This document shows, one piece after another, positions 1-43,867 of a stretch of DNA of 43,867 bases. Location: NCBI RefSeq assembly GCF_029978005.1, contig NZ_JARKOZ010000185.1:1-43867 (forward strand), read 5' to 3'. Each line of letters begins with the position of its first letter. The stretch's first letter is position 1. This DNA comes from Solidesulfovibrio sp. (GTDB taxonomy: Bacteria > Desulfobacterota > Desulfovibrionia > Desulfovibrionales > Desulfovibrionaceae). Below the pieces are notes generated by a model. That model was given only the letters and a program-made list of their open reading frames with translations. It made no database searches and was not told the origin of the DNA. Both the position numbers and the translations under genes were made by a program.

Positions 1-258
1 GGTCCAGAAATAGAGCATGCACTTGATGCCCACGCGCCCCACCTTGCCCATGTCGCCCATCTTGGCGATGCCCGTGACCACGGTGCAGAAGATGATGGGC
101 GCGATGATCATCTTCACCATGCGGATGAACGCCACGCCGAAGGGCTGCATGCTTTCGGCGAAGCCCTTGGTGGCCGGAACGAGCCCCAGGACGATGCCGG
201 CGACGATGCCGAAGATGACCCAGAAGTACAAGGAATGATGCAGTTTTTTGACGTGCAC
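1..258 (-). CDS. dctA: C4-dicarboxylate:cation symporter DctA, N-terminal part
   Basis: Eighty-six codons of the N-terminus of a DAACS-family dicarboxylate/amino acid:cation symporter, cut by the left window edge. The visible part has the family's opening helix ([16 protein letters not shown]), followed by [18 protein letters not shown], a well-conserved stretch of DctA/GltP proteins. I start it at a GTG (minus-strand bases 258-256) because AAGGAG lies 6 nt upstream and no ATG is in frame nearby. Known members import succinate, fumarate, malate or orotate across the inner membrane. It is the third minus-strand gene after the DASS transporter and the rhodanese, but a GC-rich hairpin separates it from the rhodanese, so it may have its own promoter. 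The ribosome-binding site sits in a 12-bp palindrome (268-279). Confidence 0.88.
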
Positions 259-387
259 GACAAACTCCTTTTCGAAAAGCTCCAGGAGCGGGCCTTGGGC
301 GGGGTTTTCCCAGTCGGGTTCGTTGGCAGTGAACGGACCGAGGCCGGAAACGGCGCGGAAGGACCGGAGGGTTGGTTCTTGGAAAGA

Positions 388-421
388 GGCCGGGGCTCGG
401 GAGGGGGATCGCGCCCCGGCC
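388..421 (-). terminator. GC hairpin after the rhodanese gene
   Basis: A perfect 9-bp stem (388-396 with 413-421) and a 16-nt loop lie just beyond the rhodanese stop codon, followed on the minus strand by a short T-rich stretch (CTCTTTCC). It is a plausible weak intrinsic terminator, or a processing element between the rhodanese and dctA. Confidence 0.5.
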
Positions 422-448
422 CTTTCCGCAGGCGGGCTTTCGCCGCGC

Positions 449-2068
449 CTAGGACACCAGTTTGAAGCGGACGCTGCCGTCTTTGAGGATACGCTCGACC
501 AGACCGAATTCCCAGTCGAAATATCCCTTCATGGCCTCGGGGCGGGCGTTGACGTCGGTGTAGGGCTTGTACCAGACGTCGTCCTCGGCGCACAGCGGCG
601 CGGGCATGTCCGTCTCCACGGGCAGCTCGGCCGCGATCCAGGCCGGCGTGCCGCCGGCCAGGCAGCGCACCCGGGCTCCGGGCCACAGCACGGCGGCCTC
701 GGCCGCGGCGCAACGGGCCTGCGCCTCGCTGCCCGAGGCCACGACGATGTCCGTGGCTGCGGGATGGGCCTCGCGGGCGCGCTCCAGATAGCCGCGCGTC
801 ACCCAGACCGCGCCGGGCACATGGCCCTTGCGGTGGTCGCGGCTGACGCCGATGTCCAGGACCAGGGGCGGCGTGGGCGAATCGAGGGGCTTTTTCAATT
901 CCAGGGGGGCGATCATGGGCACAAGGGGCGGCTCGAAGGCCGGCGGCGGCGTGGGGCCGTATTCGAGCCCGGCCGCGCCGAAACCCGAGCCACCGAGCCC
1001 GCCGCGCAGCACGTGGACCTCGGGCAGGCCCATCTGAACGAGCCAGTGGGCGGTCATGACGGCGCGCACCTCGGTGTCGTCGATGAGCACGAACCGGGCG
1101 TTGCGCACGGCGGCGTACTCGTCCGTGGCCTGCACGAGCTGCCCGCCCGGAGTGTTGCGCGAACCGGGCAGGTGGCCGGCCAGGTATTCCTCGGGCTGGC
1201 GCACGTCGCACAGGTACAGGCTGCGCCGGCCGGCCTCGGCCCGCCAGGCCCTGACCGTTGCGGCGTCGACCCGGGAGACGCCGTACTTGGCGGCCACGGC
1301 CGCGGCGCGCCGGCGGGCGGCGTCCAGGGCCTCGGCCGAGGGCGGGGCGGTGCGCCGCTTGGAGCCGTATTCCAGGTCGAGCCCGGCCAGCCGCCAGTTC
1401 ATGGTGCCGCCCTTGAGGGCCGCCACCGGGTTGGGGATGCCGGCGTTGAGCAGGGTCTGGGTGCCGATGATGCTGCGGGTGCGGCCGGCGCAGTTGACGA
1501 TGATCTGGGTCTCGGGGTCGGGGACCAGGTCGGCCAGGCGGTAGGTCACCTCGCATCCCGGGGCGTTGAGCCCGGTCGGGATATTCATGGCGTTGTATTC
1601 CTCCCGGGGGCGCACGTCGATGACCGCGACCTCCCGGCCGGAGTCCATGAGGGCCTTGATCTCCCGGGGCTCGAGGCGGGGAGTGTGGAGCTTCTCCTCC
1701 ACATATTCGCCGAAGCCCTTGCTGAGGGCTCCGACGCCGGTGAAATCGACGTAGCCGGCCTTTTTCCAGGCCTCCATGCCGCCCTCCAGGACGGCCGCGC
1801 CGGCGTAGCCCATGGCGGAAAGGACGTCGCGGGCGCGCGCCGCCCGGGAGGGGCCCGTCTCGGCCCCGCTGTCCACCAGGACCACGGGCACGGTCCTGCA
1901 GGGGACCAGGGTCTCGACCATGAATTCGAGCCGGCTGAGGGGGGCGCAGCTGGCCAGCAGGATATGGGACCGGGAGAACTCCTCCTGTTCGCGGACGTCC
2001 AGAACGGCGAATTCCTTTTCCGAGGCGAAAAGCGTCTTGGCTTCCAAAGGCGTATATGTGGCTTGCAT
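449..2068 (-). CDS. Four-repeat rhodanese-like sulfurtransferase with one catalytic Cys
   Basis: A 539-residue cytoplasmic protein made of four rhodanese-homology repeats (about 5-110, 130-235, 265-370 and 385-490). Each repeat carries the DVR/DxG fold signature and a GG(M/T/L/G)xxW-like motif or its remnant. Only repeat 2 has the persulfide-forming cysteine, C193, in a CAGRTRS active loop. At the equivalent place the others have D66 (VDSGAE), D330-D331 (IDDTE) and S445 (ASGSEA). Rhodaneses move sulfane sulfur from thiosulfate, mercaptopyruvate or persulfides to an acceptor. Here the other three repeats are presumably structural, regulatory or substrate-presenting, which is inference. The start at 2068 is supported by AAAGGA 9 nt upstream. 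It lies 37 nt after the DASS transporter, so the two are probably one sigma-54-driven operon. No signal peptide is visible. Confidence 0.9.
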
Positions 2069-2105
2069 GGGATTTCCTTTTCGAAGGCGAAGTGGATGCG
2101 AACGG

Positions 2106-3506
2106 CTACCAGAGGCCGAGGAACTTCCACCAGAAGGGTCCGGTTCCGGCCCAGGTCACGATGTGCAGGATCGAGGTGAGAAAGCCGATGCGCCACCAGG
2201 TGGGCAGATCGACGAAGCCCGCCCCGTAGAGGATGGGGCCGGGGCCGGCGCTGTAGTGGGTGAGCGAGTAGCACAGGCAGCCGCCGTAGGCCAAAAGCAG
2301 GGCCGACAGGTAGCCCGGCGCGCCGAGGCTCACGGCCACGGCCAGGAAGGCCGCGTACATGGCGGCCACGTGGGCGGTCATGCTGGCGAAGCCGTACTGG
2401 GAATAGATGTAGAGCACGAGCAAAAGGCCCAAGGCCACGGGCCAGCCCAGGCCGGCCATGGAGGCGGCCACGGTCTTGGCGAACCAGGGGATGAAGCCCT
2501 TGGAGGAGAGCTGGCCGGCCAGGCCGACGAGCACGCCCATCCAGACCACGGTGTCCCAGGCGCCGTTTTCATTGAGCACGTCCTTCCAGTCCAGGACCTT
2601 GCCGATGAGCATGATGGACACGGCGATGCAGCCGACGACCGTGGGGTCCATCTTGGTCACCGGGCCGGAGCACCACAGGAGCAGGGCCAGGATGAAGACC
2701 CCGAGCAGGATGAGTTCGGGCCGGGAGATGGGGCCCATCTTGATCAGCTCGTCCCGGGCCAGGGCCTTGACCTCCGGGGAATGCTTCATTTCCGGCGGAT
2801 AGATCTTGTAGACGAAGTACGGCACGGTGATCATGCCGATGATGCCCGGGACCAGGGCGGCAAGGGTCCACATGCCCCAGGAGATGTTGATGCCGGCGGT
2901 CTTCATGGCCAGCTCGGTGGCCAGGGGGTTGCCGGTCATGGCGGTCATGAACAGGGCCGAAAGCACGCCGTCGACCTGGTAGTAGCTCATGATGAGGAAG
3001 GCCCCGCACCGGCGCGCCGTGGGCCCGGGCTCGGACCCGAGGACCGAGATGACGCTGCGCAGGATCGGGTAGATGACGCCGCCGGCCCGGGCGGTGGAGG
3101 ACGGCGTGGCCGGGGCCACCACCAGGCCGCTCAGGGTGAAGGCGTAGGCGACCTTGAGGGGGCTGTCGCCGATGGCCCGCAGGATGAGGTAGGCGATGCG
3201 CCGGCCAAGCCCGGTCTTGATGAAGCCGCGCGAGAAGAAGAAGGCCGCGGCGATGAGCCAGATGGACCCCGAGGCGAAGCCGCCCAGGGCCTCGCCCACC
3301 TTGAGGGTACCGGTGAGCATGGTGACGGTCAGGCCGAGGAAGGCCACGGCGCCGATGGGCAGCGGGGCCACGATGAAGCCGACGATGATGGCCACCATGA
3401 GCGCGAAGATGTGCCAGGCCTGCTGGGTGAGGCCCTGGGGCACGGGCAGGAACCATAGGACGAGCCCGATGGCGATGGGAATCGCCGCACGTCTGAGCGA
3501 TTGCAT
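2106..3506 (-). CDS. DASS-family anion transporter (CitT/DiT1 clade)
   Basis: A 466-residue inner-membrane protein of the divalent anion:Na+ symporter family. It has about 11-12 hydrophobic helices and the two family hairpin signatures: APATPSSTARAGG near residue 135 and a second around YSQYGFASMTAH near 370. Near the C-terminus is LTHYSAGPGPILYGAGF, typical of the 2-oxoglutarate/malate, citrate/succinate and tartrate (TtdT) antiporters. The substrate is probably a di- or tricarboxylate, or a sulfonated or thiol analogue of one, but it cannot be read from sequence. The start at 3506 has GGAGGAAG 5 nt upstream. It is the first gene after the -24/-12 promoter at 3666-3681 and is followed by the rhodanese, suggesting import of a compound whose sulfur the rhodanese handles. 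That functional link is inference. Confidence 0.88.
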   Translation of the reverse strand: MQSLRRAAIPIAIGLVLWFLPVPQGLTQQAWHIFALMVAIIVGFIVAPLPIGAVAFLGLTVTMLTGTLKVGEALGGFASGSIWLIAAAFFFSRGFIKTGLGRRIAYLILRAIGDSPLKVAYAFTLSGLVVAPATPSSTARAGGVIYPILRSVISVLGSEPGPTARRCGAFLIMSYYQVDGVLSALFMTAMTGNPLATELAMKTAGINISWGMWTLAALVPGIIGMITVPYFVYKIYPPEMKHSPEVKALARDELIKMGPISRPELILLGVFILALLLWCSGPVTKMDPTVVGCIAVSIMLIGKVLDWKDVLNENGAWDTVVWMGVLVGLAGQLSSKGFIPWFAKTVAASMAGLGWPVALGLLLVLYIYSQYGFASMTAHVAAMYAAFLAVAVSLGAPGYLSALLLAYGGCLCYSLTHYSAGPGPILYGAGFVDLPTWWRIGFLTSILHIVTWAGTGPFWWKFLGLW

Positions 3507-3665
3507 GAGACTTCCTCCACGTGTTTGTCGCCGGCCGCTCCCTGGGGAGCGTGGCCGCGCCGGGGGCGCCTTCCCGGGGCGGCGTGACGCCGGCCGTTGG
3601 CCGGGGCGGCCTGGCGCGACAGCTGGCGTCGCGGCGGCCGTCCTCGGCTCCGACAGGCAGACATT

Positions 3666-3681
3666 AGCACGACTTGTGCCA
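3666..3681 (-). promoter_or_regulatory. Sigma-54 (-24/-12) promoter for the DASS-rhodanese operon
   Basis: On the minus strand the sequence TTGGCACAAGTCGTGCT matches the RpoN consensus TTGGCACRNNNNTTGCW at all but one of its defined positions, with GG and GC at the required spacing. Transcription would start near 3655, about 150 nt ahead of the DASS transporter. A sigma-54 activator gene is divergently transcribed from the other side, which strengthens the call. Confidence 0.8.
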
Positions 3682-3765
3682 AAAAGCGCTTTTGAAAACT
3701 TTTTTTATTATGCTATGTTATGATAATTGACAGCCCTGAACCCGGCCTGATATTTCAATTTTGAA
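3682..3765. promoter_or_regulatory. Candidate activator-binding inverted repeats in the divergent control region
   Basis: This AT-rich stretch upstream of the -24/-12 promoter has a perfect 12-bp palindrome AAAAGCGCTTTT (3682-3693) and an inverted repeat TTCAA-TT-TTGAA (3754-3765). Either could be the upstream activator site of the neighbouring enhancer-binding protein. No experimentally known site for this family is available to compare with, so the assignment is tentative. Confidence 0.35.
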
Positions 3766-3796
3766 TTTTTATTTTGCACAAACGAAAAGAGCCTCC

Positions 3797-5707
<1,911 letters not shown>

Positions 5708-5767
5708 AGCGTCGCGTGGCAGGACGATCGCCCTGCCCCCAGGCCCGCCGCCGGCGCGCACCCCACG

Positions 5768-5797
5768 AAAAAGGGCCGGGATACATGCTCCCGGCCC
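5768..5797 (-). terminator. Intrinsic terminator of the RND operon
   Basis: A perfect 9-bp stem (5773-5781 with 5789-5797, GGGCCGGGA arms) with a 7-nt loop is followed on the minus strand by TTTTT (5772-5768). It lies just past the RND stop codon. The stem could also help end the convergent plus-strand regulator transcript. Confidence 0.8.
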
Positions 5798-5839
5798 CTC
5801 GAAGTCTCGAAACGGTCCGCGACGACGGCGCACCCATGG

Positions 5840-8800
5840 TCAGGGGGTGTGCCCAATGCGCCGCCGGCCCTGGAACAGGTTGGAGACGACGACGAAGAAC
5901 AGCGGGATGAAGATCAGGTCGATGAAGGTGGCGGAGATCATGCCGCCGCACACGGCCGTGCCGATGGCGTTCATGGCCCCGGCCCCGGCCCCGGTGGCGA
6001 TGGCCAGAGGCAGCACGCCGAAGAAAAAGGCCAGCGAGGTCATCAGCACCGGCCGAAACCGCGTCTTGACCGCCCCGAGCGTCGCCTCGACGAGCCCTTC
6101 GCCGTGCCCCATGCGCTCCTGGATGAACTGGATGATGAGGATGGCGTTTTTCGTGGACAGGCCCAGGGTGGTGAGAAAGCCGATCTGGAAATAGACGTCG
6201 TTGGGAAACCCCCGCATGGACGTGGCCACGATGGCCCCGAGCACGCCGAGCGGCAACATGAGCATGTTGACGATGGGGATGGTCCAGCTCTCGTAGAGCG
6301 CCGCCACGCACAAAAAGATCACGAAGATCGAGAAGGCGTAGAGGATGGGGCCCTGGGCCGTGGCCATGCGTTCCTGGTAGGACAGCCCGGTCCAGTCGAA
6401 GCCGACGCCCTGGGGCAGCTTGGCGGCGAATTCCTCCATGAGGGCCATGGCCTCGCCGGTGCTGTGCCCGGGGGCGGGCTCGCCCCAGATGTCGATGGAC
6501 GGGAAGCCGTTGTAGCGCTCGAGCTTGGGCGAGCCTACGGACCAGCGCCCGGTGGCGAAGGCGGAAACCGGCACCATCTTGCCGGCGGTGTTGCGCACGT
6601 AGAGCCGGATGAGGTCCTTGGGCAGCATGCGGAAGGGCGCGTCGGCCTGCACGTAGACCTGCTTGACCCGGCCGCCCTGGATGAAGTTGTTGACGTAGCT
6701 GCTGCCGAAGGCGGCGGCGATGGTCGAGTGGATGGAGGCGATGGGCACGCCGAGCGCCCCGGCCTTGTCCCAATCCACGTCCACGTAGTATTCCGGCACG
6801 TCCTCCATGCCGTTTGGCCGCACCCGGACCAGGCGCGGGTCCTGGCGGGCCATGCCGAGGAGCTGGTTGCGGGCGGCCATGAGCTTGTCGTGCCCGAGCC
6901 CGCCGCGATCCTGTAGCTCGAAGTCGAAGCCCGTGGCCATGCCGAGCTCCACCACCGGCGGCGGCGGGAAGGCGAAGACCTGCGCCTCCTTGATCTTGGA
7001 GAACTCCGCCATGGCCCGGGCGGCGATGGCCTTGACCTTGAGGTTTTCCCCCGGCCGCAGGTCCCAGTCCTTGAGCTTGACGAAGCTCAGGGCCATGTTC
7101 TGGCCCTGGCCGCCGAAGCTGACGCCGGAGATGTCCATGACGGATTCCACGGCGTCCTTTTCCCGCTCCAGAAAATAGTCCCGGACCTTGATCATCACGG
7201 CCCGGGTCTGCTCCAGGGTGCTGGAGCCCGGGGGCAGCGTGGCCTGGACCATGAGGATGCCCTGGTCCTCGTCCGGGATGTAGGAGGTGGCCATGCCGTG
7301 GAACAGGTAGGCGACCACGGCCACGATGGCGCAGTACAAAAGGATGTAGCGCGTGGATTTGGCGAAGGAGTGGCCCACCAGGCGCACGTAGGCGGCGCGC
7401 ACCCCGAAGAAGACCCGGTCGAAGCCGCGGAAGAAGGGGCGCAGGAAGAAGACCACGTTTTCCGAGGGCTCGTGCCCCTTGGGCACGGGCTTCAAAAACG
7501 TGGCGCAAAGGACCGGGGTCAGGATGAGGGCGACCAGCACGGACAGCAGCATGGCCGCGATAAGGGTGATGGAGAACTGGCGGTAGAGCACGCCCGTCGA
7601 GCCCTGGAAGAAGGCCATGGGCCCGAACACGGCCGAGAGCACGAGGCCGATGCCGATCAGCGCGCTCGTGATCTCGTCCATGGACTTGGCCGTGGCCTCC
7701 CGGGGCGAAAGCCCCTCCTCGGACATGATGCGCTCGACGTTTTCCACCACCACGATGGCGTCGTCCACCAGCAGGCCGATGGCCAGCACCATGGCGAACA
7801 TGGTCAGCATGTTGATGGAGTAGCCGCAGAAGAAAAGGACCGCGAACGTGCCCATGAGCACCACGGGCACAGCGATGGTCGGGATGAGCGTGGCCCGGAT
7901 GTTGCCCATGAACAGGAACATGATGAGGAAGACGAGCGCCACCGCCTCGAACAGCGTCTTGACCACCTCGTGGATGGCCACCTTGGTGAAGGGCGTGGTG
8001 TCGTACGGATAGACCACCTTCATGCCGTGGGGGAAATAGCGGCTCATTTCCTCCATCTTGTCCTTGATGGCCGCGGCCGTGGCCAGGGCGTTGGCCCCGG
8101 AGGCCTGGCGGATGGCCATGGCCGCCGAGGGCCGGCCGTTGTGGAAGCCCACGATGTCGGAACGCTCGGAGCCGAGCTCGGTGCGCCCCACGTCCTTGAT
8201 GCGGACCACGGAGCCGTCCTGGTTGATGCGAAGGGGGATGGCGGCGAACTGCTCCGGGGTCTGCAGGAGGTGCTGCACCACGATGGGGGAATTGAGCCGC
8301 TGGCCGGGCTCGGCCGGCGCGCCGCCGAACTGTCCGGCCGAGACCTCGACGTTGTAGGACCCAAGGGCCGAGACCACGTCGTCCATGGTCAGGTTGAAGC
8401 TGTTGAGCTTGTCCGGGTCGAGCCAGACGCGCAGGGCGTACTGGGTGCCGAAGTTCTCCACCTCGCCCACGCCCGGCACCCGGGACAGAACCTTCTCCAG
8501 GGTGGACTGGGCGTAGTCGCGCAGGTCCTCGCCGCGCATGCTGCCGTCTTCGGAGATCAGGCCCACGACGATCAAGTAGTTGCGGGTGGACTTGCTGACC
8601 TTGACGCCCGAGCGCTGCACCTCGTCGGGCAGGCTGGCCATGGCCAGCTGGAGCTTGTTTTGCACCTTGGACCAGGCGATGTCCGGATCGGTGCCGGGCG
8701 TGAAGGTCATCTCCAGCCGGGCCTCGCCCGAGGAGGAGCTGGAGCCGCTCAAGTACAGCATGCCGTCGAGCCCGGTCATCTTCTGCTCGATGATCTGGGT

Positions 8801-8986
8801 CACGGTGTTCTCCACCGTCTCGGCCGACGCGCCCGGGTAGTAGGCGGTGATGGCGATGGAGGGCGGCGCGATGGGCGGATACTGGGCGATGGGCATGCCG
8901 TAGATGGCAAGCCCCCCCAGGGACAGCAGGATGATGGCGATGACCCAGGCGAAGACGGGCCGGTCCAGAAAGAATTTCGAGAGCAT
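5840..8986 (-). CDS. RND multidrug efflux transporter, AcrB/HAE1 type
   Basis: At 1048 residues this is full length for the hydrophobe/amphiphile efflux-1 family. It starts with the canonical LSKFFLDRPVFAWVIAI helix. The proton-relay aspartates are present as D408-D409 in GLLVDDAIVVVENVER, matching AcrB D407/D408, and the helix-10 lysine appears in GLSTKNAIL. The two large periplasmic porter/docking regions lie in their normal places. It uses the proton gradient to expel drugs, detergents or other amphiphiles from the inner membrane and periplasm. The ATG overlaps the stop codon of the adaptor gene (TAATG), implying translational coupling. No TolC-like outer-membrane factor is adjacent, so one encoded elsewhere must complete the pump. 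Substrates cannot be inferred. Confidence 0.95.
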   Translation of the reverse strand: MLSKFFLDRPVFAWVIAIILLSLGGLAIYGMPIAQYPPIAPPSIAITAYYPGASAETVENTVTQIIEQKMTGLDGMLYLSGSSSSSGEARLEMTFTPGTDPDIAWSKVQNKLQLAMASLPDEVQRSGVKVSKSTRNYLIVVGLISEDGSMRGEDLRDYAQSTLEKVLSRVPGVGEVENFGTQYALRVWLDPDKLNSFNLTMDDVVSALGSYNVEVSAGQFGGAPAEPGQRLNSPIVVQHLLQTPEQFAAIPLRINQDGSVVRIKDVGRTELGSERSDIVGFHNGRPSAAMAIRQASGANALATAAAIKDKMEEMSRYFPHGMKVVYPYDTTPFTKVAIHEVVKTLFEAVALVFLIMFLFMGNIRATLIPTIAVPVVLMGTFAVLFFCGYSINMLTMFAMVLAIGLLVDDAIVVVENVERIMSEEGLSPREATAKSMDEITSALIGIGLVLSAVFGPMAFFQGSTGVLYRQFSITLIAAMLLSVLVALILTPVLCATFLKPVPKGHEPSENVVFFLRPFFRGFDRVFFGVRAAYVRLVGHSFAKSTRYILLYCAIVAVVAYLFHGMATSYIPDEDQGILMVQATLPPGSSTLEQTRAVMIKVRDYFLEREKDAVESVMDISGVSFGGQGQNMALSFVKLKDWDLRPGENLKVKAIAARAMAEFSKIKEAQVFAFPPPPVVELGMATGFDFELQDRGGLGHDKLMAARNQLLGMARQDPRLVRVRPNGMEDVPEYYVDVDWDKAGALGVPIASIHSTIAAAFGSSYVNNFIQGGRVKQVYVQADAPFRMLPKDLIRLYVRNTAGKMVPVSAFATGRWSVGSPKLERYNGFPSIDIWGEPAPGHSTGEAMALMEEFAAKLPQGVGFDWTGLSYQERMATAQGPILYAFSIFVIFLCVAALYESWTIPIVNMLMLPLGVLGAIVATSMRGFPNDVYFQIGFLTTLGLSTKNAILIIQFIQERMGHGEGLVEATLGAVKTRFRPVLMTSLAFFFGVLPLAIATGAGAGAMNAIGTAVCGGMISATFIDLIFIPLFFVVVSNLFQGRRRIGHTP

Positions 8987-10206
8987 TACTTGCCCTCCGC
9001 GCCCTGTTTGGGCGACCCGGCTGCGGCGCTGCCCTGCGGGGCGGACTCCTGCCCGGCCTGGTCAAGGGACGTGGCCTTGACCACGGTCCCGGGCCGCAGC
9101 ATCTGCTGGCCCTCGACGATGACCCGGTCGCCCGGGGCCAGGCCGGAGGCGACCAGCCAGTCGCCGCCGATGGCCCGGTCCAGGTTCAGGGGCCGCAGGA
9201 CGACCTTGTTTTCGGCGTCCACGATGAGCGCGAAGGGGTTGCCCTTGGTGTCCCGGGACACCCCCTGCTGGGGGACGAGGAGGGCCTTGGGGTTGACGCC
9301 CTCCCGCAGCACGGCCTTGACGAACATGCCCGGCAGGATCTCGCCTTCCGGGTTGGGAAAGATCAGGCGCAGGATGACCGAACCGGTGGTGGGGTCCACG
9401 GTGACGTCGCTGAACTGAAACGTGCCTTCCAGGGGGTAGGGATTGCCGTCCTCCAGGATGAGCCGGACCTTGTCCTGCCCCTTTTCCTGGGGGTTGAGCA
9501 GGCCTTCCTTGAAGCGGGCCTTCATGCGCAGCATGTCCGCGGTGGATTGGGGCACGTCCACGTAGATGGGGTCGAGCTGCTGGATGGTGGCCAGGGCGGT
9601 GGACTGGTAGGCCGTGACGATGGCCCCGTCGGTCACGCTGGACTTGCCGATGCGGCCCGGAATGGGCGCGACGACCTTGGTGTAGCCCAGGTTGATGCGG
9701 GCCGTCTCCACCCGGGCCTCCAGGGAGACGATGTTGGCCTTGACCTGGTCGAGGTTGGAGGCGGCGTCGTCGTAGTCCTGTTGGCTGAGCGCGCTGCGCG
9801 AGACGAGCCACTGGTAGCGCTCGGCCCGCAGCCGGGTCGTCGGAAGCTTGGCCTTGGCCTCGGTGAGGGCGGCCTGGGCGTTGTCCAGCTCCGCCTGGAA
9901 GGGGGCGGGGTCGATCTGATAGAGTACCTGGCCTTCGGCCACGTTGGAGCCCTCGGTAAACAGGCGCTTTTCGATGAGGCCGTTGACGCGCGGGCGTATC
10001 TCGGCCACCCGGAAGGCCGAGGTGCGGCCGGACAACTCCGTGGAAAGCGCCACTTCGCGGGGCCGCATCGTCACGAAGGACACTTCCGGCGTGCCCCTCT
10101 GCGGCCCGGCGGTCTGGTTGTCGCGGCCGCAGCCGGCGAGGAGCGAAAGCAGAAGAAAAACCCCCAACAACGATCCGCGTGAAGCGATGCGACCCTGGCG
10201 CGGCAT
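8986..10206 (-). CDS. RND periplasmic adaptor lipoprotein (AcrA type)
   Basis: A 406-residue membrane fusion protein. It has a lipoprotein signal with lipobox LLAGC about 25 residues in, then the lipoyl/beta-barrel adaptor pattern (VAEIRPRVNGLIEKRLF; EGSNVAEGQVLYQIDP), a coiled-coil hairpin (about 95-170), and the return half-motif (VVAPIPGRIGKSSVTDGAIV). I start it at 10206 rather than a longer in-frame ATG at 10251, because GGAGG lies 8 nt upstream of 10206 and the signal peptide then begins at once. It links the downstream AcrB-type pump to an outer-membrane channel. It is the first gene of the two-gene operon and ends in a one-base overlap with the pump gene. Confidence 0.93.
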   Translation of the reverse strand: MPRQGRIASRGSLLGVFLLLSLLAGCGRDNQTAGPQRGTPEVSFVTMRPREVALSTELSGRTSAFRVAEIRPRVNGLIEKRLFTEGSNVAEGQVLYQIDPAPFQAELDNAQAALTEAKAKLPTTRLRAERYQWLVSRSALSQQDYDDAASNLDQVKANIVSLEARVETARINLGYTKVVAPIPGRIGKSSVTDGAIVTAYQSTALATIQQLDPIYVDVPQSTADMLRMKARFKEGLLNPQEKGQDKVRLILEDGNPYPLEGTFQFSDVTVDPTTGSVILRLIFPNPEGEILPGMFVKAVLREGVNPKALLVPQQGVSRDTKGNPFALIVDAENKVVLRPLNLDRAIGGDWLVASGLAPGDRVIVEGQQMLRPGTVVKATSLDQAGQESAPQGSAAAGSPKQGAEGK

Positions 10207-10331
10207 AGAAGACCTCCGGCGGCGATGCGTGTGAAACGGTATCCGCGGCATGCCTTCCCTCTCGCCCGATGCCCGACGCCCCGGCTGCTGCCGGCGACCG
10301 TCCTTTCGAGGAACGCATGCCGTATTTGATT

Positions 10332-10361
10332 GCTATATTAACAAAACTTCCAAAATAACAG
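10332..10361 (-). promoter_or_regulatory. Candidate promoter of the RND efflux operon
   Basis: An AT-rich block in otherwise GC-rich DNA, between the TetR gene and the adaptor gene. On the minus strand CTGTTA (10361-10356) and TATAGC (10337-10332) are separated by 18 nt, giving a passable sigma-70 pair. No convincing operator palindrome was found here. Confidence 0.35.
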
Positions 10362-10383
10362 TCCATGCGGCGGACCCGCCGCC

Positions 10384-10980
10384 CTAGCCTGAAACGGCGT
10401 TTTCCTTGGAGAGCTTGCGGATCTCGTCCATGAAATGCCGGGCGATGGCCGCGGGTTCGACGTATTCCGGCTTCGCCCCGTGCAGGTGGGGGATGATCCT
10501 GGCGAACTGCCGGTAGCCGATGAGCGTGCTCGTGAGGAAGATGGCCGCCTGCAGTGGATCCGCCGTGTCCAGGTACTCGCCGAGGATCTTGACCAGGGTG
10601 TCGAAGGAGTCCTGGAAAATGTTCTCCGTCAGGAACTTCAGGCGGTCCCCGTCGTCCGTCATGAGCTCCCGGAAGAAGAGCTTCGCCAGCACGGCGTCCT
10701 CGAACAGCAGGGTCAGGAAGCAGGCGATGGCCTGCTCCAGGCGCTCCTCCAGAGCGGCGTCGCCGGCCTCGGCGACGAAGGTCTGATTCTTGCCGGTGAA
10801 GGCGTACTCCAGCACGGACCGGATGAGCTCCTCTTTATCCCTGAAATAATAATATAAATTTGCCTGCGTCACCCCGACTGCCGTGGCGATGCGGCGCATG
10901 GAAACGGCGCTGTAGCCGTTGTCGGCGAAAAGCCGCGCGGCGGCGGTCAGGATTTTCTCTCGCATATTCGGGGCAGCCAT
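10384..10980 (-). CDS. TetR/AcrR-family transcriptional regulator
   Basis: A 198-residue one-domain repressor. The N-terminal helix-turn-helix (about 7-53) has the family pattern [31 protein letters not shown], then [16 protein letters not shown]. The C-terminal ligand-binding half (about 60-195) is variable, as expected. It lies immediately upstream of the RND adaptor gene on the same strand and most likely represses the efflux operon and itself, being released by a pump substrate. That role is inferred from position. A GAACGTTC palindrome sits 20 nt upstream of its start. The next genes on the other side are kdp, but a role in potassium control is unlikely because kdpDE are present. Confidence 0.9.
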
Positions 10981-11000
10981 GGCGCCTCACGGGAATTACT

Positions 11001-11008
11001 GAACGTTC
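11001..11008. promoter_or_regulatory. Candidate TetR operator
   Basis: A perfect 8-bp palindrome GAACGTTC within TACTGAACGTTCGTTTA, 20 nt upstream of the TetR start codon. Its size and place suit autoregulation by a TetR repressor, but an 8-bp palindrome is weak evidence. Confidence 0.35.
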
Positions 11009-11115
11009 GTTTAAGTCCCCTTTCCCGTGGCTTGTCAAGGGAATCCTGGCGCTGCGTCCCGCCGGCGGCGAACGCCGCCGAGGCATTAACGAAATTCTTA
11101 TGCCTCTGCGACGCA

Positions 11116-11138
11116 TTTTAACGCCTTTTTTACGCCGG
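11116..11138 (+). promoter_or_regulatory. Candidate KdpE-binding direct repeat
   Basis: Two 10-mers, TTTTAACGCC (11116) and TTTTTACGCC (11127), repeat with an 11-bp period, one helical turn, about 40-60 nt ahead of the first kdp start codon. OmpR-family regulators bind such direct repeats, and the second half resembles the T-run followed by ACRCC of the Escherichia coli KdpE site. It probably controls the whole kdp operon. Confidence 0.5.
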
Positions 11139-11176
11139 TCGCGGTAGGGTCGGGCCAAACAAACGGAGGCTTCCTC

Positions 11177-11272
11177 ATGTTCGACGACATCGTCTTTCTG
11201 GGTTCGATCCTGGCCGCCGTGGCGGTCACCATCGCCCTGGCCGGGTATTTCGACCGGCTGCGGAGGGTCTAG
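11177..11272 (+). CDS. 31-residue membrane peptide heading the kdp operon
   Basis: A short open frame not recognised as a named family. It begins [10 protein letters not shown], has one hydrophobic helix (about residues 6-23: [18 protein letters not shown]) and ends with a positively charged tail (FDRLRRV), so the N-terminus probably faces the periplasm. GGAGG lies 7 nt upstream of the ATG, and only 2 nt separate its TAG from the kdpF start. Good ribosome binding, tight spacing and a single clean helix argue for a real gene. By position it could be a second KdpF-like stabilising subunit of the KdpFABC pump, or a sensor or regulatory peptide. This is inference. Confidence 0.65.
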
Positions 11273-11274
11273 CC

Positions 11275-11358
11275 ATGGGCATCGTCAGCGCCGTCCTGGC
11301 CGCGGTCCTTTTCGTCTACCTCATCCTGGCCCTGCTCAAACCGGAGATGTTCGAATGA
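11275..11358 (+). CDS. kdpF: KdpF, small subunit of the potassium-transporting ATPase
   Basis: A 27-residue single-helix peptide ([20 protein letters not shown], then LKPEMFE). The [10 protein letters not shown](M/K)F ending is diagnostic of KdpF, which sits at the KdpA/KdpB interface in the inner membrane and stabilises the complex. Its stop overlaps the kdpA start as ATGA, indicating translational coupling. Confidence 0.9.
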
Positions 11359-13169
11359 CCGGAAACGCGCTTTTGCAGATCGCCCTTTACCTGGCCGTCC
11401 TTCTGGGCCTGGCCTGGCCCCTGGGGGCCTACATGGCCAGGGTCTACGCCGGCCGCCCCTGCGGCCTGGACCGCCTGCTCGGCCCGGTGGAGCGTTGCCT
11501 CTACCGCCTTTGCGGCCTCGACGCGGACCGGGAGATGGACTGGAAGGCCTACGTGGCCTCCCTGATGGCCTTCACGGGCTTTTCCATTCTCCTGCTCTAT
11601 CTCCAGCAGCGCCTCCAGGCGGTCCTGCCCCTCAACCCCGACGGCTTGGCCGCCGTCGCGCCGGACCTTGCCCTCAACACCGCCGTGAGCTTTTCCACCA
11701 ACACCAACTGGCAGGCCTACGGCGGCGAAACCACCATGAGCTACCTGACCCAGATGCTGGGGCTCACCTCCCACAACTTCCTGTCGGCGGCCGCCGGCAT
11801 GGCGGTGCTGGCCGCCCTCATCCGGGGGCTCAGCCGGCGCGAGACCCAAAACCTCGGCAATTTCTGGAAAGACCTGACCCGCTCCACCCTCTACGTCCTC
11901 CTGCCGTTGTCCGTGGTCCTGGCCCTGCTCCTGGTCTGGCAGGGAGTGCCCCAGACCTTCCAGGGCGCGGCCACGGCCACGCTCCTCGAGCCCACGGACT
12001 ACGACAGCCCGGTCAAGGACGCTTCGGGCGCGCCGGTCCTTGACGCCGCCGGCAAGGCCCAAACCGAGCCGGCGACGATGACCGAGCAGACCATCGCCCG
12101 GGGGCCGGTGGCCTCCCAGGTGGCCATCAAGCAGCTCGGCACCAACGGCGGCGGCTTTTTCAACGTCAACTCGGCCCATCCCTTCGAAAACCCGACCCCG
12201 CTGTCCAACTTCCTGGAACTGCTGTCCATCCTGCTTCTCCCGGCGGCCCTTTGCATCACCTTCGGGATCATGGTCGCGGACAGACGCCAGGGCGCGGCCG
12301 TGCTGGCGGCCATGGCGGTCATCTTCGTCGTGCTGCTGGGGGCCTGCGTCGTGGCCGAGCAGGCCGGCAACCCGGCCCTGACGCGCCTGGGCGCGGACCA
12401 GGCCGCCGCCGAGGGCGCACGCGCCCAGGCCGGCGGCAACATGGAGGGCAAGGAGGTCCGGTTCGGCATCGCCGGCTCGACCCTGTGGGCCACGGCCACC
12501 ACGGCCGCCTCCAACGGCTCGGTCAACGCCATGCACGACTCCTTCACGCCGCTTGGCGGCCTGGTTCCCATGCTCCTCATGCAGCTCGGCGAGGTGGTCT
12601 TCGGGGGCGTCGGGTCGGGGCTTTACGGCATGCTGGTCTTCGCCGTGGTGGCCGTGTTCGTGGCCGGGCTCATGGTGGGGCGCACGCCGGAATACCTCGG
12701 CAAGAAGATCGAGCCCTTCGAGATGAAGATGGCCTCGCTCGTGATCCTCATTCCGCCCTTCCTGGTCCTCATGGCCACGGCCTGGGCCGTCCTCGTGCCG
12801 AGCGCCAAGGCGGCCGTGGCCAATCCGGGCATCCACGGCTTCAGCGAGATCCTCTACGCCTTCTCCTCCATGGCCAACAACAACGGCAGCGCCTTTGCCG
12901 GGCTTTCGGCCAACGCGCCGTTCTACGACCTGGTGGGCGCGGCCTGCATGTTCCTGGGCCGCTTCTGGCTGGCCGTGCCGGTCCTGGCTATCGCCGGGTC
13001 GCTTGGCGCCAAGCGGATCGTGCCCCAGGGGCCCGGCACCCTGCCCACCCACACGCCCCTTTTCGTGGGTCTCCTCGTGGCCGTGGTCCTGGTGGTCGGG
13101 GCGCTGACCTTCATCCCGGCCCTGGCCCTGGGCCCCGTCGCCGAACACCTGGCCATGATCGGCCGCTGA
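11355..13169 (+). CDS. kdpA: KdpA, potassium-channel-like subunit of the K+ ATPase
   Basis: A 604-residue integral membrane protein, slightly longer than the roughly 557 residues of the Escherichia coli protein. It is the potassium-binding, channel-like subunit of the KdpFABC pump, with about ten helices and four degenerate selectivity-filter loops. Visible landmarks include [40 protein letters not shown] and the late [16 protein letters not shown]. All three asparagine/glycine-rich loops are strongly conserved in KdpA. It overlaps kdpF by 4 nt and precedes kdpB by 24 nt. Confidence 0.97.
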
Positions 13170-13193
13170 TCCGACTTTCAAGAGAGCATCGCC

Positions 13194-15272
<2,079 letters not shown>

Positions 15273-15282
15273 GGAGAAAGCC

Positions 15283-15876
15283 ATGTTTTCCGAAGCACTG
15301 AGACAATGCCGGCCGGCGTTTTTGATGCTCGTCGTCCTGACCCTGCTCACCGGCGGCGCGTACCCCGTGGTCATGACCGGCCTGGCCGGGCTCCTCTTCC
15401 CGGACCAGGCCGGCGGCAGCCTCGTCGAAAAAAACGGCCAGGTCGTCGGCTCGGCGCTCATCGGCCAGCCCTTCGCCGAGGCGGCCCATTTCCAGGGCCG
15501 GCCCTCGGCCACCGCCCCCAAGCCCTACGACGCTTCGGCCTCGTCGGGCTCCAACCTCGGGCCGACCAACCCCGACTTCCTCGACGCCGCGGCCGGACGC
15601 GCCGCCGCCCTGCGGCGGGACAACGGCGACGGCCCCGTGCCCGTGGAGCTGGTCACGGCTTCGGGCAGCGGGCTCGACCCGCACATCTCCCCGGCCGCCG
15701 CCTATTACCAGGTTCCCCGGGTGGCCCGGGCCACGGGCCTGGACCCGGCCGTGGTGCGCGACCTGGTGGCGCGCCACGTCGCGGGGCGGCAACTGGGCGT
15801 CCTCGGCGAGTCGCGCGTCAACGTCCTTGCCCTGAACCTGGCCCTCGACGCCCTGGCCGGACAGGAAAGGAAGTAG
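15283..15876 (+). CDS. kdpC: KdpC, accessory subunit of the K+ ATPase
   Basis: A 197-residue protein with one N-terminal transmembrane helix (about 10-35: [22 protein letters not shown]) and a periplasmic domain. Family motifs are clear: [30 protein letters not shown], and toward the C-terminus [18 protein letters not shown] and [10 protein letters not shown]. It stabilises the assembled KdpFABC complex. AAGGAG lies 7 nt before the ATG, and the gene follows kdpB by only 10 nt. Confidence 0.96.
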
Positions 15877-15888
15877 GACCGCAGACGG

Positions 15889-15933
15889 GGGCGCGCCGGG
15901 GCGTCGGGCGCGGGCCCTACGCCCCGCGCGCCC
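15889..15933 (+). terminator. Strong hairpin between kdpC and kdpD
   Basis: Arms 15889-15903 and 15920-15933 pair over 14 bp of G:C with one bulged C at 15897, around a 16-nt loop. No T-run follows. It can act as a factor-dependent terminator, or as an mRNA stability element that uncouples abundant kdpFABC message from the sensor genes downstream. Confidence 0.5.
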
Positions 15934-16023
15934 TCTTGCCATCTTCCGGGGCCTGCCCCATGAAAGAACGCGACGGCTTCCCGCGAGCCGCAACCTTGCC
16001 CGTGCATCCGGAGGCTCAGCCCC

Positions 16024-18690
16024 ATGGCCGCTGATCCCGAACGCCGCCCCGACCCGGACCGGCTCCTGGAATACGTCCAGCGCGAGGAGGACAAAAAGCG
16101 CGGCGGCCGGCTGCGCATCTTCCTCGGCATGGCCCCGGGCGTCGGCAAGACCTATTCCATGCTCGAGGCGGCCCGCCTCAAGCAGGCCGAGGGCCTGGAC
16201 GTGCTCGTGGGCGTGGTCGAGACCCACGGCCGGGCCGAGACCGAGGCCCTGCTCGAAGGCCTCGCCATCCTGCCGCGCCGCGCCATCGCCTACCACGGCC
16301 ACGACCTGGCCGAGTTCGACCTGGACGCGGCCCTGGCCCGCCGGCCACAGCTGCTCCTGGTGGACGAGCTGGCCCACACCAACGCCCCGGGCTCGCGCCA
16401 TGGCAAGCGCTGGAAGGACGTGGCGGAACTGCTGGACAACGGCATCGACGTCTGGAGCACGCTCAACGTGCAGCACCTGGAGAGCCTGCGCGACGTGGTG
16501 GCGCAGATCACCGGCGTCAAGGTGCGCGAGGCCGTGCCGGACACCCTGCTCGAACAGGCCGAATCGGTGGTGCTGGTCGATCTGCCCCCCGACGACCTGC
16601 GCCAGCGCCTCAAGGAGGGCAAGGTCTACCTGCCCCGGCAGGCCGACTGGGCCTCAACCAACTTCTTCCGCCAGGGCAACCTCATGGCCCTGCGGGAGCT
16701 GGCCCTGCGGGCCACGGCCCAGCGCGCCAACACCGAAGTCCTGGTCTACCGCCACGGCCGGTCCATCCGGACCACCTGGCCCACTTCGGAGCGCATCCTG
16801 GTCTGCGTGGGCCCGTCGCCGAGTTCGGCCAGGCTGGTGCGGGCGGCCAAGCGCCTGGCCTCGGAACTGCACGCCCCCTGGCTGGCCCTGTCCATCCAGG
16901 CCGACCTGCCGCCCCAGGCCCGGGACAGCGCCCTGGGGCATCTGCGCCTGGCCGAGGAGCTCGGCGCGGAAACCTTCGTCATCTCCGGCCAGAACGTGGC
17001 CGGGGAGATCGTGGCCTTCGCCCGGCAGCAAAACGTCACCCGGATCGTGGTGGGCAAGCCCGTGCGCCGACGGCTGCGGGACTACGTTCTCGGCAGCCCC
17101 GTGGACCGGCTGATCCGGGAGTCCGAGGAGATCGACGTCCACGTCATCCGGGGCGACGCCGGCGAGGCCGTGCCCGCGCCCGCCGCCAAAAGGCCCCTGC
17201 CCGCGCCGCGCTGGCGGGGCTACCTGGCGGCCACGGGCGTCCTGGCCCTAAGCACCGGGCTTTGCGTCTCCATCTTCCCGGTCCTCGACCTGGCCAACCT
17301 CATCATGGTCTACATGCTCGGCGTCATGGCCACAGCCATCTGGCTGAGTCGCGGCGCGGCCGTCTTCGCCTCGGTCATGAGCGTGGTGGCCTTCGACTTC
17401 TTTTTCGTGCCGCCGCGCTTCAGCTTCGCCGTGTCCGACGTGCGCCACCTCATCACCTTCCTGGTCATGTTCCTGGTGGCCATGGTCATGAGCTCCATGG
17501 CCGCCAAGCTCAAGCGCCAGGCCGATGCCGCCGTCAGCGCCGGCCGGCAGAGCGCGGCCCTGGCGGCGCTGGCCCGGGAGCTCGTGGCCACGCGCGGCAC
17601 GGACAACCTCCTGGCCGTGGCCAAGCGCCACCTGGAGGACGTCTTCAAGGTCGGCGTCGTCTTCCTCCTGCCGGACGCATCGTCCGCGCTCCTGGTCAAG
17701 GCCAAGACCCCGGGAACGCCGGCCCTGCACGGCAAGGAGCTCGGCATGGCCCAGTGGGTGCTGACCAACGGCAAGCCGGCCGGCTGCGGCACGCAGACCC
17801 TGCCCGACTCGGAGACGCTTTTCCAGCCGCTCAAAGGCGCCGGCGGCGTGGTCGGGGTGGTGGCCCTGGAGGCCGGCCGGCCCGAGTCCGGCGCGCAACT
17901 GGCCTTTCCCGACCGGCAGCGGCTCCTGGAGGCCTTCCTGGCCCAGATCGCCCAGGCCCTGGAAGTGGACCGCCTGGAGGAGGCGACCCAGTCCACGCTG
18001 GTGGCCATGGAATCGGAAAAGCTCAAGTCCGGCCTGCTCTCCTCGGTGACCCACGACTTCCAGACGCCGCTGGCGGCCATTTCCGGTTCGGCGGAAGCCA
18101 TCATGGTGCTGGGCGACGACGCCGCGCCCGGGGCGGTGCGCGGCCTGGCCGAGAACATCCGGGGCGAGGCCGAACGCCTCAGCCGCCTGGTGGACAACCT
18201 CCTGCGCATGGCCAGGCTCGAGTCCGGCAAGTTCAAGCCCAACTTCCAGCCCGTGCCCCTGGAGGAGATCGTGGGCGCGGCCCTGTCCAGGCTCGGGCCC
18301 AGGCTGGAAGGCCGCTCCGTCCGGGTCGACCTGCCGGCCGACCTGCCGCTTTTGCGCGTGGACGAGGTGCTCATGGAGCAGCTGTGCGTCAACCTGCTGG
18401 AAAACGCGGCCAAGCACACCCCGGCCGGCACGGCGGTGACCATTTCCGCCAGGCGCGACAAGGACCGTGTGCTCCTTCGCGTGGAGGATCAAGGGGAGGG
18501 CCTGCCGCCCGAGGAACTGGAACGCATTTTCGAGCGCTTCTACCGGGTGCGCCGGGGGACCGGAGCCGACGGCTACGGCCTTGGGCTGGCCCTGTGCCGC
18601 CTCATCGCCAAGGTGCACGGCGGCGCGATCACGGCGACCAACGCCCCGGGCGGCGGGTTGCGGCTGGACTTGACAATTCCGGTCCGTTGA
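16024..18690 (+). CDS. kdpD: KdpD, osmosensitive K+ sensor histidine kinase
   Basis: An 888-residue membrane sensor with the standard architecture. The N-terminal KdpD cytoplasmic domain has Walker A GMAPGVGKTYSM near residue 38 and the VDELAHTNAPGSRH motif. A USP-like fold follows (about 255-375), then a four-helix DUF4118 membrane block (about 400-500) and a GAF-like linker. The kinase core has phospho-acceptor H677 in SVTHDFQTPL, an N-box (LLENAAKHTP) and a G-box (GEGLPPEELERIFERFYR; GYGLGLAL). It senses potassium limitation and phosphorylates KdpE. GGAGG lies 9 nt before the ATG. A 147-nt gap with a strong hairpin separates it from kdpC, so stoichiometry is probably kept low. Confidence 0.96.
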   Translation: MAADPERRPDPDRLLEYVQREEDKKRGGRLRIFLGMAPGVGKTYSMLEAARLKQAEGLDVLVGVVETHGRAETEALLEGLAILPRRAIAYHGHDLAEFDLDAALARRPQLLLVDELAHTNAPGSRHGKRWKDVAELLDNGIDVWSTLNVQHLESLRDVVAQITGVKVREAVPDTLLEQAESVVLVDLPPDDLRQRLKEGKVYLPRQADWASTNFFRQGNLMALRELALRATAQRANTEVLVYRHGRSIRTTWPTSERILVCVGPSPSSARLVRAAKRLASELHAPWLALSIQADLPPQARDSALGHLRLAEELGAETFVISGQNVAGEIVAFARQQNVTRIVVGKPVRRRLRDYVLGSPVDRLIRESEEIDVHVIRGDAGEAVPAPAAKRPLPAPRWRGYLAATGVLALSTGLCVSIFPVLDLANLIMVYMLGVMATAIWLSRGAAVFASVMSVVAFDFFFVPPRFSFAVSDVRHLITFLVMFLVAMVMSSMAAKLKRQADAAVSAGRQSAALAALARELVATRGTDNLLAVAKRHLEDVFKVGVVFLLPDASSALLVKAKTPGTPALHGKELGMAQWVLTNGKPAGCGTQTLPDSETLFQPLKGAGGVVGVVALEAGRPESGAQLAFPDRQRLLEAFLAQIAQALEVDRLEEATQSTLVAMESEKLKSGLLSSVTHDFQTPLAAISGSAEAIMVLGDDAAPGAVRGLAENIRGEAERLSRLVDNLLRMARLESGKFKPNFQPVPLEEIVGAALSRLGPRLEGRSVRVDLPADLPLLRVDEVLMEQLCVNLLENAAKHTPAGTAVTISARRDKDRVLLRVEDQGEGLPPEELERIFERFYRVRRGTGADGYGLGLALCRLIAKVHGGAITATNAPGGGLRLDLTIPVR

Positions 18691-18704
18691 AGGTCAGAAA
18701 AAGC

Positions 18705-19403
18705 ATGGCCGCCAACGCCCCGGAAATCCTCGTCGTGGACGACGAACAGCCCATCCGCCGCTTCCTGCGCACGGTGCTGGCCGAACAGGGCTACAAGGTC
18801 CTGGAGGCGGCCACGGGAAAGCAGGGGCTGGCCATGGCCGCCAGTCCCGGCCTGGCCCTGGTCCTGCTCGATCTGGGCCTGCCCGACCTGGACGGGCTGG
18901 AGGTCCTTTCCAGGCTGCGCGGCCTGACCGAGGCCCCGGTCATCGTGCTGTCGGCCCGGGAGACCCAGGAAGACAAGATCGCCGCCCTGGACGGCGGCGC
19001 GGTGGACTACCTGACCAAGCCCTTCGGCGTCGGCGAACTGGCCGCACGCATGCGGGTGGCCCTGCGCCTGGCGGCGATGCAAGGCGGCCCCACGGCCCGG
19101 GAGGTCGTGTCCGGGGAGTTGCGGGTGGACCTGGCCAACCGGCAAGTGGTTCTCAATGGCGAGGAGATCCACCTGACGCCCATCGAGTTCAACCTGCTGG
19201 CCTATCTGGCAAAAAACGCCGGCAAGGTGGTCACCCACCGGCAACTGCTGCAAGCGGTCTGGGGCCTCAACGCCACGGACAAGGAACACTACCTGCGCAT
19301 CTACGTCCATCAGCTGCGCCACAAGATCGAGCCCGAGCCCTCGCGCCCCCGCTACATCCGCACCGAGCCCGGAGTGGGCTACCGGTTCCTCCAGCACGAA
19401 TAG
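18705..19403 (+). CDS. kdpE: KdpE, response regulator of the kdp operon
   Basis: A 232-residue OmpR/PhoB-type regulator. The receiver domain has the acidic pocket VVDDE, phospho-acceptor D56 (LLDLGLPDLDG), T/S switch LSARE and conserved lysine in YLTKPFG. The winged-helix domain (about 130-230) ends with the usual RYIRTEPGVGYRF. Phosphorylated by KdpD, it activates kdp transcription, probably at the direct repeat 11116-11138. I place the start at the ATG following AAAAAGC, 14 nt after the kdpD stop. The longer upstream reading of this frame belongs to the kdpD coding region and is spurious. Confidence 0.95.
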   Translation: MAANAPEILVVDDEQPIRRFLRTVLAEQGYKVLEAATGKQGLAMAASPGLALVLLDLGLPDLDGLEVLSRLRGLTEAPVIVLSARETQEDKIAALDGGAVDYLTKPFGVGELAARMRVALRLAAMQGGPTAREVVSGELRVDLANRQVVLNGEEIHLTPIEFNLLAYLAKNAGKVVTHRQLLQAVWGLNATDKEHYLRIYVHQLRHKIEPEPSRPRYIRTEPGVGYRFLQHE

Positions 19404-19469
19404 GCGGGCTGCGCCGGAAGGCGGCTGCCCGGAAGCGTGGCCGGCCTCTGGGCCGCTGCCGCCGCCGGG

Positions 19470-20273
19470 TCAGCCGATGGGAAAATCCCTGGAGCCGCCC
19501 GGGCCGATGGGCGCGTTCTCCACCAGACGCAAGGTGCGGCCATTGGGCGGAATGTACCACTCCTGAAAGTACAGGGGCACGCCGCGCCCGGCGCTGACCA
19601 TGGCCCGCAGGTACAGGCCCATGGTCTCCCGCTTGACCTCGACGGCCTTGCAGACGTTGTCCGGGAATTCCAGAAACCGCATGTCCTGGGACAGGATCGT
19701 GATCGGAAGGCTGCAGTCCTGGACGAGCAGCATCTTGAAGTTGGCGGATTCGAGTTCCGGCACCGGGCGGTGCAGCATCGAGCCGAACCTGTCGGCGTTG
19801 GCGTAAAACACGCTGTAGACGAAAAACTCGTGGTTGATGCTGATCCTGCGGTCGATGCGCAGGACATTGTCCCCGGCCTGCTCCAGAAAGCCCGACCACG
19901 GCCCCCGCTCGGCGATGCGCCCGAGCCACAGCACCTGGGGGAAGATCGGCAGAAATCCCGTGCCCGCGTCGTCGAGGAAACGGCAATGCCACGGCCCCTG
20001 CATGGGCTTTCGCGGTTCGGCCACGAACGAGCCGTGCCCCTGGACGCGGCGGATGACCCCTTCCGCGGCCAGCTCGCGCAGGGCCCGCTGCACCGTGCCC
20101 AGGGCCAGCCGCGTGGCCTGGGCGATCTGGTTCTCCGCCGGCAGCTTCTCGCCGGGAGCCCAATAGCCGTTTTCGATAGCCGTCAGCACGGCCTTGCGCA
20201 ACAGGGCGTACTTGGTCGTGCCGCCGGTCCCGGAGGCGGTGAATGTTGAAAAGAACTCGAGTTTGCGTTCCAT
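19470..20273 (-). CDS. GntR-family transcriptional regulator with UTRA-like effector domain
   Basis: A 267-residue regulator. The N-terminal winged helix (about 18-85) has the GntR pattern KYALLRKAVLTAIENGYWAPGEKLPAE, then IAQATRLALGTVQRALRELAAEGVI and a wing RRVQGHGSFV. The C-terminal 160 residues resemble the HutC/UTRA ligand-binding fold but are divergent, with a VFYANADRFG core and a final FQEWYIPP strand. I use the ATG at 20273. Longer in-frame starts would add a low-complexity arginine-rich leader, and the ribosome-binding site is weak in every case. It is divergent from the UGSC-family/MFS pair and probably controls it through the 16-bp palindrome at 20457-20472. The convergent kdpE gene lies only 66 nt away, and that short gap shows no convincing terminator. 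Confidence 0.85.
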   Translation of the reverse strand: MERKLEFFSTFTASGTGGTTKYALLRKAVLTAIENGYWAPGEKLPAENQIAQATRLALGTVQRALRELAAEGVIRRVQGHGSFVAEPRKPMQGPWHCRFLDDAGTGFLPIFPQVLWLGRIAERGPWSGFLEQAGDNVLRIDRRISINHEFFVYSVFYANADRFGSMLHRPVPELESANFKMLLVQDCSLPITILSQDMRFLEFPDNVCKAVEVKRETMGLYLRAMVSAGRGVPLYFQEWYIPPNGRTLRLVENAPIGPGGSRDFPIG

Positions 20274-20456
20274 CGCTCGCCTGCTTCGCCATCCTTTCGT
20301 GAAAATCGCCGCGCCCTTGCGTGCGCCGGCTCTTCGTCGTCCCCGGGCGGCCCAGCGTCGCCCGGTCATATCCCGCGCCCCATCCCCTGGCAACAATTCC
20401 CTGCCCGCCGCCCCGGGCCTTGACAGCCTGGCCCGGACCTCGTAGACCGTCAATTA

Positions 20457-20472
20457 CTATATAGCTATATAG
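20457..20472. promoter_or_regulatory. 16-bp palindromic operator, probably for the GntR-type regulator
   Basis: CTATATAGCTATATAG is a perfect 16-bp palindrome in a GC-rich intergenic region, between the divergent GntR-type gene and the UGSC-family gene. A TTGACA hexamer lies at 20420-20425, but no good -10 is at the matching distance. Binding here would cover any promoter using the TATA-rich block. Confidence 0.6.
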
Positions 20473-20561
20473 CTTTGAAGCATTGGTGCGGACACATTCC
20501 TCGAACCTCGGCCGCAACCGACCCCAAACACGGCGCTTTCCGCGCCCGAAGGGAGGAAATC

Positions 20562-22280
20562 ATGGCGAAGGCATTCGGCAATCCCATCCTGGATCCGAGA
20601 GGCAGGCAGGAACGGACGCTGCTCAAGCTGGCCCCCCGCGTGAGCATGGAAGCCCTGCGCAACGGCCCGGTCGTCTTCTACGACAACACCAAGCTCGGCT
20701 TTTGCAACTACATGGAGGTGTTCCGGCGCATCAAAAGCAATTTCGCCGCCGCCGGCATCACCAACATCATCGACTTCCGGGAGACCGTGCGCGGGAAATC
20801 CACCCAGGACCTGAAGGACTACGCCGCCGGCAAGCTGGCCGCGGTCAAGCCCGTGGCCGCGGTCCTGGCCCTGGGCGACGTGGGCACGAGCCCGGCCACG
20901 ACCATCATGACCATCGCCATGGAGGAGCTCGGCATCCCGAGCGTGTACGTCACCTCGCCTCCCGGCTCGGACCTGGTGCGGGGCGTGGCCTTCTACCGGG
21001 CCGGCCAGCTGTGCCTGTGCCCCATCGACATCTACCAGGGCAGCAGCGTCGAGGAGATCGCCCAGAAGGTCGACGCGGTCATGCCCGTGATCTTCGAATC
21101 CCTCACCCTGCCCCCGGAAAAGCTGGCGGCGCGCGCCGCCCTGGACTTCGCCCTGGACAAGCAGGCCCCGGCCGAGGACGGCACGCTCCACCAGGCAAAG
21201 GCCCTGGAGCTCAGCGAGGCGGAGGCCGCCGAACCGGCCGCCGGCATCGAGGCCGTCACCGACCTCTTCAACGACCTGCACCTGGGCGACGGCCTGCCCA
21301 TCGTCCCGCCGACCACCGCCCGCCTGGAGCGCATGTTCTCCTACTGCCCCTTTGCGCCGGACACGATCCTGGCCCGGGAGATCGGCCCCAGCGGCAAGGA
21401 CGTCACCGTGCGCGACGTGGCCATGGCCGCGGTGATGGCCGGCTGCAAGCCGCCCCACATGCCCATCCTGGTCACGGCGTTTAAGGCCATGGCCGACAAG
21501 CGCTACAACTTCCTCCAGTCCGTGACCACGTCCCACCCGGGCGGCAACATGATCCTGGTCAGCGGCCCCCTGGCCAAGGAACTCGGCATCCACGGCCAGG
21601 CCGGCTGCCTGGGGCCGGGATTTCCCGCCAACATGACCATCGGCCGGGCCGTCAACCTCGTGCTGGTCAACACCTGCCGGGCCGTGCCGGCCTATTCCGA
21701 CCTGGCCTGCATCTCCTCCCAGGCGGAGATCTCCTTCTGCTTCGCCGAGGACCCGGCCCTGACCCCGTGGAAGACCATCAACGCCGAGCGCTTCGACGAC
21801 AAGACCACCACCGTCTACGTGCTCAAGGCCGAGCCGCCCCACGACATCATCGACTTCCTGAGCATGTCGGCCGGGGACCTCATCGACGGCATCACCGACA
21901 GCTGCACCACGCTCGGGTCCAACAACTCCTACATGCCCGGCCCCCTGGTGGTGGTGGTCACGCGCGACCACGCCTGGCTGTTTTCCCGCGAAGGCTGGAC
22001 CAAGGACGCCATCCGCCGGCACATCCACGCCTACGCCTTCCACCCCGTGCCCATGGTGCGCGGCCGGGGGCTCGTGCCGGTGCGGCCGGCCGACTTCGCC
22101 AACCGCCATCCCATGCCCGTGACCCGCTCGCCGCAGGACATCGAGATCGTGGTGGCCGGCGGCCGCGGCGGCCATTCCGCCGTCATCCTGCCCTGGGCCC
22201 TGCACAGCGAGGCCATCGTGGAGCCGGTGCTGCTGCCAAGCGGCCAGGTTCCGTCCTCGATAGAGGATTTCAAGGTGTAA
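20562..22280 (+). CDS. UGSC-family fusion protein with a degenerate redox motif
   Basis: A 572-residue cytoplasmic protein in two halves. Residues 1 to about 200 resemble the UGSC (seleno)protein family, named for a Sec-Gly-Ser-Cys motif after a GD dipeptide. Here the loop reads ALGDVGTSPATT, so the redox-active Sec/Cys position is valine (codon GTG) and the motif cysteine is serine. The remaining segment (about 230-572) is a partner domain often fused to it, with LGDGLPIVPPT, a VTTSHPGGNMILVSGP core and many glycines. Its reaction is not known to me. AGGGAGGAAATC gives a strong ribosome-binding site at 20562, so I rejected an upstream in-frame ATG at 20475. It shares an operon with an MFS anion symporter, suggesting a step in catabolism of an imported organic acid. 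This is inference. Confidence 0.72.
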   Translation: MAKAFGNPILDPRGRQERTLLKLAPRVSMEALRNGPVVFYDNTKLGFCNYMEVFRRIKSNFAAAGITNIIDFRETVRGKSTQDLKDYAAGKLAAVKPVAAVLALGDVGTSPATTIMTIAMEELGIPSVYVTSPPGSDLVRGVAFYRAGQLCLCPIDIYQGSSVEEIAQKVDAVMPVIFESLTLPPEKLAARAALDFALDKQAPAEDGTLHQAKALELSEAEAAEPAAGIEAVTDLFNDLHLGDGLPIVPPTTARLERMFSYCPFAPDTILAREIGPSGKDVTVRDVAMAAVMAGCKPPHMPILVTAFKAMADKRYNFLQSVTTSHPGGNMILVSGPLAKELGIHGQAGCLGPGFPANMTIGRAVNLVLVNTCRAVPAYSDLACISSQAEISFCFAEDPALTPWKTINAERFDDKTTTVYVLKAEPPHDIIDFLSMSAGDLIDGITDSCTTLGSNNSYMPGPLVVVVTRDHAWLFSREGWTKDAIRRHIHAYAFHPVPMVRGRGLVPVRPADFANRHPMPVTRSPQDIEIVVAGGRGGHSAVILPWALHSEAIVEPVLLPSGQVPSSIEDFKV

Positions 22281-22290
22281 CGCGCCGGGC

Positions 22291-22333
22291 GCGCCGGTCC
22301 CCGCGCCCCCGCCGGGGCGTCCGGGACCGGCGC
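22291..22333 (+). terminator. Long hairpin between the UGSC-family and MFS genes
   Basis: Arms GCGCCGGTCCC (22291-22301) and GGGACCGGCGC (22323-22333) pair over 11 bp, with a further 6-bp stem inside the loop (22304-22309 with 22314-22319). No T-run follows, so it may be a partial terminator or an mRNA-protecting element that sets relative expression of the two genes. Confidence 0.4.
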
Positions 22334-22461
22334 TTGCCCAAGGCCGGCGCGAAGAGGCAAGACGGCATCTCGTCCCCGTCCCAGGCAATGCAGGGATGCA
22401 TCACCCACGCCTGTCCCGTCCGCACGGACCGGGCGGCAAGGCGCAAAGGAGGGTTGAGCAT

Positions 22462-23697
22462 ATGCGTTTCAAGCCGGATCGACGACTGTTCATCTTGAGT
22501 GTGATCTTCATCGGCTATCTTTTCTGCTATATCGACCGCATGGTCATGTCCACGTGCATCCCCTACATCGGCAAGGAGTTCGACCTTTCCAAGACCGCCA
22601 TGGGCCTCATCATGAGCGCCTTCTTCGTCGGCTACACCATCTGCCAGATTCCCGGCGGCATGTTCGTGGACCGCTTCGGCCCGCGCAAGACCATGTCCTT
22701 CGCCATCGCCATCTGGAGCATCTGCACGGGGTTGACCGGCGCGGCCACGAACATGACCCTCATGCTGCTCTCCCGGGTCTTTTTCGGCGTGGGCGAAGCG
22801 CCCTTCCCGGCCGCCTCCATGAAGAGCATCGCCCTGTGGTACGAACCGGCCAAGCGCGCCACGGCCACGGCGGTCATCCTGTCGTCCAACGCCCTGGGGC
22901 CGGCCCTGGCCCCGCTTCTGGCCGTGGCCATCATGGCCCACTGGGGCTGGCGCGGCACGTTCTACGCCCTGGTGCCGCCGGGGATCATCCTGACCTACCT
23001 CATCGCTCGCTACGTGACCGACGCCCCGCCCCGCTCCGAGACGGCGGCCGTGGACGCGGCGGAATCCGCCGCCCAAGCGCCCAAGCCGGCCAACGGCAAG
23101 GACTACACCATCTGGGAGGTCATGCGGGAACCGGCGGTGTGGAAGTCCACCGTGGTGTTCTTCTTCTACAACATCGCGGGCTGGGGATTTAAGACCTGGC
23201 TGCCGGCCTATCTGGTCAACGACAGGCACATGGACATGAAGACCATGGGGGTGACGGCCTCGCTGCCCTTTTTCGCCGGCATCGTGGGCTATCTCTTCGG
23301 CGGCTGGCTCACGGACGGCCCCTTCAAGAACAACCGGAAGATGCCGGTCTTCCTGTTCCAGGTCGCGACCGCCATTTTCCTGTACCTGACCTGTTCCGTG
23401 GAATCCATGACCCTGCTCGTCATCTGCCAGACCCTGACCGGTTTCTTCCTGACCGCCGCCCTGGCCACGGTCTGGGCCCTGCCCGTCAGCGCCGTCTCGA
23501 AGAAGATCACCGGCCGGGCCATCGGCATCTTCAACACCGGCGGCCAGTTGGCCGGCCTGGTCGCGCCAACCGTCATCGGCTACCTGGTGGACATCTCCAA
23601 CGGCAGCTTCACCACGTCGTTCACCTTCATGATCGCCTGCATCGCGGTTTCCGCGAGCATCACCCTGACCCTCAAGACCCGGGCCGGCCAGGACTGA
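22462..23697 (+). CDS. MFS transporter, anion:cation symporter family
   Basis: A 411-residue twelve-helix major facilitator of the ACS type (hexuronate, glucarate, galactonate and phthalate transporters). The helix 2-3 loop signature GGMFVDRFGPRKTM is clear. The helix 4-5 region RVFFGVGEAPFPAASMKSIA is typical of ACS members such as GudP and ExuT, as is WGWRGTFYALVPPG. A 40-residue cytoplasmic loop divides the two halves. I start at 22462 because AAGGAGG lies about 10 nt upstream; the longer reading from 22396 lacks such a site. It follows the UGSC-family gene by 181 nt that include a strong hairpin. It probably imports the organic acid that this protein and the neighbouring cyclase act on, which is inference. 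Confidence 0.9.
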   Translation: MRFKPDRRLFILSVIFIGYLFCYIDRMVMSTCIPYIGKEFDLSKTAMGLIMSAFFVGYTICQIPGGMFVDRFGPRKTMSFAIAIWSICTGLTGAATNMTLMLLSRVFFGVGEAPFPAASMKSIALWYEPAKRATATAVILSSNALGPALAPLLAVAIMAHWGWRGTFYALVPPGIILTYLIARYVTDAPPRSETAAVDAAESAAQAPKPANGKDYTIWEVMREPAVWKSTVVFFFYNIAGWGFKTWLPAYLVNDRHMDMKTMGVTASLPFFAGIVGYLFGGWLTDGPFKNNRKMPVFLFQVATAIFLYLTCSVESMTLLVICQTLTGFFLTAALATVWALPVSAVSKKITGRAIGIFNTGGQLAGLVAPTVIGYLVDISNGSFTTSFTFMIACIAVSASITLTLKTRAGQD

Positions 23698-23718
23698 CCG
23701 CCCCCAGCCCCCAACGCG

Positions 23719-23757
23719 GCCGGCCGGCGCGCCCCTCTCCGGGGAGCGCCGGCCGGC
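23719..23757. terminator. Bidirectional hairpin between convergent MFS and cyclase genes
   Basis: A 12-bp G:C stem (23719-23730 with 23746-23757) with a second CCCC/GGGG stem inside its loop. It lies between the stop codons of convergent genes and can end transcripts from either side, although neither side has a T-run. Confidence 0.5.
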
Positions 23758-23826
23758 GTGGTGGCGATGCCGTGTCCGGGCCGGCCCGGGCGCGAACGGC
23801 GCCGCGCCGGTCCCCGGGGGCGGGAC

Positions 23827-24666
23827 TCAGGGCAGGATGGCGAACACCCGGGCCGGAAAGCCGGAGCCGTCCTTGGGCTTGGGAAAGGCCGCCACCACCA
23901 GCGCCCCGGCCTCGGGCACGGCGTCCAGGTTGGCCAACAGCTCGATCTGGTAGTGGTCGCCCTTGAGGATGTAGGTTTCCAGGGAATAGTCGTCCTTGGT
24001 CACGGCGACGCCCGGGTCGGTGTCGGTGGTCTCGTGGCCCGAGGCGGTGACGCCGCGCTCCTCGTAGAGGTAGCGCAGCACCTCCAGGCTCCAGCCCGGG
24101 TAGTGGGCGACGCCGGCCGCGTCCCTGTTCTGCATGGCCTCCGCGTCCGGCCAGCGCTTGGACCAGTCCGTGCGCATGGCCACGAACGCGCCCCGGGGAA
24201 TCGGGCCGTGCCGCTTCTCCCAGCTCTTCACGTCTTCCATGGCGATCACGTAGTCCGGGTTCGCTGCCACGGCCTCGTGCACGTCGAGCACCACCAGGGG
24301 CAGGAGCATGTCCTTCACGTCGATGCGGTCCACGGTGCGAAGTCCCGGGGCGAAATGGGCCGGCGGATCGACATGGGTGCCCCACTGGCCCACGTGGGTG
24401 AAGGACTGGGCGTAGAAGCCGCTCCCCAGCTTCCCCACGCCCGGCTCGTACCAGTAGAGCGTCTCCAGCTTCTCGTCGGGAAAGCCCTTCCAGTGCGGAA
24501 TGCCCGGTGCGAAGGCGTGGGTGAGGTCCACGAACCGCTTTTCCTTGAGGACCTTCCAGGCATCGTCCAGGGTCAGGCCGTCAGCCGCCGAACAGCCCGT
24601 CGCCGCCGCCGCGACCAGCCCGGCCGCCAGGACCGTAAGGCCGACGATGCGCGCCATGCGTTTCAT
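23827..24666 (-). CDS. Cyclase-family hydrolase lipoprotein (kynurenine formamidase-like)
   Basis: A 279-residue exported protein. The N-terminus has a signal helix (RIVGLTVLAAGLVAAAATGC) with a lipobox-like ATGC, so it is probably a lipoprotein facing the periplasm. The mature part carries the cyclase-family metal motif HVGQWGTHVDPPAHF and the second conserved site SGHETTDTD, used by kynurenine formamidase and isatin hydrolase to open an amide or lactam with a divalent metal. AAGGAGG lies 7 nt before the ATG at 24666. The upstream in-frame reading is GC-rich noncoding DNA. It converges on the MFS gene rather than sharing its operon, so involvement in the same pathway is only suggested. The substrate is unknown. 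Confidence 0.87.
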   Translation of the reverse strand: MKRMARIVGLTVLAAGLVAAAATGCSAADGLTLDDAWKVLKEKRFVDLTHAFAPGIPHWKGFPDEKLETLYWYEPGVGKLGSGFYAQSFTHVGQWGTHVDPPAHFAPGLRTVDRIDVKDMLLPLVVLDVHEAVAANPDYVIAMEDVKSWEKRHGPIPRGAFVAMRTDWSKRWPDAEAMQNRDAAGVAHYPGWSLEVLRYLYEERGVTASGHETTDTDPGVAVTKDDYSLETYILKGDHYQIELLANLDAVPEAGALVVAAFPKPKDGSGFPARVFAILP

Positions 24667-24873
24667 GAGCCCTCCTTGCGGCGGCCGGCCGCCGCGAGTC
24701 CGTCCCCCGTTCCCGAGAGACGCCGAGCAGCCCCCGGGAAGCGGTCCGCCCAGGACGTCTGTCCCCGGATCCGAAGGGACGCCCTTGCGGCATACGCCGA
24801 TTCCGGGCCCGGCGACAACCCCGGCCGCGCGGCGCATTCCCGAAATGCGTCCGCGCTCATCGGGGGCGCGGCC

Positions 24874-25608
24874 CTAGAACGGCGGCGGCACCTGGATGTA
24901 GACCGTGCTCCCTCCCTGGATCACGGGCTGGTAATAGACGTCGCCCACGGTGTAGTACGTCTGGCCGTCGACCAGCACGGGCGCGGCCGCCGACGGCAGG
25001 GCGTAGAGGGTGGCTGCCACGGCGGCAGTGGCCGCGGCAGCGGCGACCACCGCTCCCGGAGCCACGACCGGCGGCGGGACGAAGCCCGGCACGGGAACGG
25101 GCACCGGCACGGGCGCGAGGGGACGCGGCCCGACCCAGGGCCCGGGCGGCGGCGGCATGGCCGGGCCGAAGGCCGGGGCGAAGGGTCCGGGATGGGGGCC
25201 GGACATGGGCGCGGGGCCGAACGCCCCGGGCGGCGGCGCGCCGAAGCCGGCCGGCCCGGGATGGGGCTCGGGTCCGAAGGCCGCCGGCCCCATGGGCTGG
25301 GGCGGATGCATGGCCCCGGCCGGAGGCATGCCGCCGGCCATGCCGGCCGGGGACGCGGACGGATGGAAGCCGCCGCCCATGTCGCCGAAGCCGCCTTCGG
25401 GCGGATGGAAGCCGCCGAAATCGCCTTCAGGCGGATGAAACCCCCCGAAGTCGCCGCCGTGAAACCCGCCGAAACCGCCGCCATGGAAGCCCCCGCCGCC
25501 GAAGCCGCGGAAGCTGTGCCCGGGCTGGGGAGCGGCCAGGGCCAGGCCGGCGGCCAGGCCAAGGAGGCCCGCCAGGCGCAGCATCGTTCGTTTTGTGGTG
25601 ATGGCCAT
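24874..25608 (-). CDS. Secreted Gly/Pro-rich protein with DUF6515-like C-terminal repeat
   Basis: A 244-residue exported protein with a signal peptide (about 1-25, cleavage after LALAA). The mature part starts with glycine/phenylalanine/histidine repeats: FHGGGFGGFHGG, then two near-identical copies of GGFHPPEG. A long Pro/Gly/Met-rich low-complexity section follows, then an alanine-rich helix. The C-terminal 35 residues (LVDGQTYYTVGDVYYQPV; TVYIQVPPP) match the short beta-rich motif of DUF6515-type envelope proteins. GGAGG lies 6 nt before the ATG. It is the last gene of a three-gene envelope operon, 12 nt after the DUF2092 gene. No enzymatic role is apparent; it may be a surface or matrix-associated protein. 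Confidence 0.75.
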   Translation of the reverse strand: MAITTKRTMLRLAGLLGLAAGLALAAPQPGHSFRGFGGGGFHGGGFGGFHGGDFGGFHPPEGDFGGFHPPEGGFGDMGGGFHPSASPAGMAGGMPPAGAMHPPQPMGPAAFGPEPHPGPAGFGAPPPGAFGPAPMSGPHPGPFAPAFGPAMPPPPGPWVGPRPLAPVPVPVPVPGFVPPPVVAPGAVVAAAAATAAVAATLYALPSAAAPVLVDGQTYYTVGDVYYQPVIQGGSTVYIQVPPPF

Positions 25609-25620
25609 GGTCCGCCTCCG

Positions 25621-26379
25621 TCAGGGCTTGTTGCCGGCGGCCGGCGGCGTGACGAGCTTGGCCCGCACCGCCTCGGGGGGCGGCGTGAACTCGAAGGTCC
25701 TGGCCGCAAATCCCGAGGCCGGCTTCCAGTCGGCGTACTCGACCAGGGTGCGCGGATCGCCGTGGAGCGTCTTGTCCGTGACGGCCAGGCGCAGGGGCCA
25801 GGGCGTCTTGCCGGCGTCGATCCACAGCTCGAAGTCCCGGGTGAGCTGGCGGAAGGCGAGATGGTGGCAGGGCTTGCCGCCGACTTCGCTTGGGCCCACG
25901 TACACGCCTTCGAGCACCCCGTCCGTCATGCTCTTGTAGGGGTCGGCGGCCAGGAAATCGACCATGGGCCCGACCAGGCGCAACTGGGCCAGGGCCGCGT
26001 CCAGGGCCGCCTCGATGCGCGGCGGCACGTCCAGCACGACGTAGGTTTTGGACCGGGCGTCGTAGACCTGGAAGACCGGACCGTCCTGGACCCAGGTTCC
26101 GGCCACGGCGTCGCCCGCGGCCTCGGCCCGCAGCTTGTCCGGCCGGGCGGCCTTGACGGCCGTCTTGTGGAAGAAGGCGACCTTCTGGCCGTTGGGGAAC
26201 ACCCGGTCCACGAGGCTTTTCTCCGTGACCGAGAAGGCCGCAAGCGACTGGAGGTTGGCGGCCATGGCCCGCAGCAGGGCCTCGGCCTTGGGGTCGACGG
26301 CCATGCCGGCCCGGGCCGCGCCGGAGAAAAGCGCCAAGCACAGCAAGGCCGTCGCCGTGGCAAGGAGGCGTTTGCGCAT
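25621..26379 (-). CDS. DUF2092 family periplasmic protein (LolA/LolB-like fold)
   Basis: A 252-residue protein with a clear Sec signal peptide (ATALLCLALFSGAARA). The mature domain matches DUF2092: DPKAEALLRAMAANLQSLAAFSV at its start, RPDKLRAEAAGD, and a strand-rich core ending in LWIDAGKTPWPLRLAVTDK. The family is thought to share the half-barrel fold of the lipoprotein carriers LolA and LolB and may bind acyl chains or hydrophobic ligands in the periplasm. It lies between a beta-barrel protein and a secreted low-complexity protein, suggesting an envelope assembly or surface-display set. That joint role is inference. Confidence 0.82.
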   Translation of the reverse strand: MRKRLLATATALLCLALFSGAARAGMAVDPKAEALLRAMAANLQSLAAFSVTEKSLVDRVFPNGQKVAFFHKTAVKAARPDKLRAEAAGDAVAGTWVQDGPVFQVYDARSKTYVVLDVPPRIEAALDAALAQLRLVGPMVDFLAADPYKSMTDGVLEGVYVGPSEVGGKPCHHLAFRQLTRDFELWIDAGKTPWPLRLAVTDKTLHGDPRTLVEYADWKPASGFAARTFEFTPPPEAVRAKLVTPPAAGNKP

Positions 26380-26431
26380 GGAGAAGCTCCTTTCCTTGCC
26401 GCCGGACGGTCGCGGTTGGCCCGGCGGGTTT

Positions 26432-26456
26432 GCGGGGGCGCGAGAACCTCCCCCGC
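26432..26456 (-). terminator. Hairpin between the beta-barrel and DUF2092 genes
   Basis: GCGGGGG (26432-26438) and CCCCCGC (26450-26456) form a 7-bp stem with an 11-nt loop in the 114-nt gap. No T-run is present. It may only partly reduce read-through within the operon. Confidence 0.35.
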
Positions 26457-26493
26457 CGGTGGCAGGTTGGCGGGCCGCAGCCCGGGAGGCCGA

Positions 26494-27285
26494 CTAGAAC
26501 GTGAAGGCCAGGCCCAAGATGGGGCCGCTTAAGGTCGCGTCGAACTTGAAGGCGCTTTTGCCGCTGCCCTCGTCGTGGTCGACGCCCACGGCCCGGTAGC
26601 CGAGCAGCAACGTGCCGTGCTCCCAGAAGGTGTAGCCCACGGTGGCCGTGGCGTCCCAGGTCAGGGCGGAACTGACCGAGAAGCCGCCCAGGCCGCCGCG
26701 AAGGGAGAGCAGCCAGTACCTGGCGAAATGGAACTCGGCCCTGGCCCCGACGATGGGATCGGCCCAGGAGCGGTTCTCGAAGATGTTGCGCCCGCCCCGG
26801 GCCCGGTCGCCGTCGAGCGAAAGCGACAGGCTCCAGATGCGCGCCCCGGCCAGCAGGTCGAGGGTCATGTCGGCCCCGCCCGCCTGGCCCAGGGGAAACG
26901 CGCCGAACCGGTAGAAGGCGGCGATGTCGGTGAGCAGCAGGCTGGTCTTGCCGTCCAGGGAGATGCGCTTGCCTGAGGCATCGTCACCGAGCAGCGAATA
27001 GTTGAAGTCCGTGAAAAGGCCCACACGTTCCCTGTAGAGGCCCTCCAGGTGAATCATGGCGCCTATGTCTAGATACTTGGCGAGATTGATGCAGGGCGCG
27101 GAGACCTTGGTGTCGTAGCCCTTTGCGCCAATGGTGCCGTTTAGGCCCGTGAGCCAGGCGTAGGGGATGACGGCCCAGCGGAAGTCGCCCTGATCGTTCT
27201 GCGCGGCGGCCCTGGCTGCGCCCGTTGCGGCGGCGAGAACGATGCAGAGGGCGAGAAGCGGGACGACGGTGCGTTTCTTGGGCAT
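26494..27285 (-). CDS. Outer-membrane beta-barrel protein
   Basis: A 263-residue exported protein with a signal peptide (about 1-28: VVPLLALCIVLAAATGAARA). The mature sequence alternates hydrophobic and polar residues in strands, as in VTVGYTFWEHGTLLLGYRAVGV-like segments, and ends in FDATLSGPILGLAFTF. The terminal phenylalanine is the usual barrel-insertion signal. I start at 27285, where the signal peptide begins; the frame is open much further upstream but that DNA carries a promoter-like region. It resembles OmpW-like or acyloxyacyl-hydrolase-like small barrels only in general form, so I assign no transport function. It is the first gene of the operon with DUF2092. Confidence 0.8.
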   Translation of the reverse strand: MPKKRTVVPLLALCIVLAAATGAARAAAQNDQGDFRWAVIPYAWLTGLNGTIGAKGYDTKVSAPCINLAKYLDIGAMIHLEGLYRERVGLFTDFNYSLLGDDASGKRISLDGKTSLLLTDIAAFYRFGAFPLGQAGGADMTLDLLAGARIWSLSLSLDGDRARGGRNIFENRSWADPIVGARAEFHFARYWLLSLRGGLGGFSVSSALTWDATATVGYTFWEHGTLLLGYRAVGVDHDEGSGKSAFKFDATLSGPILGLAFTF

Positions 27286-27420
27286 TCCTGGCTCCAGCGG
27301 ACGGTTTGCATGGCGAGGTCCGGCCAGCGTCGCGGCCTTGCGGACAACCGTCCCCGGTGCGCCTCGCCCCAATATCCTGCGCCATTGCTGCCGCAGGATA
27401 CCGTAATCGGCCCTGATTGT

Positions 27421-27458
27421 CTTATGCAATAAGGCAATGTTTCGCACAACAACGAAAC
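27421..27458 (-). promoter_or_regulatory. Candidate promoter and inverted repeats of the envelope operon
   Basis: This lies in the 330-nt gene-free stretch 27286-27615. On the minus strand TTGTGC (27449-27444) and CATAAG (27426-27421) are 17 nt apart, a reasonable sigma-70 pair. Two inverted repeats overlap them: CTTAT-GCA-ATAAG (27421-27433) and GTTTCG/CGAAAC arms (27439-27444, 27453-27458). The rest of the gap shows nothing I can name. Confidence 0.45.
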
Positions 27459-27615
27459 GGTCCCAGGGAGCCCGGGGTGCACGGCCCAACGCGGAGGGAA
27501 GGCGGGAACGATGTCGCGTCTTCGAGAAAACGACAGTTTTTTTGGAGGATTCAGGCGCTCTCTAGGCGGCGCGAATGCGTCGCCGTCTGCCGGCCCGTGC
27601 CATGCGTCTCCGCCG

Positions 27616-28350
27616 TTACGGGGCTTTTCGCGCCTCCGCCGGGCCGTCATCGCCCACGGACAGGGCCTCCAGGATGGCCCCGGGATCGAGGAGGCGGATG
27701 CGCTGGCGGGAGACGGCGATGAGCCCGCGCGCCTCGAAAGCGGCCAGGGTCTCGCTCACGGTCTGCTGGCAGGAACCGGTCATGGCCGCGATCTGGCCCT
27801 GGGTGAGGCGCACCGGCACGTCCGCCGGCCCGCCCCTGGCCTGGGCGATCTCGTCGTGGGACAGGCACAGCAGGAGCTTTAAAAGCCGCGTCGGCACGTC
27901 GCAGGTCATGACGTTTTCGAGCTGCTCGCTCAGGTAGCGGATGCGCCGGCCGAGGACCTCGATGATGCGCCGGGCCATGAGCGGCTGGGTCGCCAGCAGC
28001 GCCAGCAGGTCGTCGCGACGGATCTCCAGCAGCACGCCGTCGGCCAGGGCCTGGGCCGAGCACTTGCGCCGCTCCCCGCCCACCACCTCGGCCAGGCCGA
28101 ACATCTCGCCCTCGGAGCGGATGAAGAACGTGGGCTCCTTGCCGTGCAGGGAGACCCGGAAGATCTTGACCGACCCCCGGTCCAGGTAGAAGGAGCGGTC
28201 GCAGCGGTCGCCCTCGAAAAAGACGATGGCGTTCTTCTTGAGCCGCCGCACGGACGCGAGCTTGCGGAAGGCCTCGAACTCCCGTTCCAGGCCGTCGAAG
28301 AAGCCCCCCTTGACGAGGTGCCATTCCACGGTGTGCTCACGCCTGGCCAT
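27616..28350 (-). CDS. Crp/Fnr-family transcriptional regulator
   Basis: A 244-residue regulator with a cyclic-nucleotide-binding-type beta-roll (about 15-130: VFFEGDRCDRSFYLDRGSVKIF; GEMFGLAEVVGG), a dimerisation helix, and a C-terminal winged helix (LTQGQIAAMTGSCQQTVSETLAAFEARGLI). It lacks the N-terminal cysteine cluster of FNR, so an iron-sulfur oxygen sensor is unlikely. The GE(M/I)FG and following residues leave open whether it binds cAMP, another effector or none. The start at 28350 is the best in-frame ATG but has a weak ribosome-binding site. It lies 93 nt after the AprB-like gene on the same strand, probably as the last gene of that operon or its dedicated regulator. Confidence 0.88.
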   Translation of the reverse strand: MARREHTVEWHLVKGGFFDGLEREFEAFRKLASVRRLKKNAIVFFEGDRCDRSFYLDRGSVKIFRVSLHGKEPTFFIRSEGEMFGLAEVVGGERRKCSAQALADGVLLEIRRDDLLALLATQPLMARRIIEVLGRRIRYLSEQLENVMTCDVPTRLLKLLLCLSHDEIAQARGGPADVPVRLTQGQIAAMTGSCQQTVSETLAAFEARGLIAVSRQRIRLLDPGAILEALSVGDDGPAEARKAP

Positions 28351-28443
28351 GCTGCAACATAGGGCTCTTCTCCGCCAGGTCAAGGCGGCGGCCGGACGCC
28401 CCCGGCAAGGGGCGTGCGGACGCCGCCGCTTGGGCGAACGCGC

Positions 28444-28773
28444 CTAGTCCTTGACGTCCAGGCGGTTGCGGTACTTGTAGGTCACGGTCTTGCCGTGGAT
28501 GTCCGTGCACTTCCAGGTGATGGCGTTTTTGCCCATGATGGGCGTGAGCCGCGCCTTGTGGTAGCCCAGCTGGTAGGGCATGCGCGTCTCGATGGCGTTT
28601 CGCGGGCACATCTTGACGCAGGACATGCAGTCCCAGCAGTCGCGGGCGGCGTGGCAATGGGACTTGCCGTCCGGCCCCACGTACATGAGGTCGCCCGGGC
28701 AGGCCTCCTCGCAGAACGATTCCTCGCGGCCGGCGCAGCCGTTGCACTTCTTCGGATCGACGATGGGCGGCAT
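28444..28773 (-). CDS. AprB-like two-cluster ferredoxin subunit
   Basis: A 109-residue iron-sulfur protein resembling the beta subunit of adenylylsulfate reductase. Cluster I ligands are C10, C13, C21 and C25 (CNGCAGREESFCEEACP); cluster II ligands are C46, C49, C52 and C56 (CWDCMSCVKMCP). The tryptophan after the first cysteine of cluster II, which in AprB bridges electron flow to FAD, is kept. It is shorter than AprB (about 150 residues) and lacks the C-terminal tail that wraps around AprA. It presumably passes electrons to or from the AprA-like flavoprotein encoded 12 nt upstream. The ribosome-binding site is AGGAGG. The physiological electron partner is unknown; no qmo genes are in view. 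Confidence 0.85.
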   Translation of the reverse strand: MPPIVDPKKCNGCAGREESFCEEACPGDLMYVGPDGKSHCHAARDCWDCMSCVKMCPRNAIETRMPYQLGYHKARLTPIMGKNAITWKCTDIHGKTVTYKYRNRLDVKD

Positions 28774-28785
28774 GGCCTCCTCCTT

Positions 28786-30543
28786 TTAGGGCTTGTAGCG
28801 GTCGCCCGGCACGAGCTGCTCGTAGGGGCGGGTGAAGGTTTCGATCTCGCCGGTGGCCGGGTCGCGCCGGCTCTCGACGTGGCAGTCGTAGGCCGGGTCC
28901 GTCTCGGGATAGTCCGAGCGGGTCTGCCAGCCCTGCCAGCGGGTCTCCTTGCGGAAGCGCAGGTGGTGGCACAGCACCTCGGCCACGTCGATGCGGTCCA
29001 CCACCTCGTGGACGGCCATGAGGTCGTGCAGGTCCGCGGCCTTGAGGTAGCGGGTCTGGTCGCGCAGCATGGCGATGTGCTTGAGCGCGTAGTCCAGGCG
29101 CTCCTCGTTGGTGCGGTAGAACTGGCTCGTGCCGCCGGCGTACTCGTCCATGAGCCGTTGCAGGCGCTCCTCCATCTCCAGGGCGCGCAGGCCGTCGAAG
29201 TCCTCGCCGCGCAGAAGCGGCGCGAACACGCGCTCCTTTTCCGCCGCCACCTGGGCCGGGTCGGGCTCGGGCAATTCAAGACCCTTGATGTAGGCCGCCG
29301 CGCCGCGAAGCGCGAGCTTGCCCTCGGCCGCGCAGCCGCCCACGAACTTGTTGGGGTTGCCGCCGGCCGTCTCCCCGGCCGCGAACAGCCCCGGGACGGT
29401 GGTCATGCGCTCGAGGTCCACCCAGAACCCGGACTGGGTGTGGCCGCCGACGATGTAGGGGTCGGAGCCGTAGATCTCGATGGGCTCCTCGACCGGGTCC
29501 TGGCCCCGGCTGGCCAGGAACAGCACGAAGCTCGGGCGTTCGTTCAGGTAGTCCGTCATCATCCTGTTCGCCAGTTCCGGGTCCATGCCGCGCGTGTCGC
29601 AGTAGGTGGGGCCGCGCCCGGCCAGCCATTCCTCCATGGGGGCGTTGGCCCGGATGTAGCGCGGGGCCTTGTCCGCGCCGAGGTGGGCGTAGCGGCTCTG
29701 CATGATGCGCTCGCCCTTGGCGTTGATGATGGGGGCTTTGTAGCCCACGGAGATGGTGTCCACCGGGCCGCAGAAGTCCTTGGTGCGCGTGGCCACCCAG
29801 CGCTGCTCCATGGAGGTCATCTCCGCGCCCTGGCGGATGCCCACGGCGTAGCCGGTGCCCACGCAGTAGGGGCACATCCAGATCTGGTGGTGGGAATCGG
29901 TGGCGTCGGCGGTGTAGCTTTTATAGAGCCCGGCCGCGCCGCCGGTGGCGTTGATGACGGCGCCCGCCCGGAACACGTAGAACCTGCCGTCGCGCACGCC
30001 GAAGCCCAGGGCGCCGATGCAGCGCGGGCCGTCCATGAGCAGCTGCGTGCAGGCCACGCGGTTGTAGACCTTGGCCCCGGCCTCGATGGCCTTTTCGGCC
30101 ATGATGGGCTTGAGCTGCTCGCCATGGATGGAGATGTCCCAGGCCCCGCGGTAGCGGATCTTGCCGTCCTCGTCGCGCAGGATGGGCAGGCCCCAGCGCT
30201 CCAGGTCGTCCACGGACTCGTTGAGCTCCCGGGCGTTGGACAGGGCCAGGTCCTCGCGGATGGGGCCGCCGCCCACCTGGGACCGGCACCAGCGCACCAG
30301 GTCCTCGGGAGTCTTGCCTTCGGGGATGTAGGTATTGATAGCGTCCATGCCGGCGGCGCAAGCGCCCGAACGCATGATGTGGGCCTTTTCCATGATGACG
30401 ACCGAGAGCGTCGGGTCGATCTTGGCCGCTTCCACGGCCGAGAAGCAGCCGGCGTTGCCGCCGCCGATGATCAGGACGTCGCAGTCCACGCGCACGGTTT
30501 CCACCGCGTCGAGGCTTTGGGGATTTTGGGCCATGCGAGGCAT
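28786..30543 (-). CDS. AprA-like FAD oxidoreductase of the fumarate reductase/APS reductase superfamily
   Basis: A 585-residue cytoplasmic flavoprotein. The FAD-binding fold opens with CDVLIIGGGNAGC (about 21-33). RSGACAAGMDAINTY (about 59-72) corresponds to a signature segment of AprA, and a REDLA segment follows. The C-terminal FAD segment is FWVDLERMTTVPGLFAAGETAGG-like, with H368 (GGHTQSG) in the active-site region. It is shorter than true AprA (about 620-660 residues), and the APS-binding residues cannot be confirmed by eye, so it is an AprA paralogue rather than the housekeeping enzyme. With a DASS anion transporter upstream and an AprB-like ferredoxin downstream, it may reduce or oxidise an imported organic or sulfonated anion. 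That is inference. AAGGAG lies 8 nt before the ATG. Confidence 0.85.
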   Translation of the reverse strand: MPRMAQNPQSLDAVETVRVDCDVLIIGGGNAGCFSAVEAAKIDPTLSVVIMEKAHIMRSGACAAGMDAINTYIPEGKTPEDLVRWCRSQVGGGPIREDLALSNARELNESVDDLERWGLPILRDEDGKIRYRGAWDISIHGEQLKPIMAEKAIEAGAKVYNRVACTQLLMDGPRCIGALGFGVRDGRFYVFRAGAVINATGGAAGLYKSYTADATDSHHQIWMCPYCVGTGYAVGIRQGAEMTSMEQRWVATRTKDFCGPVDTISVGYKAPIINAKGERIMQSRYAHLGADKAPRYIRANAPMEEWLAGRGPTYCDTRGMDPELANRMMTDYLNERPSFVLFLASRGQDPVEEPIEIYGSDPYIVGGHTQSGFWVDLERMTTVPGLFAAGETAGGNPNKFVGGCAAEGKLALRGAAAYIKGLELPEPDPAQVAAEKERVFAPLLRGEDFDGLRALEMEERLQRLMDEYAGGTSQFYRTNEERLDYALKHIAMLRDQTRYLKAADLHDLMAVHEVVDRIDVAEVLCHHLRFRKETRWQGWQTRSDYPETDPAYDCHVESRRDPATGEIETFTRPYEQLVPGDRYKP

Positions 30544-30582
30544 CGTCGTTTCTCCTTGTCGCCTTTTGGGGGCGGTTGACGG

Positions 30583-32139
30583 CTAATAGGGCCAGGGAGC
30601 GGCCGGGTTCCAGACGGGCAGGCCGAACAGGGCGTACCAGGGGGCCATGACGCAGATGCCGAAGGCGATGGCCATGAGGATGCAGACCCAGCCGGCCCGG
30701 GCGTAGTCGGCCGTGGAAAAGGTCCCGGTGCCGTAGGCGATGACCGCGGCCGTGATCTGGGTGGGGAGCAGGTAGGCGAAGGTGTCCACGTTGCAGATGA
30801 GCAGCGTCAGGGCCACGGGATGCAGGCCGAGCTTGGGCCCCATGGCGAAGACGACCGGGGCCAGCATGGCCACGGCGGCCACGTTGGAGAGCATGCCCAG
30901 GCGCAGTATCTGCGTGCCGAGCATCATGACCGCCAGCGTCTGCCACCAGCCCATGCCCTGGACCAGGGTATGGAGGTGCTCGGCGGTCCAGCCGGCCAGG
31001 CCGGACTTGGTCATGGCGTCGGTCATGGTGATGGCCCCGCCGAGCAGCAGGAAGGTGCCCCAGATGGTGCGGTCCTGCACGGCCTTCCACTTGAAGGGGA
31101 AAAGGCCCGGAATGAAGAGAATCATGATGCCGACCAGGCCGACGACGCCGAGCTGGTAGTGGTGCAGGACCAGGGGACTGCCCTTGCCGGTCATGAACAG
31201 GACGCCGACCAGGGCGAACACGGCGAGCATGGCCTTCTCGGCCCGGCTCATGGGCCCGAGCGCCTTGTGCTGGCGGCGGATCTGCTCGTGGCCGCCGGCG
31301 ATGGACACGCCTCTGGTCTTGAAGCAGCGGGCGACCCACCACTGGGTCAGGGCGAACATGAAGAGATAGGGCACGTGCAGGAGCATCCAGTTGAAGTAGC
31401 CGAGGCTCTTGAAGCCGTTTTTCTCGAACAGGCCGGTCATGATGAGGTTGGGCATGTGGCCGGTGAGGATGAACAGCCCCGAGATCATGCTGGCGTAGAC
31501 CATGGACTGGATGACGATGGCTTTTTTGGCCTCGCGTTCGCGCGGGGTGTCGCCGAGCAGCGCCGTGACGCCCTGGACCACGGGCATGATGGTGGCGGCC
31601 CGGGCGTTGGCCGCCGGGATGAGGAAGGCCAGCACCACGTTGACCCCGAACATGCCCCAGATGATGCGGCCCACGCTCGAAGCCTTGATCCTGTCCAGGA
31701 TGGCCAGGGCGATGCGCTTGTCCATGCCGAGCAATTGGATGACGGCCCCGGTGAAGAAGGCGAACAGGCACAGCCAGACTTCGTGGGTGGTGAACCCCGA
31801 GAAGACCTGGCCCATGGGCGGGTTGCCGTTGTTCCAGGGGAGGGCCCGGGTGAGGATGAGCAGCGTGGGGATGGAGATGCCGGTGATGCCCACAGGCATG
31901 GCCTCGGTGACCCACATGAGCGAGGCCCAGACGAGCACGGCCAGCACGGACATGCCCTCCCGGGACAGGCCCTGGGGCAGGGGCAGCAGGAATTCGAGGC
32001 AGGCGAAAGCGGCCCAGGCCGCCGCGTAGCCTATCCAGGTGGCGCGGGGGCTTCGCCCGCAGAGGGTGAGGTTCTCGGAAATGTAGGTTCCGAGCCCTCC
32101 CCGGCATTCGTTGACGGTCGCGACGGACCCGTTGGCCAT
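30583..32139 (-). CDS. DASS-family anion:sodium symporter
   Basis: A 518-residue membrane protein of the SLC13/DASS family, from a different clade than the transporter at 2106-3506. About 12 helices are visible. The paired hairpin motifs appear as IPAANARAATIMPVVQGV (about 165) and MLSNVAAVAMLAPVVFAMG (about 420), and the family tryptophan/glutamate motif appears as WVTEAMPVGITG near residue 75. An N-terminal soluble extension of about 30 residues precedes helix 1. GGAGG lies 8 nt before the ATG at 32139; a longer frame is open upstream but unsupported. It is the first gene of an operon with the AprA-like and AprB-like genes (39-nt and 12-nt gaps), so it probably supplies their substrate. Sulfate, dicarboxylates or sulfonates are all possible. 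Confidence 0.88.
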   Translation of the reverse strand: MANGSVATVNECRGGLGTYISENLTLCGRSPRATWIGYAAAWAAFACLEFLLPLPQGLSREGMSVLAVLVWASLMWVTEAMPVGITGISIPTLLILTRALPWNNGNPPMGQVFSGFTTHEVWLCLFAFFTGAVIQLLGMDKRIALAILDRIKASSVGRIIWGMFGVNVVLAFLIPAANARAATIMPVVQGVTALLGDTPREREAKKAIVIQSMVYASMISGLFILTGHMPNLIMTGLFEKNGFKSLGYFNWMLLHVPYLFMFALTQWWVARCFKTRGVSIAGGHEQIRRQHKALGPMSRAEKAMLAVFALVGVLFMTGKGSPLVLHHYQLGVVGLVGIMILFIPGLFPFKWKAVQDRTIWGTFLLLGGAITMTDAMTKSGLAGWTAEHLHTLVQGMGWWQTLAVMMLGTQILRLGMLSNVAAVAMLAPVVFAMGPKLGLHPVALTLLICNVDTFAYLLPTQITAAVIAYGTGTFSTADYARAGWVCILMAIAFGICVMAPWYALFGLPVWNPAAPWPY

Positions 32140-32250
32140 ACGGCACCTCCGGTGATCGCCTTGCGGCGTGATGCCGGAAGCTACGCCGCCCGGGGGCGTC
32201 GGCACTATCGCGGGGACGATAAAGCGGGAAAGAAAAGTTTCCCCTGCCGC

Positions 32251-32277
32251 GGGCGGGGCCGGCCGTTCGCCCCGCCC
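32251..32277 (-). terminator. Hairpin terminating the HlyD operon
   Basis: GGGCGGGGC (32251-32259) and GCCCCGCCC (32269-32277) form a 9-bp stem with a 9-nt loop beyond the HlyD stop codon. A T-rich stretch (ACTTTTCTTT) follows about 10 nt later on the minus strand. It separates the efflux operon from the downstream DASS operon. Confidence 0.55.
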
Positions 32278-32390
32278 CGCTCTCGTCCTCCCTCCTTGGC
32301 TCTACGGAAAAGATGGAGCTGCACCGGATACGGGCACGCGCCCCGCCGCGCGGCCCCTCCCGGGCATGGGGCTCCGATTTCGCGGCGGGC

Positions 32391-33491
32391 TCAGTTGGTC
32401 CTGACCAGGACCGACGCCGTGGCGCCCACGCGCAACACGACGTCCCGGGGCTTTTCGACGATGCGCACCCGGACCGGGACGCGCTGGGCCAGCCGTATCC
32501 ACTCGAAGGTCGCGCTGACGGACGGAAGCAGGTCCTGCCCGGTTGCGCCGTCCTGCTGGGCGATGCCGTGGCCGATGCTGTCCACCACGCCGGCCAGCGG
32601 GGCGTCGGGATAGGTCATGAGCGTCACCACGGCGTCGTCGCCGCTTTTGATGCCCCCGACCACGCTCTCGCGGAAATACCCGGCCACCCAGTAGCTGCCG
32701 GCGTCCACCAGGGCCAGGTTCGCCTGGTTCGCCACGGCCTGGCTCCCCGGGCGCAGGTTCAGGTTCGCCACGTAGCCCTCCACCGGGGCCCTGACCCTGG
32801 TGAATTCGAGGTTGAGCTTGGCCTGCTCGCACTGCGCCATGGCCTCGCGCAGTTGGGCGTTGTCCTCCCCGGGCGCGCCCAGGGCCGCCTTGGCCCGAGC
32901 CAGCTCGGCCTCGGCCTGGGTCCTGGCGGCGTTGGCCTTCTCCAACTGGACCTGGGCCTGGTTCAGGTTGGCCTGGGCCGTGACATGGCTTTCCTTGGTC
33001 AGGTCGAAGTCGCGCCTGGCGATGGAGCCGCTGTTCACCAGGGATTGGTAGCGGACGATGTCCTTTTCCAGCTCGTCGAAATGCGCCTTGGCGCTCGTGA
33101 CGCCAAAAGCGGCGTTGCGCACGGAGGTCTGGCTTTGCAGCAGCGACGCTTCGGCGCTTTTCACCTGCTGCTCCAGGTTGCGGATCTGGTCCCGGGTCTT
33201 GTCCAGGTTGGCCAGGGCCTGCTCGTAGGCGGCCTGGAAGGTCCTCGGGTCGATGGCGAAGAGCAGGTCGCCCTTGTCGACATGCTGGTTGTCCACAATG
33301 GGCAGTTCCACGATGGGTCCGGAGACCCGGGGCGTGATCTGGACCACGTTGGCCCGGACCTGGCCGTCGCGCGTCCACGGATTGAGGACGTATTGCCTGT
33401 ACTTGAGCGCGAGCAGGCAAAGCGCCGCGAGCACGAGGCAGGACGTGGCGCAGACCCGGCGGGAAATCTTCATGACATGCATCGCATTCAT
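32391..33491 (-). CDS. HlyD/EmrA-type periplasmic adaptor (AaeA-like)
   Basis: A 366-residue membrane fusion protein with one N-terminal transmembrane helix (about 12-28). A biotinyl-lipoyl segment follows (VVQITPRVSGPIVELPIVDNQ; VDKGDLLFAIDPRTF), then a long coiled coil (about 85-190) and the return half (RVRAPVEGYVANLNLRPGS; YFRESVVGGIKSGDDAVV). It bridges an inner-membrane pump to the periplasm. Its ATG at 33491 overlaps the DUF1656 stop as ATGA, so the two are translationally coupled. With FUSC and DUF1656 this is the aaeXAB arrangement known to export hydroxybenzoates, although gene order differs (FUSC first). The true start could be one of two further methionines within six codons. Confidence 0.9.
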   Translation of the reverse strand: MNAMHVMKISRRVCATSCLVLAALCLLALKYRQYVLNPWTRDGQVRANVVQITPRVSGPIVELPIVDNQHVDKGDLLFAIDPRTFQAAYEQALANLDKTRDQIRNLEQQVKSAEASLLQSQTSVRNAAFGVTSAKAHFDELEKDIVRYQSLVNSGSIARRDFDLTKESHVTAQANLNQAQVQLEKANAARTQAEAELARAKAALGAPGEDNAQLREAMAQCEQAKLNLEFTRVRAPVEGYVANLNLRPGSQAVANQANLALVDAGSYWVAGYFRESVVGGIKSGDDAVVTLMTYPDAPLAGVVDSIGHGIAQQDGATGQDLLPSVSATFEWIRLAQRVPVRVRIVEKPRDVVLRVGATASVLVRTN

Positions 33492-33700
33492 CCTATGACG
33501 ACAAAGGCTTCGATGATCACGGAAACAATGACGACCAGCGCCACGAAGACAAGCTCCGGGGCGGCGAAATGGCGCGACAACCGGAACCTGTCGAGCGCCT
33601 TGACCAGGCAATACGTGAGCGACAGGCCGAGAATCCCGGCCACGAGCAGCGGCGGCACGTAGACCCCGGCGATGTTGACTTCACTCGGTGCGGCGAACAT
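33488..33700 (-). CDS. DUF1656 small membrane protein (AaeX-like)
   Basis: A 70-residue protein with two hydrophobic helices (about 12-33: VYVPPLLVAGILGLSLTYCLV; and 48-69: PELVFVALVVIVSVIIEAFVV) separated by a basic loop. The EVNIAGVYVPPLL start is characteristic of DUF1656/AaeX, found with FUSC and HlyD proteins in aromatic-acid efflux systems. AAGGAG lies before the ATG. Its role in the complex is unknown. Confidence 0.88.
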   Translation of the reverse strand: MFAAPSEVNIAGVYVPPLLVAGILGLSLTYCLVKALDRFRLSRHFAAPELVFVALVVIVSVIIEAFVVIG

Positions 33701-33734
33701 GCATCACTCCTTCGATATCCGCCTAGTGGCGGCC

Positions 33735-33816
33735 CTAAAAAATACGAAGGTATTTTTTAGAAAAATATAACGACTAAACGTGTTGCCCGCGAAATACGTG
33801 AGCACGCCTTTCGCGG
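33735..33816 (-). promoter_or_regulatory. Two hairpins in the FUSC-DUF1656 intercistronic gap
   Basis: CTAAAAAATAC (33735-33745) and GTATTTTTTAG (33750-33760) are perfect 11-bp arms with a 4-nt loop, unusually AT-rich here. Nearer the FUSC stop, CCGCGAAA/TTTCGCGG arms (33787-33794, 33809-33816) enclose an inner CGTG/CACG stem. Together they may end FUSC transcripts and mark a second promoter or operator for DUF1656-HlyD. Confidence 0.4.
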
Positions 33817-33824
33817 ACGCGGCG

Positions 33825-35978
33825 TTAGAAGCGCGTCTCGCGCCAGCGTTCCCAATCGAAAGCGGCGGCAAGGGCCGCATGGTCGACCAGCGCGCGATGT
33901 ATCCCCCTGTAGCTGCCAAGCAATCGATACAGACCAGTGGCTTGCGATTGCGGAATCCGGTTTGAGACGGTCTCGAAGCCTTCCTCCACGGCCTGCTCCA
34001 GGCGTTCGTACTCCTGGCGCAACGCGTTGCCCACGTCGCGCGCCGCCGCCGCGTCCGGGACGTCCTGCCCCCAGCGCCCCACGGCGATCCTGACCGCCCT
34101 GTTCCAGGCCTCGAAAGGCCCGTCCATGACGCCCGGACCGGCCCGGCCCACCGGAGGCGCCTCGGACAGCAGCGCGCAGCAGCGGACGATGCCGCCGAGG
34201 CTGGAAAGAACGGCCGCGACCTCCTGCCTCGAATCCGTCCGCAGGGGCGCGTAGTCCACGCTGTTGGCCCAGCCGCCGAGCTTGGCAAGGGTCGCCTCCA
34301 TGGCCGCCAAGGCGGCCGCCATCCGCTCCCGCCCCCTGTCCGTCGCCGGCGCGGCTTCGCGGTGCGCCAGGAACCGCTCGGCCTGGCGGAAAAACCGCGC
34401 CCGCAACCGCAGGAACATCTTCTCCGGCCGCGAGGAGATGGGCAGATGAAATATGCCGGCCGTGCACAGGATGCCGGAGAGCATGGCCGCCGCGTTGTTG
34501 AGGAAGAGCGCGAAATCGTAGGTCTGGTGATTCTGGATGTTGGTCATCATGATGAACGGCACCACGCCGGCCAGCTTCAGGGCCGTCAGCCGCGGATGCC
34601 AGGAAATGGAGAAGATGAACGAAGTCAGGCAGAACATCAGGAGCCCGAATTCCCAAAAGCCCGACAAGGACGGCATGACGCACACGTAAAGGACCGCCGC
34701 GATGACGACCCCGATAAAGTTGACGCACAGGAACTTGAGCCAGTCCATCTGCGGGGCCATGACGCCCATGAGGGTGAAAAGCCCCACAAAGACGACGAAG
34801 GCCGTATGCCCCGGCGGATCGACGTAAATCCAGATGAGCGAGGCGATCCAGACGGCGGCCAGGCCCCGCAGCAGGGCAATGAAGCTGTCGGCGTCGACCG
34901 GCCGGCCGCTCCCCCGGGCCGGGCGCGTTTGAGGCGGCGCGAGGTCCGCCCCGCGCCCCTTGACGGCCAGCAGGCAGTCGGCCAGGGCACGACTGGCCGC
35001 CTCGACCCGGCCCAGCGCGGCGACGGTCGTCAGCACGGAAGCCCGCTGCAGGTGCGACAGCCCCGCCAGGCGCTCCCGCTCCAGGCGCAGCTCCACCAGC
35101 GACTCCCGGCCCCGGGGCTCCTTCCCCTCCATCACGGCCTGCAGCCGGGACATGCGCGCCATCAAGGCCGCCTGCACCCGGCGCAGGTCGGGCAGCAGAT
35201 CGTCGAGGTCCAGCCGGCGCAACTCCGGAAAGCTCTCCTGCCACAGGCGCAGGCTGGCGAGCATGGCCTGAAACGCCGCCAGCAGCCGACGCCACCAGCC
35301 GCGCATCTCGCCGACCTCGAACTGCTCCAGGTCCGCCGCGTCCAGCCGACGCCGCAGCTGCCCCAGAAGCTGGTCGGCCAGATTGGCCCATTTCCCGACC
35401 GGCTCCTCCAGATCCTTTCCGCGCAACAGGGAAAAGGAGACGTGCAGCAGCCGCGACTGGACGCCAAGCAGGCTGGCGACGGTCGCTTCCAGGCCGCCGA
35501 CCCCGCGCTGGGGCCAGAGAAAGACGGAAACCACGGCGTAGACGAGGATGCCCAGGCCCGTTTCCTGGAGGCGCAGCACGGCCGTGGCAAAGGCCTGGTG
35601 CGGGCTGGTCCCGATGATGGCCGCGGCGATGAGCACGCAGACGTAGCCGCTGAGAAACCAGAAGTAGACGGCCCGGGAGACCGTGATCCTGTAGGCGCAC
35701 AGCCCCAGGTACGCCGACAGGCCAAAAAGGAAGGCCCATCGCTGCTGGGCGAACAGGCCGTAGAGAAGCAGGGCGACGCCCGCGCCGACAAAGGTGCCCC
35801 AAAGGCGCTGCACGCATTTCCTGAGGGATTCACCCACGGTCGGCAGGCTCACGACCGCCACGGCGATGCAGACCCAGTACGGATTGCTCCAGCCCAGGGC
35901 CATGGCGACGCCGCAGGCCAGGGCCATGGCCAGCCCGGTTTTGATCGATTCCCTGACCGCAAGCGGAAGATGCGACAT
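33825..35978 (-). CDS. FUSC-family aromatic acid exporter (AaeB/YccS type)
   Basis: A 717-residue inner-membrane protein with the duplicated FUSC layout. An N-terminal group of helices (about 10-165) is followed by a long cytoplasmic helical region (about 170-360), a second group of helices (about 365-525) and a soluble C-terminus. Recognisable features are NPYWVCIAVAVVSLPTVGES in helix 2-3 and the repeat-like HTAFVVFVGLFTLMG in the second half. Family members export p-hydroxybenzoate and related aromatics. With DUF1656 and HlyD it forms an AaeAXB-like pump. I start at 35978 (MSHLPLAVRES), where homology begins; its ribosome-binding site is weak. The gene is divergent from a TetR regulator, and its leader contains a terminator-like hairpin. 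Confidence 0.87.
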   Translation of the reverse strand: MSHLPLAVRESIKTGLAMALACGVAMALGWSNPYWVCIAVAVVSLPTVGESLRKCVQRLWGTFVGAGVALLLYGLFAQQRWAFLFGLSAYLGLCAYRITVSRAVYFWFLSGYVCVLIAAAIIGTSPHQAFATAVLRLQETGLGILVYAVVSVFLWPQRGVGGLEATVASLLGVQSRLLHVSFSLLRGKDLEEPVGKWANLADQLLGQLRRRLDAADLEQFEVGEMRGWWRRLLAAFQAMLASLRLWQESFPELRRLDLDDLLPDLRRVQAALMARMSRLQAVMEGKEPRGRESLVELRLERERLAGLSHLQRASVLTTVAALGRVEAASRALADCLLAVKGRGADLAPPQTRPARGSGRPVDADSFIALLRGLAAVWIASLIWIYVDPPGHTAFVVFVGLFTLMGVMAPQMDWLKFLCVNFIGVVIAAVLYVCVMPSLSGFWEFGLLMFCLTSFIFSISWHPRLTALKLAGVVPFIMMTNIQNHQTYDFALFLNNAAAMLSGILCTAGIFHLPISSRPEKMFLRLRARFFRQAERFLAHREAAPATDRGRERMAAALAAMEATLAKLGGWANSVDYAPLRTDSRQEVAAVLSSLGGIVRCCALLSEAPPVGRAGPGVMDGPFEAWNRAVRIAVGRWGQDVPDAAAARDVGNALRQEYERLEQAVEEGFETVSNRIPQSQATGLYRLLGSYRGIHRALVDHAALAAAFDWERWRETRF

Positions 35979-36113
35979 ACGTTCGTCTGCCCGGCTCGGA
36001 AAAGGCGTTCGGCGGCGCAACCGCGCCCGGTTTCCGGGATATCCCCGGCACGCCGGGCAGCGGCCCGGTGGTCCCTGTAAATAAAAACACACGTTTTTTA
36101 AGGGTGTTGTCAC

Positions 36114-36149
36114 AAAAAAGCGGATCGCGTAAGGCTTGGCGATCCGCTT
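36114..36149 (-). terminator. Intrinsic terminator in the FUSC leader
   Basis: Minus-strand arms AAGCGGATCGC and GCGATCCGCTT (36149-36139 and 36128-36118) form a perfect 11-bp stem with a 10-nt loop, followed by TTTTTT. It lies between the two TetR-type operators and the FUSC start (35978), with no other minus-strand gene to end. It is therefore either a transcription attenuator of the efflux operon or a barrier against upstream read-through. The rest of 35979-36430 holds AT-rich promoter-like DNA and the operators. Confidence 0.7.
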
Positions 36150-36161
36150 GGCGCGTTCTTT

Positions 36162-36210
36162 TGTATACACATGTAGACTGTCTCCCCTCTTTTGTCTACA
36201 TGTGTAGACA
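36162..36210. promoter_or_regulatory. Paired TetR-type operators between FUSC and tetR
   Basis: Site 36193-36210 is TGTCTACA-TG-TGTAGACA, with perfect 8-bp arms. Site 36162-36179 is TGTATACA-CA-TGTAGACT, which differs at two arm positions. Their centres are 31 bp apart, about three helical turns, so bound dimers would sit on one DNA face. They lie in the divergent promoter region of the FUSC operon and the TetR gene and are almost certainly its operators. Confidence 0.75.
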
Positions 36211-36430
36211 TCATGGCGTGCCCGCTTCCAAAGCCGGCCCGCATCCGTTCCCGCCCTGTCCGGACCGGCCCCTGCCAGGAGACGGGCGAGGAACCGGTTG
36301 ATCTGCCGCGAATTTTCGTGCGACCCTGACGCGGCATGCCGCGGCGGCGGCCTGTCGCGCGCCACGGCTGGGCGGCCTGCTGTTTTGGGGGGGCGCGCCG
36401 CCGCGGATGTCCAACACGCGAGGACAAGAC

Positions 36431-37051
36431 ATGAAAGATCCCAAGGGGCTGGAGATGCCGCAGAAAACGCCGGGGAGGCCGCGACGCAATGCGGCCGCGA
36501 CCCGACAGGCCATCCTGGATTCGGCGCGCCAAGCCTTCACCCGGTCGGGCTACGACGGCGTGGGCCTGCGGGAAATCGCTCAAAGCGCCGGGGTGACGGC
36601 GATGCTCGTCAACCGCTATTTCGGGTCCAAGGGAAAGCTGTTCGAGGAGGTCGTCGAGACGACCCTGGCCGTGCCCGGCATTTTGCGCAACGAGATCACG
36701 AAGGCCGACAATAATTTCGCTTCGCTCAGCCGGGCCCTGGCCAGCGAGCTCGTCGCCGCCGCCGCGTCCGACCGAAGCCCTCTCGACGGCATCCTCCTGC
36801 TCGTCCGCTCGGCCGCCAACGAGCAGGCGGCCCTGGTCCTGCGGGAAAGCGCCGCGCGGCACCTCAAACCGCTGATGGACATCATGACCGGCAGCCATGC
36901 CGACGAGCGGGCGGCGACCTTCCTCGCCCTTGTGGCTGGCTTCCAGCTCATGCGCTGGATCATCGCCCTGCCGGGACTGGCCGAAGCCGATCCAACGGTC
37001 CTGGAAGGGCAGCTCGAGGAATTGTTCGCCTGCCTGCTGACGGAGAAATAA
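36431..37051 (+). CDS. TetR-family regulator of the FUSC efflux operon
   Basis: A 206-residue repressor. The N-terminal DNA-binding domain (about 18-65) reads RQAILDSARQAFTRSGYDGVGLREIAQSAGV, then TAMLVNRYFGSKGKLFEEVV, a clear TetR_N. The C-terminal domain (about 75-205) resembles the TetR_C group with MTGSHADERAATFLALVAGFQLMRWIIALP. I use the ATG at 36431, which has GAGGA 8 nt upstream; an ATG at 36407 and one at 36455 are alternatives. It is divergent from FUSC and probably represses both directions through the paired operators. An aromatic acid is the likely inducer, by analogy with aae systems that use a LysR regulator instead. Confidence 0.9.
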   Translation: MKDPKGLEMPQKTPGRPRRNAAATRQAILDSARQAFTRSGYDGVGLREIAQSAGVTAMLVNRYFGSKGKLFEEVVETTLAVPGILRNEITKADNNFASLSRALASELVAAAASDRSPLDGILLLVRSAANEQAALVLRESAARHLKPLMDIMTGSHADERAATFLALVAGFQLMRWIIALPGLAEADPTVLEGQLEELFACLLTEK

Positions 37052-37190
37052 GGGGGTGAACCCCGGGCCGGGTGAGGAGGCGCGGCAGGGCGTCCCGTCC
37101 GGCGGCCCCTTGCCCGCCCCCGAGGAGACGTTCTCCCGGGCCCTGGCGGCCGCCTTCCCCCATGGTGCCGGCAATGCCCGTACCTGCCGG

Positions 37191-37232
37191 AAAAAGAAAA
37201 AGGGCCTCGCGGATCGTCTCCGTAAGGCCCTT
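37191..37232 (-). terminator. Intrinsic terminator of the tRNA-fMet gene
   Basis: AAGGGCCT (37200-37207) pairs with AGGCCCTT (37225-37232). On the minus strand the stem is followed by TTTTTCTTTTT. It lies 10 nt beyond the CCA end of the tRNA fragment, the normal place for a tRNA terminator, which shows that this side of the junction is the original chromosome. Confidence 0.85.
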
Positions 37233-37241
37233 GAACTTCCT

Positions 37242-37295
37242 TGGTTGCGGGGGTGGGATTTGAACCCACGATCTTCGGGTTATGAGCCCGATGAG
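37242..37295 (-). tRNA. Initiator tRNA-fMet(CAT), 3' fragment at the integration junction
   Basis: Minus-strand bases 37295-37242 match the last two thirds of an initiator tRNA. They show the anticodon stem-loop TCGGG-CTCATAA-CCCGA with three consecutive G:C pairs, T-arm GTGGG-TTCAAAT-CCCAC, acceptor 3' strand CCCCGCA with A72, and an encoded ACCA. The expected acceptor 5' strand and D-arm (CGCGGGG with a normal D-loop) are absent; the upstream bases (GTTGGGTGTCAA) cannot pair correctly. The gene is therefore truncated by the element to the right, and this fragment is the displaced att copy. The functional gene should be rebuilt at the element's far end or exist elsewhere. Confidence 0.8.
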
Positions 37296-37370
37296 TTGAC
37301 ACCCAACCCCCATAAATATAGGTAATTCCTAGAAGCTGTTTTGGCAAGTGGTTGCTTTCATAGGGCTTTC

Positions 37371-37430
37371 GTTAGTCTTGGTTAATCTTGGTTAGTCTTA
37401 GTGCGTGACGGTTAGTCAAGGTTAATATAA
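37371..37430 (+). repeat. Phased 10-bp direct repeats upstream of the integrase
   Basis: Six consecutive 10-bp units. Units 1-3 and 5-6 follow GTTARTCTTG with few changes: GTTAGTCTTG, GTTAATCTTG, GTTAGTCTTA, then GTTAGTCAAG and GTTAATATAA. Unit 4 (GTGCGTGACG) is degenerate. The spacing is exactly one helical turn. Position between att and the integrase start suggests arm-type integrase or excisionase sites. Confidence 0.75.
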
Positions 37431-37433
37431 AGA

Positions 37434-37463
37434 TTGCCACCAATTTGCCACCACTGCCACCAA
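37434..37463 (+). repeat. Three TGCCACCA repeats before the integrase start
   Basis: TGCCACCA occurs at 37435, 37446 and 37455 (11-nt and 9-nt steps), just ahead of the integrase ribosome-binding site AAGGAGAG. These may be further recombinase or autoregulatory sites. Confidence 0.55.
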
Positions 37464-37479
37464 GGAGAGAAATACCAAC

Positions 37480-38781
37480 ATGGCGCAAAAATGGGAACCG
37501 TTTTCAGGGGTTTCGGCTCTTTTTTATCGAGATTACGGCCAGGACGGCAAGACGTGGATGTTTCGGCAGATGGTCAACGGAACCCGCGTAACTGACTATT
37601 TGGGAGCGATGAGCCAGGAGCGGGCCGTTGTTATCGTCGCGACTCTTCGCGAAAACCGGAAATTGAAAGTCGGGCCACAAACTTGGGCCGAGATGGAAGG
37701 AACGGCCCAGGAAGAGGCCAAAGTTGAAAAAATCAAAGAAGAAAAAGAGCGGAAGAGGATTTTAGCCGAAGAAGAATTTGCTAAGGCAAACACAATTGAA
37801 AATTACTGGAAAAATGTTTACTGGCCGGCAAGGCAAAAAGAAGGATCGGCGCATAATAATAAATCGATTTTAGGCATTTTTGAAAATTGGATTTGTCCAG
37901 TCGTTGGAAAAATTCCACTTCAAGAATTGACATATTTAGATGTTAATAAAGTGCTAAATATCGCGAGGGATGTAGGCATTTCTCAAAAAACTCAAAAAAA
38001 TATTTATGTCACGTTGCAAACGCTTTGGAACGATGCCAAGCAATTTCATTCCGTAAAACGAAACATGGAACTTCCCATTTTTCCAGGAAAAGGGATCAAA
38101 AAGGATCGTCTTAAAATCAATAACAAAAAGAACTGTTTTTTGGACACAGACGAGGCCAAGCTTTTACTTGATACACTCAAAAATTGGCGTGAATTTTATA
38201 AACAGCACAAAATGGCAATCAAAGGCCAAAGCGGAGATGACGCTTACGGCATGGCCGTTGTAGCGTTATTTTCCGGTTTGCGTTTTGGGGACATCGCTTC
38301 ATTAACTTGGGGCGAAGTTGCGAATAAAGAGCAGGCATATGCCAGAAACCCAAAAGGGGGAAAAGCATACGGAATCCATCTTAATGTTGCAATCATCCGT
38401 GAAATGTTGGCAGAAAGAAGAAAAAGGTTATCAGATGAGCCAAAGCCAGACGATTTAGTTTTTAAAAATGCCCGTGGCGAAAAATGGGTTTCAGTTCCAC
38501 AAATTTATAAAACGGTTATTGAAAAGTTGGGTTTTAACGAAGTGCCGCGTAGATATAAAAATCCGGCTCAAAAAATTGACTTCCACGCCTTGCGGCACAC
38601 GTTCGCGTCTTGGCTGGCGATGCAAAGCGTGTCGTTATACACAATCATGAAGCTTATGGGTCATCAAAGTCTAGCAATGACGGAACGTTACGCAGACCTT
38701 GACCCGACCCTGACCAAGGCCTGTGTTGAAAAAATGTATTGGAATTTCAGTGACTTGACAGGAAAAGAAGAGGGCGAATAA
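37480..38781 (+). CDS. int: Tyrosine-family site-specific integrase
   Basis: A 433-residue phage-type integrase. The N-terminal arm-binding region (about 1-65) is followed by a charged coiled linker (about 75-102), a SAM-like core-binding domain (about 105-205) and a catalytic domain (about 215-425). Catalytic residues are visible: R268 in SGLRFGDIASL, K295 in the beta-hairpin, H369 and R372 in HALRHTFASW, H395 in LMGHQSLAM and nucleophile Y404 in TERYADL. It would cut and join att sites in the tRNA-fMet gene. It lies next to the att fragment and reads away from it. Composition is much more AT-rich than the chromosome to the left. AAGGAG lies about 14 nt before the ATG, slightly far. Confidence 0.95.
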   Translation: MAQKWEPFSGVSALFYRDYGQDGKTWMFRQMVNGTRVTDYLGAMSQERAVVIVATLRENRKLKVGPQTWAEMEGTAQEEAKVEKIKEEKERKRILAEEEFAKANTIENYWKNVYWPARQKEGSAHNNKSILGIFENWICPVVGKIPLQELTYLDVNKVLNIARDVGISQKTQKNIYVTLQTLWNDAKQFHSVKRNMELPIFPGKGIKKDRLKINNKKNCFLDTDEAKLLLDTLKNWREFYKQHKMAIKGQSGDDAYGMAVVALFSGLRFGDIASLTWGEVANKEQAYARNPKGGKAYGIHLNVAIIREMLAERRKRLSDEPKPDDLVFKNARGEKWVSVPQIYKTVIEKLGFNEVPRRYKNPAQKIDFHALRHTFASWLAMQSVSLYTIMKLMGHQSLAMTERYADLDPTLTKACVEKMYWNFSDLTGKEEGE

Positions 38782-39017
38782 ATTCCCCTTGATGTGACTA
38801 GGTGAGTGTTGTAATTGGGAGGTGGGTAGAGACATGACCCCGCCGACCCGGGGGGCATGCTGGCTAGCTCACCGCCCCTAGGGTGAGGGTCTGAGTGCAG
38901 CGGATTAGAAATACTCTATAGGCTACTCAATAAACTGCAAGCTGCTGCTCCGCCCCCCGGACGACTATCGGCTCGGAAAAAGGTTAAGAATACAAAGCCG
39001 TATGTAACGGCAAGCCG
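38782..39017. other. Structured noncoding stretch after the integrase
   Basis: No open frame of interest. Short inverted repeats are frequent: CTCACC/GGTGAG around 38869-38887, CCCC/GGGG around 38838-38854, GCCG/CGGC near 38997-39011, and GCAGC/GCTGC around 38897-38944. It may be an untranslated leader, a small RNA or part of a regulatory region for the next gene. Nothing firmer can be said. Confidence 0.4.
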
Positions 39018-39132
39018 AAAAGTCCCGGAAAGCTATGGTCAAGCCCTGTTCTCTTTAGAGAACAGCGCGCTTGCCTGTGCTTTTCGGGACTTTTGCATTT
39101 GTCCCGCCGCACAGGCACCCATTCGAGGGTGC
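39018..39132 (+). promoter_or_regulatory. Leader with mutually exclusive hairpins and a masked ribosome-binding site
   Basis: Hairpin A pairs 39018-39032 with 39080-39094 (14 of 15), enclosing CAAGC/GCTTG and a perfect 9-bp stem (39046-39054 with 39057-39065). Hairpin B pairs CCTGTGC (39074) with GCACAGG (39109) and CGGGAC (39085) with GTCCCG (39101). A and B compete for CGGGAC. Hairpin C pairs GCACCC (39115-39120) with GGGTGC (39127-39132) and covers the ribosome-binding site of the HTH gene starting at 39134. B and C touch at base 39115. This is the geometry of a regulated leader RNA. Confidence 0.65.
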
Positions 39133-39133
39133 T

Positions 39134-39517
39134 ATGCACGACGCCACTTCTGCTATTTCCGCCGCTACCGCTGCTTCCGCTGCTCTTATTAAGGACTTGC
39201 GACGCACTCTTAAAGTCAGGACTCTTCCTTTAACGCTCGGCGTCGATCAAATCGCGTTGTCGCTGGGCGTCCATGCACAAACTGTTAGATCGCATGTCAA
39301 AGCCGGAACGTTGCCGTTTGAACGTATTTCGATCACTGACGGCCGGAACTGGCGATTTCGGACCGCCGACTTGCTCGTATATCTACTCAACGACACGACT
39401 CTAGCCCCCACCACGCCCACCACTGCTACGCCGCCAGCCCCGCGCAAGGGGCCTGGGCGGCGCGTCGGCTCGCAAAACAAAAAGACCAAAGCCCAGGCCT
39501 CGGGTGAGGGGGCGTAA
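39134..39517 (+). CDS. AlpA-like helix-turn-helix protein of the element
   Basis: A 127-residue DNA-binding protein. The central part has a MerR/excisionase-type helix-turn-helix (about 35-65: LTLGVDQIALSLGVHAQTVRSHV), followed by RISITDGRNWRFRTADLLVYL, the usual wing and recognition end of AlpA-like regulators. An alanine-rich N-terminus and a Pro/Thr/Lys-rich basic tail flank it. I use the ATG at 39134, with GAGG close upstream; a TTG at 39071 lies inside the structured leader. In satellites and phages such proteins act as activators of integrase or replication genes, or as excisionases. It precedes the primase-like gene by one nucleotide (TAA-C-ATG), so they are one operon. Confidence 0.75.
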   Translation: MHDATSAISAATAASAALIKDLRRTLKVRTLPLTLGVDQIALSLGVHAQTVRSHVKAGTLPFERISITDGRNWRFRTADLLVYLLNDTTLAPTTPTTATPPAPRKGPGRRVGSQNKKTKAQASGEGA

Positions 39518-39518
39518 C

Positions 39519-40760
39519 ATGCGCCAGCCCTACCAACATACCGGCGCGTGGTCCACCTACCCGCTTACAAAACAGATTTCCCGAAATGAAAACGGCGAAA
39601 TCGTCTCTATTCCTGCCCGTACTATTACTCACGCCCGCGCAAAACGCGTTGAAACCCCAAATGCGTTTGCATTTGCGGAAATTTTAACCCGTTGCAATCC
39701 ATTTCATGTTTTTTGGTATGGCGTTTCAGAACAGTCTTTGGTGACAGTTGTTACAAAAGACGCGTTAAAACGCATTTCCCCGGCGCACAGAGATGAATAC
39801 GCCGCCCGCACACAAAAAGATTTTCCCTTTATCAAAAACACGCCGGGCTGGCTCTGTTTCGATTATGACCCGCAGGACGGCGTTACCCCGCTTTGTCATG
39901 ACGAATTACGCGAAAGGCTTATTATTGTATGTCCAGAGATCAAAAATGCACCGATGGCGTTTGCTCACTCTACGTCGTCTTATATCTACTATCTCGACGA
40001 TAATGGCGTTGAGCAGTGTTATAGAGGTGACAAAGGAAAAAGAATTTATGTCGGACTTGCTGACATGTCCGATATTAAACGATTTGGAACTGATATTTTT
40101 AACGCTTTTTGGGATAAAGGTTGGGGTTGGTTTGAATTTTCCACAACAGGTTCAAAATTAGCGAAAACTTATTATGATCGTGCAATGCGGTCATCGCACC
40201 AGCCTGATTTTGTGGGCGGCGCATATTGCACAAACGGGGTTTATCAACGGCGACCTGATCCAATTGTGGTCAATGGCGATAATCCGCCATTTGAATCACG
40301 CGCATGGAAATATGAAAGGAAGGTGGTTGAAAAGGCTTCCAAAGCGACAAAGGGCGCTAAAGCAGAAGTCAAGAAAGAAGAAAACACCGATTGTGACGCA
40401 AAAAATGCGGTTTTAACAATCGAAGAAAGCAAGTTGACGCGTGATACAGTGATCCATTTTGCAGAAGGAGGAGAAGAAACGCTAGGGAGAATTATGTTAA
40501 ATCGTCAAAAATGTCATGGACAAATTGTATTTGATCCGTGTCCTACAAAAGGCAAACCCGTACACAAGGCCATTTTGCATGTCAACTCGACGAATCCTTG
40601 CATCTGGACTTGGGCACATGGAGGCGTTCGGTATCTGATTCCGCTTTCGTGGCGGAATCCGCCGCCAAAATCAGTGCGCGGGTTTGGGGCGAAGCTGCGG
40701 CCAGCATCAAAGCCGGCCCAGGCCCCGGTAGAGGAACCGGAGCCGGAAGGGGTCGAGTAG
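39519..40760 (+). CDS. Archaeo-eukaryotic-primase-like replication protein
   Basis: A 413-residue protein, probably a primase of the AEP/PrimPol superfamily. The hydrophobic-DxD metal motif appears as WLCFDYDPQDG (D115, D117). An AHSTSSYIYYLD segment follows (about 148-160), as does the later GWGWFEFSTTGSKLAKTYYDR block (about 201-221), a pattern I associate with primases paired with DUF3987 helicases in prophages and satellites. The other catalytic residues are less certain by eye. The C-terminal quarter is a lysine-rich linker and a small beta-rich domain. It follows the HTH gene by one nucleotide and precedes the helicase by 120 nt. It would prime synthesis at the element's own origin. Codon use is AT-rich like the integrase. 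Confidence 0.62.
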   Translation: MRQPYQHTGAWSTYPLTKQISRNENGEIVSIPARTITHARAKRVETPNAFAFAEILTRCNPFHVFWYGVSEQSLVTVVTKDALKRISPAHRDEYAARTQKDFPFIKNTPGWLCFDYDPQDGVTPLCHDELRERLIIVCPEIKNAPMAFAHSTSSYIYYLDDNGVEQCYRGDKGKRIYVGLADMSDIKRFGTDIFNAFWDKGWGWFEFSTTGSKLAKTYYDRAMRSSHQPDFVGGAYCTNGVYQRRPDPIVVNGDNPPFESRAWKYERKVVEKASKATKGAKAEVKKEENTDCDAKNAVLTIEESKLTRDTVIHFAEGGEETLGRIMLNRQKCHGQIVFDPCPTKGKPVHKAILHVNSTNPCIWTWAHGGVRYLIPLSWRNPPPKSVRGFGAKLRPASKPAQAPVEEPEPEGVE

Positions 40761-40780
40761 ATATAGAGGTGGCAAAGGAA

Positions 40781-40803
40781 AGCCCCGGTTTGCGGCCGGG
40801 GCT
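40781..40803 (+). other. Small hairpin between primase-like and helicase genes
   Basis: AGCCCCGG (40781-40788) and CCGGGGCT (40796-40803) form an 8-bp stem with a 7-nt loop and no T-run. The surrounding 120 nt is otherwise unremarkable. It may modulate expression of the helicase. Confidence 0.35.
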
Positions 40804-40880
40804 AGGAAAACTGGGAACGAATGCCTCGTGGTTGAGCCATTCGTTGCCCAAAACGGACAGAAAGTCAAGAGGGTAAAACG

Positions 40881-42821
40881 ATGGCTATGAAGCCCCGCCA
40901 AGATAATTTTGATGACACACCCGCGCCAGCGCCCGAGAGCGTGAACGTTAACAACAATCCTGAAAACCTGGAAAGAATTGTCCGGGCTGGTGTTGAAAAC
41001 GTCAAAAAGGGAGCTAAAGGCGACCAGAATCGGACCTTAAACGTTACGTGTTACTGGATCGGTCGCGTTTTGGGCGAAGCAGCGTTGCAAGATCATGTCG
41101 AAAAGGCGCTGTGTGATGCGGGCGTGGAAATCGGTATTAATCAGCAAGAAGCGGCCAGAACTGCCCGTTCCGGCCTCCGTGGTGGAGCCGGGGCCGGCGC
41201 GCCGGGCAACGAAGAGACGTTGCCGCAATTTTTGTGCGAAATCGATGCCCCGGGGAACTCCGAAGAAGATGAATCGCTGGCGATTGATGATTTTGTCGGA
41301 AAATTGCCGCCGATGCCGCTCGAAGTATTCCCGGAAAAGGCGCGTGAAGCGATTGCCGCTATTGCTGCCAGTAAAGACGTTCCACAAGACATGGTCGGGG
41401 CATTTTTCCTTTCTTTGTGCGCTGCTTGTATCGGCCGAGCAAGAACCGCCCGATATTCTAAAACATGGCAAGAACCTGGAAATCTGTATTTTCTTGTCGC
41501 GGCTGCAACTGGCACAGGTAAAAGCCATACGATGAAATTCATTTTTAGCGAACTTGCTCGAATGGAAGCGATTGTCAAAATGCAGTACCGCGAAGATCGG
41601 CGCAAGTACGAAGAGGATATGGTCGTTTTTCGCAAGCGTAGTTCGGGGAAAGAGGGAAGCAAAGGAAAAAAAAGCGATGCGCCGACTTGTTCGGCCAATA
41701 CAGGAAAAAAGGATGAGATGCCGAAACGGCCGCCTAACATCCAATATGTTCTGACCGACACAACGATGGAAGCAGCCATGGACCTTCTTTTTGACAATCC
41801 TCGCGGGCTGTGCTGGCTTATTGACGAGTTTCACAACTTCATTCCGGGTTTAGATCGATATTCAGCAAAAGGCACCAGTGAAGGGAAGCGCCGTCTTTTG
41901 TCAACCTGGGATGGAGCGACGATTTGCGTCAACAGAAAGGCCAAGGATGGCGTTTCAAATGAATTGTATATCGAAAACGCCACGTTTTCGATCTGCGGGT
42001 GTGTCCAGCCACATTTGCTGCCCGAAATTTTTACATATGATGATTTGCACCAGGGCTTGCCGGAACGGTTCTTGTTCGTCAATTGTCAGCCGCAGCCGCC
42101 CGCACCAGACCCCAGGCCGGAAATTCCGGAATGGGTCGAAAAATATTTGACCCGGATCACTCGCGTTATGATGGGTTTTGCCATGGAAGAGGACCAGGAC
42201 GGACGTCTGCGCGGCTTAGCGATTGATCTCGACGACGCGGCTCGGAAGGAATGGAATGCGTTTAGCAACACAATTAAAAACAAAACGTATGGTTTAACTA
42301 TTCATGGCTTTGCAATGAAAATGCGTGGCATAACCTTGCGGCTGGCGTTGTTGCTGCATTGTTTGCGACATGCTGACGATGGAGACGTGACAGACGGGGA
42401 AATCACTTTTGGCGACATGACCAACGCCGTGGCCCTGGCCGACTACTTTTTCGCCCAAGCGCAGAAAATGAATACATATATTCCTGACAAAAAGGGGAAT
42501 TCGCGATCCGCAACAAACGACACTCATGCATCCCGTATTGCCGAATTGTTGCTGAAGCACGTTCATGAAATTGGACAACTTGAAGGGAAAATCGAAAACA
42601 AGGTGCTTCAAGGATGGTTTAAAAAGGCGCGGCTTAAAATCAATCAAAACCAATTACGCGAGGCGTTTACCACACTAAATATCGAAGCCGGGCGCGAAAA
42701 AAGTCGTCGATACCGGCTCATAACAACGGATGTTTTGGACATTTGCTCCAAAATGAGTTCCCAAATCAAGGGCGTGTTCGAAGAAGACGATTTTGACGCA
42801 GTGGAAGTGGACGAGAGGTGA
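40881..42821 (+). CDS. DUF3987 primase-helicase of the element
   Basis: A 646-residue replication protein. An N-terminal helical module (about 28-105) carries the NRTLNVTCYWIGRVLGE and QQEAARTARSGLRGG pattern common to the small domain after AEP primases. The DUF3987 ATPase follows, with Walker A ATGTGKSH (about 209-216), a charged low-complexity insert (about 235-285) and Walker B CWLIDEFHNF (about 311-320). A C-terminal winged-helix-like region (about 545-620) may bind DNA. The protein probably unwinds the origin and works with the primase-like protein upstream. Its stop codon lies within the left iteron cluster of the candidate origin, tying gene and origin together. GAGGG lies 8 nt before the ATG. 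Confidence 0.85.
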   Translation: MAMKPRQDNFDDTPAPAPESVNVNNNPENLERIVRAGVENVKKGAKGDQNRTLNVTCYWIGRVLGEAALQDHVEKALCDAGVEIGINQQEAARTARSGLRGGAGAGAPGNEETLPQFLCEIDAPGNSEEDESLAIDDFVGKLPPMPLEVFPEKAREAIAAIAASKDVPQDMVGAFFLSLCAACIGRARTARYSKTWQEPGNLYFLVAAATGTGKSHTMKFIFSELARMEAIVKMQYREDRRKYEEDMVVFRKRSSGKEGSKGKKSDAPTCSANTGKKDEMPKRPPNIQYVLTDTTMEAAMDLLFDNPRGLCWLIDEFHNFIPGLDRYSAKGTSEGKRRLLSTWDGATICVNRKAKDGVSNELYIENATFSICGCVQPHLLPEIFTYDDLHQGLPERFLFVNCQPQPPAPDPRPEIPEWVEKYLTRITRVMMGFAMEEDQDGRLRGLAIDLDDAARKEWNAFSNTIKNKTYGLTIHGFAMKMRGITLRLALLLHCLRHADDGDVTDGEITFGDMTNAVALADYFFAQAQKMNTYIPDKKGNSRSATNDTHASRIAELLLKHVHEIGQLEGKIENKVLQGWFKKARLKINQNQLREAFTTLNIEAGREKSRRYRLITTDVLDICSKMSSQIKGVFEEDDFDAVEVDER

Positions 42822-43096
42822 CAGCGATGACAGCCGATGACACAGCCATTGTCATCTCTAAGGCCCCGGAATCCGGGGCCTTTTCCTTTGATGACGGAGA
42901 TGACAGCGGTACCTAAGGGAGAGGGGGAGAAGCGCGGGGGGAATTTAAGAATTTATCATAATATCAGGAGGATAGAAAAAGTCTTAAAACCCCTATTAAG
43001 GAAGCACTGTCATCGTTGTCACCAGGGATTAAATTCAATAATTTCTATTGGTTATTGGTGACAATGGCTGTGTCATCGGCTGTCATCGGTGTCACC
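42817..43096. other. Candidate replication origin: inverted iteron clusters around an AT-rich core
   Basis: A 40-bp segment (42817-42856) recurs in inverted orientation at 43057-43096 with 38 of 40 bases equal. Each copy holds four GRTGACA boxes at 9-14-nt steps. Further boxes lie between (42899; 43008 and 43017 inverted). The core 42941-43000 has about 27% GC by hand count. Iterons on both sides of an AT-rich block beside the helicase gene are typical of satellite and plasmid origins. A terminator for the helicase transcript is embedded. A small open frame across this region is not credible as a gene. Confidence 0.7.
42860..42888 (+). terminator. Intrinsic terminator of the replication operon
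   Basis: AAGGCCCCGG (42860-42869) pairs perfectly with CCGGGGCCTT (42873-42882) around a 3-nt loop and is followed by TTCCTTT. It ends the HTH-primase-helicase transcript inside the candidate origin. Confidence 0.85.
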
Positions 43097-43413
43097 CTTT
43101 AAAAAAACTTCGAAAATTTAGGTAGTTGCTTTATTCGGCGTCCCTCGGAGACTCGGGACGCCGATCGGGGAGGCCCCACCCCCCCACAGGACCTCCTCCC
43201 GACTGATCCCTCCCCCGTAATTGCCCGTGCGATCGGGCCGAGTCTTCGAGGCCCGGGGGATAGCACCCACCAACCCCTTCCCCCACCCCTTCAAATTGCC
43301 CGCCACAGTGACCTGCCCGGGCCTTTTCGGACCATCTGAAACTTGAGAAGGGGGCTCTCGACGACAAAGAGCCGATACAGACTCCATCTTCAAGGAATTT
43401 ATCATGTTTGCTT
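43097..43413. other. Gene-free C-rich stretch with a perfect hairpin
   Basis: No credible gene. CGGCGTCCC (43136-43144) and GGGACGCCG (43155-43163) form a 9-bp stem with a 10-nt loop. From about 43165 to 43320 the plus strand is rich in C runs and GC-rich, unlike the origin beside it. I see no second tRNA copy, so I cannot call it the element end. Confidence 0.45.
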
Positions 43414-43450
43414 AAAAAACGGCTGCCCCGGGAGGCCTTCGGGGCAGCCG
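43414..43450 (-). terminator. Intrinsic terminator of the universal stress protein gene
   Basis: GGCTGCCCCG (43421-43430) and CGGGGCAGCC (43440-43449) form a 10-bp stem with a 9-nt loop, followed on the minus strand by TTTTTT (43419-43414). It lies 28 nt past the gene's stop codon. Confidence 0.88.
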
Positions 43451-43477
43451 GATTGGAGGGACGAGGCGGAAACACAG

Positions 43478-43867
43478 TCATTTTGTACGGGCTATCAATA
43501 CATCGCATTTGGCGTGGGCCGCCACCTTGCTGGAGACGCTGCCAAGGAGAAAACGCTCAATACCATGCGTTCCTCTGGAGCCAAGAACGATCAGGTCCGC
43601 ACCAAGTGTTTCGGCGGCTTCCAGGATTTTGCGCGCAGGGTGCCCAAATTCCAGTATCGATTGGGCGTGAAATCCCTTGTCGGCTAGTGAATCGCAAGCC
43701 TTGTCCAAGAGCTCTTTGCATTCTTTGGCGAAGGCGTTGTTTACCGTCTCGCAGTAGTCTTCTGGAAATCCAGCCGTCGAGCAACTGAGTTCCGGGATCA
43801 CGGAAATGACGAACAATTGCGCGTCGAGGGATTGGGCCAGCATGGCCGCACGCTCCAGGGCAACTTC
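43478..43867 (-). CDS. Universal stress protein (UspA family), N-terminus missing
   Basis: One hundred and twenty-nine codons of a UspA-fold protein, cut by the right edge. The frame continues to the last base, with EVALERAA preceding the first visible methionine, so that methionine is not the start. The ATP-binding C-terminal signature is intact: ADLIVLGSRGTHGIERFLLGSVSSKV (a G-2x-G-9x-G(S/T) pattern), then HAKCDVLIAR. Only the first 20 or so residues should be missing. Such proteins bind ATP or AMP and are linked to stress survival. Base composition is intermediate between the element and the chromosome to the left, so it may be element cargo or a gene from a neighbouring island. Confidence 0.9.
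   Translation of the reverse strand, partial: EVALERAAMLAQSLDAQLFVISVIPELSCSTAGFPEDYCETVNNAFAKECKELLDKACDSLADKGFHAQSILEFGHPARKILEAAETLGADLIVLGSRGTHGIERFLLGSVSSKVAAHAKCDVLIARTK

Follow-up and report, generated by a model that had tools for sequence, protein, structure and literature searches.

The DNA analyzed here is a stretch of 43,867 nucleotides of Solidesulfovibrio sp. (contig NZ_JARKOZ010000185.1), called the window below, and towards its right-hand end it carries an integrated element with the following junctions and genes:

37242-37314, minus strand: tRNA-Met gene (ARAGORN), left junction of the integrated element
37480-38781, plus strand: tyrosine integrase (PF00589, E 8.1e-21)
39071-39517, plus strand: HTH_17 (AlpA/MerR-like) small DNA-binding protein (PF12728, E 5e-8; phrog_66 excisionase/regulator, 2.8e-6)
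39504-40760, plus strand: primase-like protein (phrog_16593 DNA primase, E 1.9e-19)
40881-42821, plus strand: DUF3987 helicase, the proposed initiator (PF13148, E 6.3e-55; phrog_2373 DNA helicase, 7.6e-40)
43309-43371: repeated, insertion-sequence-like stretch at the broken right edge; the similarity to the copy of the element in the related genome G009 stops at 43308

The junction of the element lies within tRNA-Met, and a new 5' half for this tRNA comes from the element (37189-37320 in the window, 3410-3620 in locus L025 and 4190-4400 in locus L181), the usual site of integration into tRNA genes being the 3' end. Four such tRNA stretches lie within 90 kb in G009, which suggests stacked islands. 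At the far end of intact relatives of the element about 107 bp, comprising the 3' part of tRNA-Met and its trailer, are repeated. The window copy was considered truncated because it ends at 43309 in the repeated stretch; being truncated there, it may no longer be mobile. By our judgement, 43309-43371 would be an insertion-sequence-like end, and a similar sequence is present on contig C206 (locus L186), where two inverted copies together cover about 560 bp. A universal stress protein gene comes after the repeat array in the window.

This array is a mirror-symmetric set of six plus six 7-bp boxes at 42817-43096, arranged around an AT-richer middle and starting at the stop codon of the helicase gene:

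42817-42856, plus strand: left outer block, boxes at 42817+, 42826+, 42836+ and 42850-
42860-42882, plus strand: terminator-like hairpin between the left outer and left inner units
42890-42906, plus strand: left inner unit, GATGACG followed by GATGACA
42907-43006: core between the inner units, containing AT-rich 42945-42992 and CCCCTATTAAGGA at 42990-43002
43007-43023, minus strand: right inner unit, two minus-strand boxes in mirror register with the left inner unit
43024-43056: AT-rich spacer (79% A+T) from the right inner to the right outer unit
43057-43096, minus strand: right outer block, boxes at 43057+, 43071-, 43081- and 43090-

The first-pass annotation had described the outer blocks as inverted 40-bp repeats, the left one overlapping the helicase stop, and this was borne out exactly: the coordinates are precise, the blocks are identical at 38/40 positions when inverted and 200 bp lie between them, and the TGA (42819-42821) falls inside the first left box, which places the site directly 3' of the proposed initiator gene. 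Its count of four GRTGACA boxes per block was also recovered (left + + + -, right + - - -) but was incomplete, as it had missed the two inner two-box units, which are 13/17 identical and lie in exactly the same mirror register as the outer blocks when the region is folded on its centre; the array in total holds eleven exact GRTGACA boxes and one GATGACG. The AT-rich core that it had proposed was borne out in part: A+T is 57% in the middle 100 bp of the array, 73% at 42945-42992 and 79% in the spacer at 43024-43056, against 34.6% for the window. The mirrored blocks are not due to chance: the inverted-repeat score of the window was 35, compared with a maximum of 15 and a mean of 12.9 in 30 first-order resampled windows. 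Moreover, GRTGACANNGRTGACA occurs four times in the 4.8-Mb genome, three of them in the array, and the same pattern read backwards does not occur in it at all. The hairpin count of the window (one found, 1.5 expected in shuffles) is weak alone.

Comparison with related genomes separated the plan of the array from the word that it is written in. The helicase was searched in 149 related genomes, including that of the window, and 19 matched. The G009 helicase is identical over the protein; this copy adds nothing independent, because 6,120 bp are shared with the window at 99.7%. The helicase of Solidesulfovibrio aerotolerans DSM 16695 (genome G006, locus L025) is 85% identical over the matched part and 91% in the core, and its array follows the same 6+6 plan, with 40-bp arms matching at 38/40 positions and inner two-box units in mirror register. 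Its box, however, is CGTGACA instead of GRTGACA, its outer blocks are oriented ++-- instead of +++-, the gap from outer to inner units is 34 bp on both sides as compared to 33 bp on both sides in the window, and the core between the inner units measures 117 bp as compared to 100 bp. What is kept in the relative is the plan of the array and not the box word. Furthermore, the symmetry is carried by the boxes, since in both copies the spacers between units are largely not mirror images. Two side observations were made on these copies: CCCCTATTAAGGA is common to both cores despite the different boxes (window 42990-43002; L025 7866-7878) and may be a candidate melting or protein site, and a decayed-looking outer-plus-inner unit, recognized by eye at 7560-7660 of L025, lies directly after the S. 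aerotolerans helicase stop and upstream of the intact array, possibly as a trace of one-arm turnover. A pattern scan of genome contigs returned three stretches, namely S. aerotolerans, used here, L171, which gave nothing, and L170; scans of viral contigs and a protein scan of genome contigs found no relatives.

The two arrays bear on the idea that the site acts as an origin by forming a large stem-loop or cruciform, such as has been put forward for the crenarchaeal plasmid pRN1, with the repeated words being incidental. According to the parts of PMC4234260 considered, pRN1 depends on a stem-loop of 100 nt that lies 3' of its primase-helicase replication gene, and the symmetric structure is kept as the sequence drifts, which resembles the situation described here; short arrays of three boxes facing three could form hairpins too. 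In pRN1, unlike here, the structure is read as a stem-loop recognized by the SF3 initiator of an archaeal plasmid (PMC4234260). The recurring units of the DUF3987 arrays, by contrast, are direct-repeat boxes, mostly 9 bp apart, the orientation of boxes in the outer blocks differs between the window and S. aerotolerans with the mirror being kept, and the spacers just mentioned would remain largely unpaired in a stem. Additionally, the terminator-like hairpin between the arms in the window speaks against an RNA stem formed from the helicase transcript; a similar hairpin is present after the stop of the S. aerotolerans helicase. We consider a stem-loop origin improbable.

Integrative mobilizable elements combine an integrase, att repeats at a tRNA gene and a relaxase with the lack of a full mating apparatus. 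The two intact relatives show an integrase, tRNA repeats, a relaxase and a coupling-like ATPase: the copies between tRNA-Met repeats measure about 33 kb (G006) and about 55 kb (G009), and both encode a MobA/VirD2-type relaxase and a TrwB-like, coupling-protein-like ATPase, with a NikA-like protein found in the G006 copy, whose right neighbour resembles yidC (by eye, a candidate). Phage-inducible chromosomal islands (PICIs) are small and carry no conjugation genes, and an assignment of the element as a PICI phage satellite was rejected in view of the size of the intact relatives and their relaxase and TrwB-like genes. Likewise, it was not assigned to the PICMI satellites: integrase, AlpA (PF12728, the model also used in PMC10803314) and DUF3987 are present, but Fis had no match in the four element ORFs scanned. 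These ORFs gave no match to a Rep_3/RepA-type initiator either, and an iteron plasmid origin of that type was dropped. The likeness to PICMI satellites of Vibrionaceae lies in the integrase, AlpA and DUF3987 or DUF5906 primase listed among their defining genes in the part of PMC10803314 considered, in which the word iteron does not appear; they differ as small phage satellites with a Fis regulator from the relaxase-bearing relatives described here.

The same relatives were informative on whether the array might serve the element as the arm region of its attachment site, as an oriT or in partition. Its position near the right edge of what remains of the element in the window would fit such a role. 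In the intact relatives, however, its distance to the left tRNA repeat is about 4 and 5.5 kb, that to the right repeat about 29 and 49 kb and that to the relaxase gene about 6 and 7 kb, and the arrays of plasmids and phages described below accompany the helicase gene in widely differing surroundings. An attachment, transfer or partition function is accordingly the least probable of the explanations considered, and very unlikely.

The array as a putative replication origin was followed further in a survey of DUF3987 genes in the bacterial family, in which PF13148 is present in 90/288 genomes. The loci comprised 100 of the listed PF13148 matches together with G009, G006 and the window, and the stop codon could be placed in 101/103. 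A strict detector, which required two 7-bp boxes at a spacing of 8-11 bp and, no more than 450 bp away, the same box as an inverted pair, with one mismatch overall, found mirrored arrays between -400 and +700 of the DUF3987 stop in 33/101 loci and elsewhere in 9/101, as compared to 0/303 first-order resampled loci. Near the stop no such array was detected in 68/101 loci and in 49 of the 70 loci of a non-redundant set (cores at most 70% identical); this set had arrays near the stop in 21 loci and elsewhere in four, which corresponds to an approximately 29-fold higher density per base near the stop. In a simpler test by exact 7-mer clusters, all 16 loci with a score of at least 10 have the cluster at -306 to +554 of the stop (10/10 without near-duplicates), and among weaker non-redundant clusters the numbers near the stop were 18/26 for a score of at least 7, 15/20 for 8 and 11/13 for 9. 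Many other DUF3987 genes do carry a similar mirrored array close to their 3' end. Neighbouring same-strand boxes of the non-redundant set were exactly 9 bp apart in 70/87 cases, the seed search having allowed 8-11 bp. Three boxes facing three is a common short form, and some loci hold about 12 boxes.

The prediction that GRTGACA clusters would be found beside DUF3987 homologues in other genomes therefore held for the architecture and failed for the literal box. The words found in the survey include ATTCGCA, ATGGACA, ATACGCA, TGCTAAT, CACAATA, ACGCCAC, GTTGTAC, CCGTCGG, GTCTCAC, TGTTGGA and GTCTGCA; GRTGACA as a family signature was discarded on this account, and so was a common GACA core, which many of the words lack. 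Five of the nine loci with arrays elsewhere (L085, L089, L090, L091 and L096) form one related group, in which mirrored ATGGACA arrays precede the stop by about 2.2 kb and lie upstream of a shorter DUF3987 gene. In several loci (L119, L124, L127, L128 and L130) the boxes lie within the coding sequence of the C-terminal part of the helicase, and DNA site and protein tail would therefore evolve there under a double constraint.

Outside the family, a tblastn search with the window helicase led to 13 plasmid and four phage records, all 17 of which were examined. Strict arrays at or near the 3' end of a DUF3987-like gene were found in the closed plasmids pSR11 (Salinibacter), p3 (Priestia), pANA03 (Anabaena) and plasmid6 (Scytonema) and in 3/4 phage records; in p3 the gene spans the record start, which makes the distance to the array inexact. 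The top 7-mer cluster lies at this position in the fourth phage, Javan191 (modest score of 7.2), and in two Bacteroidales plasmids, and the second-ranked cluster in two Nostoc plasmids (L178 and L192), in which ACTGACA was seen in two clusters, mid-gene and near the end of the DUF3987 gene. Neither an array nor a first- or second-ranked cluster was present at the DUF3987-like 3' end in 5/17 records (Sulfitobacter, two Bacteroides, Alicyclobacillus and Chroococcidiopsis); the Sulfitobacter record has its own replication initiator gene, in Alicyclobacillus the DUF3987 gene is annotated in two pieces, and in Chroococcidiopsis a cluster at the 3' end ranks only third. pANA03 (L175) has a second mirrored site (13297-13339) and strong clusters at 13211-13849, away from the DUF3987 gene, and plasmid6 (L176) an equal-score cluster at 16604-16807, likewise away from it; these are possibly partition or second-origin sites. 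pSR11 is a circle of 11.5 kb; its array starts some 20 bases past the DUF3987 stop and is the only strict mirrored site, and it is not one of the five top 7-mer clusters of the plasmid.

pSR11 is also relevant to the question of whether the boxes are operators or excision-factor sites of the upstream-encoded HTH_17/AlpA-like protein. Such a gene is present in the window, AlpA-like ORFs were seen by eye upstream of several iteron loci, and the HTH_17 protein, too, differs between the window and S. aerotolerans (68% identity). pSR11, however, has the array, yet a scan of its 16 annotated genes gave no match to HTH_17, MerR_1 or AlpA (ten scanned to E 1 and six to E 0.1); it does encode another small HTH-like protein and ribbon-helix-helix proteins. 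Moreover, the arrays are located where the helicase gene ends and, in the intact relatives, not beside int or att. An upstream ORF was detected by an AlpA motif in only 16/38 iteron loci, some of these hits being clearly spurious, and this motif is too loose to count as evidence. Recognition of the boxes by the HTH_17 protein is therefore unlikely, to a degree scarcely different from that of the stem-loop and marginally greater.

Recognition of the boxes by the helicase itself is favoured by the gene content of the loci. Among eight iteron-bearing DUF3987 proteins scanned, three have a TOPRIM domain, three a Prim-Pol domain and two neither, and the S. aerotolerans copy has no primase-like ORF between the HTH and helicase genes; since primase domains vary and none precedes that helicase, DUF3987 is the common factor and the primase is not. 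Box similarity was additionally compared pairwise with the similarity of the C-terminal part or of the core of the helicase by rank correlation (rho) and partial rho. In the 51 pairs whose core identity reached 0.5 or more, rho between the box and the C-terminal part was 0.77, with partial values of 0.49 for the C-terminal part given the core and 0.12 for the core. For the 134 pairs with a core identity of at least 0.42 the partial values were 0.29 for the C-terminal part, a value reached by 3/2000 permutations, and 0.21 for the core, whereas over all 666 pairs box similarity tracked the core (partial 0.27) over the C-terminal part (0.12). Individual pairs point in both directions: L119 and L127 have 87% of the core in common and different boxes, L119 and L124 have the same box with 61% identity in the core and 73% in the C-terminal part, and L124 and L127 have 71% of the C-terminal part in common and different boxes. 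Among closer pairs the box word thus appears to track the C-terminal part better than the ATPase core, with exceptions, and the correlation is suggestive only, because the pairs are not independent.

Structure prediction and profile searches contributed little to this point. AlphaFold models of the whole helicase (pLDDT 36.6) and of its C-terminal domain (pLDDT 54.6, all helical, no wing) were too poor to judge the presence of a winged helix, Pfam and PDB profile searches of the helicase returned no known DNA-binding domain (sole PDB match E 0.098), Pfam gave no helpful match for five C-terminal fragments, and the PDB profile search with the primase-like protein found no match. The parts of PMC5862659 considered describe DUF3987 as a predicted helicase of mobile elements and state that a C-terminal winged helix, with a possible role in recognizing origins, is present in most members of the primase family containing it.

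The layout proposed in the first-pass annotation, iterons on both sides of a melting region as in staphylococcal pathogenicity islands (SaPIs) and related satellites, is in accordance with published descriptions in its 3' helicase location, two flanking sets and AT-rich middle (PMC6092414, PMC7581432, as far as the parts considered go). The C-terminal domain of SaPI Rep recognizes iterons directly downstream of its own gene, apparently as two hexamers (PMC7581432), and in Gram-negative PICIs two iteron sets are described as always flanking an AT-rich region 3' of rep, an organization said in the same part of that paper to occur in no other known bacterial replicon (PMC6092414). Common to these systems and the window are the position of the origin, putative in the window, immediately 3' of the helicase gene and the two iteron sets around an AT-rich stretch (PMC6092414, PMC7581432). 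In contrast, SaPI Reps are described as DUF927 or D5/Primase_Cterm helicases, whereas the proposed window initiator belongs to the DUF3987 family, which was the only Pfam match above the cut-off, with no DUF927 or D5 match. The DUF3987 arrays also differ in being mirrored, in their mostly 9-bp period, in that they can lie inside coding sequence, and in their presence on mobilizable islands, plasmids and phages. By analogy, the window array would appear to function in the manner of a PICI origin, from which it is set apart by its helicase family and by the type of element. Binding of repeats downstream of the gene by a helicase C-terminal domain is also described for the putative origin of SCCmec Cch2, which differs in its helicase family, in having only three AAGTG direct repeats and in that binding was unaffected by deletion of inverted repeats (PMC7581432, in part). 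Vibrio PLE is likewise a satellite replicon with iterons and its own initiator, but there the initiator is a RepA_N protein for which, in the part of PMC7145576 considered, helicase or primase activity is not predicted. Within the open-licence PMC literature no report of DUF3987 together with iterons was found, and reports elsewhere are possible.

Taken together, we propose, with a probability of roughly 0.8, that 42817-43096 is the self-recognized putative replication origin of an integrative mobilizable element, with the rep-ori layout of SaPIs and PICIs and a helicase of another family. Following this, the DUF3987 protein would bind the boxes of its own element, most likely via its C-terminal domain and with roughly one subunit per box, the mirrored binding would assemble two opposed helicase rings, these would melt the AT-rich stretch between them, and a primase would then prime synthesis. 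With the gene moving together with its site, and with a box word that varies from element to element, the protein of each element would mainly drive replication of that element. A wider generalization, to which we give even odds, is that DUF3987 helicases are self-loading initiators across phyla, with an origin of mirrored 7-bp words in a 9-bp period at the 3' end of their own gene on which two opposed rings are templated, and with a lineage-private word that is rewritten jointly in both arms as the C-terminal part changes. That such origins sometimes lie inside the coding sequence belongs to the same generalization and carries the same balanced odds.

Pfam continues to list DUF3987 as a domain of unknown function, despite its presence in those 90/288 genomes of the family and the relatives on plasmids and phages from several phyla. 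If the proposed reading is true, the origins of many mobile elements would be readable from sequence alone, and the plan described as special to phage-inducible islands would be wider. Moreover, the natural helicase C-termini with their differing words would offer a ready experiment on how initiator specificity changes, and the same natural set would address how mirrored sites load two helicases.
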